64,000 nucleotides of DNA. It comes from Phycisphaerales bacterium (GTDB lineage Bacteria > Planctomycetota > Phycisphaerae > Phycisphaerales > SM1A02). The stretch lies in contig JAKVBX010000001.1 in NCBI GenBank assembly GCA_022446795.1, forward strand, positions 151,357 through 215,356. Reading direction: 5' to 3'. Positions 1 through 64,000 of the stretch are shown one piece after another (position 1 is the first letter of the stretch; every line of letters begins with the position of its first letter). Position numbers and translations under genes: made by a program. Below the pieces are notes generated by a model that made no database searches, was not told where the DNA came from, and saw nothing but the letters and a program-made list of their open reading frames with translations.

Positions 1-1
1 G

Positions 2-229
2 TGGAATACCAGCTACGCCCCGTCATACCCCTACTACGACTACGGCTGGACCAACTACTACAACTACGCGCTCTATGGCCTGAGCTACTACGGCGCATAT
101 GTTCCGCTCCAACCGAGCGTAGACAACGGCGGCAACCCACCGGGCGTGGTGTCGTCCAACCATGGCTACTGGCCCTGGTCGACCCCCTTCGACTCCTATT
201 ACTGGCAACAGATCTACTGGAACCAGTGA
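2..229 (+). CDS. Tyr/Trp-rich secreted protein, C-terminal part (5' end outside window)
   Basis: The frame starting at base 2 is open to a TGA at 227-229 and gives 75 residues, of which about 16 are Tyr and 6 are Trp, with many Asn, Ser, Pro and Gly. The start and any signal peptide lie outside the window. The composition, and the shared string YYNYA, match the complete Tyr-rich secreted protein that begins 76 bases downstream, so the two look like tandem paralogues. No enzyme motif is visible. A structural, matrix or adhesive role is only inference from composition. The alternative frame starting at base 1 reads through Leu/Arg-rich shadow sequence and was not chosen. Confidence 0.7.
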   Translation, partial: WNTSYAPSYPYYDYGWTNYYNYALYGLSYYGAYVPLQPSVDNGGNPPGVVSSNHGYWPWSTPFDSYYWQQIYWNQ

Positions 230-305
230 GCCCGACGACAATCCCCACCGGAAGATGACAGAACCGGCCCGCAGCATGATGCTGCCGCCATTGAGGAGCA
301 TGAGA

Positions 306-725
306 ATGAACAACGCAATCAATTCAACGCTGGCCCGAGCCCGCTTCGGATCGCTTGGCTGCCTGTGCGTGATCGCCCTGGCCGCCATGATGGTTCAGCC
401 GAGCTCGGCCAATGCCACCGGCTGGAACTACTACACGAGTCCCGCAATCTCGAATCCCTACCTGCCCTACTCGGCGAACTACTACGTCGATCACTACTAC
501 GACTACAGCTACAGCCTGTTCCAGGATGATTTCGTCGAGACATACGATGGCTTGAACCCGGGCAGCTACGGTTCGGCCGTCTACGACGCCACCTATCCTG
601 GCTACTTCAGCAGCCTGTTGAACGGAATGGCGTCGTCCTACACGAACACGTACTCCTATTGGAGCACGTACAACTGGAGCTACGACGTGCTCTACTACAA
701 CTACGCGTGGAGCTACCTGTTCTGA
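306..725 (+). CDS. Small secreted tyrosine-rich protein
   Basis: The product has 139 residues. An N-terminal signal peptide covers about residues 1-37: basic start, hydrophobic LCVIALAAMMV, and an Ala-x-Ala-like cleavage site at SANA. The mature part of about 102 residues contains about 24 Tyr with many Ser, Asn, Asp and Trp, and almost no Lys or Arg. GAGGAG at 293-298 lies 7 bases before this ATG, which decides the start over the longer frame from 162; an ATG at 300 is a close alternative. An intrinsic terminator follows at 755. Family unknown. Tyr-rich exported proteins can be cross-linked or form amyloid or adhesive material, but nothing here proves that. Confidence 0.75.
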   Translation: MNNAINSTLARARFGSLGCLCVIALAAMMVQPSSANATGWNYYTSPAISNPYLPYSANYYVDHYYDYSYSLFQDDFVETYDGLNPGSYGSAVYDATYPGYFSSLLNGMASSYTNTYSYWSTYNWSYDVLYYNYAWSYLF

Positions 726-754
726 TCACCGTATTCACACGGATCACCAGGAAG

Positions 755-786
755 GGCGTGGGAAAATCTCCCACGCCTTTTCTCTT
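755..786 (+). terminator. Intrinsic terminator after the Tyr-rich genes
   Basis: A perfect 9-bp stem GGCGTGGGA/TCCCACGCC with a 5-base loop is followed by TTTTCTCTT. It lies 30 bases after the Tyr-rich gene and just before the convergent phosphoesterase gene. The T run is on the plus strand, so it serves the Tyr-rich transcript. Confidence 0.85.
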
Positions 787-795
787 GCGCCGTGA

Positions 796-2160
796 TCAGT
801 CCCGGCCCGAACGAAGATGCGCCGTCCATGACCAGGGCATCGGATCCGGACCGTCCTGGTCCGTCATGCCATACCGCCCATGAAGCCAGGACCCCGTTCG
901 TGAGAAGGTCAGTTTGAATGGCCCGTTCGCCTGCCTCGATGACCAGGTGCCCGTAATGGTGTCGCCCTTCAGAACACCCGTGATCGTGCCGGCCGGTCCT
1001 CCGAAGGTACCGGTCACTCGATCGCCCTCGATCGACAGGAGCATCGCCCCTCGACTGCTGGACCACTCGGCCGTGGGTGGACGAGCCGTATCGGGCTCCA
1101 GGGCGAAATCCAGGTCGGACAACGGCACACGACGTCGGATGACCTCCCGGCCATGTACATCGCTGATCCCGAGGATCACGACTGGACCCGGCTTCGCTTC
1201 CCAGTCGATCTCGATGGTGCCGAAGTTCGCACCCAGGTATGGGCGGCCGATCCGATTGCGATTGGGTGCCACACCCGTCCAGACCTCCGTGAGTCCGCTG
1301 GAGGTCAGGTCATACAGGGGGTAGAGACCGGGCTCCTCGGCGCGTGACACCTCCGCCCAGTGGGTGTCACCACTGATGAAGACGACACCCTCGGCCCTCG
1401 TGCGACGAATGAGGTCAATCAGGCGCTGGCGTTCATGAGGCATGTTGGCCCAGGCCTCCCAGCCATTGAACACCGGAAGGAACTGGGTACTCATCCCGAA
1501 CACGCGCAGGTCCGCAGGCTCCTGCAGCTGCTGCTCCAACCACTTCCATTGCGCCTCGCCGAGCATGGTTGATTCCGCATCATCGCGCGTGTCATAGGGG
1601 CCGATGAAGCCCTCCTCCATCGCTGGAGTGATCTCACGCTTCTGCAGCGGGGTTCGAAACGTCCGGACATCAAGAAGGATCAACTGCACACGCTGACCGG
1701 GCGGGCCCAGCAGGTACGAGTGGTAGATCCCGGGATGGGTTCGCCGGGACGAGTCCTCGGGCTCTTCGAAGAACGTCATGAAGACATCCTTGGACGCTTC
1801 CTTCTTCGAATATTCCAGGCCCGCATCATTGGCGCCGTAGTCATGGTCATCCCAGGTCGCGGCGATGGCCGAGTTGGCCTTCAGTTCCTCGTACCCGGGC
1901 TTGGCGCCCAGCATCGCGTACTTGTCGGCCAGGACCACCATGTCCTCGGTATCTCCATAGACGTTGTCCCCGAGAAACACGAACACGTCCGGATGCCAAC
2001 GGTTGACGGCCTCCCAGATCGGCTGTGGCGACTCATGGTTGGCGCAGGAGCCGAAGGCAATCCGGCTCACCGGGCGATCCTGGAAGTCCTGGGGACGCGG
2101 TGGACCAGCGAAAACCAGCGACACGGCGAGCGTGGTCAATACGGTCGTCATCATGCTCAT
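796..2160 (-). CDS. PhoD-like alkaline phosphatase/phosphodiesterase
   Basis: The 454-residue product has a short signal peptide (about residues 1-19) and a PhoD-type metallophosphoesterase domain. Metal-binding motifs are visible: FGSCAN near 36-41, GDNVYGD at 64-70, WDDHDYGAND at 103-112 and SGDTHW near 264. PhoD-family enzymes hydrolyse phosphomono- or diesters outside the cytoplasmic membrane, often under phosphate limitation. The last 100 residues or so form a beta-rich, Gly/Thr-rich extension not needed for catalysis, possibly a surface or carbohydrate-associated module. The start is the ATG at 2160; an in-frame ATG at 2154 is almost equivalent. The gene stands alone, convergent with the Tyr-rich genes. 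Confidence 0.85.
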   Translation of the reverse strand: MSMMTTVLTTLAVSLVFAGPPRPQDFQDRPVSRIAFGSCANHESPQPIWEAVNRWHPDVFVFLGDNVYGDTEDMVVLADKYAMLGAKPGYEELKANSAIAATWDDHDYGANDAGLEYSKKEASKDVFMTFFEEPEDSSRRTHPGIYHSYLLGPPGQRVQLILLDVRTFRTPLQKREITPAMEEGFIGPYDTRDDAESTMLGEAQWKWLEQQLQEPADLRVFGMSTQFLPVFNGWEAWANMPHERQRLIDLIRRTRAEGVVFISGDTHWAEVSRAEEPGLYPLYDLTSSGLTEVWTGVAPNRNRIGRPYLGANFGTIEIDWEAKPGPVVILGISDVHGREVIRRRVPLSDLDFALEPDTARPPTAEWSSSRGAMLLSIEGDRVTGTFGGPAGTITGVLKGDTITGTWSSRQANGPFKLTFSRTGSWLHGRYGMTDQDGPDPMPWSWTAHLRSGRD

Positions 2161-2314
2161 GACCCCATCCTAGCTGGCTGGAACCGCCTTCACGGCCTCG
2201 CAGGGGCCGCCATGGCCGGCCAACCGGCCTCGGCCGTTGACCAGATGTGGAGAACTTCAGGCGGTCTGGTGACCCGATATCCTGACTCCGCTTGGCCCGG
2301 CCCGATTCCGGGCT

Positions 2315-2458
2315 ATGTTGAAGAGTAGTGAGGAAGGGGTTGCTGCTCCGGAAGTGCAGCAGCCCGGAAGGGAAATGAGAATGCGATTCGAGCGTTGGGC
2401 GCGCCGCGCCGTAGTAGCCATGACGGCCATTATCGTCGTCGTGATCGTCAATCTCTGA
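2315..2458 (+). CDS. Candidate 47-residue single-pass membrane protein
   Basis: An ATG at 2315 opens a 47-codon frame ending in TGA at 2456-2458. The first 30 or so residues are hydrophilic and end in a basic RWARR stretch. The last 16 or so (AVVAMTAIIVVVIVNL) are hydrophobic enough to span a membrane, giving a C-tail-anchored topology with positive-inside charge. Shorter starts at 2375 or 2381 are possible; GGAAGGGA at 2366-2373 is a good ribosome site for the 2381 ATG, giving 25 residues. Nothing else codes in the 417 bases between the neighbours. No family recognised. It could be a real small membrane protein or a chance frame. Confidence 0.35.
   Translation: MLKSSEEGVAAPEVQQPGREMRMRFERWARRAVVAMTAIIVVVIVNL
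2337..2365 (+). promoter_or_regulatory. Hairpin before the small-ORF ribosome site
   Basis: GGGTTGCTGC (2337-2346) pairs with GCAGCAGCCC (2356-2365), ten base pairs including one G-T, around a 9-base loop. It ends directly before the purine-rich GGAAGGGA preceding the ATGs at 2375 and 2381. It could shape translation of the small frame. No T run follows, so it is not a terminator. Confidence 0.4.
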
Positions 2459-2577
2459 AGTCCGTCACGACCTGTCCAGGTCAAACAGGCGGCAGGAGCC
2501 GGACGTCATCGGCGTCCACGACACCATCGTGGACACGGATGATCTCCTCGATCTACACAAACCAGTGAGCCATGCCC

Positions 2578-3027
2578 CTAGAGCGGGCGGCCGTGCCAGT
2601 CCGAACTCTTCAGTTCGACGACATGGCCATCCGGGTCATCGAAGTACAGGCTCCAACCACCCGTCGGCCAGTCCACCTCGCCGGTGATCGCCACCTCCCG
2701 CTCGGCCAACCGACGCCGCCAGGTCTCCCGACTCTCCTCGGAAACCCCGAACGCCAGGTGAAGCGGACCACGGCCATCGTGCGGGGGAACACGACCACCA
2801 CGAAACTCGATCGGCTTGACGGCGCCGCCTCGCTGACAGATCAAGAGCACCTGCCCCGGACCGACGTCCATGGCATTGAGCCGCCGTCCAATCTCCGCAT
2901 CGGATGGCTTCAGGCCCAGTGTCTCCCGGTAGAACGACATCGACCGTTCCATGTCATCAACGTAGATCGCCGACTCGATGATCCCGAGTACCCGTGGCGA
3001 AGATTCCATCCCTGCATGATCCGACAC
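2578..3027 (-). CDS. VOC-family protein (glyoxalase/bleomycin-resistance fold)
   Basis: The product has about 149 residues with the paired beta-alpha-beta-beta-beta repeats of the vicinal oxygen chelate superfamily: IIESAIYVDDMERSMSFYRETLGL at the N-terminus and YFDDPDGHVVELKS near the C-terminus. Candidate metal ligands are a His in PLHLAF and the Glu in VVELKS. Family members include glyoxalase I, dioxygenases and antibiotic-binding proteins, and the substrate here cannot be read. A GTG at 3027 was chosen because AGGGGG lies 5 bases upstream. An ATG at 3009 is the alternative. The gene starts 10 bases after the SYLF lipoprotein gene and is probably co-transcribed with it. Confidence 0.8.
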   Translation of the reverse strand: MSDHAGMESSPRVLGIIESAIYVDDMERSMSFYRETLGLKPSDAEIGRRLNAMDVGPGQVLLICQRGGAVKPIEFRGGRVPPHDGRGPLHLAFGVSEESRETWRRRLAEREVAITGEVDWPTGGWSLYFDDPDGHVVELKSSDWHGRPL

Positions 3028-3037
3028 CCCAACCCCC

Positions 3038-3598
3038 TTAGTTCCCGGGCTCGTACTCGAACTGCTGGGCACCGACAGCTGCCGTTACGGCCAGGCCCCG
3101 CGTGTCCATCGTGAAGATCATCACGCCGCTGGCGTAGTTCAGCGCATTCGTGCCACCCTGCTTGGGCCCGGCGAACGAAGCGTCAGCTGAAGCGGCGAAC
3201 TCGTTGCTGGCAAACCGGTCGAACGCCCAGCGGTTCTCGAAGAACACGATCTCCGACCAGGACATGCCGCCCAGTTGGGCCCCGATGGACCCCTGGGTCA
3301 CGTCGGCGTAGCCAACCATCTTCCCACCCTGGTAGACGATCCCTCGACCATAGGCCCCGGCGATACCGGCTCCACCCTTCGTGATCTTCGGGAAGACCGC
3401 GTAGGCGTAGGCGTTGTCGAAGAACGAGACGGTGCGACTGTCGCTCTCACGGAAGTTCGACACGGCAGCCTCTGCATCGGCCACCAGGGCACCACGTGCT
3501 TCCGGTGTATCCGGCGTCACGGCGCAACCGGTACCCAGCGTACCCGTCACCAGGAGGGCCAGGATCACCAGGCTCGAAACGAGGATTCCACGTGCCAT
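3038..3598 (-). CDS. SYLF/Ysc84-domain lipoprotein
   Basis: The 186-residue product has an N-terminal signal sequence ending in TGC, probably a lipobox. The rest matches the SYLF (Ysc84 actin-binding/lipid-binding) family: a helical start, then FDNAYAYAVFPKITKGGAGIAG, GRGIVYQGGKMVGYADVTQG and IGAQLGGMSWSEIVFF, followed by a Gly/Ala-rich stretch ending in TMDTRGLAVTAAVG. Bacterial SYLF proteins bind lipids or surfaces and are usually exported; the function is poorly defined. It is the first gene of a likely two-gene unit with the VOC gene downstream. Confidence 0.85.
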   Translation of the reverse strand: MARGILVSSLVILALLVTGTLGTGCAVTPDTPEARGALVADAEAAVSNFRESDSRTVSFFDNAYAYAVFPKITKGGAGIAGAYGRGIVYQGGKMVGYADVTQGSIGAQLGGMSWSEIVFFENRWAFDRFASNEFAASADASFAGPKQGGTNALNYASGVMIFTMDTRGLAVTAAVGAQQFEYEPGN

Positions 3599-3702
3599 AG
3601 TTCATTTCCTTGCATGAATTGGATATCCGATCACCACCCCACCCGTCGCGGGGTAGCGCGAGCATATCGCAAGGCAACGATCATCAGCAAGCGGAGATGC
3701 GC

Positions 3703-4986
3703 CTACCGCGGTCGTTGCCGAGCCATCATGAGATCCGAATGCCAGCGACGCAGTTGAGCGTCCTCGGCCGCATCGGCCGCCGCACCATGAAGCAGGATGG
3801 CCACGGCACCGGTCCGCCGGCCGGTCACGTAGCGTTCCAGGGGCACAAAGGGGTTCCGAGCGTTGTCCAGGGTGTTCTCCAGCACCCACGAACCACCAAT
3901 CCGGGTGCCCGCCGGCAGCCGAACAGGCGCCTCCAGCAGGTACGCCTGACGCCAATGTGGGTCATAGTCCGGGATGTCCAGCAGCACGCGTGATGCACCA
4001 TCGGGCCAGGTGGCGTTCAGGTTCATCGACGTGATCACGCCCGTCGCCCTCGGTGTGAAGCCGATGATGTCGACGTCCACCGGCAACGTGTACGTATCGT
4101 GCACACGTTGCGTCTCCTCCGCATCCACGGACACCTGGCGAACCATGCTCACCATCGTGCGGACCGGACGACTGGCTGGATCGTCCGTGAACCAGAGATC
4201 GAGAGATTCCCGGAGGTGCTGCTCGCGACCGGTCGGCCGATAGTGAACCTCCATGACGGCCTCTGACCATGGTTCAACCTCCCAGTGAAATCCCGGGGGC
4301 AGTGCCAGTGATCGCATGCCCACCCCGACCCCACCCATGACGCCGGTGGGCCGGTCGCGGACATCACCGGTCATGTAGTGCCCCGGGCCCACCTCGCGAT
4401 CATCCGTGTACCGTGCCGTTCCCGTCGCATCCGCCAGGAAGGTCACGGCATGAACGGCCTGGGGCGCCTCGCTCGCATAGGCCAGCGCCGTCACCTTCAG
4501 CGCCTCCGCGTTGTTCATGGGCAGAACGAATGTCCGCTTATCGCGTTGTCGCCGCCCCCAGTTCTCGCCACCCTCGGCCGGCATGATCCACGGCTCAGGC
4601 ATGGCCAGTCTCAGGTCCGGTGCTGCACCGGCGGTCGCCTTCACGGTCGCCGGTTCAGCGCCGGCTGTTCCAATCGGTTTTCCGGCACGCACCCAATCGG
4701 TGATGGCCTTGATGTCGTCCTCGGGCAGACCACGATGATCACGAATGGGAAGACCGGCGCTACCGGGCAGCCAGGGCGGCATGAGCCGTTCACGAACTAC
4801 GGCCTCGATGAAGTTCGCTCGCCCCGCCACGTCTTCATATCGCTGCAGGGTGAACGGTGCCGGACCATCATCACGATGACACGACCCGCAGTGGGTGGCC
4901 ACGATGGCCGCGATCTCACCATGCCACGTCGGCCCCGCCGCTTCCTCGGGCGTACCAACCGCCAGGAACACGACCAGGACGATCAA
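3703..4986 (-). CDS. Cytochrome c / copper-monooxygenase-like secreted protein
   Basis: The 427-residue product starts with a short hydrophobic signal, then a c-type heme site CGSCH at 33-37 with a candidate axial Met in the MPPW motif at 70-73. The remaining 300 residues are beta-rich with scattered His (GHYM, FHWEVEP, MEVHYRP) and resemble the ascorbate-dependent type II copper monooxygenase fold linked to such cytochrome domains in planctomycetes. The start is a TTG at 4986 overlapping the stop of the upstream redoxin gene by 4 bases, implying coupled translation. It is probably a periplasmic electron-transfer/oxidation partner of that redoxin. The copper-site assignment is inference from architecture. 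Confidence 0.7.
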   Translation of the reverse strand: MIVLVVFLAVGTPEEAAGPTWHGEIAAIVATHCGSCHRDDGPAPFTLQRYEDVAGRANFIEAVVRERLMPPWLPGSAGLPIRDHRGLPEDDIKAITDWVRAGKPIGTAGAEPATVKATAGAAPDLRLAMPEPWIMPAEGGENWGRRQRDKRTFVLPMNNAEALKVTALAYASEAPQAVHAVTFLADATGTARYTDDREVGPGHYMTGDVRDRPTGVMGGVGVGMRSLALPPGFHWEVEPWSEAVMEVHYRPTGREQHLRESLDLWFTDDPASRPVRTMVSMVRQVSVDAEETQRVHDTYTLPVDVDIIGFTPRATGVITSMNLNATWPDGASRVLLDIPDYDPHWRQAYLLEAPVRLPAGTRIGGSWVLENTLDNARNPFVPLERYVTGRRTGAVAILLHGAAADAAEDAQLRRWHSDLMMARQRPR

Positions 4987-5555
4987 CGACGCCGCTCGAT
5001 GTAGCAGCCGATGGGCTTGCGATACGCCAGTTCCACTTCACCACCGTCAAAGGACACATCGATGGCATCACGCAGCCAGAACTGGGTGGCATGATTGCGT
5101 CGATTGCCCAGAGAGGCGTACAGATCGTTGATCTGGCCCTGGTACCGCTTCTTCCATTTTCCGTTCTCGTCGAAGACCAGCACGACGGCCTCGGGTGTCA
5201 CGGTGGCATCCAGGGCATCGACGAGATCGTGGTCAGGGTCCAGGATGATGGGCATGCTCAACTTGTACGCCTTGGCATGCTGCTTCGCCACATCAGCCGT
5301 CACGTCCGGCCGGGCGTGCACGAGGCAGAAGCGGCCACCGCGATCCGCCGTGTGTTCATAGAGCCGCTCGTACTCGGGTGCCAGGGCATTGGAGATCGGG
5401 CAATCGGGGCTGCCGAAGATCAGCACCACGACGTCGCCGGGCTGACCACTCAGCACCGCCATCGAACTGGATTCACCGGTTGCCGAGACACGACCCGTGG
5501 ACGTGCAGCCTGCACCCAGGAGCACCAACGACAGCAGAAGCATGATCTTGGACAT
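4983..5555 (-). CDS. Redoxin (thioredoxin-fold) lipoprotein
   Basis: The product has 190 residues. The start is the ATG at 5555 with GGAGG about 7 bases upstream; the longer frame to 5633 has no comparable site. A lipoprotein signal ends in LLGAGC (Cys17). The thioredoxin fold follows with an active-site region GSPDCPIS, a single catalytic Cys (about 52) and Ser in place of the resolving Cys, as in AhpC/redoxin-type proteins. It ends with the basic sequence YIERRR. The stop overlaps the TTG start of the cytochrome c gene. In related planctomycetes, redoxin, cytochrome and monooxygenase-like domains can occur in one chain, so here they appear as two coupled genes. Confidence 0.75.
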   Translation of the reverse strand: MSKIMLLLSLVLLGAGCTSTGRVSATGESSSMAVLSGQPGDVVVLIFGSPDCPISNALAPEYERLYEHTADRGGRFCLVHARPDVTADVAKQHAKAYKLSMPIILDPDHDLVDALDATVTPEAVVLVFDENGKWKKRYQGQINDLYASLGNRRNHATQFWLRDAIDVSFDGGEVELAYRKPIGCYIERRR

Positions 5556-5654
5556 GACGAAATCCTCCAGGCCACAGGGTACACCCGCTTTGAACCGGGA
5601 TGCCAGATCCTGGAAAATCATGTTCGACGGCACCCGGGCCGAAGGCAGGCGTGA

Positions 5655-6683
5655 TCAGGGAGGGCCGCCGTTGCAGAATTGGTTCGCGAGGTCCTGGCAG
5701 GCAGGCGTCCAGTTCATGCAACACGACGGTTCGATCATCTCAACACAATTGCACACTGGTGGCGGGATCATGTTCTGGGCACATCCATTGCATCCACCGG
5801 GAGGGCCACCGCCACCACCGGCGAAGTTACTGGTATCCGGCACGGCCGCGAAGCAACCGGCAATCCAAGGGAATCCGCCCTGGTCCAGGTCGAATGAAAT
5901 GGCGTGATAGTGGTACCCGCGGATCGGGTCCTCGTGACCATTGCAGTCATCCAGCGCCATCTCACCGGAGACGTCCTTGGCGAACACGCCGGGCGACTCG
6001 TATGGCCCGTAGATCGGAATGCCGTCAAAGAGGTAGCCCATCAGGACCGAGTGGCCACCGCTGTCGGCCGGATAGGCCCAGGGTGACGCCTGGTGATAGT
6101 GATATCGCCCGTCCGGAGAGGGATGGCCGTTGAAGTCATCCATGCAGATCGTGCTGGGCGCATCAACGCCACCGCCGTCATATGGGTTGTAGATCGCGAC
6201 ACCATTGAGCGAAACGCCGACGGGACCGAGCGTGTCGAACAGCACCGTCCCGGGGTTGTTCGTCCGAACGGGATTCAATGGAATCTGCCAGACGTCCCCC
6301 TGGGCGGTCGGGGTATTGGGATTGAAGCAGCCGGTCGAACCGTCAAACGGTCCCATCGGATGATTGGCCAGGCCGGTTCCGGCCACCAGCGCGATGCCCT
6401 GGTCGTAGTCCAACAGCACCGTCATGTTGCCGAAGAACGGCTGACACGACTGACCGAACTCCTGCAGAACCTGGAGGAGTTCATTCACGCCACAGACCCC
6501 GTCACCATCAGTGTCATGGGCATCGGTGCCCCACGCGCCGACGATATCCAGTACATCATTGACGTCGACCTGGCCGTCAGTCGTGATATCCGAATCGCAG
6601 CCCAGTCGGGTCAGGCTGTCACCCATGGTGACACCAGCCATGGCCATGACCGCGGCACCGGTCAACGCTGTCATCAAGTGCAT
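5655..6683 (-). CDS. Secreted YHYH-domain protein with dockerin-like EF-hand module
   Basis: The 342-residue product has a signal peptide (about 1-21), then a dockerin-like Ca-binding stretch at 28-77 with two acidic loops (DITTDGQVDVNDVLDIVGAWG and DTDGDGVCGVNELL), a hallmark of Phycisphaerae exported proteins. The main domain carries YHYH at 194-197 and again at 257-260 with conserved DGIPIYGP between them, defining the YHYH family of unknown function. The C-terminal 60 residues are Cys-rich (GGCNGC, CNC, CC) and probably disulphide bonded. The start is the ATG at 6683 with AAGGGAG about 9 bases upstream. Any activity is unknown. Confidence 0.85.
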   Translation of the reverse strand: MHLMTALTGAAVMAMAGVTMGDSLTRLGCDSDITTDGQVDVNDVLDIVGAWGTDAHDTDGDGVCGVNELLQVLQEFGQSCQPFFGNMTVLLDYDQGIALVAGTGLANHPMGPFDGSTGCFNPNTPTAQGDVWQIPLNPVRTNNPGTVLFDTLGPVGVSLNGVAIYNPYDGGGVDAPSTICMDDFNGHPSPDGRYHYHQASPWAYPADSGGHSVLMGYLFDGIPIYGPYESPGVFAKDVSGEMALDDCNGHEDPIRGYHYHAISFDLDQGGFPWIAGCFAAVPDTSNFAGGGGGPPGGCNGCAQNMIPPPVCNCVEMIEPSCCMNWTPACQDLANQFCNGGPP

Positions 6684-6880
6684 GTTGAAGATCTCCCTTG
6701 ATCTAGATCCGAGCGTCAACCCGGGAACCCAGGCCCGCCAGGACGCCGCGTTGTACGGTTTTCGGGAAGGGCCATCCCTGCCAACAGTGAGAATATCCTC
6801 AGAACGACCAATCGCCACCTGTCGATGTCGAAAATGGCCCTTGCAAACCAGCTTTCAGGTCCAGACGGTAGCCTGCTGAC

Positions 6881-7924
6881 ATGATCACTTCCCTGCTCAC
6901 ACTGCTGCTGGGTTCATTTCTCGTCTTTCCCGGGAAGACGACCGACACCGCGGCCAGGGCCCTGGTGGAATCCCTGTCACCGACCCAACGGACGGAACTG
7001 GTGTTTCCCTTCGAAAGCCGAGAACGAATTCACTGGATGTACCTCCCCGGTGATCGCAGTGGACTTCCGTTGCGTGACATGACACCGGCACAGAAGGAAG
7101 GCGTACACGATGTCCTGTCGACGGTTCTGTCCGAGCAGGGCATGCTCGACCTGCAGGGCATCTATGCCATGGAGGTCGCCCTTCGAGACGCGTCCCGCAG
7201 GAACGGCCGCGAGGATCCCAGCCGAGATCCCGACCAGTACGAATTCGCGGTATTCGGCACGCCCGGTTCAGGCCCCTGGTCCTGGCATTACGAAGGGCAT
7301 CACCTGTCATTGAACTTCACGCACGTTGATGGCGACACCGCCGTAACCCCGCTGTTCATCGGTGTCGCGCCGTTCGAGATTCCGTCTGGCCCCCACCAGG
7401 GCATGAAGGTGCTGGGCGAAGAATCAGAGGCGGGATTTGCACTGCTTCGTGCCCTGGACGATGAGCAACGAGCCAGGGCAATCATTGCCAATCGGCCACC
7501 GGGCGACGTCCACACGCGGCCGGGGCAGCCCCATCGCCTCGCCAGTCCGAAGGGCCTGCCGCTGTCCGAGGCCTCACCTGCCCAGCAGGAACTGGCCATG
7601 GCGATCTTCCGTGAGTACGTCGACATCCTGCATGGCCCCATGGCCAGTGCGGAGATGGAACGTGTCCAGGCGGCTGGCCCGGGCAACATCCATTTCGCCT
7701 GGATGGGCAGTACGGAGGTGGACAAGCCACATTACTTCCGGCTGCATGGGCCGACGTTCATCCTGGAATACGACTGCGTCGGCGGTGATCCGAACCATGT
7801 TCACGTGGTGTGGCATGACCCCGATCGCAACTTTGGGGCCGACCTGCTCCAGCGTCATCACGAGCAACATCACCAGACGAAGGGTGCTGAGCAGCACAAT
7901 CCAGGAACAGACACGTCTCGCTAA
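6881..7924 (+). CDS. DUF3500 family secreted protein
   Basis: The 347-residue product has an N-terminal signal (about 1-18) and the typical DUF3500 features: the RTELVFPFESRERIHWMY region near 37-54, LPLRDMT with Thr/Pro-rich turns, GPWSWHYEGHHLSLNF in the middle, and a His-rich C-terminal part with WDP-type YDCVGGDPNHVHVVWHDP and NFGADLL. The family is of unknown function; the clustered His and Asp suggest metal binding. It diverges from the YHYH gene across 197 bases. Its stop overlaps the convergent upp stop by 4 bases (CTAA shared by both strands). Confidence 0.85.
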   Translation: MITSLLTLLLGSFLVFPGKTTDTAARALVESLSPTQRTELVFPFESRERIHWMYLPGDRSGLPLRDMTPAQKEGVHDVLSTVLSEQGMLDLQGIYAMEVALRDASRRNGREDPSRDPDQYEFAVFGTPGSGPWSWHYEGHHLSLNFTHVDGDTAVTPLFIGVAPFEIPSGPHQGMKVLGEESEAGFALLRALDDEQRARAIIANRPPGDVHTRPGQPHRLASPKGLPLSEASPAQQELAMAIFREYVDILHGPMASAEMERVQAAGPGNIHFAWMGSTEVDKPHYFRLHGPTFILEYDCVGGDPNHVHVVWHDPDRNFGADLLQRHHEQHHQTKGAEQHNPGTDTSR

Positions 7925-8556
7925 CGGGTGCCGAAGATCCGGTCACCCGCATCACCCAGCCCCGGCAGGATGTAGCCCGACTCGTTCAACTGGCGATCCA
8001 ACGCCGCAACGAAGATGCGAACATCCGGACACGCTTCGCCCATCGCAAGAACGCCCTCGGGCGCGGCAACCAGGCAGATCAGGCGAATGTCTTCGCACCC
8101 ATGCTGCCGCAGGACTTCCGTCGCCGCAATGGCGGAACCACCGGTTGCCAGCATCGGATCGACCAGGAACACGGGACCGTCCGCGACGAACGGCGGAAGC
8201 TTGCAGTAATAGGTCACCGGCTTCAACGTCGACTCGTCGCGATACAACCCGACGTGACCCACGTTGGCCTCCGGCATCAGGGCAATGATGCCCTCCACCA
8301 TGCCCAGGCCGGCCCGCAGGATCGGCACCAGCGTGACCGGGGCCGAGAGCCGGACCTCCTCGGTCTCCTCCAACGGCGTCCGGACCGTGGTCTCCACGAC
8401 CGGCAGGTCCCGGCTGGCCTGGAAGGTCATCAACCCCGCCACCTGGGCGATCAGCCGCCGAAAATCCTCCGGCGAGGTCTCTTCGTCTCGTAATCTCGCC
8501 ATCTTGTCCCGGATCAGGGGATGATCGAGGATCGTCAGATTGGGGTGACTGGCCAT
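7921..8556 (-). CDS. upp: Uracil phosphoribosyltransferase
   Basis: The 211-residue product is full length for Upp. It has the N-terminal HPLIRDKMARLRDE motif, VPILRAGLGMVEGI for uracil binding, and the phosphoribosyltransferase loop VFLVDPMLATGGSA near 128-141 that binds PRPP. The C-terminal YILPGLGDAGDRIFGT motif closes the uracil pocket. It salvages uracil to UMP in the cytosol. It is a single gene, convergent and overlapping at the 3' end with the DUF3500 gene. Confidence 0.95.
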   Translation of the reverse strand: MASHPNLTILDHPLIRDKMARLRDEETSPEDFRRLIAQVAGLMTFQASRDLPVVETTVRTPLEETEEVRLSAPVTLVPILRAGLGMVEGIIALMPEANVGHVGLYRDESTLKPVTYYCKLPPFVADGPVFLVDPMLATGGSAIAATEVLRQHGCEDIRLICLVAAPEGVLAMGEACPDVRIFVAALDRQLNESGYILPGLGDAGDRIFGTR

Positions 8557-8616
8557 GCGTGTATTTTACCGACAGCCAGGGACCTCGCCTTGGCGGGTTT
8601 CCAGGAGGAGTATCTC

Positions 8617-9969
8617 ATGAACCTGATCGTCGCTGGCTTGAGCATGGTCATCACCCTTCAGCCGGTCCCGGACCCGCCGCGGCCGCCCGCCGGTGGATCA
8701 CACCCCCGTGATCATGACGTGCTGGTCCACCGCGTCACGCCCGAGGGCGAGGTCAATCACGTGGCCACCTTCACCGGGGCCGGAGTGCCAACCATCGTCT
8801 CGCTGGGCGGCGACCGCCTCCTCGCGGCACACCAGTGGTTCCCGGATGACATCCCGGAGGAGTTCGATCACATCGCGGTCCACTTCTCGGATGACGGAGG
8901 ACGCACCTGGGATGGCCCCTCCCCCATACAGGTCCAGGGACTTCCCGTCGGCACGCGTTTTCCCTTCGACCCCACGATCGTCCGCCTGCCGGATGGTCAC
9001 CTGAGGATGTACTTCACGTTCATGACGGGGCGACGGTTCGACGAATCGATTCCACGGATCAGTTCCGCCATCTCCAGGGACGGCGTGAGCTGGCGATGGG
9101 AGCGAGGCATGCGCTTCGAAGTCGACGGCGAACCGACGATCGACTGCGCCGTGGGATTCACTGGTGGCCGCTGGCACATGATCGTTCCGATGCGAGGCCA
9201 TTCCGGAGCGTACGCCGCCACCTCGGAAGACGGACTCGAGTTTCGCCGCCAGCGTGACCTCCCCACGCTGCAGATGGGACACCGGTGGCTGGGCTGCCTG
9301 GCGCCGACCGACGACACGCTTCGCTTCTATGGCACTGCCCAGGTTCGGCAACTCAGCGTCGCCGCCCGCGATGCCGGGATCTGGACGGCGGACCTGCAGT
9401 CCAGTGGCAAGTGGCAGGTCGGCGAATCACTCTCGGTTCCCGGCGCCGACCCAGGCGTCGCCCAACTGGCCGACGGTACGCTCGTGGTCGTGACGACGGG
9501 TCCGCCTCGAGCGGGGACGCCCTCGGCCACTCGACGCCGGAACCCGGTTCCCCCGAAGCGGCCGACGCCATCGAAGCAGGAGATCGATGCCCAACTGAAC
9601 GAGATGATCGCGTCCGCCAACGACCTGGACTGGGATCGGTTTGCCCGGGTCTTTGCGCCGGGGGCAACAGGTTTCGTCTCCTCGCCCGGTGCGACGAGTC
9701 GGCTCGATTCCGGGACGGATGTCGCGGCCGCCTTCAAGCCGGGATTTGAAACATCATCAACCTGGCCACCGCTGCCCCGTCGGCACCGCGATGTTCACAT
9801 CCAGCAGCATGGCAATGTCGCCGTCGCCACGTTCCACACGGACCACGCCGAGGACCAGACGGGCTGGTGGACCGTGGTCATGCGTCGCCAGGACAACCAG
9901 TGGAAGGTGCATCACGTGCACGCCTCCGTCCAGTCCTCCAGCAACAGCAACAGCACGACATGGCCCTGA
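8617..9969 (+). CDS. Sialidase-like beta-propeller protein with C-terminal NTF2-like domain
   Basis: The 450-residue product starts at the ATG at 8617, preceded by AGGAGG. A hydrophobic leader is followed by a BNR/sialidase-type propeller with an Asp-box (FSDDGGRTW near 90-98) and a second degenerate one (ISRDGVSW near 154). Residues about 320-445, after a Pro/Arg linker, match the SnoaL/NTF2-like fold: EIDAQLNEMIASANDLDWDRFARVFAP to WWTVVMRRQDNQWKVHHVHAS. The family carries glycan-acting and non-enzymatic members; a substrate cannot be assigned, and the canonical sialidase Arg triad is not evident. The stop overlaps the start of the next gene by 10 bases. Confidence 0.75.
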   Translation: MNLIVAGLSMVITLQPVPDPPRPPAGGSHPRDHDVLVHRVTPEGEVNHVATFTGAGVPTIVSLGGDRLLAAHQWFPDDIPEEFDHIAVHFSDDGGRTWDGPSPIQVQGLPVGTRFPFDPTIVRLPDGHLRMYFTFMTGRRFDESIPRISSAISRDGVSWRWERGMRFEVDGEPTIDCAVGFTGGRWHMIVPMRGHSGAYAATSEDGLEFRRQRDLPTLQMGHRWLGCLAPTDDTLRFYGTAQVRQLSVAARDAGIWTADLQSSGKWQVGESLSVPGADPGVAQLADGTLVVVTTGPPRAGTPSATRRRNPVPPKRPTPSKQEIDAQLNEMIASANDLDWDRFARVFAPGATGFVSSPGATSRLDSGTDVAAAFKPGFETSSTWPPLPRRHRDVHIQQHGNVAVATFHTDHAEDQTGWWTVVMRRQDNQWKVHHVHASVQSSSNSNSTTWP

Positions 9970-10892
9970 GCAGACAGGTCGAAGCAGCGGACGAACGGCT
10001 CCGCGATCGCGTGGTGGAAACGCCACTGGTCCCCTCGCCCCACCTGGGCGACGGCGTGAGCCTGAAGCTCGAGAACCGGCAGCACTCCGGGTCATTCAAG
10101 GCCCGGGGGGCGCTGAATCGGCTGCTTCACCTTGATCCCGAGACGGCCGCCCGCGGCGTCATCGCGGCCTCGACCGGCAATCACGCGTTGGCCATGGCCT
10201 GGGCGGGAGCGCAGGCGAGCATTGATGACATCATGATCTTCGCGCCACGTTCGATCACACCTGCGAAGCGAGCGAAGCTCGAGGCGAAGGGCGTCCAGGT
10301 TCAGATTCACGGTGATGATTGCATGGAAGCGGAAACGGAAGCCCGGCGCGTCGCCGAGCAATCGGGACGCTGCTATGTCTCGCCCTACAACGATCCACTG
10401 GTCGTCGCCGGCCAGGGCACCGTCGGGGCCGAACTACTCCGCCAAGCCGACACGCTCGACGCCGTCCTCATCGCGGTGGGTGGTGGCGGGCTCATCGCCG
10501 GGACGGGCGCGATCCTCAAGGCGCATCACCCGGGCATCGAGATCATCGGATGCCTGCCTCGACAGTCACCGGCCATGCTGGAGTGCCTTCGAGCCGGTGA
10601 GATCATCGACGTCGTCTCGGGACCGACGCTGAGTGATGGCACGGCTGGCGGCGTCGAACCGGGCGCGATCACGTTTGACTGGTGTCGCGAACTGGTTGAT
10701 GACTGGATCGTGGTGGATGAACCGGACATCGCTGAAGCCATGGAGATGATCCATGCGCATCACGACATGCAGATCGAGGGCGCGGCCGGCGTCGCCGTTG
10801 CGGCCTGGAACCAGGCGGGCGACCGGTGGACGGGAAAACGCGTTGCAATCGTCATCTGCGGCGGCAACGTGGCATCACCGGTCGGTGCGTGA
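9960..10892 (+). CDS. Threonine/serine dehydratase-like PLP enzyme
   Basis: The 310-residue product is a fold-type II PLP enzyme. The Schiff-base Lys is in SGSFKARGA (Lys47). STGNHA near 71-76 contacts the substrate and GGGGLIAG at 174-181 cradles the PLP phosphate. Size and motifs fit catabolic threonine/serine dehydratase or serine racemase; there is no regulatory ACT domain as in biosynthetic IlvA. It converts Thr/Ser to 2-oxoacids plus ammonia, or racemises Ser. The start is the ATG at 9960 inside the end of the preceding gene. It is a likely two-gene transcript. Confidence 0.85.
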   Translation: MALSRQVEAADERLRDRVVETPLVPSPHLGDGVSLKLENRQHSGSFKARGALNRLLHLDPETAARGVIAASTGNHALAMAWAGAQASIDDIMIFAPRSITPAKRAKLEAKGVQVQIHGDDCMEAETEARRVAEQSGRCYVSPYNDPLVVAGQGTVGAELLRQADTLDAVLIAVGGGGLIAGTGAILKAHHPGIEIIGCLPRQSPAMLECLRAGEIIDVVSGPTLSDGTAGGVEPGAITFDWCRELVDDWIVVDEPDIAEAMEMIHAHHDMQIEGAAGVAVAAWNQAGDRWTGKRVAIVICGGNVASPVGA

Positions 10893-10917
10893 GCCGGACA
10901 CGCAAGAAGGGAAAAAG

Positions 10918-10991
10918 TGGGCGATACAGGACTCGAACCTGTGACCTCACGGGTGTGATCCGTGCGCTCTAGCCAACTGAGCTAATCGCCC
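10918..10991 (-). tRNA. tRNA-Val (anticodon CAC)
   Basis: A complete cloverleaf on the minus strand: acceptor GGGCGAT/ATCGCCC, D-stem GCTC/GAGC, anticodon stem CACGG/CCGTG with loop ATCACAC (anticodon CAC, reading GUG), and T-stem ACAGG/CCTGT with loop TTCGAGT. The discriminator base is A. CCA is not encoded; TTTTT follows two bases after the discriminator. Confidence 0.97.
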
Positions 10992-11029
10992 GGCGGAACG
11001 TCAAAGTATATCTGGAATCCCGGGATCGA

Positions 11030-11344
11030 TCAGTCCGAGGCCGGCCGGTCGTCTTCCTGAATCGAATCGGCAACCTTCCGGACATCATCCATGCCCGCAC
11101 CCCTGGCCACCGACTGGTCGGTGAGCTTGGGAGCCGTCTCGGCCTTGGCTTCCTTATCGATATCGTCGTCGATGCCCTTCACGCCCTTCTTGAACTCCAC
11201 GATGCTCCGACCGACGCTGCGTCCGACCTCGGGCAACCGCCGGCCGAAGATGAGCAGGCCGATGACCAGGATGACGATGATCTCGGGCGTACCGATCCCG
11301 CCGATCAATCCGGGCATCAGGGGAAGGGATGTGGAAAGTGGCAT
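11030..11344 (-). CDS. tatA: Sec-independent protein translocase TatA/TatE family
   Basis: The 104-residue product has a short periplasmic start, one membrane helix (PEIIVILVIGLLIFG), the FGRRLPEVGRSVG hinge, and a basic amphipathic helix (RSIVEFKKGVKGI), followed by an acidic tail. This is the canonical TatA/E layout forming the pore of the twin-arginine export pathway. TatC is not in the window. It lies 38 bases downstream of tRNA-Val's 5' end on the same strand and may be transcribed with it. Confidence 0.93.
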   Translation of the reverse strand: MPLSTSLPLMPGLIGGIGTPEIIVILVIGLLIFGRRLPEVGRSVGRSIVEFKKGVKGIDDDIDKEAKAETAPKLTDQSVARGAGMDDVRKVADSIQEDDRPASD

Positions 11345-11504
11345 GTCCGGTTCCTCCGGGAGCTGGTCCGGTTACAGTCTACCGCGTTCGGCCTGTGGAA
11401 GCCGCCGAACTCTGCAAACAGGAGCCCCCCGGGGCCGATAGACCAGCATTCGCCGCCCCACTGGAGGGGGTTGGCCGCGACGACTCAAGGAAGGGACTGC
11501 ACGA

Positions 11505-12746
11505 ATGCGATATCTCGCACGCTTGACCGGAGCCATTCTGCTCGCCAGCCTGGCCGCCTGCTCGCCGGAGAAGGTGGACTCACCCACCGGGGCCAACATC
11601 GCCCGAACCGACTATTCCCGGCCCCTGCCGGAAGGCGAACAGGCGCTCGTCAAGATCACCGACCCCGACCAGCTCCCCGACCTGGAGGCCGCCTGGCAGC
11701 AGCGGGACCTGTTCCTGCGGGACGCCATGGACGAGAGCATCACCTGGTTCGACAAGAACTCCACGGTCGAGTGGTACCCCAGTTGCGGCATCGATCATGC
11801 CCAGGCCAGGGCCTCGGTCGTCGCCCTGCGGGAACTCCTGGAGACCGCGCCCGATGCCCGGACCTTCCGTTCCGAACTCCTCAGGAAGTTCGACGTCTAT
11901 CAATCCGTCGGCTGCGACGGCGAAGGCACGGTGCTCTTCACCGGGTACTTCTCTCCGGTTCTCGAGGGCCACGATTCGCCGAGTGACCGAAGCCACACGC
12001 CCCTGTACACGCGACCGACAGACCTCGAGACGAATCCCAGGACCGGCCAGCCCCTGGGGCGTCGCCTCCCCGATGGCGGCCTGGCGACCTGGCCGACGCG
12101 ACGCGAACTCGAGGCCAGCCGCCCGTTCGACGGATCCGAACTGGTCTGGGTGGACGACCCCCTCTCCGCCTACATCGCGCACGTCAACGGCTCGGCCAAG
12201 ATCAAGATGAGTGATGGTTCCGTGATGTACGTCGGATACGACGGCAAGACGGACCGCGACTACAAGGGCCTGGGCGAATCCCTGGTCGAAGCGGAACTGG
12301 CCGATCCATCATCACTGAATCTCACGGTCGTGCGGCGACTCTACCGGCAGCAACCCGACGTGGTCGGCGACCTGATCCTCGACAACGACAGTTATGTCTT
12401 CTTCCGTGAGTACGACGGCGGAACCTGGCCGTCGGGTTCGCTGGGCTTTCCCGTGACGCCAGAGCGCACCGTCGCCACCGACAAGTCCGTGTACCCGCGT
12501 GGTGGCGTCGTACTGGTCGACACTCGGACCAATACCTTCGGTGGCGAAAAGCCCTTCACCCAGTTCATGCTGGACCAGGACACGGGTGGCGCCATCCGGG
12601 CCCCGGGCCGGGCCGACCTGTACATGGGCACGGGTGCCGCCGCGGAGATTCTCGCCGGCGGCCAGTATGCCGAGGGCACGATGTACTACTTCTTCCTGAA
12701 ACCTGGACGAGTCGCCTCGGTCAACCAGGACTGGTCCAATCCCTGA
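11505..12746 (+). CDS. mltA: Membrane-bound lytic murein transglycosylase A
   Basis: The 413-residue product is a lipoprotein (lipobox SLAAC, Cys19) with the MltA domain: GYFSPVLEG, PLYTRP and VGYDGKTDRDYKGLGESL. A C-terminal 3D domain contains the catalytic Asp signature around MLDQDTGGAIRAPGRADLYMG. MltA cleaves the glycan strands of peptidoglycan, forming 1,6-anhydromuropeptides at the outer membrane inner face. AAGGAAGGGA precedes the ATG at 11505. Its presence argues that this planctomycete makes peptidoglycan. Confidence 0.93.
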   Translation: MRYLARLTGAILLASLAACSPEKVDSPTGANIARTDYSRPLPEGEQALVKITDPDQLPDLEAAWQQRDLFLRDAMDESITWFDKNSTVEWYPSCGIDHAQARASVVALRELLETAPDARTFRSELLRKFDVYQSVGCDGEGTVLFTGYFSPVLEGHDSPSDRSHTPLYTRPTDLETNPRTGQPLGRRLPDGGLATWPTRRELEASRPFDGSELVWVDDPLSAYIAHVNGSAKIKMSDGSVMYVGYDGKTDRDYKGLGESLVEAELADPSSLNLTVVRRLYRQQPDVVGDLILDNDSYVFFREYDGGTWPSGSLGFPVTPERTVATDKSVYPRGGVVLVDTRTNTFGGEKPFTQFMLDQDTGGAIRAPGRADLYMGTGAAAEILAGGQYAEGTMYYFFLKPGRVASVNQDWSNP

Positions 12747-12750
12747 GTTC

Positions 12751-13299
12751 TCAACGCAGGCTGATGACCTCGACCTGACCGGTCCCTGGATCCCACTGGA
12801 GACTCCCCCACGATGGCCACCATCGGGGCCGCTTGTCGTCCACCAGCGTGGATGCCATCACCTCCCGGCGAAATGACCGCTCATCAAGCCGTGCCCACGA
12901 CTCTGCCGCTGCGGCACCAAGAAGCCAGGCCCCGAGAAAGACCAGGACGCACCGGCGAACGAGTACGGCCGCCGCTGGACCGGCAAGCAGGTGGAGCGGG
13001 CCACACTCGGGGCAGACGCCCTCGGCGGAATCCCGGAGCGAGCGACCGCACCAGGGGCAATCCCCACGGTCCCGCCGCTGCCGCGCCCGGCTGGCGCGGA
13101 TGATCTCCGGCAGGATCCACAGCACGGTGAACCACGCGACCAGGAACATCATGAACAGTGACAGTCCGAGGACAAGCGCGATTTCACCGGGCCCTGGGTC
13201 GATCACGTGCAGCAGGGTCCGAACGAACCCGTAGGCCACGAAGGACCACGACGCCAGGACGAGCCAGGCACCACACCGCAACCAGGTCATGGCGTTCAT
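12751..13299 (-). CDS. Membrane protein with cytoplasmic zinc ribbon
   Basis: The 182-residue product has two N-terminal membrane helices (about 8-28 and 38-64), then a basic region and a four-Cys ribbon CPWCG/CPECG (Cys81, 84, 96, 99). A third helix spans about 110-130 and a soluble tail follows. No catalytic motif is evident. Planctomycetes carry many such zinc-ribbon membrane proteins of unknown role. The start overlaps the stop of the UbiD-family gene by 4 bases, so the two are translationally coupled. It is convergent with mltA across only 4 bases. Confidence 0.6.
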   Translation of the reverse strand: MNAMTWLRCGAWLVLASWSFVAYGFVRTLLHVIDPGPGEIALVLGLSLFMMFLVAWFTVLWILPEIIRASRARQRRDRGDCPWCGRSLRDSAEGVCPECGPLHLLAGPAAAVLVRRCVLVFLGAWLLGAAAAESWARLDERSFRREVMASTLVDDKRPRWWPSWGSLQWDPGTGQVEVISLR

Positions 13300-15335
13300 C
13301 GGCGGCTCGAATCACCCGGAAGCCCGAACACACTCGCTCGCGTGCGGATCGATTCCAGCACGGACTCGTCCATGCTCATGGCCGGAGGCCACTTGCGAAC
13401 GGGCTGACCAAGGCGATCCTCGGACGCCACCTTGCTGGTGCCGTCAATGCCCAGGCGATTCCCGTCTCGATACAGGTCACGACCCGGATCCATGTTGGCC
13501 ACGAGATGGAACAGAACCATGTCGTGATCGGACAGGTCAACGTCACCGTCAACGGCCATGACGCAACCGGACCAGTCGGGCAATGCCGCCAGGACCGACT
13601 CGATGGCTCGGCCCCCGGACCCGGGACCATCGCTGGCCTTGTCGACACCGACATGGACCACCCGTCCCCCGCCCCACTCCGGTACGGCATGGGAGACCGC
13701 GGTCTGGCGGAGGGTTGACCGGATCACCTCGACCTGGGGCATCAGAGGCGGATCAATCGGCACGCCCGCCACTTCCTCCCCGGTCCACGTGGTTGTCGCA
13801 TCGAAACCGATCTTGTGACCCGCACCGAGCCGTGGTGCCGCGTGGTCGAGAATGTCGAGAGGGCCGTTGACGACTTCGATGTCGCGGAGGAAGTCGCAGT
13901 TCTTCGCCAGCGCCTCCATCACGGCCAACTCGTCGTGCACATTCACGCCGTCATCAACCACCACGATCATCTTGGTCCAGGCCATCTGGCCGGCTCCCCA
14001 GATCGCATGCATCAGACGGCGGGCCTGAAGCGCGTAGGCCTTGCGGATGGAGACGAAGACACAGTTGTGGAAACAGCCGAACATCGGCAGGTGGTAGTCA
14101 ATGATGTCGGGTACCAGGATCTTGAGCAGCGGAAGGAAGATCCGTTCAGTCGCCTTGCCCAGGTAGTAGTCTTCCTGTGGCGGAACACCGACGATGGTGG
14201 TCGGGTAGATGGCGTCCCGGCGATGGGTCATCGCCGTGACATCGACGATGGGATAGCGATCCGGCATCGAGTAGAAGCCCGTGTGATCGCCGAAGGGACC
14301 TTCGATCACGGCGCCGGGACCCAGCGGTTCCCCGGAGTCCGGGTCCCAGCCCACGTTGCCGGCATCGGTGCGGACCAGGCCCTCGATCACGATCTCGGCA
14401 TTCGCCGGAACCCGCAGCGGAACCGTCCTGGCCTTGACCATCGGAATGCCTCGACCATTGAGGAAACCCGCCATGAGGAGTTCGCTGATCCCGGGTGGCA
14501 GAGGCGAAGTCGCCGCATAGGGCAGGACGGACTCGCCACCGAAGCAGATGGCAATCGGCATGGGTTCGCCGATGGCCTTCCAGGACCGCCAGTGGGCCGC
14601 CCCATCATGGTGAAGATGCCAGTGCATGGCGACATGCGTCTCATCAATCAACTGCACGCGGTACATGCCGATGTTGTGCGTCGGCGGCTTGGCCTTGCCA
14701 CGATCCCGCGCATGGATGGTGTGAATCCCCGCGAAGGTGATGTAGCGTCCCTGGCCGTTGGCCGTCCCGGCGTCTTCCGGTGTCGCCGACCACCCGACCG
14801 CCGAGGGGTCGCCGTCAAGCGGCCAGCACTTGATGATGGGCAGCCGCGTGAGATCAACCTCGCCATCCGCGGTCAACCGGACGACCTCCTGGCAGGGCCC
14901 GCGTCGCTTCAGCTTCGGACCCGCACGCAGCAACGGCCGCAGCAACTTGAGTCGCCCAAGCAGATCCCTGATGCCGGCCGGCGGACGCGGCGCGGTGAGC
15001 GTCTCCAGGACATCGGCAATGTGCTCGAAACCCCGCTCGGGATCACAGCCCAGCGCCGCTTCCATGCGGGCGTACGATCCGAAGACATTGATCGCCAGGG
15101 GAAAGTCGCTGCCCGTGACCTGCTCGAACAGCAGACCATGTCCACCACGGTCGGCATGACACGGATCAAACCGCTCGGCCGCGACACTGCTGACCGGCGC
15201 GGCGGACTTGCTGTGCAGGTCCGCGATCGCCGCGACCTCGAGCATCGGCGACACTTCCTCGCTGATTCGAAGAAGCTGTCCGCCCTGCTCCAGGGAGGCA
15301 ATCATGTCTCCAAGCGTGGGGAAGCCCTTTGGCAT
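13296..15335 (-). CDS. UbiD-family decarboxylase (probable menaquinone-type)
   Basis: The 679-residue product opens with the typical UbiD start (FPTLGDMIASLEQGGQLLRI) and carries INVFGSYARMEAALG and the cofactor/active-site region VIEGPFGDHTGFYS. UbiD enzymes use prenylated FMN to decarboxylate aromatic acids. The length, well above the roughly 490 residues of E. coli UbiD, fits the long menaquinone-biosynthesis-decarboxylase group, so a role in the futalosine route is likely but not proven. The prenyl-FMN synthase UbiX is not in the window. It diverges from the ABC exporter genes across 82 bases. Confidence 0.85.
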   Translation of the reverse strand: MPKGFPTLGDMIASLEQGGQLLRISEEVSPMLEVAAIADLHSKSAAPVSSVAAERFDPCHADRGGHGLLFEQVTGSDFPLAINVFGSYARMEAALGCDPERGFEHIADVLETLTAPRPPAGIRDLLGRLKLLRPLLRAGPKLKRRGPCQEVVRLTADGEVDLTRLPIIKCWPLDGDPSAVGWSATPEDAGTANGQGRYITFAGIHTIHARDRGKAKPPTHNIGMYRVQLIDETHVAMHWHLHHDGAAHWRSWKAIGEPMPIAICFGGESVLPYAATSPLPPGISELLMAGFLNGRGIPMVKARTVPLRVPANAEIVIEGLVRTDAGNVGWDPDSGEPLGPGAVIEGPFGDHTGFYSMPDRYPIVDVTAMTHRRDAIYPTTIVGVPPQEDYYLGKATERIFLPLLKILVPDIIDYHLPMFGCFHNCVFVSIRKAYALQARRLMHAIWGAGQMAWTKMIVVVDDGVNVHDELAVMEALAKNCDFLRDIEVVNGPLDILDHAAPRLGAGHKIGFDATTTWTGEEVAGVPIDPPLMPQVEVIRSTLRQTAVSHAVPEWGGGRVVHVGVDKASDGPGSGGRAIESVLAALPDWSGCVMAVDGDVDLSDHDMVLFHLVANMDPGRDLYRDGNRLGIDGTSKVASEDRLGQPVRKWPPAMSMDESVLESIRTRASVFGLPGDSSRR

Positions 15336-15417
15336 AGGCCAGAAGCATAGTCAAGGTCAGCAGCGTAGAGGTGTTCTGGCGGGTAGACTCCCGGGCACAC
15401 CCCCAGGGGATCCCGCC

Positions 15418-16383
15418 ATGACAGGCACACCGGTCATCGCAGTCGATGACGTGCACAAGACCTTCAAACGCCGCGTTCATGCCCTGCGAGGTGTGACGAT
15501 GCGGGTTCATGACGGGGAGATCTTCGGTCTCCTGGGACCGAATGGCGCTGGCAAGTCCACCCTGGTCAAGATCCTGATGACCGTCATCCGGCCCACCCGC
15601 CTGGGCGGCACCCTGCTGGGGCGACCGGTCGGCCACAAGCCCACGCTCAGCCAGGTGGGCTACCTGCCTGAACACCATCGCTTTCCAAAGTACCTGCGAG
15701 CCGAGGAAGTCCTCGACTACTTCGCCGCCCTGTGCAGCGTGCCCAAGCGTGATCGCCGCATCCGAATCGGCGAGATGCTGGAACTCGTGGGCATGAGCGA
15801 GTGGCGACGTCACCGCGTCGGTGAATTCTCCAAGGGCATGCTGCAACGCATCGGAATTGCCCAGGCGATGATGAACGACCCCAAGGTACTGCTGCTGGAC
15901 GAACCCACCGATGGCGTGGACCCGGTCGGACGCCGCGAAATCCGCGACCTGCTGATTCGGCTCCGAGCCCAGGGCCGCACGATCTTCATCAACAGTCACC
16001 TGCTGAGTGAACTGGAGATGGTCTGCGACCGGGTCGCCATCATGGTCAAGGGCCGCGTCTCGATGGAAGGCACCATCGACGACCTGACCGCCGATTCGCA
16101 GCGATACGAGATCACGGCGACGGGCCCGGCCCCCGAACTCCCCGGCGAGGTCACGGTCCAATCGCTCGAGGACAACCTGGTGAAACTGTGCCTGCCCGGA
16201 ACGTCGCCGAAGTCGGTCCAACCGATCATCGATCGACTCCGGGCTGCGGACTCGACGATTCACTCGGTCAAGCCGGTCCGCGAGTCCCTCGAGGACCTGT
16301 TCATGCGGGCCATCGATGAAACCGGCCCGGGCGCCGCCACGCCGGGTGCCGTGATGGGCCGACGCCCGGAGGGCGACGCATGA
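15418..16383 (+). CDS. ABC transporter ATP-binding protein
   Basis: The 321-residue product has Walker A GPNGAGKS (40-47), a Q-loop, the signature FSKGMLQR (a variant of LSGGQ), Walker B VLLLDEP with DGVDP after it, and the switch His in INSHLL. The C-terminal extension (about 225-321) is typical of the CcmA/NatA-type exporter ATPases. AGGGGA precedes the ATG. Its stop overlaps the start of the permease gene by 4 bases (ATGA), so the pair forms one complex. The cargo is unknown. Confidence 0.9.
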   Translation: MTGTPVIAVDDVHKTFKRRVHALRGVTMRVHDGEIFGLLGPNGAGKSTLVKILMTVIRPTRLGGTLLGRPVGHKPTLSQVGYLPEHHRFPKYLRAEEVLDYFAALCSVPKRDRRIRIGEMLELVGMSEWRRHRVGEFSKGMLQRIGIAQAMMNDPKVLLLDEPTDGVDPVGRREIRDLLIRLRAQGRTIFINSHLLSELEMVCDRVAIMVKGRVSMEGTIDDLTADSQRYEITATGPAPELPGEVTVQSLEDNLVKLCLPGTSPKSVQPIIDRLRAADSTIHSVKPVRESLEDLFMRAIDETGPGAATPGAVMGRRPEGDA

Positions 16384-17597
16384 TCGCCGTCATGGGCATC
16401 CTGATGGACTCCTACCGCTCGCTGAAGGCGCAGAAGCTCTTCAAGACGGTCCTGGTCCTGTCACTCCTGGTGATCGTGGGCTACGCATCATTCGGATTCA
16501 ATGAAGACGGCCTGTCGCTGTTCTTCGGTGCCGTCCAGATCGAGAATGATTACTTCAAGGCCGGAACGCCACTGGCCACCACGCTCTACATGGGCATCTT
16601 CTCGGCCTTCATCGTCAGCCTGTGGCTGGGCTGGGTGGCCACGGTCCTGGCGTTGATCTCCACGTCTTCGATCTACCCGCAGTTCCTGTCGCAGGGTTCC
16701 GTCGAACTGGTGATGTCCAAGCCCATCCGCCGCACCACGATGTTCATTGCCAAGTATGTCGGCGGCCTGCTGTTCGTAATCCTGCAGGTGGGTCTCTTCT
16801 GCCTGGGCGCCTTCCTGGTCGTCGGCTGGCGCGTCGGGGAATGGAACCCGTCGATCTTCCTGGCCGTCCCGCTGGTGACCATTTTCTTCAGCTACCTGTT
16901 CTGCATCAACACGCTCGTCGGCGTCGCCACCCGATCGACGCTGGTCGCCCTGCTCTTCACGCTGCTCTTCTGGTTCATGACCTTCGGCGTCCGAACCGCT
17001 GACGATGTCCTGCATACGTTCCAATTCCAGGCCGAGGGCATGGTGGCGACCGCGGAGCAGCACCTGGAATCCGACCAGGCCCAGCTCGCCAGCTTCCGCC
17101 AGGAACTCACCGTCCTGGAGGACAGTGGAAGTGAATCGGGTCGCGAGTACTACCAGGCCCAGGTCCTGCGCATGGAAGCTTCCGTGGCGGCGACCGAGAC
17201 ACAACTGCAGAATCGCCGGGACGCGCTCGATCAACTGAAGCCCTGGGCCACGGCCTTGAGTGTCATCCGATGGCCGTTGCCCGAGACGCAGCGGACCATC
17301 GGACTGCTGCAGCGATGGGTCGACCAGGGACGCAGCGTGACGATGAACGACATCCTGAGTGGCCGGTTCATGGAAGAAGAGGAAGAGCGATGGGATGGTG
17401 GAGACGCCCGCGCCGATGATGGCGATGGCGCACGAGAGCGACGACAGAGTCGTCGTGAGCAGCGGCGGGCCGCCGAGTCCCGGATGATGGACCGGGAAGA
17501 GAACATCTCACCCGCAGCGATCATCGGCTGGTCGCTGGTCTTTGAACTGGTGATCCTGGTGCTGGCGTGGTGGGTCTTCGTCCGCCGCGACTACTGA
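16380..17597 (+). CDS. ABC-2-type permease with internal coiled coil
   Basis: The 405-residue product has hydrophobic segments at about 22-40, 66-95, 120-150, 160-185 and 190-205, then a predicted coiled coil (about 220-290, rich in Glu, Gln, Ala). A very charged acidic/basic linker (EEEEERW to RRQSRREQRR) and a last helix (about 382-401) ending in FVRRDY follow. It is the membrane partner of the ATPase upstream. The long soluble insert between the last two helices is unusual for ABC-2 permeases and may contact a periplasmic or cytoplasmic partner. The 3' end overlaps the convergent proC by 7 bases. Confidence 0.8.
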   Translation: MIAVMGILMDSYRSLKAQKLFKTVLVLSLLVIVGYASFGFNEDGLSLFFGAVQIENDYFKAGTPLATTLYMGIFSAFIVSLWLGWVATVLALISTSSIYPQFLSQGSVELVMSKPIRRTTMFIAKYVGGLLFVILQVGLFCLGAFLVVGWRVGEWNPSIFLAVPLVTIFFSYLFCINTLVGVATRSTLVALLFTLLFWFMTFGVRTADDVLHTFQFQAEGMVATAEQHLESDQAQLASFRQELTVLEDSGSESGREYYQAQVLRMEASVAATETQLQNRRDALDQLKPWATALSVIRWPLPETQRTIGLLQRWVDQGRSVTMNDILSGRFMEEEEERWDGGDARADDGDGARERRQSRREQRRAAESRMMDREENISPAAIIGWSLVFELVILVLAWWVFVRRDY

Positions 17598-18403
17598 CCG
17601 TCCGCCAGTTGTTGTCCCCGATCGCGGGCTGCCCGAACCGCGGCCCGGATCGTCTCCGGAAAGTCACGATCGACCATCGCACCGAGACCGGCTTCCGTCG
17701 TTCCGCCGGGAGTCGCCACCGCCTGCCGGAGCGCTGCCGCATCAAGGTCGCCCTCGATCAGCAGGCGACCCGTCCCGGCGATCGTCTGAGAGACCAGGAT
17801 GGCGGCGACCTCCGGATCGATCCCGACATCAACAGCCGCCGCCACCATGGCCTCGGCCATGAAGGCGACATACCCGGGCCCGGAGCCGCTCACCGCGGTG
17901 ACGCCCCACAGGGCCGACTCGGGCAATTCCGCGGTCGCCCCGATCGTCCCGAAAAGTGATCCAGCCAGGTCCAGGTCGGCCGGTGTCGCCGAGGACGCCG
18001 GCATGAGAACGGACATCCCCTCCCGCACGCGAACCGGCGCATTGGGCATCACGCAGATGACGCGCGTCGTCTCGCCGAGCGCTTCGCGGATCGAGTCGCT
18101 GCCGATACCGGCCATGACGGATACGACCAGGCGGCCACGATCATCTCGTCCCAGTTCCGCCGCCGCCTCCGCAAACTGCTGGGGGCGGACGGCCATGATC
18201 ACTCGATCACACCACGGCAACTCGCCCGGGGACGTCACGACGGAAACGCCGCGATCCGTCAGCCGGGCATGACGGGACGGATCACGCTCGGCAACGACCG
18301 TTGCCGAGGCCTCGAGCACCCCGGCTTCCAGTGCCGCAGCCAGCACCATGAATCCCATTTCACCACACCCCACGAACCCCGTGCGGTCTGCGATATCAGC
18401 CAT
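17591..18403 (-). CDS. proC: Pyrroline-5-carboxylate reductase
   Basis: The 270-residue product has the Rossmann motif GFVGCGEMG at the N-terminus, VIMAVRPQQ in the nucleotide-binding domain, VMPNAP before the hinge, and the family signature (VSGSGPGYVAFMAEAMV to ATPGGTTEAGL) in the C-terminal helical dimer domain. It catalyses the last step of proline synthesis with NAD(P)H. The length is normal. It converges with the ABC permease gene. Confidence 0.94.
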   Translation of the reverse strand: MADIADRTGFVGCGEMGFMVLAAALEAGVLEASATVVAERDPSRHARLTDRGVSVVTSPGELPWCDRVIMAVRPQQFAEAAAELGRDDRGRLVVSVMAGIGSDSIREALGETTRVICVMPNAPVRVREGMSVLMPASSATPADLDLAGSLFGTIGATAELPESALWGVTAVSGSGPGYVAFMAEAMVAAAVDVGIDPEVAAILVSQTIAGTGRLLIEGDLDAAALRQAVATPGGTTEAGLGAMVDRDFPETIRAAVRAARDRGQQLADGQ

Positions 18404-18486
18404 TCTTCATCCTCGAAAGCAGCCTGGACATGGAAGACGCTCACCTGTCCACGGTACACTGGAAGTGAGATACAGGTGTCACGGCA

Positions 18487-19455
18487 ATGAGCTCAGCAAC
18501 CACGACAACCCTGCCCTTCGAGGAACCGGTCCGCGACCTGGAGCGACAGATCGAGTCGCTGGTCGCCCGCGCGGATGCGGACACGTTGGCCGAGGAGATT
18601 GCCAGCCTGCGGGACAACCGGGATCGGCTGCTGGAGAAGGTGTATGGCTCCCTGTCCCCCTGGGACATCGTTCGGATCGCCCGGCACCCGGACCGGCCCC
18701 AGACGCCTGACTACATTCATTCCATCTGCCGTGACTTCCGCGAGCTCCATGGCGACCGCTGCTTCGGCGACGACCGCAGCATCCTGACCGGCTTTGGTCG
18801 CATTGGACCCTACAAGGTCCTGATCGTCGGCCACCAGAAGGGTCGCACGACGGAGGAACGGATCGAGTGCAACTTCGGATGCGGGCACCCCGAGGGGTAC
18901 CGCAAGGCACTCAAGAAGATGCAGTTGGCCGCGAAGTACGGCCTCCCCATCGTGACCTTCATTGACACGCCCGGCGCCTATCCCGGCGTCAAGGCCGAGG
19001 AGCGGGGACAGGCCGAGGCCATTGCCGTGAACCTGCGGGAAATGAGCCGGCTCTCCACGCCGATCCTGTCGATCGTCATCGGGGAAGGTGGCTCCGGAGG
19101 CGCCCTGGGCATCGGTGTCGCCGATCGAGTCGACATGCTGCAATACGCCTGGTACTCGGTCATCAGCCCGGAGGGCTGCGCCGCGATCCTCTGGAAGGAA
19201 GCCAACGAGCAGACCAACTCGTCAGCAGCCAACTCGCTCTGCCTCACGGCGGAGGACAATCTTCGGAATGGGATCGTCGACCAGGTCATTCCAGAGCCGG
19301 TCGGTGCGGCCCACCGGGATCCCTCAGCCGCGGCCGATATTCTCGAGCGGCACATCGTGGACCGCCTCCGGGAGCTGACCCGCTTCAACCCACGCACCCT
19401 GGTCGAGCGGCGGTACGAGCGATTCCGCCAGATCGGCGCCGTCGCCCCCGCCTGA
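18487..19455 (+). CDS. accA: Acetyl-CoA carboxylase carboxyltransferase subunit alpha
   Basis: The 322-residue product has the helical AccA start (FEEPVRDLERQIESLV), ARHPDRPQTPDYI, LHGDRCFGDD, VDTPGAYPG-type FIDTPGAYPGVKAEERGQ and GEGGSGGALGI, all conserved in the alpha subunit. With AccD it transfers carboxyl from biotin to acetyl-CoA for fatty-acid synthesis. AccD, AccB and AccC are not in the window. It is a single gene diverging from proC. Confidence 0.96.
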   Translation: MSSATTTTLPFEEPVRDLERQIESLVARADADTLAEEIASLRDNRDRLLEKVYGSLSPWDIVRIARHPDRPQTPDYIHSICRDFRELHGDRCFGDDRSILTGFGRIGPYKVLIVGHQKGRTTEERIECNFGCGHPEGYRKALKKMQLAAKYGLPIVTFIDTPGAYPGVKAEERGQAEAIAVNLREMSRLSTPILSIVIGEGGSGGALGIGVADRVDMLQYAWYSVISPEGCAAILWKEANEQTNSSAANSLCLTAEDNLRNGIVDQVIPEPVGAAHRDPSAAADILERHIVDRLRELTRFNPRTLVERRYERFRQIGAVAPA

Positions 19456-19505
19456 CCCCGGCAACAACGCCAACAGGGCCCTCAGCCCCCCCAGCGAGTC
19501 CTGCA

Positions 19506-19534
19506 TTGACTTGCCGACGCTTGAACAGTACATT
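19506..19534 (+). promoter_or_regulatory. Sigma70-like promoter for the H1-tail/DksA gene
   Basis: TTGACT (19506-19511) and TACATT (19529-19534) are separated by exactly 17 bases, close to the consensus. It lies about 90 bases before the GTG of the DksA-like gene and 50 bases after accA. It is the clearest promoter in the window. Confidence 0.65.
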
Positions 19535-19622
19535 GCTGGGCTCGACCGGCGGGCCCCCGCAGGGCCGCTTCCTGAGCGTAAGCCTCTTGATGACAGGTTC
19601 TTAAACGGTTAGTGAGTCGGGC

Positions 19623-20579
19623 GTGGCCAAGAAAAAGACCACCAAGAAGACCGCCGCACGCAAGTCGGCCCGATCCACGGGCTCGACTGGACGGAAGGCT
19701 GCCGCCAAGAAGACGACCAAGAAGGTCGTGAAAAAGGCCGCCAAGAAGGCCACGGCCAAGAAGACCACCAAGAAGGTTGTGAAAAAGGCCGCCAGGAAGG
19801 CCACGGCCAAGAAGACCACCAAGAAGGCCGCGGCGAAGAAGACCGCCAAGAAGGCCACGGCGAAGAAGACCGCCAAGAAGGCCACGGCGAAGAAGACCGC
19901 CAAGAAGGCCACGGCGAAGAAGACCGCCAAGAAGGCCGCGGCGAAGAAGACCGCCAAGAAGGCCGCGGCGAAGACCACCAAGAAGAAGGCCTCCGACGGG
20001 CAGGAGTCCGGCAGCTCACGCCGCCGTCGACGCCAGACGGTCGTGGAAGCCGTCCTGGCATCCGAGACCGACTCCCGCGGCTTCGTCGTGGTCAATGGAC
20101 GGCGCATTCGAAGGATCGCGGCAGCCTCGACCAAGAAGACACGCAAGCGGTCAACAGCGGCGTCGGCAGAAGCTGCTGCCAAGAAGGCGGCTGACGAAAA
20201 ACCGGTCAAGACCAAGCTGTCGAAGGCGGAACTGGATCAATTCCGCACGCTCCTGCTGACCAAGCGACGGGAACTGCTGTCGGCGGTCGACTCCATGGAA
20301 TACGAAGCACTGCGATCAGATGATGGCGACACTTCGACCATGCCCATTCACATGGCAGATGTCGGCTCCGACGTGTACGAACAGGATTTGATGCTCGGCA
20401 TGGCCGCCAGTGAGCGGGAACGAATCCGCGAGATTGACGAGGCCTTGCAGCGAATCGCCGACCTGACGTATGGCGTCTGTGCCCTGACCAAGAAGCCCAT
20501 TTCCAAGAAGCGGCTGAATGCAAAGCCGTGGGCCAAGTACACGATCGACTCCGCCCGGAAGATCGAGCGAGGTCTGTGA
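19623..20579 (+). CDS. DksA/TraR-like protein with histone-H1-like Lys/Ala tail
   Basis: The 318-residue product starts at a GTG. Residues about 1-125 are almost only Lys, Ala and Thr in tandem KKTAKKATA-type repeats, like histone H1 tails. A basic linker extends to about 195. Residues 197-318 match the DksA family: a coiled-coil helix (ELDQFRTLLLTKRRELLSAV), an acidic tip (MADVGSDVYEQD), the return helix and LTYGVC. The zinc finger is degenerate: only the first of four expected Cys remains (GVCALTKKPI). DksA binds the RNA polymerase secondary channel; the basic tail could bind DNA or RNA. A consensus-like promoter lies 90 bases upstream. The stop overlaps the lspA start. Confidence 0.85.
   Translation: MAKKKTTKKTAARKSARSTGSTGRKAAAKKTTKKVVKKAAKKATAKKTTKKVVKKAARKATAKKTTKKAAAKKTAKKATAKKTAKKATAKKTAKKATAKKTAKKAAAKKTAKKAAAKTTKKKASDGQESGSSRRRRRQTVVEAVLASETDSRGFVVVNGRRIRRIAAASTKKTRKRSTAASAEAAAKKAADEKPVKTKLSKAELDQFRTLLLTKRRELLSAVDSMEYEALRSDDGDTSTMPIHMADVGSDVYEQDLMLGMAASERERIREIDEALQRIADLTYGVCALTKKPISKKRLNAKPWAKYTIDSARKIERGL
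19707..19967 (+). repeat. In-frame tandem repeats coding the Lys/Ala tail
   Basis: Two layers are visible: two copies of a 51-base unit (19707-19757 and 19758-19808) and five near-identical copies of a 27-base unit (19833-19967), coding A-KKTAKKAT and its A variant. The copies keep frame and differ at few bases, so this tract should vary in length between strains by slippage or recombination. Confidence 0.9.
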
Positions 20580-21232
20580 CCTCGGCACCAGATGATCGTC
20601 GAGCGTGGTCCTCCCCCGCCTGCTGGGTTGTGCTCCTGCTTGTCGTCGCCATCGGGCTCTGGGCAGACCTGTGGACCAAGTCCTATGCCTTCGAGACCGT
20701 TGCTGGCCAGCCGGTCGAGGTCGCCCGACACGCCCTGTTGGACAACCCCGGGTACAACCCCATCCCGCCACACCCGGGTGTCGTGCTCATCCCGGGCCGC
20801 ATCCTGAACCTGCAACTGGTCCTGAACTCGGGTGCCGTCTTCGGCATCGGCAGTGAACAGCGTGGCTTCTTCATCGTCTTCACGGTGATCGCGATCCTCG
20901 TCTCGACCTACATCTTCGGCTGGCAGACCGGTCGCCGAAGCACCATGGCCCACCTGGGTATCGCCCTGGTCCTGGCCGGGGCCCTGGGCAATCTCTGGGA
21001 TCGCCTCATGGTGGGCCGGGTCCGGGACTTCCTGTACCTGTTCCCCGACCGCCACCTGCCATTCGGCCTGAACTGGCCCGGCGGCGGATCGGAGGTCTTC
21101 CCGTGGGTGTTCAACATCGCCGACGTGCTCCTGCTGACCGGCATGGGAATCCTGCTGATCCACCTGTACCGATCGGATCGTCAGCAGCAGCAGGCAGCCA
21201 AGGGCCAGGAAAATCCCGCCGCGGAGCCGTGA
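20576..21232 (+). CDS. lspA: Signal peptidase II (lipoprotein signal peptidase)
   Basis: The 218-residue product has four hydrophobic segments and the two catalytic aspartates in VRDFLYLF (Asp151) and FNIADVLL (Asp183). ALGNLWDRL precedes the first. It cleaves prolipoproteins after lipidation, and several predicted lipoproteins occur in this window. Loops around residues 40-75 and 158-178 are longer than in E. coli LspA. The GTG start at 20576 overlaps the DksA-like stop by 4 bases (GTGA), so the two genes are coupled. Confidence 0.92.
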   Translation: MTSAPDDRRAWSSPACWVVLLLVVAIGLWADLWTKSYAFETVAGQPVEVARHALLDNPGYNPIPPHPGVVLIPGRILNLQLVLNSGAVFGIGSEQRGFFIVFTVIAILVSTYIFGWQTGRRSTMAHLGIALVLAGALGNLWDRLMVGRVRDFLYLFPDRHLPFGLNWPGGGSEVFPWVFNIADVLLLTGMGILLIHLYRSDRQQQQAAKGQENPAAEP

Positions 21233-21340
21233 AATGAGCCTCGTGGGGTCGCCCCGTCCCGGGGCAGTCACGCCCGGGCACGCCCGAACCCACGCAGACG
21301 TGGCATTGGACTGCCGGTGCAACTAGAATGGCCTCGATTG

Positions 21341-21429
21341 GGACAGGTGTCCGAGCGGCTGAAGGAGCGGCACTGGAAATGCCGTGTACGGCATTGTCCG
21401 TACCGTGGGTTCGAATCCCACCCTGTCCG
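21341..21429 (+). tRNA. tRNA-Ser (anticodon GGA)
   Basis: An 89-base class II tRNA: acceptor GGACAGG/CCTGTCC, anticodon loop CTGGAAA (anticodon GGA, reading UCC/UCU), a long variable arm (TACGG..CCGTA region) and T-arm GTGGG-TTCGAAT-CCCAC. The discriminator is G. CCA is not encoded. Confidence 0.97.
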
Positions 21430-21471
21430 CTTCATGTTCATCCCCGGATGAACAAGACAAGTGGACTGCCA

Positions 21472-21546
21472 CGGGCTGTAGCGCAGCTTGGTTAGCGCGC
21501 TTGACTGGGGGTCAAGAGGTCGACGGTTCGAATCCGTCCAGCCCGA
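21472..21546 (+). tRNA. tRNA-Pro (anticodon GGG)
   Basis: A 75-base cloverleaf: acceptor CGGGCTG/CAGCCCG, D-arm GCGC/GCGC, anticodon stem CTTGA/TCAAG with loop CTGGGGG (anticodon GGG, reading CCC/CCU) and T-arm GACGG-TTCGAAT-CCGTC. The discriminator is A. It lies 42 bases after tRNA-Ser and is probably co-transcribed. CCA is not encoded. Confidence 0.97.
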
Positions 21547-21549
21547 CTC

Positions 21550-21576
21550 CGCCGGGGCCCCCTCGGGGCCCCGGCG
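21550..21576 (+). terminator. GC-rich hairpin after the tRNA pair
   Basis: A perfect 12-bp stem CGCCGGGGCCCC/GGGGCCCCGGCG with loop CTC lies 4 bases after tRNA-Pro. Only TT follows, so it is a strong pausing/processing hairpin or a terminator without a T run. It separates the tRNAs from truB. Confidence 0.55.
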
Positions 21577-21619
21577 TTCCACAGGTCAAGTCGGCGCCAA
21601 TCGCCTGGAGCAGCCCCGC

Positions 21620-22450
21620 ATGAAGACGCCGTCGATCGAGGGCTTCCTGGTCCTGGACAAGCCCTACGGACTCTCCTCCATGAAGGCGCTCTCCCGCGTC
21701 CGGGTCCTGGCCCGGGACACGGCGCGCGGTGCCAAGACCGGCCATGCCGGAACCCTTGATCCACTGGCCACGGGCATACTGGTCATCGGCGTCGGCCGAC
21801 CCGCCACGCGGCTGCTCTCCCGCGTGATGGCCGCGTCCAAGCGATATCGAACCGAAGTCGACCTGTCCGCCTTCAGCCCCAGCGACGACCTGGAACGCGA
21901 GCCGGAGCCGGTGGCGGTCGAGACACCTCCTGATCGAGCTGATGTCGAGCGGGCACTCCTGCAATTCCACGGCCATATCCAGCAAGCCCCGCCCGCCTTC
22001 AGCGCCATCAAGGTCGATGGACGGCGGGCCTACCTCCTGGCCCGCGATCGCAAGCTCGATGCCCTGCCGGATCGCCCGGTCCACGTTCGGGACATCAGCC
22101 TCGTCGACTACGAATGGCCCGTGGCCACGATCGACATTCACTGTGGCAAGGGGTTCTACGTGCGATCGCTGGCCCGGGACCTCGGCGTGGCGTTGGACAC
22201 CGGCGGCTACTGCCGCGCCATTCGTCGAACCGCCGTGGGGCCGTTCACACTGGACGTCGCCTGGTCACTGGCGGACCTGCCAGACAAGATCACGCAGTCG
22301 GATCTTGTCAGCATCGACGATGCCCTGGATCAGTTGAAGGCCATGGAGACCGTGGAGATCAGCCCCGACGAGGATGCGGCCGACCACCGGGACCGTGGAA
22401 TCGCCTCGAACCCGGCGAGCCCGGGTGACAGTCAAAGATGTGACGGGTGA
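21620..22450 (+). CDS. truB: tRNA pseudouridine-55 synthase
   Basis: The 276-residue product has LVLDKPYGLSS at the start, the catalytic motif GHAGTLDPLATGIL with Asp47, RTEVDLSAFSPSDD, and the conserved Tyr/Val-containing FYVRSLARDLG. It makes pseudouridine 55 in the T-loop of tRNAs. The ATG at 21620 follows a GGAG; the longer frame would run back through tRNA-Pro. It follows the tRNA genes on the same strand. Confidence 0.95.
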   Translation: MKTPSIEGFLVLDKPYGLSSMKALSRVRVLARDTARGAKTGHAGTLDPLATGILVIGVGRPATRLLSRVMAASKRYRTEVDLSAFSPSDDLEREPEPVAVETPPDRADVERALLQFHGHIQQAPPAFSAIKVDGRRAYLLARDRKLDALPDRPVHVRDISLVDYEWPVATIDIHCGKGFYVRSLARDLGVALDTGGYCRAIRRTAVGPFTLDVAWSLADLPDKITQSDLVSIDDALDQLKAMETVEISPDEDAADHRDRGIASNPASPGDSQRCDG

Positions 22451-22518
22451 AGCAGTAGGCCGGCCGGCGATACGACGTCGCCGTGGGCAGTCCGGACATC
22501 AGCACCCGGAAGATGAGT

Positions 22519-23151
22519 TCAATCTCGAAGTTCGACCGTCCAGTAAGCTTCATTCAGGAAGACCTTCCAAACCTCATATTGTTTTCGACGCAGTGACAGG
22601 GCGCGATCCGGGCAATGCCGGGGCTGCCGGGGCTTGTTGACCAACCGAAGTCCCGCTTCGCGGGGCGTTCGATTTCCTTTTCGGGTATTGCAGGTGACGC
22701 AGGCGCACACCAGGTTCTGCCAGGTGTTTCCTCCGCCGCGGGAGACCGGTATGACGTGATCGATCGAGAGTTCGGATACCGCGAACCTCCGACCACAGTA
22801 CTGGCACTTGTTCCGGTCCCGGGCAAACAGATTCCGACGATTCAGCTTCACATGAAAGTCAGGCTGGCGGTTGGAACTGGTGATCCTGATGATCCGTGGT
22901 GCAGCGACATAGCGGCTGGCCGCCCGGATCCAGTCGTGATCCCCCAGTTCATAGCGACGCTGAAGGCCAGCGATCTCCAGCCAGGAGGCGATGTTGAAGG
23001 TCTCGTAGACGCCGTTGTTGACGGAGATGACCTCGGCGATTTCCCGAAAGAGGAGCACGAACGCCTGTCGCACCGAGATGACACGTGTGGCCGTATAGCC
23101 TCGGTTCAGGACCAGAACTGGTTCGCTCAGCACGGACGGGAGTGCACTCAT
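22519..23151 (-). CDS. HNH endonuclease family protein
   Basis: The 210-residue product has an N-terminal region (VLVLNRGYTATRVISVRQAFVLL and EVISV) conserved in stand-alone HNH proteins of many bacteria. The HNH module is CQYCGRRF, LSIDHVIPVSRGG with the catalytic His, and N-LVCACVTCNTRKGNR, giving two CxxC zinc pairs. No restriction, phage or intein context is present. It is a probable DNA-acting metallonuclease of unknown role. It is convergent with truB. Confidence 0.88.
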   Translation of the reverse strand: MSALPSVLSEPVLVLNRGYTATRVISVRQAFVLLFREIAEVISVNNGVYETFNIASWLEIAGLQRRYELGDHDWIRAASRYVAAPRIIRITSSNRQPDFHVKLNRRNLFARDRNKCQYCGRRFAVSELSIDHVIPVSRGGGNTWQNLVCACVTCNTRKGNRTPREAGLRLVNKPRQPRHCPDRALSLRRKQYEVWKVFLNEAYWTVELRD

Positions 23152-23296
23152 GTGGCGGTCGCCGATCTCCTGTTCGCAGAATGGACCGCCCCTGTCGGGG
23201 CGTGGCCTTCACGGCTCACTTCAGTTATATCGAACCGCCGATGCGGAAGCAATATGCAGATTTCACGTGTTTTCACACAGAATTGGCAGACGACAG

Positions 23297-23323
23297 CCAC
23301 GGCCCCCCGGGGGAGGGCCGTGG
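23297..23323 (-). terminator. Hairpin downstream of the dual PPIase gene
   Basis: CCACGGCCC (23297-23305) pairs with GGGCCGTGG (23315-23323), nine base pairs around a 9-base loop, 54 bases beyond the PPIase stop. No T run follows on either strand, so termination is only possible. The rest of 23152-23377 holds the promoter region of the HNH gene and no other gene was seen. Confidence 0.35.
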
Positions 23324-23377
23324 CGGCGTGATATCAACTGATGTCGCGGACCCCGGCGACGGGCCGGGCCGCAACGG

Positions 23378-24586
23378 TCATTCCTTCTTCTCAACCGGAA
23401 CGGCCGGGCCCGCAGGCTGAATCGAGATCAACTTCACGTCGAAGACGAGGGTGGCATTCGGGGGAATCGGGCCACCGGGGGTTCCCCGCGCACCGTAGCC
23501 CCACGGATCCGCCGGAACCATCAACTTCTTGGTCTCGCCGACCTTCATCTGGCTGACGCCGAGCTGCCATCCCGGGATGACGCGATTCAGCGGGAAGGTC
23601 GCGGGCTGACCACGATCCACGGAGGAATCGAACTTCGAGCCATTGAGCAGGTAGCCCTCGTAGTGGACGGTGACCTGGTCTTCCATGCGGCCGGGCTTCT
23701 CGCCGGTGCCTTCCTCGATGACCCACCACTTCATGCCATTGTTCTCGCCATCGGCGGGGCGATCGACCGCGATGCCGGGGAGATCCTTCGGTGCCACGTC
23801 CGTGGCGTCGAGCGGAGTCGTGTTCTTCGCCCGCTTCTCGTTCTCCGTGGGCTCGGTGCAGTCGGAGGCCTTGCCACCGTCCGCCACGACCATCTTCTCG
23901 GCTTCCGAAAGGTCGATCTTCTGCACCTTCTCGATCACGATGGGCTCCTCCGGGGAATCCGTAAAGGGAGACCCCCGGTCCTGCTTGGGAGTCTGCCGGA
24001 TCTCGTCAACGACCTTTCGACCGGCGATCACGTGCCCGAAAACCGCGTAACCCGGTCGGCCGGGAACGGTATTGAGCTGGTTGTTGTCGTTGACATTGAT
24101 ATAGAACTGGTTTGTCGCCGAATCCGGCGCCTGGGTCCGCGCCATGGCGATGGTGTACCGATCATTCTTCAGCCCGTTGAGTCCCTCGTTCTTGATGGGC
24201 GGGGAAGTAGGACGCTTCTCGTAGTCCGTGCCGAAGCCGCCACCCTGGATCATGAAGCCATCGATGACCCGATGGAAGATCGTGCCGTCATAGGCCCCTT
24301 CCTTCGCATACTTCAGGAAGTTCGCGGTCGACATCGGTGCCAGGCTCTCGTTGAGTCTCAGGACGATGTTGCCGCGGCTGGTCTTCATCAGGATGTACGC
24401 GTACGTATCGGTCGACTCCGCGTCCTTCTTGGCCGCCGAGTCACCAGTCGCGGGATCAGCCGCCTCCGCGGCCTTGTCAGCAGCGGCCCCACCGGGCTGG
24501 GCGTGGCAGGCCAGCGGGCTGGTCGCCAGGACCAGGACAGCCAGGAACAAAGCCGGGAAACAGAACACGGATGTCGAAGATCGCAT
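23378..24586 (-). CDS. Dual cyclophilin-FKBP peptidyl-prolyl isomerase
   Basis: The 402-residue product is exported (hydrophobic leader to about residue 29, with LAC, a possible lipobox). Residues about 62-225 are a complete cyclophilin domain with FHRVIDGFMIQGGG and the NQFYI and FGHV motifs. Residues about 300-395 are a complete FKBP domain (VTVHYEGYLLNGSKFDSS, GWQLGVSQMKVGETK, WGYGARG, LVFDVKLISI). Both active sites look intact. The protein is thus a fusion of two unrelated PPIase families, probably a periplasmic folding factor. The linker (about 226-300) is acidic and likely flexible. It is a single-gene unit. Confidence 0.93.
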   Translation of the reverse strand: MRSSTSVFCFPALFLAVLVLATSPLACHAQPGGAAADKAAEAADPATGDSAAKKDAESTDTYAYILMKTSRGNIVLRLNESLAPMSTANFLKYAKEGAYDGTIFHRVIDGFMIQGGGFGTDYEKRPTSPPIKNEGLNGLKNDRYTIAMARTQAPDSATNQFYINVNDNNQLNTVPGRPGYAVFGHVIAGRKVVDEIRQTPKQDRGSPFTDSPEEPIVIEKVQKIDLSEAEKMVVADGGKASDCTEPTENEKRAKNTTPLDATDVAPKDLPGIAVDRPADGENNGMKWWVIEEGTGEKPGRMEDQVTVHYEGYLLNGSKFDSSVDRGQPATFPLNRVIPGWQLGVSQMKVGETKKLMVPADPWGYGARGTPGGPIPPNATLVFDVKLISIQPAGPAVPVEKKE

Positions 24587-24742
24587 GGGGCACTCGCTTC
24601 ATCGAAGGTTCAAGAGGGTCGACCAATCCACCGCGGCCGACGGCCACACAGGGTAGCCGACCAGGCTCCCCGGAGACACATGCGGCAGGTGAAAGGCCAT
24701 CCGCGGCCAGTTGAAGGCGATCTGGCCCTGGATCATTGCTCG

Positions 24743-25189
24743 CTACCCCGGTGCATCTCGCTGGATGCGAATGGACTCGATGGGAACAAGCTTGCCCTGC
24801 CCCATGCCCGGGCAGGGTGTCGTCCGCCGCGAGTTTTCCCAGGCGTCCGGGGACTCCAGGTTCTCCGGCCAGAACGGCCACGTCCGGCACTGCCGGGGCC
24901 GCGCGTTGTAGAGCCGGCAGATGGCCTTGCCCGGCTGCGATGTCCGGTCGAGAAAAACGCAGTCCCAGCCATGCTCGGTGAGCTGTTCCTTCAATGACCA
25001 GTTGCCGTCCAGTCGCCGGGCCCAGGTGGATCGAAAGTCCGGCACCGAGAGGCCCAGGGATGCCGCCATCTCGGCGGCCTCGTCATCGGTGAACCACACG
25101 GCACCGGGTGGGCCCGTGCAACAGTTGCCACACTGGGTGCACTCGAATCGGAGCCCGTCTCGATACCACTCCCGGCCCTCGTCAGCCAT
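24743..25189 (-). CDS. YkgJ family cysteine cluster protein
   Basis: The 148-residue product has the Cys signature CTQCGNCC near the N-terminus and further Cys in WDCVF, ICRLYNARPRQCRTWPFWPE and PCPGMGQGK, matching the YkgJ/Fe-S cluster binding family. These are thought to bind Zn or an Fe-S cluster; the substrate is unknown. The ATG at 25189 is supported by GGAG six bases upstream. The start lies inside the end of the upstream gene (8-base overlap), so the two are coupled. Confidence 0.85.
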   Translation of the reverse strand: MADEGREWYRDGLRFECTQCGNCCTGPPGAVWFTDDEAAEMAASLGLSVPDFRSTWARRLDGNWSLKEQLTEHGWDCVFLDRTSQPGKAICRLYNARPRQCRTWPFWPENLESPDAWENSRRTTPCPGMGQGKLVPIESIRIQRDAPG

Positions 25190-26177
25190 GACCAACTCCA
25201 TGGCCACCCGGGTCATCCATGTCCTCGATGATGAAACTGAAGACCTCCGATTGACTGATGCCCGGTGTCAATTGGGAGAGTTCCTCGGGCCGATCGTCGA
25301 AGGCCACGCGATCAAGCGTGTAGAACTCCCGGAACGACCAGGCCGGATGCCCGTCGAGACAATCACGGACCATGCCCTCGACCTCGCGACGACTGCCCGC
25401 CGCCAGCCAGGCACTGGCATACACCGCGTCGCCCGGTGGCCCGTCGCTGGGCTCCACCACGATGACCGCATGCCAGAGTGTCCGACCCAGGTTGCGTCCG
25501 ACCGCATCGACGTTTCGATCAACATCCTCGTCCAGGACCAGCAGCCAGTCATATCGAAGCAGCATCAGCAACTGGTCCACGTCGCAGATCAGGCCCGGGT
25601 CTTCGACGAGGATGGGACGGATCTCCATCTGCTCCATCTCTTCCTCGGGCACGATGATGTCGGTCTCATCCCGCTCCTGAAGACCATGCCGTACCAGGAT
25701 CGCCTCGATCTCGCCCTTGGCCTCTGGTTCGACATGAACCGTGACTCGCTTGTCCTGGTCGATGAAGACCTCCATGAAGGGGGTCTCGGTATTGACGCCC
25801 ACCGCCAGGGAGGCATCCTCGAGGAAGATCGGCTCGAATCGAAGCCAGGCGTCGAGGAAGCGGTCGATGGCGATCGGCTTGGCGCTCAGGAAGACATCCA
25901 CGGCTCGAAAGGCGTCACGTGAGCCGACCTCGACGATTCCCATCACCCGCTCAGGCAGCCTGGACAGGATCTCGGCCAGCAGCGGCCGCAGCCGCTCATG
26001 CGAGATGACCACGCACAGGGCGTAGGTATCCGGGGCGTCCGCCTCGCCCTCGGTCCAGGTGACGCAGTAGCCCTGGTCGGGAGGCCGGACCTCGGCCGCC
26101 TCCACCCCGAGGGGATAGGCAAAGCCCTCGCAGGCCACGCGTTCCACGTCAGAGCGGATTTTGAACGGATCGGTCAC
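25182..26177 (-). CDS. Conserved-looking hypothetical protein
   Basis: The 331-residue product has no signal peptide or membrane helix. It alternates beta and alpha elements and is very acidic (for example VPEEEMEQMEIRP and the C-terminal FIIEDMDDPGG). A stretch near residues 85-125 (VEVGSRDAFRAVDVFLSAKP) and the middle (MEVFIDQDKRVTVHVEPE) give no recognised motif. It is translationally coupled to the YkgJ protein downstream. No family was recognised and no function is proposed. Confidence 0.6.
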   Translation of the reverse strand: MTDPFKIRSDVERVACEGFAYPLGVEAAEVRPPDQGYCVTWTEGEADAPDTYALCVVISHERLRPLLAEILSRLPERVMGIVEVGSRDAFRAVDVFLSAKPIAIDRFLDAWLRFEPIFLEDASLAVGVNTETPFMEVFIDQDKRVTVHVEPEAKGEIEAILVRHGLQERDETDIIVPEEEMEQMEIRPILVEDPGLICDVDQLLMLLRYDWLLVLDEDVDRNVDAVGRNLGRTLWHAVIVVEPSDGPPGDAVYASAWLAAGSRREVEGMVRDCLDGHPAWSFREFYTLDRVAFDDRPEELSQLTPGISQSEVFSFIIEDMDDPGGHGVGHG

Positions 26178-26295
26178 GCGGGCATCCTATCGGCTGGAGG
26201 GGTGTTCCCGGGATCGCGGTAGCGGGTGCGGTCTCGCGTTATGATGCCGCCGCCTGAATCCCCCCCTGAACGACCTCTTGGAGACCACGTTGGGC

Positions 26296-28053
26296 ATGTC
26301 GCAGCAACGATCTCAATGGGGCAGTCGGATCGGCTTCATCCTGGCCGCGTCCGGATCTGCAGTTGGCCTTGGCAATATCTGGAAGTTCCCGTACATCACC
26401 GGCGAGAACGGTGGCGGGCTCTTCGTCCTGATCTACCTGCTCTGCATCGCCCTGGTGGGACTGCCGATCCTGGTGGCGGAGATCATGATCGGGCGGGCCG
26501 CACAGGCCCAACCCGTCGAGGCGTTCAAACGCCTCTCGGGCGGACGCTCCGGCTGGAGCATCGTGGGTTGGCTGGGCGTCATCAGCGGGTTCATCATCCT
26601 CTCGTTCTACATCGTCGTCGCCGGCTGGGCGATGGACTACACGATCAAGTCCGTCGTGGGCTTCACCAACCCGATCTCGGAAAAGGCGGAACAGGGCGCA
26701 CTGGTCTACCGATCAACCGCCAGCCTGGATGACATGAGAACGCTGCTGGTCGATGACATGACCAGGGCCTCCACGGATGCCGCCGAGCGATCCTGGCGCA
26801 AGCAGTTTGCCCCCTCGACATGGAAGGTGTGGTCGGACTACTCGGCCGCCATGGACGCCGGCGCCAACTCCGATCGATTGATGGAGAAGCCGGAGATCGC
26901 GGCTGCGGTCGAAGCGGTCCAGCCACTTCAAGGTGATCTCGCCAAAGCACAACAGGACATACGCGACGAAGCAGAATCCGCGGTCGCGGAACTGGCGCCC
27001 GCCGAGGTCCGCGACCAGGCTGAGACCATTCACCGTCGCACCATCATCCGCGACGAGGTGACCAGTGTCTTCGTCGGGCTTCTGGGTGACGGCTGGACCA
27101 GCACCTTCTGGGCCGCCCTCTTCATGTTCATTACGATCCTGGTTGTCGCGCTGGGCGTGGGCTCCGGCATCGAACGGACCTGCCGGGTCCTGATGCCCCT
27201 GCTCTTCCTGTGCATCGTCGCACTGGTGATCTACGGGCTCTTCCAACCCGGCGCCTCCCAGGGCGTGTCCTTTGTCTTCAAGCCGGACGCCAATGAACTC
27301 AAGGCCAGCGGCGTACTCGAGGCCCTGGGCCATGCGTTCTTCACGCTGTCACTGGGCATGGGCGCCATGATCACCTATGGCTCGTACCAGGCCTCCAGGA
27401 GCGGCAAACTCATGAACCAGGCCGTCGCCATCGCCGGCCTGGATACGCTGGTGGCCCTGCTGGCCTGCCTGATGATGTTCCCCATCATCTTCTCCTACGG
27501 CCAGGATCCCAGCGGTGGACCGGGGCTGGTCTTCATGAGCATGCCACTGGCCTTCGCCGAGATGGGCGAACTGGGCATGTTGATGGGGATCGTGTTCTTC
27601 GGCCTGCTGGTCTTCGCCGCACTGACCTCGGCCATTTCCCTGCTGGAAGTGGTCGCGTCCTACCTGATCGACGCCCGGGACTGGTCACGCGTGAAGGCGG
27701 CCTGGATCCTCGGCGCCTGCATCTTCGCCTTTGGCATCATCACCGCATTCGCCAACAGCGAGGGCTTCAAGATGGTGTCCTGGCTGCCTGGCTTCGGCCA
27801 GAGTTTCTTCGACACCATGGACCTGCTGACTTCCAACTGGATGCTGCCCCTGGGCGGACTGCTGATCGCCATATACGCAGGCTGGTTCCTGCCGGCTCGC
27901 ATTCGGCAGGCGGAGCTGTCGGACCTCTCGGGGTTCTGGCACGGCATCTGGCTCTTCCTGGTACGCGTCGTGGCACCGATCATGGTGATCGTCGTGCTCC
28001 TCGACAAGATCGGCGTCATTGATGTTGACGAGATCTTCCATACCGTGACCTAG
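26296..28053 (+). CDS. Sodium-dependent amino-acid transporter, NSS (SNF) family
   Basis: The 585-residue product begins with the NSS hallmark around SRIGFILAASGSAVGLGNIWKFPY, followed by GGGLFVLIYL, and has about eleven hydrophobic helices. It couples Na+ to uptake of amino acids or related solutes. The segment between helices 3 and 4 (about 120-265) holds an unusually long hydrophilic, helical stretch rich in Ala, Glu and Asp, far longer than the loop in LeuT. The ATG at 26296 was chosen; a TTG at 26290 sits at a better distance from GGAG. An AGCS symporter follows 34 bases later, so two Na+ symporters share a unit. Confidence 0.9.
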   Translation: MSQQRSQWGSRIGFILAASGSAVGLGNIWKFPYITGENGGGLFVLIYLLCIALVGLPILVAEIMIGRAAQAQPVEAFKRLSGGRSGWSIVGWLGVISGFIILSFYIVVAGWAMDYTIKSVVGFTNPISEKAEQGALVYRSTASLDDMRTLLVDDMTRASTDAAERSWRKQFAPSTWKVWSDYSAAMDAGANSDRLMEKPEIAAAVEAVQPLQGDLAKAQQDIRDEAESAVAELAPAEVRDQAETIHRRTIIRDEVTSVFVGLLGDGWTSTFWAALFMFITILVVALGVGSGIERTCRVLMPLLFLCIVALVIYGLFQPGASQGVSFVFKPDANELKASGVLEALGHAFFTLSLGMGAMITYGSYQASRSGKLMNQAVAIAGLDTLVALLACLMMFPIIFSYGQDPSGGPGLVFMSMPLAFAEMGELGMLMGIVFFGLLVFAALTSAISLLEVVASYLIDARDWSRVKAAWILGACIFAFGIITAFANSEGFKMVSWLPGFGQSFFDTMDLLTSNWMLPLGGLLIAIYAGWFLPARIRQAELSDLSGFWHGIWLFLVRVVAPIMVIVVLLDKIGVIDVDEIFHTVT

Positions 28054-28087
28054 CAACACTGGCACTGCCGCCGACACCGGAGTGGAC

Positions 28088-29920
28088 ATGGACGGATTCA
28101 ACGACTTTCTGGGCGCCATCAACGACATTATCTGGACCGAGTGGATGCTCTACATCCTGCTTGGTACCGGTGTGCTCTTCACCCTGTGGAGTGGCTTCAG
28201 CCAGTTTCGCGCACTGACACACGGTGTCGCCGTCACGGCAGGCAAGTATGACGACCCGGATGACCCCGGTGCCATCAGCCACTTCCAGGCCTTGTCCGCC
28301 GCCCTGTCAGCGACCGTCGGCCTTGGCAACATCGCGGGCGTTGCCATCGCCATCGCCATCGGTGGCCCTGGTGCCGTCTTCTGGATGTGGATCGTCGGCA
28401 TCATCGGCATGGCCCTCAAGAGTGCCGAGGTGACGCAGTCCATGCTCTTCCGGAATACCGATGACCCCGACAATCCCCACGGCGGACCCATGTTCGTCGT
28501 TGCGGAAGGCATGAAACAGTGGGGCCTGGGCGCGATCGGTCAGTTCATCGGCGTCCTGTTCTGCCTGACGCTCCTGATCTCCGCCGTGACCGGCGGCAAC
28601 ATGTTCCAGGCCTGGAGCGTGAGCGACATCACCCGCGAGACGCTGGACATGCCTGGGTTGGCCACCGGACTGATCCTGGCGATCGTCGTCGCGTTGGTCA
28701 TCATCGGCGGCATCAAGCGGATCGGCTCGGTCGCCGGCGTGCTCGTGCCATTCATGTGCGTGCTCTATGTCATCATCGCCATCGTCGTCCTGGGCTTCAA
28801 TCTCGAGGCCATTCCCGCGGTCTTCGGGGACATCTTCCGCAGTGCCTTCAGTGCTTCTGAAGCCGGGGGCGCGTTCATCGGAGGCGCCTTCGGAACCGCC
28901 ATCCTGTGGGGCATGAAGCGAGCGCTCTTCTCCAGTGAATCCGGACAGGGCTCCTCCCCCATTGCACACTCCGCGGCCCAGACCAAGGAGCCCGTCAGCG
29001 AAGGTGTTGTCGCGGGCCTGGAACCCTTCATCGATACGATCGTCGTCTGCACGCTGACGGCACTCGTGATTCTCTCCACCGGGGCCCTGACCCGTGGCGA
29101 GGGTGAAGCGGGCGCAGATGGCATCTTCGCGAAGGCACCGGTCATCTCACTCCAGGAAAAGGACGTCGATGGAACGACGCATCGATACTGGACGCTGGGT
29201 GAACCCACCACGTTCACGATCAAGGACTCGGACAAGGAGACCGTCTTCGGCGTGACTCCACTCCCTGACCGCACGGAACGAGGTATCGAACTGGGTGGCA
29301 TTTGGAAGAATGATGACAACGTCTTCACCATTGCCCAGGGCGGTGATGCGAATGAAGCCACTGCCTCCAACCGCGTCATGATGACCGGGAAGATCGTGAT
29401 TCCTGAGAAGAAGGACGACTCCCCCTACATCAAGTGGGCTCAGATCAAGACCGACGAGGACGAGGTGGCCCACTGGTCGACCCTGGCCGATGGCGGCCTG
29501 CCAACGCTGGTGGCGCCGATCATCTACGAGGATTACAAGGGCGCCACGATGACGGCCTATGCCATCAACCGACAGTTCCCCGGCTTCGGCAACTGGCTGA
29601 TCCTGATCGCCTCATGGCTCTTCGCAATCAGCACCATGATCTCCTGGTCCTACTACGGGGAACAGGGCATCGTCTTCCTGCTTGGCGAGTGGGCGGTTGG
29701 AATCTACAAGATCATCTACTGCCTGTTGATCGTCGTGGCGACCGCTGGCATCGTGACCACGACCAAGGAGATCGGCAACCTCTCTGATCTCGGTACCGGT
29801 CTCATGCTGTGGGTCAACATCCCGATCATGCTGATCTTCGGCGCCACGGCCATGTCCGCCTGGCATGGCTACTTCAAGCGACTGCGGGCGGGTGAGATCA
29901 AGCGGACCGGCAAGTCCTGA
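28088..29920 (+). CDS. Sodium:alanine/glycine symporter, AGCS family
   Basis: The 610-residue product has the AGCS core: LGTGVLFTLWSGFSQFR, HFQALSAALSATVGLGNIAGVA, GPGAVFWMWI, and the conserved end LFAISTMISWSYYGEQG. It imports Ala or Gly with Na+. Typical members have about 450-500 residues. Here about 120-130 extra residues (about 338-495) separate the last helices; this insert is hydrophilic, beta-rich and probably extracytoplasmic. The ATG at 28088 has GGAG 5 bases upstream. Confidence 0.92.
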   Translation: MDGFNDFLGAINDIIWTEWMLYILLGTGVLFTLWSGFSQFRALTHGVAVTAGKYDDPDDPGAISHFQALSAALSATVGLGNIAGVAIAIAIGGPGAVFWMWIVGIIGMALKSAEVTQSMLFRNTDDPDNPHGGPMFVVAEGMKQWGLGAIGQFIGVLFCLTLLISAVTGGNMFQAWSVSDITRETLDMPGLATGLILAIVVALVIIGGIKRIGSVAGVLVPFMCVLYVIIAIVVLGFNLEAIPAVFGDIFRSAFSASEAGGAFIGGAFGTAILWGMKRALFSSESGQGSSPIAHSAAQTKEPVSEGVVAGLEPFIDTIVVCTLTALVILSTGALTRGEGEAGADGIFAKAPVISLQEKDVDGTTHRYWTLGEPTTFTIKDSDKETVFGVTPLPDRTERGIELGGIWKNDDNVFTIAQGGDANEATASNRVMMTGKIVIPEKKDDSPYIKWAQIKTDEDEVAHWSTLADGGLPTLVAPIIYEDYKGATMTAYAINRQFPGFGNWLILIASWLFAISTMISWSYYGEQGIVFLLGEWAVGIYKIIYCLLIVVATAGIVTTTKEIGNLSDLGTGLMLWVNIPIMLIFGATAMSAWHGYFKRLRAGEIKRTGKS

Positions 29921-29930
29921 GGCTCGCCAC

Positions 29931-30587
29931 GTGAGTGACATCATGCATCGCTGGTGCGTGGCCACCCTGGCGGATGCGCTGGCCAGGGGCCTGCAGTCAG
30001 AAGAGGCTCGCCTCACCCGGGAGCAATCCGTCAGTGGCCTCGATGGCCGCGACGAGGTGACGCTGCACGAGCAACTCGAGCAGGATCTCGCGACGGCCGG
30101 CTACGGCGCCCATCGCGAGATCCGGTACCCCGGGGCGAGGAAGCACCGCCGGAAGTCGGAAGGTGATCGGTGTGACCTGGTCCTCACGCCCGAGCAGGCC
30201 CCGCTGGAAGTCCCCGAGGCGGATGCCACGCTCTTCGCAGATGACTCGGCCGTCTCACTCGAGGATGCGTTCTGGCTGGAAGTCAAGGTCGTCTCGCAAT
30301 TCACCGAGGAGGGCGCCAACGGAAACTACAGCACGCAGTTGCTGTCCACCGTCCGCGAGGACGTGACCAAGCTCAGCCGCGACCAGGGCATCCTGCACGC
30401 GGGACTGCTGATCATGCTGTTCACCGCCAACGAGGACATCGCCACGCACGACCTTGGCATCTGGCAGGATCGATGCCTGGAACGAAACCTGCCGATCGCT
30501 TCACCCTGTCATCGCGTGATACCGATCACCGATCGCCTGGGCAATCGAACCTGCACGATCCGGATCTACCCGGTCGGCCACTATTGA
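29931..30587 (+). CDS. Predicted PD-(D/E)XK-like protein of unknown role
   Basis: The 218-residue product starts at a GTG 11 bases after the AGCS stop; an ATG at 29943 is the alternative. It has no signal or membrane helix. An N-terminal helix with HEQLEQDLATAGY is followed by an arm RCDLVLTP (Asp82) and, 30 residues on, FWLEVKVVSQF (Glu117-Val-Lys119). The spacing and hydrophobic strands fit the D-x(n)-E-x-K pattern of PD-(D/E)XK nuclease folds. That is a weak motif and inference only. No partner methylase or known defence gene is near. The 3' end overlaps lpxB. Confidence 0.5.
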   Translation: MSDIMHRWCVATLADALARGLQSEEARLTREQSVSGLDGRDEVTLHEQLEQDLATAGYGAHREIRYPGARKHRRKSEGDRCDLVLTPEQAPLEVPEADATLFADDSAVSLEDAFWLEVKVVSQFTEEGANGNYSTQLLSTVREDVTKLSRDQGILHAGLLIMLFTANEDIATHDLGIWQDRCLERNLPIASPCHRVIPITDRLGNRTCTIRIYPVGHY

Positions 30588-31708
30588 CCCGGTCCGACGA
30601 CCTCGAGAATGGCGTTCGTCGCGGTCTCGGCAAAGGGCACGCCCGCGTAGGGCTTCAGTGCCCCACTGATGGCAGCCGCCTGACACTGGCGAGCCTCCTG
30701 CGAATCCAGCAGTGGTTCCAGGGCGCGGGCGACCGGTCGGGCACCACCCCAGTACGGCACGAACTCCGGCGCGATCCGGCTCCCGGCGATCAGGTTGGGA
30801 AGCAGGCGGTCCTTGATCGTGAGGATGATCTTCCCGCCGAAGTATCCCACCGGTCCCGTGCGATACAGGCCCACCATGGGTCGACCATGACGCATGATGT
30901 CCAGCGTGACGGTCCCCGAGACCGCCAGGGCCACCTGGGACCAGTGCAGCGCGGCATCCCGTCGTCCCACGACGACGGACACCTCCCCGCCCCGGCTGGA
31001 CAGGACCCGGTGAACGATCGCCGCCTTGTTCTCGTCGACCGCGGTCATCACGGCCGCAAGGTCCGGGCGGGACTGCCGGACCTGCTCCAGCACTTCCATC
31101 ATCACCGGGACATTGCGGACGATTTCCTGCTCCCGGGAACCGGGCATCAGGACCAGCCGCCGGGGCGCCTGGGGTAGATCAGCGGCATCACGGGCGATCT
31201 GCTCCTCATCCAGTGATCGATCGATCGCTGGATGACCCGTGAAGAGCGCAGGGATGTTGCGAGCGGCAAACCAGGCCGGCTCGAAGGGCATCAGGCACAG
31301 CACCAGGTCCGTGCAGCGACGGAGCTTGCGCGCTCGCCATGGGGCCCAGGCCCACAACTGCGGCGCCGCCAGGTGCACCACCCGGACCCCACGCGGACGA
31401 AGTCTCTTGCACAGGGGGAAGTTCGCCGCCGGGGAGTCCACCGGGATCAGGCCCGTGGGTTGGTTCTCCTTCGCCCAGGCCAGGATGTCACGGTGATACT
31501 GCCGAATCCGCTGAACGTGCGCGATGGCCCCGAGCCCCATGGCGGCATGACCCACGGTGTCCTCGTGCAGTTCAGCGCCTGCCTCGGCCATCCCGGGTCC
31601 ACCCCAGGCATGAATGGCCAGGTCCGGACGGACGATCCGCAACTGCCGGATGACGCTTGCCGCAAGTGCGTCGCCACTGGGTTCGAATGCCGTGAACAGA
31701 AGCGTCAT
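30581..31708 (-). CDS. lpxB: Lipid-A-disaccharide synthase
   Basis: The 375-residue product has the GT-B architecture and LpxB motifs: FEPSGDALAASVI (variant of AGExSGD), WGGPGM, HAAMGL, VHLAAPQLWAWAPWR, FEPAWF, GHPAIDR, LMPGSREQEI and AVSGTVTLDIMRHGRPMVGLYR. It joins UDP-diacylglucosamine and lipid X in lipid A synthesis on the cytoplasmic membrane. Together with the GmhA-like protein it shows the cell makes LPS. It is a monocistronic gene diverging from aspS. Confidence 0.93.
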   Translation of the reverse strand: MTLLFTAFEPSGDALAASVIRQLRIVRPDLAIHAWGGPGMAEAGAELHEDTVGHAAMGLGAIAHVQRIRQYHRDILAWAKENQPTGLIPVDSPAANFPLCKRLRPRGVRVVHLAAPQLWAWAPWRARKLRRCTDLVLCLMPFEPAWFAARNIPALFTGHPAIDRSLDEEQIARDAADLPQAPRRLVLMPGSREQEIVRNVPVMMEVLEQVRQSRPDLAAVMTAVDENKAAIVHRVLSSRGGEVSVVVGRRDAALHWSQVALAVSGTVTLDIMRHGRPMVGLYRTGPVGYFGGKIILTIKDRLLPNLIAGSRIAPEFVPYWGGARPVARALEPLLDSQEARQCQAAAISGALKPYAGVPFAETATNAILEVVGPGQ

Positions 31709-31857
31709 GGTGAGGCGTCCGGCCCGTGCGACGAATCGCGGGCGGGAAGGGAAGAGAGTGGCGGAGATTGTACGCCTTGAGGCGGGCTTTTCCCCGATCC
31801 GCCGTTACCATGCCCTCCTCTAGCCCATCCACGGGCCCCCTGGAAGGACATTGACCA

Positions 31858-33639
31858 ATGATGCAGCGAACCCACGGTTGTGGTGATCTCCGAAGCGAGC
31901 ATGCTGGCGAAACCGTCGTACTGGCCGGTTGGGTCAATACGTTCCGCGACCAGGGCAAGGGGCTCGTCTTCATCGACCTCAGGGATCGCAGTGGCATCTC
32001 GCAGGTCGTGTTCGACCTTGAGGACTGCGACGATGCCACCGTCGAGATCGCTCGGTCGCTGCGACGTGAAGATGTCGTCGCCATCTCCGGCCTCGTCCGT
32101 CCCCGCGAGGGCAAGGCAAACGAGAAGTTGGCCACTGGGCATATCGAGGTGATGGGCCAGGCGGTCGAGGTCCTCAACCGAACGGACAATCCCCCGATTC
32201 TCCCGGATGATCACGAGGCGGAGAAGATCTCCGAGGAGGTCCGCCTGACCTATCGCTACATCGACCTGCGTCGCCCCCGCATGCAGGAGATCATGCGGAT
32301 CAGGCATGACGTCGCCCGGATCACCCGCGAGTACTTCGATGAGCAGGGATTCCTGGAAATCGAAACCCCCCTGCTGATCAAGAGCACGCCCGAGGGGGCC
32401 CGCGACTTCATCGTGCCGTCACGGATCTACCCCGGGCAGTGGTATGCCCTTCCGCAGAGTCCCCAGATCTTCAAGCAGATCCTCATGGTCGCCGGCTGTG
32501 ACCGGTACCTGCAGATCTGCAAGTGCCTCCGGGACGAGGATCCCCGGGCCGATCGGCAGGCGGAGTTCACGCAGATCGATCTGGAGTTGTCGTTCGTCAA
32601 TCGGGATGACGTCCTGGAGATCATGGAAGGCTTCATGCGAGAGGTCTTCAAGCGTGTCCTCGACCATGACCTGGGCGAGATTCCCCGGATGCCCTGGTCC
32701 GAGGCCATGGACCGCTTCGGTTCCGATCGCCCGGACCTCCGCTTCGATCTCGAGTTGACCGACATCTCCGCGCTGGCGGCGAAGACCGAGTTCAAGGTCT
32801 TCACCGATGCGCTCGCCAAGGACCATGGCATCGTCAAGGCGATGCGGGTTCCCGGCGGGGCCGAGAAGTTCAGTCGCAAGGTGACCGATGGCTATGGCGA
32901 ACTGGCCAAGCTGCATGGCGCCGGTGGACTGCCCACCGTGAAGTACACCGACAATGGATTCGAGACCGGCATTGCCAAGTTCCTCACCGACATCGGCGAT
33001 GAGCTGGTGTCCACCCTCGAACTGGAGCCTGGTGATGCGGTGCTGTTTACCGCTGACCGCCAGGAAATCGCCAACACGGCGTTGGGCACTGTTCGACTGA
33101 AGGTCGCCGAGGACCTCGACCTGGTTCCGAAGGGCGTGTACCGCGCCCTGTGGGTGGTCGACTTCCCGATGTTCAAGTGGGACGAGGACAACAAGCGGTG
33201 GGCCAGTGAACATCATCCCTTCACCGCGCCGCGAGCCGACCAACTGGACATCCTGGAATCCGACCCGGGTGGCTGCCTGTCCGATGGCTACGACTTCGTC
33301 GTCAACGGCTCGGAAGCCGGCGGCGGGTCCATTCGTATCCACAATCCCGAAGTCCAGAAGACGGTCTTCTCCCTGCTGAACCTCTCCGACGAGGAAGCCA
33401 AGCTGAAGTTCGGATTCCTGCTCGACGCCCTTCGATACGGCGCCCCGCCCCACGGCGGAATCGCCTTCGGCCTCGATCGGCTGGTCATGCTGCTGGCGGG
33501 CACCGACAACATCCGTGATGTCATCGCCTTCCCGAAGACCCAGAGCGGCGGCGACATGATGTCCCAGGCCCCCGGCCCGGTCGACGCGGCCCAGCTGGAC
33601 GAGCTCCAGTTGCGGGTCATCGAGCAGGCCCCCGCCTGA
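31858..33639 (+). CDS. aspS: Aspartyl-tRNA synthetase, bacterial type
   Basis: The 593-residue product has an OB-fold anticodon domain (LAGWVNTFRDQGKGLVFIDLRDRSG), motif 2 region YLQICKCLRDEDPRADRQAEFTQID, an inserted GAD domain (about 300-420) and motif 3 GIAFGLDRLVMLL. This is the long bacterial class IIb type. It may also charge tRNA-Asn if AsnS is absent and GatCAB is present, which cannot be judged here. GGAAGGA precedes the ATG at 31858. Confidence 0.97.
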   Translation: MMQRTHGCGDLRSEHAGETVVLAGWVNTFRDQGKGLVFIDLRDRSGISQVVFDLEDCDDATVEIARSLRREDVVAISGLVRPREGKANEKLATGHIEVMGQAVEVLNRTDNPPILPDDHEAEKISEEVRLTYRYIDLRRPRMQEIMRIRHDVARITREYFDEQGFLEIETPLLIKSTPEGARDFIVPSRIYPGQWYALPQSPQIFKQILMVAGCDRYLQICKCLRDEDPRADRQAEFTQIDLELSFVNRDDVLEIMEGFMREVFKRVLDHDLGEIPRMPWSEAMDRFGSDRPDLRFDLELTDISALAAKTEFKVFTDALAKDHGIVKAMRVPGGAEKFSRKVTDGYGELAKLHGAGGLPTVKYTDNGFETGIAKFLTDIGDELVSTLELEPGDAVLFTADRQEIANTALGTVRLKVAEDLDLVPKGVYRALWVVDFPMFKWDEDNKRWASEHHPFTAPRADQLDILESDPGGCLSDGYDFVVNGSEAGGGSIRIHNPEVQKTVFSLLNLSDEEAKLKFGFLLDALRYGAPPHGGIAFGLDRLVMLLAGTDNIRDVIAFPKTQSGGDMMSQAPGPVDAAQLDELQLRVIEQAPA

Positions 33640-33667
33640 ATCCCGGCGATCGGGTAGGCTCTTGCCC

Positions 33668-35173
33668 ATGAAACGGGCCAACTTTCTCACGCTGCTGATC
33701 GTGTTGAGCATGATCCTCGGCGTTCTCTACGGCCAGTTCCTGCTCTACGAAGAAGCAGAGATGACCTGCATCCAGGCCACGGCCGCGGAATGCCTGGAAC
33801 TCGGTGGTTCCTGGTACGGCCCGGACGTTCCCTGCGACGCACCGGAGGTCAACTGCGATCTCTCCGGTCGCAATGCCTATGACGCCACCCAGGTCGGAAC
33901 CGGCGCCTGCTGCTACGACGCCAGCACCCCGGTCACATCGACGCATTGGACCAAGGCCGCGGGCGACCTCGTCCTGATTCGACCCCTGAAGCTCATGGTC
34001 ATCCCGCTGATCTTCTTCAGCGTGGTGGTCGGCATCACCCGGATCGGTGATCCCTCCAAGCTCGGTCGGCTCGGAATCGCCACTCTCGGCTACTACTTCG
34101 GCACCATGCTGATCGCGGTCGTCCTGGGCACCACACTCGTCACGCTGGTGCAGCCGGGTGAATTGCCTGAAGACGTCCGTATGGATGTCATCGCGGATGG
34201 CCAGCAGAGCTTCCAGGATGACACCGGGCTGCAGTCGAAGGTCCAGGGCCAGTCCATGGGCGGCGCCTGGACGAACATCCTCAAGCAGATGATCCCGTCC
34301 AACGTCTTCGCCGAGATGTCGGCGGGCCGACCCCTGGGACTCATCGTCTTCGCCATGATGCTGGGCCTGGCGCTGGCCGCCGGTGGCCAGCGGACCAAGG
34401 CCGCCCGCGACTTCTTCGATGCGGGCTTCGAGGGCTTGATGATCCTGATCCAGTGGGTGATCTGGCTGACCCCCATCGGCGTGTTCTTCCTGCTCGCGTG
34501 GACCGTCGGCAAGATCGGGCTGGCCCAGTTGCTGGGTCCCTTGAGTTCCTACATGGGCGTCGTGTTCATCGGGCTGGTCCTGCACATGTTCATCGTGCTG
34601 CCGATCATCCTGTTCCTGTTCACACGGATCAATCCGTTCGGGTTCATGGCCCGGATGAAGCCCGCGTTGCTGACCGCCTTCGGTACGGATTCCAGTTCGG
34701 CCACCCTGCCGGTCACGATGGAAACCGCGGAACTGGAAGCCGGCTGCTCCAAGCGGGCCTCCAACTTCGTGCTGCCCCTGGGCTCGACCATCAACATGGA
34801 TGGCACCGCGCTCTATGAAGCGGTGGCCGTCGTCTTCCTCTTCCAGCTCTATGGCATCGACCTGAGCATGACCGAACTGGTCCTCGTGGTCATCACGGCC
34901 ACGCTGGCCGCAGTCGGCGCAGCCGGCATTCCCTCGGCGGGCCTGGTCACCATGGTCATCGTGATCGCAGCGGTGAATGGATCACTGGAAGGTTCCGGCC
35001 TGGCGCTTCCGGTCGCCGCCATCGGTGTGATCCTCGGTGTCGACCGCATCCTGGACATGTGCCGCACCACCGTCAATGTCTGGGGTGATGCCGTCGGTGC
35101 CAGGATCATGACACGCATCGCCCCGGATGACCCCCATGATGGCGATGGCGGGACCGTCGCACGCACGAACTGA
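33668..35173 (+). CDS. Dicarboxylate/amino-acid:cation symporter (DAACS) with Cys-rich insert
   Basis: The 501-residue product is a GltP-type symporter with KLMVIPLIFFSVVVGI, AFGTDSSSATLPVTM, GSTINMDGTALYEA and AGIPSAGLVTMVIV. It imports glutamate, aspartate or C4-dicarboxylates. The loop after the first helix (about 30-95) contains seven Cys (CIQA, ECLELGG, PCDA, NCDL, GACCYD), a pattern like the disulphide-rich GACC modules of exported planctomycete proteins. A further stretch at about 160-215 is also longer than usual. The ATG at 33668 follows aspS by 28 bases. Confidence 0.9.
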   Translation: MKRANFLTLLIVLSMILGVLYGQFLLYEEAEMTCIQATAAECLELGGSWYGPDVPCDAPEVNCDLSGRNAYDATQVGTGACCYDASTPVTSTHWTKAAGDLVLIRPLKLMVIPLIFFSVVVGITRIGDPSKLGRLGIATLGYYFGTMLIAVVLGTTLVTLVQPGELPEDVRMDVIADGQQSFQDDTGLQSKVQGQSMGGAWTNILKQMIPSNVFAEMSAGRPLGLIVFAMMLGLALAAGGQRTKAARDFFDAGFEGLMILIQWVIWLTPIGVFFLLAWTVGKIGLAQLLGPLSSYMGVVFIGLVLHMFIVLPIILFLFTRINPFGFMARMKPALLTAFGTDSSSATLPVTMETAELEAGCSKRASNFVLPLGSTINMDGTALYEAVAVVFLFQLYGIDLSMTELVLVVITATLAAVGAAGIPSAGLVTMVIVIAAVNGSLEGSGLALPVAAIGVILGVDRILDMCRTTVNVWGDAVGARIMTRIAPDDPHDGDGGTVARTN

Positions 35174-35176
35174 ATG

Positions 35177-35210
35177 AAAAAGGCACGCGCGGATGAGATC
35201 CGCACGTGCC
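35177..35210 (-). terminator. Intrinsic terminator of the trxB-lipoprotein operon
   Basis: GGCACG-c-GCGGAT and ATCCGC-a-CGTGCC (35182-35210) form a 12-bp stem with one mismatch and loop GAG. On the minus strand it is followed by TTTTT. It lies 23 bases beyond the last lipoprotein gene and may also stop the convergent symporter transcript. Confidence 0.8.
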
Positions 35211-35232
35211 TGGTATCGCGTGTGCTGGTCGG

Positions 35233-35637
35233 CTAGAACTGCGTTCCGTCCGCCGTCATGGTGCTCTGCATCTGCTGCATCATCGCCGTGAGCTTGGGTG
35301 CTTCCGGTCCGGTGGCGATCTTCGTGAGCATCGCCGTGAAGTCGCTGGACGCCATCAGGCCCGTCCAGGCGGCCATGGCTTCCTGGGCCTTCTTGGCGTA
35401 CTCGGGACGCTTCTCTGCCGGGATGGACTCGACGGCCTTCCGAAGCGTCTGCATCGCATTCACGGCGTCGCCCAGGCCTCCCAGGAACGCAGCCTGGTCA
35501 CCGGCCTTCGCCGCCTTCTCGATGGCGGTTGCTGCCGAGGTCATCTTGTCCAGCGCCGTATCAACGGGATTGCCGCAGCCACCCACGAGGATCGCAACAA
35601 TGGCCAGGACACTCAGCAACATCGACTTCTTCATCAT
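35233..35637 (-). CDS. Small helical lipoprotein B
   Basis: The 134-residue product has a signal ending in lipobox LVGGC, then an all-helical Ala/Met/Lys-rich region. It shares the core MQ..xKAV..xPAEK and a following SDF motif with the lipoprotein encoded just upstream, so the two are probably paralogues. No catalytic residues are evident. It is the last gene of the operon, just before the terminator. Function unknown. Confidence 0.75.
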   Translation of the reverse strand: MMKKSMLLSVLAIVAILVGGCGNPVDTALDKMTSAATAIEKAAKAGDQAAFLGGLGDAVNAMQTLRKAVESIPAEKRPEYAKKAQEAMAAWTGLMASSDFTAMLTKIATGPEAPKLTAMMQQMQSTMTADGTQF

Positions 35638-35664
35638 GACGTAACTTCCTCTCGTAATTGAGTT

Positions 35665-36099
35665 CTATTGGGTAGCGCCGGCGGCCTGCTTGGCTTTCAG
35701 CCAGTCCGCCAGTCCCGTGGATTTCATCTTGTTGCGCAGGCGCTCAACCTGCTTGCCGTACTTGGTTCCCTCCAGCCGGGAGTCGAAGAAACTCCTGAAA
35801 TCGGCTGAGTAGTACAGCTTCTCCCCGACGTCGCCGATCTTGGCAAACTCAGTCGCCGCGCCGCCCTGCTTCTCGGCTGGCATGGCATCGACGGCCTTCA
35901 TGGTGTTCTGCATCGCGGTCACCATGGCCGACATGGACCGGACGAAGTCCTCCGGATTCCGGAGCTCGACCGCCGTACGCTGATCGTCAAAGGACCGCTT
36001 CAGCGTCTCCATGTCCTTGTTGAAGTCCCTCGCGCATCCGGCCAGCATGACCAGGACGAGCCCCATCATGAATCCTTGACGGAACCGAGTCATCATCAT
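35665..36099 (-). CDS. Small helical lipoprotein A
   Basis: The 144-residue product has lipobox MLAGC and a helical mature part with the core MQNTMKAVDAMPAEK and a SADF motif, matching the downstream paralogue. The ATG at 36099 was chosen because GGGGAG lies 8 bases upstream; the frame extends to a GTG at 36108. It starts 5 bases after the trxB stop. A role in envelope stress or complex assembly would be a guess. Confidence 0.75.
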   Translation of the reverse strand: MMMTRFRQGFMMGLVLVMLAGCARDFNKDMETLKRSFDDQRTAVELRNPEDFVRSMSAMVTAMQNTMKAVDAMPAEKQGGAATEFAKIGDVGEKLYYSADFRSFFDSRLEGTKYGKQVERLRNKMKSTGLADWLKAKQAAGATQ

Positions 36100-36104
36100 G
36101 TCAA

Positions 36105-37076
36105 TCACTCCCCTGCTTCAGCCAGCCAGCGTTCGGCATCCAGCGCCGCCTGGCACCCCATCCCGGCCGCGGTGATGGCCTGTCGATAGATGGAGTCAGC
36201 GACATCGCCGGCCGCGAACACGCCCTCGATGTTGGTTTCGCTTCCACGCCCGGGAAGCTTGATGTACTTCTTGTCGTCGAATTCCACCCCACTGCCTTCG
36301 AGGAAGGACGTGGCCGGCGTGTGACCGATGGCCACGAACAGGCCCTTGACCTCCAGGTGCGAGGCTTCACCCGTAACGGTGTTCTCAAGCGCGACACCGG
36401 TGATGGACGCATCCCCAGTGACATCGGTCACGACGGAGTTCCAGACCACCTCCGCATTGGGCTCATCCAGGAATCGCTTCTGCATCGTCTTCGACGCCCG
36501 CAACTCGTCCCGCCGGTGAATGACATAGACCTTGGATGCGAACTTGGTCAGGTAATGCGCTTCTTCCATGGCACTGTCGCCGCCGCCGACGACTGCCAGA
36601 GGCTGATCGCGGAACATGGGAAGGGCACCGTCACAGACGGCACAGGCACTGACGCCTCCGCCGGAGGTGGCCAGTCGCAGTTCGTTGTCCAGGCCCATCC
36701 AGTTCGCGGTCGCCCCGGTCGCGATGATCACGGCCTTCGCCTTGACCTCGTTGCCGGCTGACGTCTTCATGGTGAACGGGCGGGCCGAGAAGTCACAGGA
36801 CACGATGTCCTCACCCACGACCCGGGTTCCGAATCGCTCGGCCTGCTTCTGGAACATGGCCATCATCTCGGGACCGGCCACGCCCTCCGGGAACCCCGGG
36901 TAGTTTTCGACATCGGTGGTCAGCATCAATTGCCCGCCCGGGAGCACCGGTGCCGGATCCTGGCGGGGAACGCCGACGTAGCAGACCGGTTCCAACTGCG
37001 CCCGCGAGGCGTAGATCGCCGCTGTCCAGCCGGCGGGTCCACTTCCGATGATGACAACCTGCTCGACCTGGGACAT
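36105..37076 (-). CDS. trxB: Thioredoxin reductase
   Basis: The 323-residue product has the FAD motif [16 protein letters not shown], the redox pair CAVCDG, the NADPH motif [15 protein letters not shown] and the C-terminal [34 protein letters not shown]. It transfers electrons from NADPH to thioredoxin. It is second in a four-gene minus-strand operon, 27 bases after the secreted 495-residue protein and just before two lipoproteins. Confidence 0.96.
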
Positions 37077-37103
37077 CGTGCACGACTCCGTTGAGATGCG
37101 ACG

Positions 37104-38591
37104 CTACTGAAGTTTTCCGTCCTGGCGAAGCAGGGCCCGAATGGGTGGCCAGATGATGATGTCACCTTCTTCACCCTTCGACACGTGCTCTTCGCCCAGG
37201 TCGTTTTCCTGGTTCTCACCAAGGCTGTACAGCAGGGCCTCGCCCGACTCCAGCCAGATCCGATCGCCGGCAACAAACAGCGCATGCCTGCGAGTCAACA
37301 GTCGATAGCGGAAGCCATCGAGACCATTGAGTTCTTCCTTGTAGTGGTACGGATCCTGGTCAAGCTTGCGGGGAAGGTAGGTGCCGTAGAGGCGATCGGC
37401 CTTGCTGTTGACTTCCGGGGGGTAGTTCCCCGTCTCTCGCTTGAAGGCACAGAGGGCTGCGGAGATCGCCGTGCCATAGACGGCCACGCGGAGATTGTTG
37501 CGAATCGCGAAGAGTTCCTGGATGTTCTGCATCGAGATCAACACGCCGGCATAGCGCATGGCGTTGGTCTTGTCGAACTCGGACGGCATGGTCAGGATGT
37601 CCCCGTACTCGCGAAGCCGCCACCGCCTCCACCAGTCGTCGTAGATCAACTGCAGTCGCTCCTGGCAGGCTTCCAAGCCACCGTGCTGCATGGCGATCTC
37701 CCGCCACCGGGTCGCCGCACCGAGGCGAGTCAGGGGTTCCTGGCTGGCCTGTATGCGGGTGAACACCTCGGCAAAGCGATCGATGATCGGCTCGCCAGTC
37801 TCGTTGTCGAAGACCTCGACCAGCACGGCCTCCGTAACGTGCCGATCCGCTTCCGGAATCAGCAGGCGGGCGCGGTCCGGCCGCAGGTACGGCAGTTCAC
37901 GCTTGGCGATGTCGAGGAATTGATCGGCGGAGATCTTGTCCATGTACGTCCAGAAACAGTCCCGGGCATTGGACAGGCTCTGGGTCAGCAGCAGGATCGT
38001 CTCCCGCTTCTCTTCCATGAACTGCCGGTCGCAGAACATGCGGAGCACCGTCAACTCGGAGGTCATCAACGTGATCGCCCCGTCGATGTCACCGGACTCG
38101 AACCGGCGGTAGATCTCGGCCGTCGTGTAGGCGGCGATTGTCTTGAGTGACGACAGGTAGTTGAAGTCGACGGCCCGGAAGCCCTTGTCGACATCGATGT
38201 CCACGCACAGCCCCGCCTGCGAGTAGCTGTCGGGCACGTTGCCGCACCCATAGGGAAGCCCGATGACCGCCCGGTCGGCCGCCTTGATGATCGCCTCAGC
38301 CATGGCCGGGTTCGCCCCAGCCCACTTGGAGACGTCGGACCAGCCGCTCATACCCGGCCAGATGGTCGAGGAGTTGAACCTCGAGCCGACCGGCATGGGC
38401 GGATCACTGACCTTCAGGTAGGCATCGAACAGCAGCTTGTAGGCCAGGGAGGACTCGTCGCCTCGGATGCTGTCATCCGCATTGAGCGTGGCAACGAGCT
38501 TCCTCGTCGACTCACCGTCGGCAGCGGGTGCCAAGGTGGGCAGCAGCAGGCCTCCAGCCAGCGAAATCGCGATCAGGACACGTCGAATCAT
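37104..38591 (-). CDS. Secreted protein with pseudopilin-like C-terminal domain
   Basis: The 495-residue product has a cleavable signal peptide (to about PAADG at 22-26) and a long helical middle (about 60-390). The last 110 residues (TGNYPPEVNSKADRL, YLPRKLDQDPYHYKEELNG, YSLGENQENDLGEE and GDIIIWPP) resemble the Ca-binding globular domain of type II secretion pseudopilins, but the pilin-like N-terminal helix and prepilin site are missing. Such stand-alone domains occur in Phycisphaerae. Function unknown. It is first in the trxB operon. Confidence 0.65.
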   Translation of the reverse strand: MIRRVLIAISLAGGLLLPTLAPAADGESTRKLVATLNADDSIRGDESSLAYKLLFDAYLKVSDPPMPVGSRFNSSTIWPGMSGWSDVSKWAGANPAMAEAIIKAADRAVIGLPYGCGNVPDSYSQAGLCVDIDVDKGFRAVDFNYLSSLKTIAAYTTAEIYRRFESGDIDGAITLMTSELTVLRMFCDRQFMEEKRETILLLTQSLSNARDCFWTYMDKISADQFLDIAKRELPYLRPDRARLLIPEADRHVTEAVLVEVFDNETGEPIIDRFAEVFTRIQASQEPLTRLGAATRWREIAMQHGGLEACQERLQLIYDDWWRRWRLREYGDILTMPSEFDKTNAMRYAGVLISMQNIQELFAIRNNLRVAVYGTAISAALCAFKRETGNYPPEVNSKADRLYGTYLPRKLDQDPYHYKEELNGLDGFRYRLLTRRHALFVAGDRIWLESGEALLYSLGENQENDLGEEHVSKGEEGDIIIWPPIRALLRQDGKLQ

Positions 38592-38784
38592 GGGGAACTC
38601 CTGGGACCAGACGAGCCTCGAAGTCTAGCAGGCGTGAAGGGGGACCGCCCCAGGGGCTGCCACCTGGCCACCCTGGCGGCCCAGGGGGCTGACCGACCCC
38701 ACCAGGTGATCCCAGTCACCGGCCCGCGGTCCGCTACCTATACTCGTATCCACGCAGGCCAAGCACCTCTGCGTGACTCCCACC

Positions 38785-39387
38785 ATGACTCAACCACCCA
38801 GCCCGATTTCAGCATCCATGCTCGACAGACTTCAAGCCGGACTGCAGCGGACGTCCGCCGCCCTGGCGGCCCTGGAACCTCGGCTGGGTGAGGTCGTGAC
38901 CCTTGGGGAGACCATCGTGTCCGCCCTGGAGAATGGCGGAACGCTCTTCACGGCCGGCAACGGTGGCTCTGCCGCCCAGGCCCTCCACCTGACGGAGGAG
39001 TTGATCGGCCGCTACGAGGCCGACCGCCCCCCGATCCGCTCGGTGTCACTCGTCGGTGACCCGTCCGCCATGAGTTGCATCGCCAACGACTTCGGCTTCG
39101 AGACCGTCTTTGAACGCCCCCTCCGGGGGCTGGCCCGCCCCGGTGATGTCCTGCTGGCGATGAGCACCTCGGGGCAGAGTGAGAACATCCTCCGCTGCCT
39201 GCAGGCGGCCCGGGAACTGGGCGTCACATCCACCGCCCTGCTCGGTCGCGACGGTGGTCCCGCCCTGGCCCTGTGCGAGCAGGCCATCGTGGTTCCGGCC
39301 CAGGATTCGGCCACCATCCAGGACATCCACCAGGTGGTCATTCACCTGTTGTGTGAGATGATCGAAGCCTCCGTCCTGGAGTCCTGA
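38785..39387 (+). CDS. gmhA: SIS-domain sedoheptulose-7-phosphate isomerase-like protein
   Basis: The 200-residue product has the SIS fold with FTAGNGGSAAQALHLTEELIGRY, CIANDFGFETVFERPL, AMSTSGQSENILRCL and QDIHQVVIHLLCEMIE, the pattern of GmhA. It would convert sedoheptulose 7-phosphate to D-glycero-D-manno-heptose 7-phosphate for LPS core heptose. No strong ribosome site was seen; a GTG at 38773 is an alternative start. It converges on nothing and precedes the MauE fusion by 72 bases. Confidence 0.88.
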   Translation: MTQPPSPISASMLDRLQAGLQRTSAALAALEPRLGEVVTLGETIVSALENGGTLFTAGNGGSAAQALHLTEELIGRYEADRPPIRSVSLVGDPSAMSCIANDFGFETVFERPLRGLARPGDVLLAMSTSGQSENILRCLQAARELGVTSTALLGRDGGPALALCEQAIVVPAQDSATIQDIHQVVIHLLCEMIEASVLES

Positions 39388-39459
39388 GCGGCAATATGAC
39401 CGATGGGAAGTGCGTTCCCCAGCAGAAGCCGCCGAATCGGTACCGGAGACCCAAGCGAC

Positions 39460-40587
39460 ATGACCGAAACGACCAACGAATCGACTCGCCCTGATGGCGG
39501 TCTCGGGATCCTCGGGCTGCTGCTGGTTCGAATCATCGTCCCGGCGTGGATCCTGGCCGGTGCCCTGCTGAAATTCGCCTCACGTGATCCATCCCTGCTT
39601 CCCAAGCAGTTCCGGGCCATGCTGCACGGCATCGACCTGGACCTGAAGATCGCGCTGGCGATCCTGCTGGGCATCGAGTTCGCCGCCATCGCGGTCATGC
39701 TGTTCATCCCGCGGCTGGCTCGCCTGATGGCCGTGATCATGCTGTTGTCCTTCGTGCTGGTCCTGGTCAATGAACTGATCGCCGGCAACTTCGCCAACTG
39801 CGGCTGCCTCGGCAGCTACTCCCCCCCACCGTGGCTGATGCTCACCATCGATGTCGCCCTGCTGATTCTCGTCGTCGCGATCCGACCCGCGACCCTGAGC
39901 GCCCGGGCCGCGGTCCGACTGGGCTGGGCCCAGGCGTCGATCGTCTTCCTGGTGGCCTCGGCCATTACCTTCGCCTGGGTGCTCGACCGACCGACCGTCG
40001 TGACCTCGACGCTCACCGCCGACACCACCGGCCAGGTCGAGGCCTCACCGACGTCCACGGGTTCCGACAGCACATCAACCGACACGGCGAGCACCGAACC
40101 TCCGGCGTCAAGACCTCCGGCATCAAGACCCCCGGCATCAAGCCCCCCGGCATCGACCCCACCCGCCGCCGCCATGCCGCCACGTGACTGGTACGAACTG
40201 GACATGAGTGACTGGGTCGGCAAGAACGTCCGTGACATCGACCTCGTGCAGTACACCCGGGGACTGCCGGACAACCTGGAAGAGGGTGAGCAGTACCTGA
40301 TCTTCTACAGCCGGACCTGTGACCACTGTCACATGCTGCTGGACTTCGAGTTCGGATTCGGTGTGCCGGTCCCGACCACGCTGGTCGCCGTCCCCGAGTC
40401 CGCCGAGGGCTTCGCTGCCGACGGCGTCATGGACAACCCCTGCCTGGACTGCCAGGAAGCGGAATTGCCCACCGGTGTGAACTGGATCATGACGCCCCCC
40501 GTCGTCCTGGCCATCCGGGACGGAGAGGTGATCTGCGTCAAGGAAACCGAGGATGCCGAGGCCCCTGAGTGCCTCGTGTTCCACTGA
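39460..40587 (+). CDS. MauE/DoxX-like membrane domain fused to a thioredoxin-like domain
   Basis: The 375-residue product has four membrane helices in residues about 10-175 with the MauE-type FANCGCLG motif, then a Pro/Ala/Ser linker (four PPAS units), and a C-terminal domain with YSRTCDHCHML (CDHC redox pair), further Cys in NPCLDCQE, and VICVKETE. MauE-like proteins help disulphide formation of exported proteins, so this could be a one-chain thiol relay across the membrane. The topology of the C-terminal domain is inferred as periplasmic. The start ATG at 39460 has only a distant GGAG. Confidence 0.7.
   Translation: MTETTNESTRPDGGLGILGLLLVRIIVPAWILAGALLKFASRDPSLLPKQFRAMLHGIDLDLKIALAILLGIEFAAIAVMLFIPRLARLMAVIMLLSFVLVLVNELIAGNFANCGCLGSYSPPPWLMLTIDVALLILVVAIRPATLSARAAVRLGWAQASIVFLVASAITFAWVLDRPTVVTSTLTADTTGQVEASPTSTGSDSTSTDTASTEPPASRPPASRPPASSPPASTPPAAAMPPRDWYELDMSDWVGKNVRDIDLVQYTRGLPDNLEEGEQYLIFYSRTCDHCHMLLDFEFGFGVPVPTTLVAVPESAEGFAADGVMDNPCLDCQEAELPTGVNWIMTPPVVLAIRDGEVICVKETEDAEAPECLVFH
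40099..40158 (+). repeat. Four 15-base tandem repeats (PPAS linker)
   Basis: Four direct copies of a 15-base unit (cctccggcatcaaga type) code the PPAS-R/S/T linker between the membrane and redox domains. Frame is kept; copies differ at one to three bases. Confidence 0.9.
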
Positions 40588-40657
40588 TCCCGGCGACGTC
40601 CCACTTCCCGGCCGATGGGACGCTACCCTGACGACCTTCACCAGTTGGAGGCGAGCG

Positions 40658-42058
40658 ATGACGACCAGCACCCAGACCCTTGAGGCCGTCCTGTCCTGGA
40701 TCGATGAGCACCTGGAAGAGTCGCTCGTACGCGTCGAGGACTTTCTCCGCATTCCCAGCGTCGGTACCGATCCGGCCCATGACGAAGACACGGCACGGGC
40801 AGCCGCCTTTGCCTCGGACCTGCTGTCGGAACTGGGCATGGACTCCAAGGCCCACCAGACACCAGGCCAACCGATGGTGATGGCCCATGATGACGGACCC
40901 GGCAGCGGTCCCCGGATCCTCTACTACGGGCACTACGACGTACAGCCGGCCGACCCGCTTGAGTTGTGGGATTCGCCACCCTTCGAACCCGTCCGGGTCG
41001 AAGGGGACGAAGGCCCCATGATCGTCGCCCGCGGCTCCGCCGACGACAAGGGTCAGTTGATGATGTTCATCGAGGCCTTCCGCGCCTGGAAAGCCGTGAC
41101 GGGATCGCTCCCGACGCCGGTGCATGTGCTGCTGGAAGGTGAAGAGGAAAGTGGCAGTGAAAGCCTCGAGCCGTTCCTCCGTGATCACGTCGGTGACCTG
41201 GCGTCGAAGGTCTGCGTGATCAGCGATACCGGGATGTGGGATCCCGACACGCCGGCGATCACGACGCGACTTCGTGGCATCGTCTACCTGCAGGCCACCC
41301 TGCACGGTCCGACGCATGACCTCCACTCGGGCGTCTACGGCGGCGCGGTCGTGAATCCACTCAATGCGTTGTCGCGCATCCTGGCGCAACTGCACGATGA
41401 CCAGGGACGCGTCCAGGTCGATGGGTTCTACGACGACGTCGAGGTCGACGAGGCACTCATCACCGAATGGTCGGCACTTGACTTCGACGAGAAGGGCTTC
41501 CTGGCCACGGCTGGACTCACGTCTTCCCTGGGCGAGCAGGATCGTTCCGTGCTGGAGCGCGTCTGGTCACGACCCACGTGTGACATCAATGGAATCTGGG
41601 GCGGCTACTCCGGCCCGGGTGCCAAGACGGTGATTGCCGCCGAGGCCTCCTGCAAGATCAGTTGTCGCGTCGTTCCACACCAGGACCCAGTGAAGATCAT
41701 GGCCGGCCTCAAGGCCTTCCTCGAGGCCCGGACGCCGACGGGATGCCGCTGGGTATTCGAAGAACATGGGTGCAATCCCGGCATCTGTATCCCGACGGAC
41801 TCCCCCTGGCTCCAGACCGCTCGCGAATCCATGGGCCAGGTCTTCGACAACGAGGCCGTCCTGATCGGCTGTGGTGGCTCGCTGCCCATCGTCGGCTCCT
41901 TCCAGGAGATCCTCGGCGTTGACTCGCTGCTGGTGGGCTTCGGGCTCGATACCGACCGGGTGCACTCCCCCAACGAGAATTTCTCGGTGGCCCGGTTCCG
42001 CCATGGCGTCCGCAGCCATGCCGCGATGATCGAGGCGTTCGGGAACATGTCCTCCTGA
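40658..42058 (+). CDS. M20 family metallopeptidase/dipeptidase
   Basis: The 466-residue product has the M20 zinc sites: YYGHYDVQP with the first His/Asp, RGSADDKGQ with the bridging Asp, EGEEESGS with the catalytic Glu and SDTGMW. The dimerisation lid domain lies in the middle (GPTHDLHSGVYGGAV). It is cytosolic, probably a dipeptidase (PepV/CNDP-like). GGAGG lies 6 bases before the ATG at 40658. It is first in a run of five plus-strand genes. Confidence 0.92.
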   Translation: MTTSTQTLEAVLSWIDEHLEESLVRVEDFLRIPSVGTDPAHDEDTARAAAFASDLLSELGMDSKAHQTPGQPMVMAHDDGPGSGPRILYYGHYDVQPADPLELWDSPPFEPVRVEGDEGPMIVARGSADDKGQLMMFIEAFRAWKAVTGSLPTPVHVLLEGEEESGSESLEPFLRDHVGDLASKVCVISDTGMWDPDTPAITTRLRGIVYLQATLHGPTHDLHSGVYGGAVVNPLNALSRILAQLHDDQGRVQVDGFYDDVEVDEALITEWSALDFDEKGFLATAGLTSSLGEQDRSVLERVWSRPTCDINGIWGGYSGPGAKTVIAAEASCKISCRVVPHQDPVKIMAGLKAFLEARTPTGCRWVFEEHGCNPGICIPTDSPWLQTARESMGQVFDNEAVLIGCGGSLPIVGSFQEILGVDSLLVGFGLDTDRVHSPNENFSVARFRHGVRSHAAMIEAFGNMSS

Positions 42059-42089
42059 ACCCATCTCCATACCGCCGTACCATGACCGC

Positions 42090-44531
42090 ATGATGGTCCG
42101 CAGCCACATCCTGGCCGCTGCCTTGTCCCTGCTGCTGTTGAGCGGAGTGGCCGCCGCACAGTCGGATGTGGACATCCAACTTGTCCAGTACGGCGTCGGC
42201 AACGCCTTCCGACCAGGCGACGTGATCGGCGTCGAAGTGGAGTTGACGAGCAACCTGCCGCAGGACGAGAACGTCTGGCTGCAGTGGGACCACGAGACCG
42301 TGGATGGTGACATCGTCGCCCTGGGTCGACAGGTCGCCATCTCCCCGGGACAACCCCGGCGAACCTGGCTGTATGTCCCGCTGGCACCAACGACCAGCAT
42401 GGAAACCCAGTCGCGCCTTCGCGTCCGCTCGCTGGAAGATGGCGAGCCCGGCGGCGACCTCGGCGTCCTGCGGTTCGAACCCAGCATCGTGACGCCTCGC
42501 CTGGTTGATCGCCAGTCCGGCCTCATCGGAATCATCGGACGGCAGATGGTTGGACTGCCTGGCTACGAACGACCACTGGAACTCATGCGTGGTGTCTACG
42601 TCACGCCCGAGCGCACCATGTTGCCCCTGCTGCCGTCGGCCGCCTCCCTGCCTGACCGATGGCTCGGGCTGCGACCGTACGAGTGCCTCGTCTGGACCGA
42701 CACCGAGGTCGAACTGTCACCGCCACAGGAAACGGCCTTGATCGAGTGGATGAATCGCGGTGGACACCTCGTGATCATGCTTCCCCAGGCCGGCAACCCC
42801 TGGAGCCTGGGCACCGGCGAAGACGGACCACTGGGTTCGATCATGCCGGGAGAACCGACGGTCTCGACGGTTCCCATCAATGATCTCCTCCCCGGGATCT
42901 TGAAGAATGCCCCGGTCGCCCCGCTCGAGGCATCGATGCCAGTGCATCTCTTTCGCACGAGCGAATTGAATGCCGCCCCGGCCGAAGAGGGCTGGATCGA
43001 CCTGTGGACCATCGACGATGTCGGAACGACCATCGTCCAGCGACCGGTCGGTCGCGGGCAATTGACACTCATCGGCGTCGACCTGGCGGCACCACCTCTC
43101 CGCGGCGCCGCCCTGGGCGTCACCGCCGAACAGGCGCGGGTGGAGGCCGTTCCGGAACCCGACCTCTTCTGGAACCGGATCCTCGGTCGACGAGCGGATA
43201 CGCCACCGAGCCGGGCCATCAAGGACCTGGGCACAATCAACCGCCTGACCGAAACTGCGCCCACTCGCCGGTACATCAACGACGCCCTCATCCAGGCCGA
43301 GACCGACGATGCCAGCCAGGTTGGCGGCGGACTCCTGATCGCCTTCCTGCTCTTCGTGGGCTACTGGGTGATCGCCGTTCCGGTCTGCTGGGCCCTCCTG
43401 AAGGCCAGGAAGAAGCTGCAGTGGTCCTGGGTGGGATTCTTCGCCGTATCACTCGTGTTCACCGCGATCGCGTGGATCACGGTGATTCTCAATCGAGAGT
43501 CAAACGTCCGCATTCAGCACCTCACCGTCCTCGACCACGTGCATGGCGAAGATCAACAGCGGGCCGTCAGTTGGCTCTCGATCTTCACCCCGGGCTACGG
43601 CGACTACGAGTTGCAACTCGACAGTGATACCGAAGGCCTGGTCACCACCTGGGAACCGGAAGACAGTCGAATCAGTGGCTTTCCCGACACTCGTCAGACG
43701 ACGGTCGACGTCGGTCGAAACACCAACGAGTTGACCATTCCCAGTCGAGCCACGACGACTTCGCTCCAACTCGACTGGCGTGGACCGATCACCGCCTCCG
43801 ACTGGGGCGGTGTCCTCCGCATGGATCCGTCGATGCCCATCACGATCCAGCGGAACTCCGAAGGCAAGCCCGTCATCCTCCGCGGCGCCATCGTCAGTGA
43901 ACTGCCCGACACGCTGAAGGACGGCATGATCACGTTCGTCGACCGAGCCCAGCCGGTCACGCGCGAGTTGGATCGCGTTGATGGAGAGGCGGCCACCTGG
44001 GTCCGACCATCGCAGTCCGGGCGGATGGAGCGAGAGGGATGGGCCTGGGCCATGACACCACTGGACCCGGGAGAACGCTACATCCTGGACAACCAACTCC
44101 TGGATGACACCTATGACATGGAAGAGACCTTCCGGAAGCGGTTCGGGGACTCGGTTCGAAGTGACATCGGCACCCCGATGCGACCGCTGAGCGACCGGGA
44201 ACGTCGAACGGCCCTGGCGGCCCTGAGCTTCTATCACCAGTTGGAGCCGCCGGCGTGGATTCGCCCCGCGGGGCAGACCCGTGACCGGGACTGGTCCATC
44301 ACCAACCGGACCATCGGCCGTGAACTCGACATCTCCCCGTGGTTGAATCGACCGTCGATCATCGTGACGGGATTCCTGGACCCCAGTCGCCTGCCCGTCC
44401 CACTGCTCGTGGAGGGCGTCCAGCCGGAGGAGAGCACCGGGCTGGTCCTGGTGCGATGGATCTTCCCCCTCGAGGAAGCAGCCTCCCCTTCACCACCCGC
44501 CTCCAGCGGGGCCGCACCCACGGAGGGCTGA
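42090..44531 (+). CDS. Large exported membrane protein of unknown function
   Basis: The 813-residue product has a signal peptide (AAALSLLLLSGVAAAQ), an N-terminal 390-residue domain with beta structure and a GATase-like strand (ALIEWMNRGGHLVIMLP), two helices at about 411-433 and 446-466, then a 340-residue beta-rich extracytoplasmic domain. It resembles planctomycete proteins found beside BatA/ABC genes and, loosely, GldG-type partners of ABC transporters. The next gene, 30 bases on, is an ABC ATPase without a permease, so this protein may be its membrane partner. No clear ribosome site. Confidence 0.6.
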   Translation: MMVRSHILAAALSLLLLSGVAAAQSDVDIQLVQYGVGNAFRPGDVIGVEVELTSNLPQDENVWLQWDHETVDGDIVALGRQVAISPGQPRRTWLYVPLAPTTSMETQSRLRVRSLEDGEPGGDLGVLRFEPSIVTPRLVDRQSGLIGIIGRQMVGLPGYERPLELMRGVYVTPERTMLPLLPSAASLPDRWLGLRPYECLVWTDTEVELSPPQETALIEWMNRGGHLVIMLPQAGNPWSLGTGEDGPLGSIMPGEPTVSTVPINDLLPGILKNAPVAPLEASMPVHLFRTSELNAAPAEEGWIDLWTIDDVGTTIVQRPVGRGQLTLIGVDLAAPPLRGAALGVTAEQARVEAVPEPDLFWNRILGRRADTPPSRAIKDLGTINRLTETAPTRRYINDALIQAETDDASQVGGGLLIAFLLFVGYWVIAVPVCWALLKARKKLQWSWVGFFAVSLVFTAIAWITVILNRESNVRIQHLTVLDHVHGEDQQRAVSWLSIFTPGYGDYELQLDSDTEGLVTTWEPEDSRISGFPDTRQTTVDVGRNTNELTIPSRATTTSLQLDWRGPITASDWGGVLRMDPSMPITIQRNSEGKPVILRGAIVSELPDTLKDGMITFVDRAQPVTRELDRVDGEAATWVRPSQSGRMEREGWAWAMTPLDPGERYILDNQLLDDTYDMEETFRKRFGDSVRSDIGTPMRPLSDRERRTALAALSFYHQLEPPAWIRPAGQTRDRDWSITNRTIGRELDISPWLNRPSIIVTGFLDPSRLPVPLLVEGVQPEESTGLVLVRWIFPLEEAASPSPPASSGAAPTEG

Positions 44532-44561
44532 AGCGGATACGCTGACCCGGACACAGCTGAC

Positions 44562-45509
<948 letters not shown>

Positions 45510-45514
45510 TCCAG

Positions 45515-46405
45515 ATGCCGGACGCCTCATCATCAACCCGGACCTCCAGCACCGTCCTGCTCCTGGCAGATCGATCCCGGCCGGAAGCCGTAGAGGCCTG
45601 CGGGCTCATTGAGCAGTCACTGGGAACGTTGGACATTCCGTTCGTGACGGGCACGACTGACGAGTCCGAAGCGATTCCCGATTCACCCGTGCCCGACGTG
45701 GCCATCGTGATCGGTGGAGATGGCACGATGATCGCCCAGACGCGTCGCCTGGTCGACCTGGGTATTCCCATGATCGGGGTCAACTGCGGCCGGCTCGGGT
45801 TCCTGGCACCGTTCAGTCCCGACACGTTCCACCGTCACCTGGAAACGGTGCTCCGACCAGACCGCGCGCTGGAACATCGCATGATGCTGGCCATCAGCGT
45901 CGAACCTGCCGACGGCAGCGAGGCGATCACTCGACGGGCCATGAACGACGCCGTCATCACCGCTGGTGAGCCGTACCGAATGATCCGCATGACCACGACG
46001 ATCGATGGACAGGACGGTCCTCGGTTGTCCGGTGACGGCCTGGTCATCGCAACCCCCACCGGGTCGACCGGCCACAATGCGTCCGCCGGCGGTCCCATCG
46101 TGGACCCGCGGGTGGAAGCGATTGTCGTCTGTCCCATCGCCGCCCAGTCGCTGGCCTTCCGCCCGTGCGTGCTGGATGGTGACTCCTGCCTGGAGGTTGT
46201 CCTCACGCAGGTCAACGAAGGAACAGCGCTGGTGCTGGACGGGCAGCGTCGACTGCCACTCCAGCCCAACGACCGGATCCGTTTCTCCCGCTACGCCACG
46301 CCGATGAAGTTCGTCGTCTGCCCCGGTGGGCCGTTCTGGCGGATTCTCCACGACAAGCTCGGCTGGGCCGCCCCACCCCGGGAACGCGGCGGCGACCGGT
46401 CCTGA
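45515..46405 (+). CDS. nadK: NAD kinase
   Basis: The 296-residue product has the GGDGT motif (IGGDGTMIAQ), NCGRLGFLA, the NDAVI region of the NAD site (RRAMNDAVIT), and the glycine-rich ATPTGSTGHNASAGGP. It phosphorylates NAD to NADP in the cytosol. The first 20 residues or so are low complexity (SSSTRTSS). It is coupled by spacing to the ABC ATPase upstream and serS downstream (19 bases). Confidence 0.94.
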   Translation: MPDASSSTRTSSTVLLLADRSRPEAVEACGLIEQSLGTLDIPFVTGTTDESEAIPDSPVPDVAIVIGGDGTMIAQTRRLVDLGIPMIGVNCGRLGFLAPFSPDTFHRHLETVLRPDRALEHRMMLAISVEPADGSEAITRRAMNDAVITAGEPYRMIRMTTTIDGQDGPRLSGDGLVIATPTGSTGHNASAGGPIVDPRVEAIVVCPIAAQSLAFRPCVLDGDSCLEVVLTQVNEGTALVLDGQRRLPLQPNDRIRFSRYATPMKFVVCPGGPFWRILHDKLGWAAPPRERGGDRS

Positions 46406-46424
46406 CGGGTACGATGTCGGTCCC

Positions 46425-47825
46425 ATGATCGATCTCAAGCAGCTTCGCGAGAATCCCGACCCATTCATCCAGGGCGCCGCCGCCAAGGGTGTCCAGGTCG
46501 ACATTCCGCGGCTCCTGGAGCTCGATCAGCAACGCCGCGATCTCGTCCAGCAACAGGAGAGCCTCCGGGCCGAGCAGAAGAAGCTTGGCAAGGAAACCGG
46601 ACCGCAGATCGGGAAGCTCAAGGGCCAGCTCAAGGGTGCCGACGAATCCAGCGTCGCCACGCTGGAAGCGCAGATCACCGAGTTGGAAGCCCGCCCCGCC
46701 GCAATCAAGCAGCAGATCCAGGGCCTCGACGAGACGCTGGCCGCCATCGAACCGGAATGGAAGGCCATCCAGTTGCAGGTTCCGCAACCCCCTGATCCGG
46801 ATGTTCCCCGGGGCGCCACCGCCGAGGAGAACATCGAGATCCGTCGCTGGGCGCCGGACGGCTGGGATTGGAATGCCTCGTTCGAGGACAACCGCGGCTT
46901 CGCGCCGCAGACCCACCTGGAACTGGTCAAGTCACTCGGGCTCGTCGACTTTGAACGCGGGGTGAAGGTCGCCGGCTCACGCAGCTACGTGCTGACCGGC
47001 GATGGCATGCGGCTGCACCAGGCGATCCTGGCGCTCGGCATGAGCCATATCACCGAGCGGGGCTTCCGCCCCACCTCCGTCCCCGTGCTCGTCCGCGAGC
47101 AGGCGATGGTCGGCACCGGTTTCTTCCCCGGCGGCATCGAACAGACCTATCACATCGACTCCGACAGTACGCCCGGGCCAGGCCAGGATCTCTACCTGAC
47201 GGGAACGGGCGAGGTCGGGCTGATGAGCCTGCATGCCGACGAGATCGTCGATGCTGACCAACTGCCGATGAAGTACGCGACCGTCTCCACCTGTTTCCGC
47301 CGCGAGGCCGGTGCCGCCGGCAAGGACACCGCGGGGCTCTATCGGATTCACCAGTTCGACAAGGTCGAACAGGTCGTCATCGACAAGGCCGATGAAGCCA
47401 CGAGCCGGGCCCATCACCAGGCCATGATCCAGGCCGTGGAAGACCTGCTGCAGTCACTGCAACTGCCCTATCGCCTGCTGCAATGCTGCACCGGTGACCT
47501 GGGAACGAAGAACGCGGACATGATCGACATCGAATGCTGGATCCCGGGACGTGGACCGGAGGATGCCGATGGCCGCCCCACGGGCGAGTTCGGCGAAACC
47601 CACTCCGCCTCGCGACTCTATGACTTCCAGTGCCGTCGGCTCAACCTGCGTTACCGCGACGAGAACGGCAAGACGGTCTTCTGCCACTCGCTCAACAACA
47701 CGGTTGTCGCCAGCCCGCGGATCCTCATCCCGATTCTCGAGATGCACCAGCAGGCCGATGGCAGCGTCACCGTCCCCGAGGCCCTGCAGCCCTTCATGGG
47801 CGGCTGCACGCGCATCGGCAACTGA
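46425..47825 (+). CDS. serS: Seryl-tRNA synthetase
   Basis: The 466-residue product has the N-terminal coiled-coil arm (about 30-110) that binds the long variable arm of tRNA-Ser, motif 2 (TVSTCFRREAGAAGKDTAGLYRIHQF) and motif 3 (NNTVVASPRILIPILE). The class II core is complete. The ATG at 46425 was chosen because it gives the canonical start MIDLKQLRENP; the longer frame overlaps nadK. The gene converges with the metzincin gene across 22 bases. Confidence 0.96.
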   Translation: MIDLKQLRENPDPFIQGAAAKGVQVDIPRLLELDQQRRDLVQQQESLRAEQKKLGKETGPQIGKLKGQLKGADESSVATLEAQITELEARPAAIKQQIQGLDETLAAIEPEWKAIQLQVPQPPDPDVPRGATAEENIEIRRWAPDGWDWNASFEDNRGFAPQTHLELVKSLGLVDFERGVKVAGSRSYVLTGDGMRLHQAILALGMSHITERGFRPTSVPVLVREQAMVGTGFFPGGIEQTYHIDSDSTPGPGQDLYLTGTGEVGLMSLHADEIVDADQLPMKYATVSTCFRREAGAAGKDTAGLYRIHQFDKVEQVVIDKADEATSRAHHQAMIQAVEDLLQSLQLPYRLLQCCTGDLGTKNADMIDIECWIPGRGPEDADGRPTGEFGETHSASRLYDFQCRRLNLRYRDENGKTVFCHSLNNTVVASPRILIPILEMHQQADGSVTVPEALQPFMGGCTRIGN

Positions 47826-47847
47826 AACAGCCAGGCACGCGCCCTGT

Positions 47848-48837
47848 TCAGGAGCAGGATCCCCACTGGTCGACGACCAGCAGGATGTCGTCGACCCCGA
47901 CCGTTCCATCCAGCACGACGTCCGCCGGGCAACCCGCACACGCCCCCCACGCATCCAGGACCGACAGGATGTCCGAGGTGTCAACGACCCCGTCGTAGTT
48001 CACGTCCGCCGGGCAGGCCTCGGTACTGCAGCGAAAGTCCGCCACCATGGGAACCGTCACGAGGAACGCACTGTAGTTGTCTGCTTCCTCATCAGGCCCG
48101 ATCGGTTCCCCGGTCGCAGCGCCACCGTAGAAGACGTTCGGGTTGGAGAAGTGTGGAATGTCATTGCCACCCATCGAGGTACCGATCTCGGTGCCGTTGT
48201 AAATCGTCAGGCGATGTCCCGATGACCACGAGAAGTAGCCGTAGGTGTCCGTGGTGTAGTGTTGTGAGCCCAGGTTGTGACCAAGCTCGTGACGGAAGGG
48301 ATGGGCCCACGTCTCGTACAGGCATCCGGCAGAGCAGCCCTGGAAGCCATACGCCGGATTGTCGGGCGCTACCCAGGCCAGGCCGCAGTAGCCCTCCACC
48401 GTCACCAGCGCAACGATATCCGCGGCCTTGGCATCACGAACCTGATGCACCTCGTCCATGAAGCCATCACTTGGATTCTGGATGTGACCAAGGTAGTCCG
48501 GCGTCTCGTCATAGACCGTCTCATGCAGGCCGACGATCCGGACACTGAACGGCAACTCGGTATTGGCGAACGTCTCGTTGGCATCTTCGACCGCGATCTG
48601 GCACTGCAGAAGCATCTCCTCGGCACTGCCCATGTAGGCCAGTGCCGCGCCCGTATAGACCCACAACACGTCAATGACCTGCTCATCCGGGCACTGCCCC
48701 CGATTCTCCCATGTTGAGGCAGGTGCCTGCAGCACTCGGCAGCACCCATCATCGTGGACGATCGATGTGATTGGGCAGTCACTGGCGTCCGACGATGCGC
48801 CGATGACAACGATGACAGTGGCAATCAGGTGGAACAT
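47848..48837 (-). CDS. Secreted reprolysin-like metallopeptidase with dockerin-like tail
   Basis: The 329-residue product has a signal peptide (about 1-19) and the metzincin zinc site HELGHNLGSQH (183-193). A downstream Met in TSMGG is a candidate Met-turn. Residues about 275-329 are two EF-hand-like repeats (ADVNYDGVVDTSDILSVLDAWG and ADVVLDGTVGVDDILLVVDQWG), the dockerin-type module of this class. Six or more Cys suggest disulphides. It is probably a secreted protease anchored to the surface or a complex. It is the last gene of a long minus-strand run. Confidence 0.88.
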   Translation of the reverse strand: MFHLIATVIVVIGASSDASDCPITSIVHDDGCCRVLQAPASTWENRGQCPDEQVIDVLWVYTGAALAYMGSAEEMLLQCQIAVEDANETFANTELPFSVRIVGLHETVYDETPDYLGHIQNPSDGFMDEVHQVRDAKAADIVALVTVEGYCGLAWVAPDNPAYGFQGCSAGCLYETWAHPFRHELGHNLGSQHYTTDTYGYFSWSSGHRLTIYNGTEIGTSMGGNDIPHFSNPNVFYGGAATGEPIGPDEEADNYSAFLVTVPMVADFRCSTEACPADVNYDGVVDTSDILSVLDAWGACAGCPADVVLDGTVGVDDILLVVDQWGSCS

Positions 48838-48953
48838 GGTTGGCGATATCTCCCTCGATCGCCCCATGATCCCAGCGCCCGGCTGGGAGTCAATGGTCGA
48901 CGCTCGCAACCCGGCCCCAACCGCCCTGGAACGTCCGGCAACCGACCCGTCCG

Positions 48954-49322
48954 TCAGGATGTCGCCGCCTCTCGCAGCCGGTCGGCCGACTGCGCGTCAT
49001 ACAGCCCCTTCTTCCCGAAGCCGGCCCGTGCACCGAGTTGCTCAGCGGTCTGCTGATGTTCTTCCAGGTCGGAGATCAACACCACGCGAGCACCGGGCAA
49101 CGCCTTCAAGCGGGATTCGATCAGGTCCAGGCCGGATGATCCGACGGCGAAGGCACCATCGAGCACGCGATTGACCAGCCACACCACGCCCTCTTCATCG
49201 TGGTCTGACAACGCCGTATCGTCATTGGCGACATGCACGGGTGATTCCGGCAATGTCCGCTCGACCATTGACTTCAACATGAAGGCATCCGGGGTGCAGT
49301 GACCGACGAGAACAACAGACAT
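48954..49322 (-). CDS. Degenerate response-regulator receiver-like protein
   Basis: The 122-residue product has the alternating strand-helix pattern of CheY: VVLVGH, a helix with DAFMLKSMVERTL, strand GVVWLVNRVLDG, GLDLIESR, VVLISD and ARAGFGKKG. At the phosphorylation position Asn51 replaces Asp, while Ser84 and Lys104/105 are near the usual Thr/Ser and Lys. It could be a phosphorylation-independent receiver. No output domain or histidine kinase is near. Its ATG overlaps the tilS stop by one base. Confidence 0.6.
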   Translation of the reverse strand: MSVVLVGHCTPDAFMLKSMVERTLPESPVHVANDDTALSDHDEEGVVWLVNRVLDGAFAVGSSGLDLIESRLKALPGARVVLISDLEEHQQTAEQLGARAGFGKKGLYDAQSADRLREAATS

Positions 49323-50362
49323 CAGGTGACTCCTTGGTTGCGTTGCAACTTTATCTCACGGGCATCCACGATGATCTCCATCCCCGCACCGAGTTGAAAG
49401 CATCGCTGGTGCTGGCGTCGATCACCGATGGCTTCCGCCGCGGCCAGGAGTGCCTGGTGCGACAGGCCGTCAGGGCCCAGTGATCCATCATCCAGGGCGG
49501 CGCGACGCAGGCCCGTGGCGATCATCGGCACTGGCAGGCTGGACAACGCACCGCGTGTCCAGCATCGCTGTTCGCTTGATCCGAATGCCGAGGAGACGAG
49601 CCCCTCCATCGCAGTCGCCGCGAGCGCCTGGACATCCGCCGTCGCCGCTGCCCGTGATGCAGCGCCGGGCCAGAGCGCTTCCAGTACGGGCAGGACATCC
49701 CGTCGCAATCGGCCACGCTGGGTGCCGGGATCGACATTTCCCGGATCATCACACCACGACACGTCAGCCGCTTGGCAGAGTTCGGCCGCGTCCGCCCGCG
49801 TGACACCAAGCATGGGTCGAATCAGCGCGACGCCGTCGCCGAGTTCGCGATGCCGTGGCATGCCCGCCAGTCCCATCGGTCCCGCGCCCCGTCCGAGCGC
49901 CGCGAGAATCGTCTCAAGCTGATCCTCGGCATGGTGCCCCGTCGCCACGCGGCTGGCTTGGCACGACATCGCGGCCTCGCGAAGCGCCTCGTACCGCGCG
50001 AGGCGGGCCTCGGCCGGCGTCCGCCCGGGAACCTCCACGTGACGGACCTCGGCAGGAACCTCCAGTTGTGCCGCCACGCGCAGGACATGATCCGCTTCTT
50101 CATCGGCTTCCGGTCTCAAGTGATGATGGACATGCACGACCCGTGGCAGGATCACCACGTCATCATGTTCACGCAACACCGCCGCGGCCAGCAGCAGGGC
50201 CAGCGAGTCTCGACCGCCACTGACGGCCAGGACCACCGGACCCGGGTCGTCACCACCACACGCGATTCGAAAGCCACGCAAGATCTCGTGCACGAGCGGA
50301 TGGCGACGGGCCGCCAGCGGAATACTGGTCGATTCACTGGATGGAACGGGTCGATCGCTCAC
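49322..50362 (-). CDS. tilS: tRNA(Ile)-lysidine synthase
   Basis: The 346-residue product has the PP-loop SGGRDS at 48-53, HVHHHLRPEADEEA, RYEALREAA, ATGHHAEDQLETIL and a C-terminal substrate-binding region. It makes lysidine at C34 of tRNA-Ile(CAU) from Lys and ATP, allowing AUA reading. It is followed with a one-base overlap by the receiver-like gene. Confidence 0.92.
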   Translation of the reverse strand: MSDRPVPSSESTSIPLAARRHPLVHEILRGFRIACGGDDPGPVVLAVSGGRDSLALLLAAAVLREHDDVVILPRVVHVHHHLRPEADEEADHVLRVAAQLEVPAEVRHVEVPGRTPAEARLARYEALREAAMSCQASRVATGHHAEDQLETILAALGRGAGPMGLAGMPRHRELGDGVALIRPMLGVTRADAAELCQAADVSWCDDPGNVDPGTQRGRLRRDVLPVLEALWPGAASRAAATADVQALAATAMEGLVSSAFGSSEQRCWTRGALSSLPVPMIATGLRRAALDDGSLGPDGLSHQALLAAAEAIGDRRQHQRCFQLGAGMEIIVDAREIKLQRNQGVT

Positions 50363-50386
50363 GACCGGATGCTAGCACCCACGCGG

Positions 50387-51877
50387 TCACGCGGTCGACA
50401 ACCACTCGTCCTTCCATGTCATTCCCGCGGGCGGCTCGATCTCCGGCCCTTCCTGGAGCAGGCTGGCCACCGGGTACGCACAGGCGTCGATGGCCAGGGC
50501 GGCGGCCGGCCGATGGTTGCCGCTCTGCCCCACGCCTCCGAAGGGCAGTCGACTCGAGGCACCGGCCGTACCGACATTCCAGTTGAGGCACCCGGTCGGA
50601 ATCTCGGCGAAGCACCGATCAAAGACCGCCCGGTCCCGGGTGAACACGGAGGCGGCGAGTCCATACCGGGTCCGCCGCGCCTGCTCGATGGCCTCGTCGA
50701 GATTCGGCACGATGCAGACCTGGACCAGCGGACCGAAGATCTCTTCGTCGTGGTCCATGTCGAACTCGTCAACCTCAACGACACCAGCCGACAGGAACCA
50801 CCCTTCGCGCGGGGTCTCGACCGCGGGCACCAGCACATTGCCGCCCGCGTTGACGAGTTGCCGCTGGGATTCCAGGACCCGGGCCCGGGCATCGCTGCTG
50901 ATGAGCGGACCCATGAACGCCGGGGCGGGGTCATCATGTGCGCCCAGTTGCAGCGTCGTCGCCGCCGTACAGAAGGCGGCCAGGAACGAATCGGCGACAT
51001 CCTGGTGAACCATGATGCGTCGAGTGCAGGTGCACCGTTGACCAGTCGTGGCAAAGGACGCCCGGACACACTCGATGACGGCCTGTCTCACGTCCGCATC
51101 CGCATGCACGATGGCCGGGTTGTTGCCGCCGAGTTCCAGCGCCACGATCCGGCCGGGCGTATCGATGTTGTCCTCCAGGATGGAGCGACCGACGGCCCAG
51201 GAACCCGTGAACAGAACGCCGTTGACATCATCACACGTGCACAGGCGACGCGAACCCTCCGGGCCGGCCTGGACCACGTTGAAGACGCCCGGCGGCAGAC
51301 CGGCTTCCAGCATGAGTTCACCGATACGTTGCCCGACGGCCGGTGTGTACTCCGATGGCTTGAAGACCACGGTGTTTCCCGCGAGCAGCGCGGGAACGAA
51401 CTGGCCGTTGGGAAGATGCGCCGGAAAGTTGAACGGACCGATCACGGCCATCACACCGTGGGGCCGGTAGCGACACCGACCTTCCCTCCCGGGACCAGCA
51501 TCCGCGGTCCAGTCATCGATTCGACCGCTCACGGCGGCATCCAGGGTCAGGTCAACCTTGCCCCCCAGCGCCGTGGCCTCGATCCGAGCCTCCGCGGGTG
51601 TCTTTCCGACTTCCCGGGCGATCAGGTCCGCCATTTCATCCACGTGCGCCGCCGTCACGTCACGCCATCGCCGAAGGAAGTCGGCCCGATCCTCGATGGA
51701 ACAGGACGCCCACTCACCGAAAGCGGCCCGCGCCGCGACCACGGCTTCATCGATATGACCCACGACCGGCGAACCGGACCACAGGACACGGTCCGGATAG
51801 GCCGGATCAATGGACACCAACTCGTCACCGGGAATCGACCGCGTGGATCCGCCGATGACATCGACTGGCTGGATCAT
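50387..51877 (-). CDS. astD: Succinylglutamate-semialdehyde dehydrogenase
   Basis: The 496-residue product is an aldehyde dehydrogenase with IGPFNFPAHLPNG, LELGGNNPAIV with the general base Glu, and the catalytic Cys in GQRCTCTRR. The sequence fits AstD (E. coli AST pathway), oxidising N-succinylglutamate semialdehyde with NAD. The start overlaps the astA stop by 4 bases (ATGA). It is the last of the coupled aminotransferase-astA-astD set. Confidence 0.92.
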   Translation of the reverse strand: MIQPVDVIGGSTRSIPGDELVSIDPAYPDRVLWSGSPVVGHIDEAVVAARAAFGEWASCSIEDRADFLRRWRDVTAAHVDEMADLIAREVGKTPAEARIEATALGGKVDLTLDAAVSGRIDDWTADAGPGREGRCRYRPHGVMAVIGPFNFPAHLPNGQFVPALLAGNTVVFKPSEYTPAVGQRIGELMLEAGLPPGVFNVVQAGPEGSRRLCTCDDVNGVLFTGSWAVGRSILEDNIDTPGRIVALELGGNNPAIVHADADVRQAVIECVRASFATTGQRCTCTRRIMVHQDVADSFLAAFCTAATTLQLGAHDDPAPAFMGPLISSDARARVLESQRQLVNAGGNVLVPAVETPREGWFLSAGVVEVDEFDMDHDEEIFGPLVQVCIVPNLDEAIEQARRTRYGLAASVFTRDRAVFDRCFAEIPTGCLNWNVGTAGASSRLPFGGVGQSGNHRPAAALAIDACAYPVASLLQEGPEIEPPAGMTWKDEWLSTA

Positions 51878-52944
51878 GTGGCCACCGATTCCTGGTCCGT
51901 CGACGTCTGCCCGGTACGGTCCTGGGATCGAACCTGCGGGGTGTACGTCACCGGCATGCCCGGCTCCAACCCGAGGGCCGTGGCGACCGCCTCGGGCAAT
52001 CGCACGGTATCCCCTGTGGCCTCGTATTGACTGCGGGTGGCGCGGAAGTTGGCGCCCTGGTGTGAACAGGCAATGGCCATCGGCAGGGACTCGGACTCAT
52101 CGATCGGGCCCTCGAAGGTGGCCTGCCGCGTGTCCTTGATCAGTGGAATCGTATCGCGCTGCGCCTCGAGGTACGGACCACCGTCAAACGGATCCACCTC
52201 GTCGTTGTGCCGGAAGCCCAGTCGCTCGAGCATCCGCAACGCGGGAACGGCGTCCGGGCTCACATGACCGATGAGGCGGCGAGCCTCGGCAGGCAGCAGC
52301 GAGGCGTAGATCTCCACGTCCGGAAAGAGCGAACTGATGAACTCCTTGGACGTCCGACTGAAGGCATCAGCCTCACGATAGGACAGGTTGATGAAGCGAC
52401 GCCCCAGGTGATCCCAGAGCATCGTTCGTCCGTCCTGCGTCAAGGTCCCCATGATCTCGCCGATGATTCGATCGGAGAAGTCACCCGGGTGCATTCCCAT
52501 GAACGAGAACCGCACCTTGCTCAACAGCGACCCCAGTCGGTCCGCGGTTCCTCGATAGGCGGACGACAGCACGAGTCCGCCGACCTCGGTCGAGCCCGTG
52601 GTGTCCTGGCACAGTTGGAGCGTGATCTGCACATGTCCCGTCTGCAGGTCGCGACTGTAGTGCTCTCGCTTGCGGACCTTCAGGACCTGGCGCGGCATCG
52701 CCTCACTGCCCTTGCCGGCAATGAGGCTCGAGGTGCCCACCACTCGCCCGGACTCGGTGTCCACCAGCGTGAAGACGTAGTTCCGATCCGGCGCATCCAA
52801 CTTGCCCAGGAAGCTCCGCCTGGACGTCACCAGGAGGTCCTGCAGCGCATCGGCCTGGGCCGGGAGATTGTTGGAATAGACCGTTCTGGCCAGCCTCAAC
52901 AGTGGCTCATGATCTTCCGTGATGGCATTTCGGACGACGAACAT
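51874..52944 (-). CDS. astA: Arginine N-succinyltransferase family protein
   Basis: The 356-residue product has the AstA pattern: VRNAITEDHEPLLRLA, TSLIAGKG, EVGGLVLSSAYRGTADRLG, RIIGEIMG and FINLSYREAD. AstA moves succinate from succinyl-CoA to the alpha-amino group of arginine; some homologues also accept ornithine. The ATG overlaps the upstream aminotransferase stop by one base. The substrate here is not certain, because AstB and AstE are not seen nearby. Confidence 0.9.
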   Translation of the reverse strand: MFVVRNAITEDHEPLLRLARTVYSNNLPAQADALQDLLVTSRRSFLGKLDAPDRNYVFTLVDTESGRVVGTSSLIAGKGSEAMPRQVLKVRKREHYSRDLQTGHVQITLQLCQDTTGSTEVGGLVLSSAYRGTADRLGSLLSKVRFSFMGMHPGDFSDRIIGEIMGTLTQDGRTMLWDHLGRRFINLSYREADAFSRTSKEFISSLFPDVEIYASLLPAEARRLIGHVSPDAVPALRMLERLGFRHNDEVDPFDGGPYLEAQRDTIPLIKDTRQATFEGPIDESESLPMAIACSHQGANFRATRSQYEATGDTVRLPEAVATALGLEPGMPVTYTPQVRSQDRTGQTSTDQESVAT

Positions 52945-54380
52945 CAGTCACCTTTCTCCAGTACGTCACCAACCAGTCCCAGGACCTCGACCAGGTCATG
53001 TTCCTCCAGCACCCCGATGGGCGGAAGGAACCGCAGGTGGAATGGTCCATGTCCACATGAGAACGCAATCACACCCACCTCGAAGAGCCGATGCAGGAGT
53101 GACTTGATCCTGGCGCCATCTCCGCCATGAGGAGTCAATCGCATCATCCCCCCCACCCCACCGACGACCTCGGACGGCTTCGCGGGCGTGCCGGGATTTC
53201 GAAGAGACGGGAAGGCGTCGGGCAGGCGTTCCACCAGTTCCCCGGCCAGCCGACGGAAGGATGCGTGAAGCTGCGCGTGGCGACCATCCGGACCGTAGGA
53301 CGCCGTCGAACGGAGCCGTTCGATCATCCGACGACCGACCTGGAAGGCAGCCGTCGAACCGATGAAGGTGGCGCTGAGCAGCCCCGGCTTCGGGTTCAAC
53401 TCCTCGGTGTACAGCGTGGCACAGACCTGTGAGAGCTTGCCGAGGGTCACCACGTCGGCATGATCCTCGAGATCAAGTGTCTGGAACCGGAACGGGTCCT
53501 CGGTTCGGCCGAAGCTCTGGACCTCGTCAAACCAGATGGGAATGCCCGCGGCCCGTGCTCGCTCGAGCAGTGGCAGGAAGAACTCCCGTGGCGCCGCGTT
53601 GAACCCACCCTCTCCCTGGACCAGTTCCATCATGAAGCAGGAATGCTGGGACGGATAGCGACGCACCGCCTCGTCCATGGCGGCCACCGTGCGGCTGGTG
53701 GATCCCTCGGGATCCGCCTCGTCGAAGAAGGGCAGGTAGTCCACGTCGAGATTGGCGGCCAATCCCTGTCGCCCACCGGCGCTGTCGCCGATCTGCGCCA
53801 TCGCAGTCGTTCGGCCGGCGAAACAATGTTCGAAGGTCAGGACCCGCGGGGCGGCATCGGTGTGCTGCATGCAGATCTTCAGGGCGTTCTCGTTGGCCAG
53901 GGCGCCGGAGTTGGCCAGGAAGCAGTGCTTCAACCGGCCGCTCGGCGATGCCGCCGCGTCCAGCAACAGGGCGGCAAACTCGGCTGCATCCAGGTTGCAC
54001 TGGAGATTGCCCTGCATCACCACGTCGCCCATGGACGCCACCATCGCCGTTCGGATCAGGTCGAGATCACCATGGCCGAAGGCATTGACACCGACGCCCG
54101 TGATGAAGTCGTACTTCACCGACCCATCGATGAGTTCCACGAGCGCCCCGCGACCAAGGCCGGCGCCCATGAGGGGATAGAACAGGCCACGACCACGGAT
54201 CTCGCCAAAGTGCTCGAACTGCAGGCGAGCGGCCTCCGCCCGGTCCGGATCCGGCCCACGGACTCCGGTCAGGCTCGACTGGGCCTGGGCGATCTCCTCG
54301 ATGATTCGATCGAGCGAGGCGTCGACCGCCGGCGAGCTCCAATCGTGATGAAGCCCCTGGATGGAAGGTTGCGTTGTCAT
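52944..54380 (-). CDS. Class III aminotransferase (probable succinylornithine/acetylornithine type)
   Basis: The 478-residue product is a fold-type I PLP enzyme with the PLP Lys in LGKLSQ, IWFDEVQSFGRTE, and ANSGALANENALKICM. The position beside astA/astD suggests it plays the AstC role. It is longer than AstC (about 400) with an extended N-terminal part (1-75) and a divergent sequence. The start is an ATG at 54380, 58 bases after the C45 gene stop. Alternatives are other omega-aminotransferases such as lysine-6-aminotransferase. Confidence 0.8.
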   Translation of the reverse strand: MTTQPSIQGLHHDWSSPAVDASLDRIIEEIAQAQSSLTGVRGPDPDRAEAARLQFEHFGEIRGRGLFYPLMGAGLGRGALVELIDGSVKYDFITGVGVNAFGHGDLDLIRTAMVASMGDVVMQGNLQCNLDAAEFAALLLDAAASPSGRLKHCFLANSGALANENALKICMQHTDAAPRVLTFEHCFAGRTTAMAQIGDSAGGRQGLAANLDVDYLPFFDEADPEGSTSRTVAAMDEAVRRYPSQHSCFMMELVQGEGGFNAAPREFFLPLLERARAAGIPIWFDEVQSFGRTEDPFRFQTLDLEDHADVVTLGKLSQVCATLYTEELNPKPGLLSATFIGSTAAFQVGRRMIERLRSTASYGPDGRHAQLHASFRRLAGELVERLPDAFPSLRNPGTPAKPSEVVGGVGGMMRLTPHGGDGARIKSLLHRLFEVGVIAFSCGHGPFHLRFLPPIGVLEEHDLVEVLGLVGDVLEKGD

Positions 54381-54438
54381 GAAGAACCGATTTTAGCCGG
54401 TCAGCCGCCATCGGAACGGATCGATTCCCGGCACACGC

Positions 54439-55524
54439 TCATCCGCCTCGTTCAAAGGCCAGTGATACCCACTCCCCCCGGTCCGCCGGCCCCCGGCAGG
54501 CTTCAAAGACCCGCTGGGAAGGCACCCCGATCATGCAGGCATTGGTCGTCGTGGGTTCACCGTCCTCGGGGTAGCGGTTGATGGAGAGGACCCCGTCCGC
54601 CCGATCCGACATGAGCTCGCGAGCCCCCTGCAGGGTCAACCCACCGGACCCGATCAGCATGGAGGCTCGTGCCAGCCTCGCGGCCGTGCTGGGCTGTGGT
54701 GCCTGGGGCTCCCTGGCGGCATGTGCGTCATCGAGGCAGTGATTGGTCTGGACGATCGGAGCCTCGACCAGGTCACGCCGCACGACCGATGTCGCCGAAC
54801 ACTCCAGTTCCACGCCGCCACTGGCATCGGCATACCAGTAACTGTGCGCCGCTGACCGTGGCGCCTCGATCGCCACGCTCGCCGCCGCCGCATGATCACG
54901 CTCGCGAATCGCGCGGTGCTGGATGTCCATGTAGCCCACGCCCACGCGAGCGCCTTGGATCTTCAGGTTCGTCGTTCCGACGTAGAGCCCGTGTTCATTC
55001 ATGCCGATGAGCGTCGGAGCGCCCGCCACGGTCACGGTCCAGGTCTCGGGTCCTTCCGATGGCAACCGATGGACACCAACGACGTACTCGACGTCGCCCG
55101 CGTTGAGATCCCACGTCTGGCCGACGACGAGATCACCCTGGTCTTCAGCAGGCGACATGAAGGCCGTACACCCCTCGTCATCATCGCAGGGCACGTGCGG
55201 AATCGTCGCCACATCGCGGACATCCGTGAAGTTCGCGCTGGCATAGAGATCCAGCAGCGGAACACCGGCGCCCCGCGCCGTGCCGTCGAGTTCCAGCCAG
55301 CCCGGCTCATCCCACTCCCGCAGCAGCGAGAGACCGCCCTCGGCAGCAGCGCGATACGTCGCCAGGCCTCCTTCGACGCCGTGCTCCTGCAGGTACTCGC
55401 TGGCTCGGTCCAGTCGATGCGCCACCAGCCGCTCGATGAGCGCCCGAAGCGACTCGCCCAAGGCCTCCCCCATCTGCGCAGGACTGCCCGTTACCGTCAC
55501 GCATGGCAACTTCAGAAGACTCAC
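54439..55524 (-). CDS. Peptidase C45-type (acyl-CoA:6-APA acyltransferase-like) Ntn hydrolase
   Basis: The 361-residue product matches the C45 acyltransferase/Ntn-hydrolase fold: an N-terminal helical part (GEALGESLRALIERL), the processing site with catalytic Cys119 in DEGCTAF, GQTWDLN, and a Gly-rich middle (GMNEHGLYVGTTN). Such enzymes cleave or transfer N-acyl groups after autoprocessing at the Cys. The GTG start at 55524 overlaps the dapF-like stop by 4 bases, and GGAGG lies 4 bases upstream. In this setting it may deacylate an amino acid, which is inference. Confidence 0.82.
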   Translation of the reverse strand: MSLLKLPCVTVTGSPAQMGEALGESLRALIERLVAHRLDRASEYLQEHGVEGGLATYRAAAEGGLSLLREWDEPGWLELDGTARGAGVPLLDLYASANFTDVRDVATIPHVPCDDDEGCTAFMSPAEDQGDLVVGQTWDLNAGDVEYVVGVHRLPSEGPETWTVTVAGAPTLIGMNEHGLYVGTTNLKIQGARVGVGYMDIQHRAIRERDHAAAASVAIEAPRSAAHSYWYADASGGVELECSATSVVRRDLVEAPIVQTNHCLDDAHAAREPQAPQPSTAARLARASMLIGSGGLTLQGARELMSDRADGVLSINRYPEDGEPTTTNACMIGVPSQRVFEACRGPADRGEWVSLAFERGG

Positions 55525-56327
55525 ATCACCTCCAGCAGGGTCCCGGCCGGACTGGTCGAGCACACGACACCGACACCACCCATTGTCATCAGTTCCTGCT
55601 GTGGTCCACGCCACCGGACCCGCAGCACACCGCCGACCTGTTGCACATCAACGACCGGTTCGACCAGGCCACGTGAGGCCAGGGCGGCCACGGTCGCGGT
55701 CGCCCCGGACGCGCAGGCGGCCGTTGGACCCACGCCGCGTTCCCAGGATCGCATCGAGATGGTTGATCGATCCATGATGCAGACGGCATGCAGGTTGTAG
55801 CCACCGAGGCCCACATCCTGCAGGCGGCCCACGTGCGTGGACCACTCCGCTTCCGTCGGCAGCGAAGAACACAGGACAATGCCATGGCGATTCCCCACGT
55901 GCACCCGGATCAGGGCCCGATCACACCCCGGTTCCACCTGGGCCGCAGGCAACCTGGCACACACGGTGGCATCCTCCCCGTGCACCGAAAGGACACGAGT
56001 CGCCAGGCGATGGTCCCCGACTCGAACGTGAAGGGTCCGCCCATGGCCCCGTCCACGTCGATGGGCTTCGAACGCGACGCAGCGAAGGCCGTTGCCACAC
56101 ATCCCGGCGACCGAACCGTCCGCATTGACGATCGTCATCGTCACATCAACGCCAGGATCATCCCACCCGAGGATGAGCAGGCCATCGACCTGGCGCGACG
56201 GATCACCGGCCGCCAGGGCCTGGACGACCTCGGTCGAGCACCGGCCCGCCATCGCGGCCTCATCAACCAGGGCGAACCGGTTCCCGGTGCCCTGCATGAA
56301 CGTGAGTGAAGGAAGATCCGGGGACAT
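55521..56327 (-). CDS. dapF: Diaminopimelate epimerase-like protein
   Basis: The 268-residue product has both catalytic Cys regions of DapF: GMCGNGLRC and TAACASGATATV, plus ERGVG before the second. Substrate-contact motifs are partly altered: GNRF for GNDF and GNRH for GNPH. It could epimerise LL-diaminopimelate for peptidoglycan and lysine synthesis, or act on another amino acid. The gene follows the M48 peptidase by 9 bases and is coupled to the C45 gene. Confidence 0.75.
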   Translation of the reverse strand: MSPDLPSLTFMQGTGNRFALVDEAAMAGRCSTEVVQALAAGDPSRQVDGLLILGWDDPGVDVTMTIVNADGSVAGMCGNGLRCVAFEAHRRGRGHGRTLHVRVGDHRLATRVLSVHGEDATVCARLPAAQVEPGCDRALIRVHVGNRHGIVLCSSLPTEAEWSTHVGRLQDVGLGGYNLHAVCIMDRSTISMRSWERGVGPTAACASGATATVAALASRGLVEPVVDVQQVGGVLRVRWRGPQQELMTMGGVGVVCSTSPAGTLLEVM

Positions 56328-56336
56328 GGCGACTCA

Positions 56337-57686
56337 TCAGGCGTGAAGGAAAAACAGAACGGCCAACGAGGCCGGCCCCACCACGAGGGTAGCGAGCTTG
56401 ATCCTCGCCACAACTGTATCGATCGGCAGTCGGTGCCGTGGTTGTCCAGCCAGTCGAGCCAGGTTTCCGCATCGCCATGCGATGGAGCCATGTCGCCAGC
56501 TGTGCCGTCGAATCCGGTCACCATTCAGGGTCGCGATCGCCTGGAGGGTTCCAATCATCGTGGTCACGGCCTCCACGGTCACCAGTTCCGTCTCCGCGTC
56601 CGACCGACTCAGGTGCTGAACGGCGAAGGCGTCCGCCTGCTGTTCAAACCGGCGGGAGATCCAGCCGAATCCCACCCAGAGGACCACCAGGAGGACACCC
56701 AGTTGAAGCAGGCTGTCACCCCTGGGAAGGACGGGAATGGGCACCAGGGCGACCTCGGCGAGCAGCACCAGTGACACGATCGACAGGAACAGCCAGGGCA
56801 TGTGTCGGCGACGGACGTGTCCCACCTCGTGGGCCATGACGGCTTCGATGTATCGCTCCGGCAGCATCCGGACCAGCGTGTCCGTCATCAGCACGTACCG
56901 AAGGCGGCCGACGAGCCCCACCACGGCGGCGTTGAGCATCACCCCGCCGGTCCGCCAGCGGAGAATCTCACGGACCCGAACGGCGTGGACGTCACAGACA
57001 TCCAGGAGGCTGTCACGCAGGGGCCCCGGCGCCATCGGCCGGACGGCCAGCAGTCCCCGGACCACCAGCGGCATGCCCAGGAAGACGGCCGCAACCACGA
57101 CCAGGAACAGGACCTGTCGCCAGGCGTCCGAGATCCATGATGTGTCGATCGCCTCGATGGCTTCGATGAACGCCACGATCAGCAGGGCTGGCAGCAGGAT
57201 GAGCAGGACACCAATGCTGAACTGGGACCAGGCGAATCCCCATCGACTCGCCAGCGGTACCGGGTTTCCGGTTGTTGCGGCAATGGACACCTCGATGGGA
57301 TACCACGCCACGCCCAGCAGGTACAACGCCCCAAGCGCCGGCAGCATCACGATCAACTCGTCCACGAAGACCAGGTCACCGGTCAGGCCGCGGATGGTTC
57401 CGAGCCACTCCAACGCCAGCACGGCGAAGATCGCGTTGATGAGTACGAGCGCCCGGGCCAGTCGAACCAGCGCCGCCGCCCCGGCCATCCGCTCCGCGTG
57501 GCCCTGGCCGACGTGCCTGGCCGTGCGGCGACAGGTCCACCAGGCCACCAACAGGATCACGATGGTTGGTCCGATCGCCGTGACGGCAACCAGGATGGGA
57601 TCCTGCGACAGGGTGCCGAGGGATACGCCATACCCGGCATCCGCAGCCAGGATCGCAGCGACGAGAACCAGCGGGAGCAATGACAC
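56337..57686 (-). CDS. M48-type integral membrane metallopeptidase
   Basis: The 449-residue product starts at a GTG at 57686, 8 bases after the upstream stop; the longer frame has shadow sequence. It has about eight hydrophobic helices and the zinc motif HEVGHVRRRH near residue 284, with a later EQQADAFAVQH giving the third ligand. The layout fits HtpX/Ste24-like peptidases acting at the cytoplasmic membrane. It is coupled between a lipoprotein gene and the dapF-like gene. Confidence 0.82.
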   Translation of the reverse strand: MSLLPLVLVAAILAADAGYGVSLGTLSQDPILVAVTAIGPTIVILLVAWWTCRRTARHVGQGHAERMAGAAALVRLARALVLINAIFAVLALEWLGTIRGLTGDLVFVDELIVMLPALGALYLLGVAWYPIEVSIAATTGNPVPLASRWGFAWSQFSIGVLLILLPALLIVAFIEAIEAIDTSWISDAWRQVLFLVVVAAVFLGMPLVVRGLLAVRPMAPGPLRDSLLDVCDVHAVRVREILRWRTGGVMLNAAVVGLVGRLRYVLMTDTLVRMLPERYIEAVMAHEVGHVRRRHMPWLFLSIVSLVLLAEVALVPIPVLPRGDSLLQLGVLLVVLWVGFGWISRRFEQQADAFAVQHLSRSDAETELVTVEAVTTMIGTLQAIATLNGDRIRRHSWRHGSIAWRCGNLARLAGQPRHRLPIDTVVARIKLATLVVGPASLAVLFFLHA

Positions 57687-57693
57687 CGCGGCG

Positions 57694-59145
57694 CTACCCG
57701 GCGCCGGGACGGCTGATCGTCCCCAGGTCCACGATGACCTGGTCGTGACGATAGAAGTCCACGCCAAGCGTGTCCTCGTCGACGAACGTGAACACCAGGT
57801 TGTTCGTCCGGGTGTTGTCCGCGTAGGTGAGGTCACCAAGCCCCGGGCCCGCATGCCTGCTGTTGTTGTGGCGCTGGGCGTGGTAGTGCATGTGGAACAG
57901 GGCCGTGTAGCCGGCATTGAACATCTGTTGCGAAGCGTTGAACCGGCGGTCGTTGTGCCGGATCTTCGGCAGGAACTCCCTCACCTCGAACCGGCCTTCG
58001 TCATCCAGTTGGATGATCCCACCGTATTCCGTGCCCTCGTCAACCTTGTCCCGGTCCGCGTAATCAAACAGGTGAGCGCGGACCGGTCCCTGGGAAAAGG
58101 CCTCCAGGGCCAGGCTCATCGCCGCGAGATCGCCCCAGGTCAGCTTGTCCTTGTGCGTGTACAGCCGCTCGCGACGGCTACCGTCGCTGGGCATGCCCGG
58201 TTCCGACTCGTAGTAGTGCCGTTGTCCTGCGATCGCAGACTCGATCTGCTGGTAGAGCTGAGCCCTCGACGCCGTCAGCAGGTCCGGGCGATGACGATAG
58301 GCCGCCACGACGATCGGCAGATCGCGGATCTCCAGACGACGGCGACGATCCTCGGGAACGGCCTGGATGGCCTCCTTCGCCTCTGCCCAGAACGCTGCCC
58401 GTTCCGGCTGCCGCAGCTTCCGAAGCCAGAGCACTTCCTCCCGGTTGTACGGAACGGTACCGAAGTCCTCGACGGCCGCCTTCAGGTCAAGCATCATCAC
58501 ATTGCTGGAACCATCGGGTGTCCGCTCCACCAGTTCGATGAGTTCATCCCGTTTCTCCAGCCTGTGCAGCAGTTCCCAGCACCGGTTCCGGAGGCCCTGC
58601 TCGGAAGCCTTGTTGCTGTTCTCGAAGAGCTCGAAGACCAGCGGCACGACGGCCTCGCTTCCGTTGAGACGAATCAATGCCGCCCGCTCAGGCCGTTCCC
58701 TCTCATCCGTCCAGATCGGCCACCACACGCCCCAACTACTGACCAACGCCTCATTGATCGTCTTCTTTTCTTCCGGCGTCCACTGCTGTCGTCCCAGCCA
58801 GTCGCAGTAGACCTCCAGCCACTCGGGTTCGTCGATACGGGAGAGCCGTTGGCGGGTGGTCCGAACAAGTCTCTCACGATCAACCTCGAAGAGCAGCACG
58901 ATTCCCTCGAGGCGAACTTCGCTTCGGTAGCCGGGTCGATAGATGAGACCCTGCAAGGCATCGACGGAATCCTTGTTGTCTCGCTCGGGCGATGTCTTCA
59001 GCATCGAGATGCTCTGCCGATGCCGGCTGCTGTGGGCGTTGGCATCAGCGAGCGTTCCAGCAGGATCGGTGACCGTGCTGCCACAACTGGCTAATAGAGA
59101 CACACTCGCAATTAGCAGGAAACGACGGCAATGCAGAGAACTCAT
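57694..59145 (-). CDS. Hypothetical lipoprotein, His-rich
   Basis: The 483-residue product has lipobox LLASC and an alpha-helical middle with many Arg and Glu. The end is striking: AGYTALFHMHYHAQRHNN followed by DLTYADNTRTNNLVFTFVDEDTLGVDFY and a C-terminal IVDLG strand. The His cluster could bind metal. No known domain was recognised. It opens the minus-strand run that includes the M48 peptidase, which may act on it or with it. Confidence 0.6.
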   Translation of the reverse strand: MSSLHCRRFLLIASVSLLASCGSTVTDPAGTLADANAHSSRHRQSISMLKTSPERDNKDSVDALQGLIYRPGYRSEVRLEGIVLLFEVDRERLVRTTRQRLSRIDEPEWLEVYCDWLGRQQWTPEEKKTINEALVSSWGVWWPIWTDERERPERAALIRLNGSEAVVPLVFELFENSNKASEQGLRNRCWELLHRLEKRDELIELVERTPDGSSNVMMLDLKAAVEDFGTVPYNREEVLWLRKLRQPERAAFWAEAKEAIQAVPEDRRRRLEIRDLPIVVAAYRHRPDLLTASRAQLYQQIESAIAGQRHYYESEPGMPSDGSRRERLYTHKDKLTWGDLAAMSLALEAFSQGPVRAHLFDYADRDKVDEGTEYGGIIQLDDEGRFEVREFLPKIRHNDRRFNASQQMFNAGYTALFHMHYHAQRHNNSRHAGPGLGDLTYADNTRTNNLVFTFVDEDTLGVDFYRHDQVIVDLGTISRPGAG

Positions 59146-59238
59146 GCCTCGTATGGTACCCTTCGAGCACAGTCACCAACGGCCTGTTGGCCCCGGTGGA
59201 TGAGCCCAGGAACGACACCCAGCGACACCGTGGACATC

Positions 59239-59505
59239 ATGCCTCTCGACAAGGAAAAGACCGTGTCCGCCAACCCCATGACAAGCCAGGTCGAGCGTGT
59301 GCTTGATGCGATGCGGCCAATCATCCAGCAGGATGGCGGTGACATCGAGTTGGTTGCGGTCACGGATGCCGGCGAAGTACAAATCCGGTTCCTTGGCGCC
59401 TGCATCGGCTGCCCCTCGCGGAGCATGACGCTCCAGTCGCTGGTCGAGCGGAACCTCAAGGAGTACGTCCCCGGGTTCACCTCGGTCACAGCCGTGGAGG
59501 CCTGA
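59239..59505 (+). CDS. NifU-like Fe-S scaffold domain protein
   Basis: The 88-residue product is the NifU C-terminal/Nfu domain: VERVLDAMRPIIQQDGGDIELVAV and GACIGCPSRSMTL with the CxxC that holds the cluster. Nfu proteins carry Fe-S clusters to apo-proteins. The start is uncertain: the ATG at 59239 has no ribosome site; a GTG at 59263 has AAGGA 7 bases upstream and gives 80 residues. It diverges from the His-rich lipoprotein gene. Confidence 0.88.
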   Translation: MPLDKEKTVSANPMTSQVERVLDAMRPIIQQDGGDIELVAVTDAGEVQIRFLGACIGCPSRSMTLQSLVERNLKEYVPGFTSVTAVEA

Positions 59506-59642
59506 AGGGCCTCCTGGACCCCGCGACGTATTCCTGCAATCGCTTATCGGACAGTACCTTGCCCCAGGAGGGCCATGACGCCCCTCTGGCTGCCAAAGGG
59601 TTGGGAGATGGCCCATTGTCGTGTAGGCTGCACGTTGGTGGA

Positions 59643-59693
59643 CCGGGGCATGCCGCCCCGGGTACAGCATCCGCTAGATCAGGGCAGGAGGTC
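59643..59693 (+). promoter_or_regulatory. csrA leader hairpin and GGA sites
   Basis: CCGGGGC/GCCCCGG (59643-59661) forms a 7-bp hairpin about 40 bases before csrA. GGA motifs lie just before the hairpin and in the AGGAGG ribosome site. A GGA inside the ribosome site fits the known autoregulation of csrA by CsrA binding. A weak promoter (TTGGGA, 17 bases, TAGGCT) lies around 59600-59630. Confidence 0.4.
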
Positions 59694-59699
59694 CTATCG

Positions 59700-59915
59700 A
59701 TGCTGGTTATTACGCGACGAGAAGGTGAAGAGGTGGTTATTGGAGACCCCGCGAACCCCATAGGGATCGTGCGGGTGGCCTCGGTGAAGGGTGATCGGGT
59801 TCGGCTCGCGCTGAACTTCCCCCGCGACGTTGAAGTGCATCGTCGCGAGGTGGCAGACCAGATCGCCTCGGAGAATCCCACGGTCGTGGGCAAGATTCGA
59901 CCCGCCGGCAGCTGA
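59700..59915 (+). CDS. csrA: Carbon storage regulator CsrA
   Basis: The 71-residue product has the CsrA fold: MLVITRREGEEVVIG, IGIVRVASVKGDRVRLAL, PRDVEVHRREV. CsrA binds GGA motifs in mRNA leaders to control translation and stability. The ATG at 59700 has AGGAGG at ideal distance. The flagellar partner FliW is not in the window. The next 415 bases carry no protein gene. Confidence 0.96.
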   Translation: MLVITRREGEEVVIGDPANPIGIVRVASVKGDRVRLALNFPRDVEVHRREVADQIASENPTVVGKIRPAGS

Positions 59916-59930
59916 ATCTTCTGACATATG

Positions 59931-59968
59931 AAAAAAGTTCGTGACGTGTGGTGGGACACGCCACGAAC
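59931..59968 (-). terminator. Intrinsic terminator on the minus strand
   Basis: GTTCGTG (59937-59943) pairs with CACGAAC (59962-59968), and an inner CGTGT/ACACG extends the stem to 12 bp with one A-C mismatch around loop GGTGGG. On the minus strand TTTTTT follows immediately. It must end a minus-strand transcript coming from the mraZ side; on the plus strand it has no T run. Confidence 0.8.
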
Positions 59969-60330
59969 CGGGAAGGGGTAGCCGAACTGACCCGTGGGGT
60001 CGTTCGGCTTCGTGAGGAAGCGTGACCGTTTCCGGAGGGAAGCGGTGCACGCATGTCCCGGCAAGCGGGACGAGGTGGCAGGTCCGCAACGCCGTCCATG
60101 GCGTTGAGGGGGGAATCCTGCCGAGTCAGCAGGCCATCCGTGGCCCGCATGCTCTTGATCCGGGGAGAACCTGGCCCGGGCCCTGTTCCAGGGGGCCCGC
60201 GGCCGTCCGTTTCGACCTCCCCAAGCCATCCTTGGCCCGGTGGTGCGGTGATCGAAGGCCGGCCTCCGTGCCGGCGGCATGGCCAGGGCCACACCCGAAT
60301 CTACTGAATGTCCAGCCGCCCCCGCGGCGG
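59931..60330 (-). ncRNA. Candidate structured RNA or long 3' UTR between mraZ and csrA
   Basis: This 400-base stretch has no supportable protein gene but many strong hairpins: AGCCGAAC..GTTCGGCT with inner GACCC/GGGTC (59980-60009), ACCGTTTCC/GGAAGCGGT (60025-60046, one G-T pair), GTCCCG/CGGGAC (60055-60071), AACGCC/GGCGTT (60088-60105), CCTGC/GCAGG (60117-60133), CGGGCCC/GGGCCCG (60177-60199) and GCCGGC/GCCGGC (60258-60275). A minus-strand intrinsic terminator closes it. RNase P RNA, tmRNA and SRP RNA signatures were looked for and not found. It may be an independent small RNA or the 3' part of the mraZ transcript. Confidence 0.4.
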
Positions 60331-60804
60331 TCAATCACCTCCTTGGCCACGCTGGCGAGCCAGGGCTCGCCTCGCGCGCATCATGATCTCGGCTTGTTTT
60401 GCCAACTTCTCGTCGCGTCGCTTCGCCCAGGCGGTGGGATCTCGCAGTTCGAGATGGTCCTTCACGCCGAGGATGACGATGGTCGAGTCCAGGTTGGCCA
60501 GTTTCAGAAGTCGCTCGGGAATCCGGATCCGTCCCGCCGAGTCCAACTCGACGCGGGAAGACTGGCTGTACAGGAGTTCCTCGAACTCCAGTAGATCCTC
60601 GTCCGGAAGCAGGGATTGTTCCGAGGTCGTGGCCAGGGTCTCGAAGGTCTTCTCCGGCCACAGCCACAGGGAGGCATCCGTTCCCGGTGCCAGGTAGAAC
60701 GCTTCGCCGTGTCGCGCGGGATCCAGCCGTGACCGAATCTCCGATGGAATCGCGACGCGATGCTTCGCGTCGATCGTGTGCTCGTACTCGCCTGTGAACA
60801 ACAC
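60331..60804 (-). CDS. mraZ: Transcriptional regulator MraZ
   Basis: The 157-residue product has two SpoVT/AbrB-like MraZ repeats: FTGEYEHTIDAKHRVAIPSEIR and VELDSAGRIRIPERLL. MraZ forms ring oligomers and represses its own operon, usually the division/cell-wall cluster. Here no rsmH or fts genes follow; the downstream 400 bases look non-coding. The GTG at 60804 has AGGA 8 bases upstream; the longer frame runs through the promoter region. The C-terminal 20 residues are basic (RARRALARQRG). Confidence 0.93.
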   Translation of the reverse strand: MLFTGEYEHTIDAKHRVAIPSEIRSRLDPARHGEAFYLAPGTDASLWLWPEKTFETLATTSEQSLLPDEDLLEFEELLYSQSSRVELDSAGRIRIPERLLKLANLDSTIVILGVKDHLELRDPTAWAKRRDEKLAKQAEIMMRARRALARQRGQGGD

Positions 60805-60838
60805 GCATCTAGTCCTCGCCCCAACTGTCCGGAACGTT

Positions 60839-60855
60839 ACCCCACAACGCCCCAC
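60839..60855 (-). promoter_or_regulatory. MraZ box (two TGGGG repeats)
   Basis: On the minus strand TGGGG-CGTTG-TGGGG occurs 36-50 bases before the mraZ start, exactly the TGGGN-5-TGGGN pattern known for MraZ binding, with a degenerate TGTTG one step further upstream. Additional TGGG words lie at 60880-60904 without the 10-base phase. A TAAAAT word upstream may be the -10. This points to autoregulation. Confidence 0.7.
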
Positions 60856-61111
60856 TTTGCAACACATTTTAACCTTATCCCCCATCAACCCACCCCAAAA
60901 CCCACCCGAATCCCCTGGGATTGCGTTATCCGGACGTAAGAGGGTCAGTCGGGGACGACGTTATCGGTCACTTCACAAGACCTTGCAGCGACTTGGCCCC
61001 CAGACTGGAATCAATCCAAGCACGGGTTGAATTTGGGCGCAGACTTAACGGTGTCACCAGGGTGCCTGGTGAGAGAGTCTGGGCTGAACCACCACACCGA
61101 GGACTGTCGAA
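60856..61111. other. Divergent promoter region between mraZ and the NGH-tail gene
   Basis: With the MraZ box this makes a 307-base gap between the two genes. It holds further TGGG words (60880-60904, minus strand), an AATCC/GGATT hairpin, and a 7-bp hairpin CACCAGG-gtg-CCTGGTG at 61055-61071 in the probable leader of the plus-strand gene. GAGGA lies about 15 bases before that gene's ATG. No further gene was seen. Confidence 0.5.
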
Positions 61112-61717
61112 ATGGACGCATCGGACGCTGCCCATATCGATCCTGCCATTTCCGCGGCACTGCCGCAGGGGCTGTTCCTGATGACCGCCGCATCGGATGA
61201 TGTCCGATCGGGGTTCATCACCCGCTGGGTGCAGCAGTGCGGCCGAGTCCCCTTCCAGGTCAGTGTCGCCATTCCCCGTGGCACATCGATCGAGCCACTC
61301 CTCCGGGACAGTCGACACTTCGCCCTCTGTGGGCTGCAGGCGAATGATCGTGTCATCCAACGCCGATTCGCAGACACGCCCACCAGGCAAGAGGATCCCT
61401 ACGTCGGTCTCCAGTGCTTCAGCGATGCCAGCGGATCCCCGATCCTCCAGCGATCTCGGTTCTACCTGGACTGCGAACTGGTCGGCCACCTGGCCATGGA
61501 ATCAGACTGCCGGATTTACATCGGACAGGTCCTCACCGCCAGGATGCTCAATACGGAAGAACTGGCGGTGACCACCAACGGGCATGCGAATGGTCATGCG
61601 AATGGTCATGCCAATGGCCACACGAATGGTCATGCCAATGGCCACACGAATGGTCATTCCAATGGCCACACGAATGGTCATTCCAATGGCCACACGAATG
61701 GTCATGCCAACGGCTGA
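61112..61717 (+). CDS. Flavin-reductase-like protein with repetitive NGHx tail
   Basis: The 201-residue product has a flavin-reductase-like (FMN-binding split-barrel) domain in residues about 10-155: [40 protein letters not shown], and a C-terminal GQVLTARM. Residues 156-201 are eleven perfect four-residue units NGH(A/T/S) plus NG. The tail is hydrophilic, likely disordered, and could bind Ni, Zn or Cu by its 11 His. FMN binding is inference from the fold. The gene ends 9 bases before the convergent glycosyltransferase. Confidence 0.78.
61577..61714 (+). repeat. 12-base tandem repeats coding NGH(A/T/S)
   Basis: Eleven 12-base units in frame code NGHA, NGHT or NGHS; many form a 24-base higher unit (aatggtcat-gcc/tcc then aatggccac-acg). 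All units preserve Asn-Gly-His while the fourth residue varies. The low sequence divergence suggests recent expansion by slippage. Confidence 0.93.
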
Positions 61718-61726
61718 AAACGCTGA

Positions 61727-62863
61727 TCAACTGACCTCGGTCGCAGGCATCGCGGCATCGACCAGGGTGGCCACTTCCAGCGCTATCGCCTGATCAAAGA
61801 CCTCGCACGAGAACCGCTCCGCATTGGTCCGACAGGACGTCGAGCTGATCGACCATCTCGTGGACTCGTTCATCGCCGCATCGAAGGCCTCCGCTCGCTG
61901 GTCCTCGACGAAGAGCCCAGTGTCATCACGAACGATCTCGAGGGCCCCACCACGAGCCAACGCGATGATCGGGCAACCGCAGGCCTGGGCCTCGACCGCC
62001 ACGATGCCGAAGTCCTCCTCCTGGGGGAAGATCAATGCCCGGGCCCGCCGATACAACGCGATCAGTTCCTCGTCGGGAACCCGCCCGAGGAACTCGATAC
62101 CTGGCGGCGCCGACCGCTGAAGTGATTCCAATTGGGTTCCCGTCCCGACGACCTTGAGGTGATGGCCTCCCTGGACCGCCGCTTCGATCGCCAGGTCGGT
62201 CCGCTTGTAGGGTTCCAGCGCTCCCACCACGAGAAACCAGTCTTCCCGGTCGACGGCGGAATCGGGTGTGAACAGTGATGTCCTGACAGGCGGATACACG
62301 ACCGTCGCCTCACGATCCCAGCATCGCTCGATCCGCTGCGCAATATGCTGGCTGTTGGCCAGGAACCGATCGACCCGTGAGGCCGTTCGACGATCCCAGT
62401 CCTGGAATCGCCGTCGCACGGTTCGCAATCCCGCGACGCGAAGGCGGCCCATCGAACCGGTGGCATAGTCCTCCGTCTGCTCCCAGATATACCGAGCCGG
62501 CGAATGGCAGTAGCACAGGTGCGGCACACCCTCGGGTGGCCGAATGGACTTGGCGACCGACGAACTGTCCGACAGCACCAGGTCACAGGACCGGATTCGC
62601 AACCGTTCGATCATCCGGGGGATCACCGGCAGGTACCAGCGACGGAGCCGACCCGCGGCACCGGGAAGTCGTTGCAATGGTGAGACATGGAAGTGACACG
62701 CATCAATGGCCGGCGTGAGGGGACGGCCATCATGCACGAGGGCGTAGAGATCCGTCGGGCCGTACGTCCGGGCGAACCGGTCCAGGACCCGTTCGGCCCC
62801 CCGGACACCCACGAGCCAATCGTGCACCAGGACCACGTCGAGTCCGGGGGACTGACCTATCAT
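61727..62863 (-). CDS. Glycosyltransferase family 4 protein
   Basis: The 378-residue product has the GT-B fold with the start VVLVHDWLVGVRGAERVLD, SDSSSVAKSI, YPPVRTSLFTP, VGALEPYKRTDLAIEA, and the EX7E motif in FPQEEDFGIVAVEAQACGCPIIA. It transfers a sugar from a nucleotide sugar, probably for polysaccharide or LPS. The ATG at 62863 was chosen because the longer frame enters the divergent gene; starts of the two genes are only 9 bases apart. Confidence 0.87.
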   Translation of the reverse strand: MIGQSPGLDVVLVHDWLVGVRGAERVLDRFARTYGPTDLYALVHDGRPLTPAIDACHFHVSPLQRLPGAAGRLRRWYLPVIPRMIERLRIRSCDLVLSDSSSVAKSIRPPEGVPHLCYCHSPARYIWEQTEDYATGSMGRLRVAGLRTVRRRFQDWDRRTASRVDRFLANSQHIAQRIERCWDREATVVYPPVRTSLFTPDSAVDREDWFLVVGALEPYKRTDLAIEAAVQGGHHLKVVGTGTQLESLQRSAPPGIEFLGRVPDEELIALYRRARALIFPQEEDFGIVAVEAQACGCPIIALARGGALEIVRDDTGLFVEDQRAEAFDAAMNESTRWSISSTSCRTNAERFSCEVFDQAIALEVATLVDAAMPATEVS

Positions 62864-62872
62864 CGAGCGATC

Positions 62873-63979
62873 ATGTCCGATTCCACCCGTCGTCATCCGG
62901 CCAACCTGCTGGATCTTGATTACCTCGCCCTGGCCCACGAATTCTCGCCACCGATCGTGGACGTCCATACTCACCTGTTCGGCCCGGAGGCCGCCCGGTG
63001 CTATCGCGACGTGGCGAAGGCGTACGGTATCACGCTGACCTACAGCATGACTCCCCTGGACCGGGTTGACGGCGTCCGGGATGTCCTGGGTGATGCGGTC
63101 CAGTTCATCGCGGTGCCGGACTGGGGCCATGCTGATCCACTTCACGCCTTCGGCGACGGGTTCCTGGAGCAGATCAGGGCCTTCCATTCCCGTGGCACCC
63201 GGATCGTGAAGTTCTGGGTCGCCCCGCGTTCACGTGACATCGGCCGGGAGATCGGTGATCCGACCCTCATGAACCTGGACTCTCCGTACCGACGACGAGC
63301 GATGGACCTGGCGGCCGAACTGGGCATGATGTTCATGACCCACGTCGCGGACCCCGACACCTGGTTCCAGACGAAATATGCCGACGCGGACCAGTACGGC
63401 ACGAAGCGGGAACAGTACGAACCCCTGGAACGGCTCCTGGATATCTATGCCCAGCCGTGGATCGCCGCGCACATGGGCGGTTGGCCTGAGGACCTGGAGT
63501 TCCTCGATGGCCTGCTTGAGCGACATGACAACCTGCACCTGGATACCTCCGCAACCAAGTGGATGGTCCGCGAGCTCAGCAAGCACGACTCCGGCCGCTT
63601 CGAGGCCTTCCTGCGCCAATGGAAGGGACGCATTCTCTTTGGCTCCGACATCGTCGTCCGGGATGAACATCTCGCTCCTCAGCCGGAAGACAGCATGCCC
63701 CAGCAAGCCTCGTCACCGGAAGAAGCAGTGGACCTGTATGCCAGTCGATACTGGGCGCTCCGGACGCTCTTCGAGGGCACCTACGACGGCCCGTCGCCGA
63801 TTGCCGATCCGGACCTGGAGATGACCGACCCGTCGACCTTCGGTCCGCTCGATTCTCCGCGGCTTCATGGTCACGGCCTGCCCGCCGATGTCCTGGCATC
63901 CGTCTACCACGATGCCGCACGAGCACTGCTGGATCCCTATCGTCAGGATGCGGCAACCGCGGACACCGCGCGGGCATAG
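62873..63979 (+). CDS. Amidohydrolase family protein
   Basis: The 368-residue product is a TIM-barrel metal hydrolase: VDVHTHLFG (His32, His34), MTHVADP, IAAHMGGWPED and FGSDIVVRD with the catalytic Asp. The family (PF04909-like) includes decarboxylases and hydrolases of cyclic or carboxylated substrates; the substrate here is unknown. The ATG at 62873 lacks a strong ribosome site. The gene nearly reaches the window end; the last 21 bases hold nothing recognisable. Confidence 0.85.
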   Translation: MSDSTRRHPANLLDLDYLALAHEFSPPIVDVHTHLFGPEAARCYRDVAKAYGITLTYSMTPLDRVDGVRDVLGDAVQFIAVPDWGHADPLHAFGDGFLEQIRAFHSRGTRIVKFWVAPRSRDIGREIGDPTLMNLDSPYRRRAMDLAAELGMMFMTHVADPDTWFQTKYADADQYGTKREQYEPLERLLDIYAQPWIAAHMGGWPEDLEFLDGLLERHDNLHLDTSATKWMVRELSKHDSGRFEAFLRQWKGRILFGSDIVVRDEHLAPQPEDSMPQQASSPEEAVDLYASRYWALRTLFEGTYDGPSPIADPDLEMTDPSTFGPLDSPRLHGHGLPADVLASVYHDAARALLDPYRQDAATADTARA

Positions 63980-64000
63980 CACGCGTTGACTGCTTGTCGA

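Follow-up and report, generated by a model that had tools for sequence, protein, structure and literature searches.

The window analysed here, a stretch of 64,000 nucleotides, derives from the Phycisphaerales (Planctomycetota). The named near relatives of its source are for the most part known as metagenome-assembled genomes, several of marine origin. Two convergent genes, mraZ on the minus strand (60331-60804, with an assumed GTG start and the stop codon at 60331-60333) and csrA2 on the plus strand (59700-59915), flank a gap at 59931-60330. The element described below fills this gap on the minus strand, downstream of mraZ; it begins with the first base after the stop codon of mraZ and closes with the T-run of an intrinsic terminator. 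It is supported by folding, a six-genome alignment, covariation and the lack of a conserved ORF. Elsewhere in the window, at 61570-61717, in-frame tandem repeats encoding an 11-letter protein sequence form the C-terminus of an ORF, possibly a slippage-prone tail.

The minus-strand RNA has a folding energy of -215 kcal/mol, with a z-score of -5.3 against dinucleotide shuffles, compared with -3.2 for the plus strand. This bears out an earlier description of the stretch, made from the sequence alone, as highly structured. No Rfam family, including RNase P RNA, tmRNA, SRP RNA and 6S RNA, matched the element in scans with Rfam and ARAGORN, and the earlier failure to find signatures of the first three thus holds. 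An ORF of 282 aa on the minus strand, with a TTG start and a good Shine-Dalgarno sequence (AAGGAGGTGATTG), was rejected as a gene, as same-genus relatives have stops in all three frames. Because the ORF is not kept in these relatives, the element is considered non-coding, in agreement with the sequence-only reading, which had seen no supportable gene. A near-perfect Shine-Dalgarno sequence, AAGGAGGTGA, is also present at the end of mraZ (60335-60344, minus strand). It is largely kept in the genus with no conserved ORF behind it, and could be a further CsrA site.

The intrinsic terminator (59931-59969, minus strand) consists of a stem of 13-14 bp (59969-59936) followed by T6 (59936-59931). Its earlier identification was confirmed, with 14 pairs, and no other intrinsic terminator was found on either strand of 59880-61150, including between mraZ and the RNA. 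The element is therefore non-coding and ends in an intrinsic terminator, as do RNAs of the CsrB/RsmZ class, and, like 3' UTR-derived small RNAs, it lies directly 3' of a coding gene on the same strand with a common terminator. The terminator is invariant within the genus and recognisable in other genera of the family, and the CCCTTCCC block that precedes it likewise extends to other genera. Directly ahead of the terminator is an unpaired pyrimidine block, ACCCCTTCCC (59970-59979, minus strand), that is kept across the alignment. A second conserved unpaired pyrimidine block, GCTTCCTCA, lies at 60013-60021 on the same strand, also ahead of the terminator. The two blocks might serve as an RNase E site, like that of CsrB, or provide a seed complementary to Shine-Dalgarno sequences (anti-Shine-Dalgarno).

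The minus strand of the element contains 13 GGA words, four of which occupy ANGGAN hexaloops closed by 6-7 perfect base pairs. From 5' to 3' these are hairpin 1 (60258-60275; gccggc-ACGGAG-gccggc, 6 bp), hairpin 2 (60221-60240; ccgggcc-AAGGAT-ggcttgg, 7 bp), hairpin 3 (60129-60148; gcgggcc-ACGGAT-ggcctgc, 7 bp) and hairpin 4 (60087-60106; caacgcc-ATGGAC-ggcgttg, 7 bp, inside an outer stem), with the loops ACGGAG, AAGGAT, ACGGAT and ATGGAC. RsmE, a CsrA homologue, recognises the ANGGAN hexaloop in its NMR structures (PMC7652899). In 464 kb of the genome, 37 ANGGAN hairpins with stems of at least 5 bp were found on 928 kb of strand, a background of 0.016 per 400 nt even with the window's four counted in. 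By a Poisson estimate, the chance of four in 400 nt is below 1e-8. No other 400-nt stretch in the 464 kb holds more than two, and the element is the densest cluster. The plus strand of 59931-60330 has 8 GGA words and not a single ANGGAN hexaloop. Several GGA words in hairpin loops characterise sponges of the CsrB/RsmZ type, and here the four hexaloops are both conserved and strand-specific.

These results alter the earlier argument about a sponge. The sequence-only reading had counted about eight plus-strand GGA words as reminiscent of CsrB; the count is right, on the wrong strand. It had doubted the likeness because the GGA words were counted on the plus strand while the terminator served the minus strand. 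That doubt falls, since the hexaloops share the strand of the terminator, and the suspected direction was correct, with minus-strand ANGGAN loops far beyond chance. The plus-strand GGA tetraloop (60034-60037) offered as a further hint found no support; it is the complement of a minus-strand hairpin of non-CsrA type.

Genomes of the same genus align along the full length of the element. In an alignment of six of them, the RNAalifold structure keeps 92.5% of cells paired, a figure that is favoured because the structure was derived from the same alignment. Two-sided changes occur in 27 of 104 pairs, compared with 13.9 in shuffled alignments (0 of 500 reach 27) and 5-7 when the partners are slid. 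The stems are retained by compensatory changes among the genus relatives, and the proposal thus passed the comparison among relatives that the earlier reading had set as a way to refute it. All four hairpins fall within this covariation structure: hairpin 1 is helix 4, with two-sided changes in 6 of 6 pairs, hairpin 2 is helix 6, hairpin 3 is helix 8, with 100% of cells paired, and hairpin 4 comprises helices 9 and 10.

In six of six sampled families of the Phycisphaerales, hairpins of this kind occur immediately downstream of mraZ and on its strand. Stem sequences vary from genus to genus and the loops are retained. Across 50 distinct mraZ-csrA2 loci, the mraZ strand carried 100 ANGGAN hairpins and the opposite strand 2, while the remaining 63 loop triplets, at the same loop position in the same loci, averaged 0.84 with a maximum of 5. 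The locus counts include related genomes, so the hairpins counted are not independent events. A gggtgAAGGATcacct match in the mraZ coding region, encoding GVKDHL, accounts for a handful of the 100 and is to be subtracted, and one match among the relatives, at L015, is spurious. A relaxed search for NNGGAN with a stem of at least 6 bp gave 108 hairpins on the mraZ strand and 7 on the other. Of the 108 on the mraZ strand, 103 have A as the first loop base and 88 end the loop with T or C. The preference for A was not built in, because the search required GGA but not A, and its place two bases ahead of GGA agrees with the RsmE recognition loop ANGGAN. A second, independent measure counted hairpins with A.GGA in RNAfold minimum-energy structures within 500 nt downstream of mraZ (within 900 nt at one locus). 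It yielded 83 against 1 in 35 mraZ loci that represent six families of the order.

The same bias extends to other orders of the class, with 41 hairpins against 0 in 42 loci. The signal fades outside the class, where 27 mraZ loci gave only 5 matches, some probably within coding sequence, and an extension to the whole phylum is not supported. The number of hairpins ranges from none to seven across genomes, and number and spacing are too variable between genera for one global model. Two hairpins with ANGGAG loops, about 100 nt apart, were also seen in and near the start of an ORF at L151 (5560-5690, minus strand), genome G000 (contig C1, near 301.6 kb); this pair is a candidate CsrA-regulated mRNA.

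Where mraZ has no csrA beside it, the hairpins are still found 3' of mraZ, and where csrA2 has no adjacent mraZ its surroundings lack such hairpins. Linkage to csrA was therefore rejected as a defining feature, since csrA2 apart from mraZ has no sponge; by its placement among these genomes, the element tracks mraZ and not csrA. A promoter-like site, TTGCAA-N17-TAACGT, precedes mraZ at 60834-60862 on the minus strand, with two GTGGG boxes N5 apart within its spacer. It is kept in near relatives and is the sole promoter-like site seen for the unit. Upstream of mraZ, GTGGG-N5-GTGGG boxes are present at 55 of 79 loci, whereas 800 kb of background strand contain a single such pair. In E. coli, MraZ acts through TGGG repeats to repress its own promoter, and the box-bearing site is likely an MraZ autoregulation site. 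A simple sigma-70 consensus scan, which also missed the mraZ promoter, found no sigma-70-like promoter within or just behind mraZ. Because the only promoter-like site seen, with its MraZ-type boxes, precedes mraZ, it appears most likely that mraZ and the RNA form one MraZ-regulated unit.

The protein encoded by csrA2 belongs to the CsrA family and has 71 aa, intact RNA-binding ends (MLVITR and VHRRE) and a 4-residue insertion. Its match to a solved CsrA (E 8e-10) identifies it, by sequence, as a real CsrA. CsrA genes were found in 60 of 61 relatives, most of which carry two, and FliW in 57 of the 61 as well as in the source genome, beside CsrA1. The CsrA1 gene adjoins fliW and a flagellin gene, and its product has asparagine at position 55 (by count), the FliW-binding residue of CsrA (PMC13407953). 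The matching residue of CsrA2 is asparagine in the genus and mostly lysine or another residue elsewhere. The csrA2 subfamily is further set apart from CsrA1 by its 4-residue insertion and a conserved C-terminal IRP motif. The only CsrA in four genomes that lack fliW is of the lower-scoring CsrA2 type, and clear sponge hairpins are present in at least three of the four (G010, G022 and G032). In family f5, most genomes have one CsrA match, of the high-scoring FliW-linked type, and one, G064, retains three hairpins. This weakens the idea of a sponge exclusive to CsrA2, and such a pairing is not established because f5 also has the RNA.

Taken together, the minus strand of 59931-60330 probably encodes a CsrA-sequestering sponge RNA that is carried as the mraZ 3' UTR. 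The earlier suggestion of a new small RNA or a regulatory mraZ 3' UTR is thereby supported in part: its direction was right. We infer from the sequence that the RNA is transcribed, binds CsrA, acts in trans and is linked to MraZ. It would be transcribed with mraZ from the mraZ promoter as a long 3' UTR ending at the terminator, and then either be processed free or be left attached to the mraZ mRNA. Each ANGGAN hexaloop hairpin would offer a high-affinity site to one RNA-binding face of a CsrA dimer. With four strong sites, one RNA could therefore hold roughly two dimers, and weaker GGA sites might accommodate more. Production of the RNA would pull CsrA2, and possibly also the FliW-linked CsrA1, away from target mRNAs. 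Given the MraZ boxes in the promoter, the level of the sponge should follow MraZ activity, which would tie a cell-division regulator to the Csr circuit. Counting against the sponge reading, four strong sites make a small number compared with the 22 GGA of CsrB, though one similar to that of RsmY/Z, and the number of hairpins differs widely among genomes. The stems of 6-7 GC-rich bp are also more stable than those of most SELEX ligands, which have four or fewer contiguous base pairs (PMC7652899).

The evidence for a sponge would serve equally well if the RNA came from a separate small RNA gene driven by a promoter of its own, located within mraZ or immediately downstream. A small hairpin after the mraZ stop in the genus alignment could mark the 5' end of such a gene, but the admittedly weak scan found no sigma-70-like promoter there, the 3' end of mraZ shows no rise in third-position identity, and in some genomes the first hairpin starts at the mraZ stop itself or less than about 20 nt away; we regard this arrangement as unlikely. 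Somewhat less probable still is that CsrA binds the mraZ 3' UTR and acts in cis on the stability or termination of the mraZ mRNA, with no sponge involved. In favour of this, the RNA and mraZ stay linked across the whole order, and the scan found no separate promoter. However, several strong sites over 200-400 nt, variable in number and position, suit titration better than a single cis switch, and the sites lie a long way 3' of the mraZ start codon, so that the usual block of a ribosome-binding site cannot apply.

In genomes outside the order, rsmH often comes next after mraZ, and in several of these the gap between the two genes contains such hairpins, some of which cover the start codon of rsmH. 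The hairpins could thus be functionless remnants, in the source genome, of a CsrA-controlled rsmH leader from an ancestral mraZ-rsmH order. Against this, rsmH lies elsewhere in the order and such hairpins are absent as a signal upstream of it (2 on the same strand and 1 on the other in 22.8 kb), while behind mraZ loops and stems are retained, the latter through compensatory changes; we hold decay of this kind to be very improbable. High GC and many palindromes might also suggest a GC-rich repeat or structured element unrelated to CsrA, such as a terminator cluster or REP-like sequence. Among 64 loop triplets, however, GGA alone is enriched, with A two bases ahead and on a single strand, and because stem sequences differ among genera the element is no dispersed repeat, which leaves this explanation with scarcely any probability. 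In three class-level relatives (L259, L264 and L308) the ANGGAN hairpins between mraZ and rsmH overlap the apparent start codon of rsmH, which suggests that CsrA controls translation of rsmH in other orders of the Phycisphaerae. It is no more than a fair guess that the sponge originated as a CsrA-bound mraZ-rsmH leader that was turned into a free RNA.

A broader model can be put forward only tentatively, and we think it rather less probable than otherwise: a class-wide, MraZ-controlled sponge in the mraZ 3' UTR would work beside FliW, with FliW acting on the flagellar CsrA1, which has N55, and the sponge on CsrA2, and would descend from a CsrA-bound mraZ-rsmH leader, tying cell-division control to Csr. 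The Planctomycetes have been suggested to use FliW instead of sponge RNAs (PMC4682653, PMC13407953), and whether FliW and sRNAs act jointly on CsrA in any species remained to be determined in a 2020 review (PMC7652899). These genomes appear to carry FliW, a sponge and two CsrA paralogues, which makes the question of joint action testable here. The mraZ link suggests an unforeseen wire between cell-division control and carbon or lifestyle control. It also suggests that CsrA sponges arose here independently, out of an untranslated region of an mRNA.

No CsrA sponge in the Planctomycetota or in an mraZ setting was described in the open PMC literature searched, and RNAs of the CsrB type have been described principally in Gammaproteobacteria (PMC4333381, PMC4682653, PMC13407953). 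The window RNA resembles CsrB/CsrC and RsmX/Y/Z (Gammaproteobacteria, Rfam clan CL00106) in carrying several ANGGA hairpin loops on an RNA of about 400 nt, an intrinsic terminator and an unpaired stretch directly ahead of it. It differs from them in its link to mraZ, its MraZ-box promoter, its place in the Planctomycetota and the presence of FliW in the same genome. The CL00106 models (CsrB, CsrC, RsmX/Y/Z/W) gave no match in the window, and the best in relatives was RsmW with 32.6 bits of the 52 needed (E 0.1). Predicted CsrA-binding RNAs with GGA loops outside the Gammaproteobacteria are TwoAYGGAY (RF01731) and Bacillaceae-1 (RF01690) (PMC4333381). Just two of the four window loops fit AYGGAY, these motifs come from other phyla and their function is only predicted, and the RF01731 covariance model did not reach its gathering score in the window or its relatives. 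UpsM, an abundant sRNA in the mraZ 5' UTR of Rhodobacter sphaeroides, is, like the window RNA, tied to mraZ transcription (PMC5089854). Unlike the window RNA, it lies upstream of mraZ and is bound by Hfq, and no CsrA-sponge role has been described for it. FliW shares with the window RNA the part of a CsrA antagonist, predicted in the case of the RNA, and plays it as a protein.
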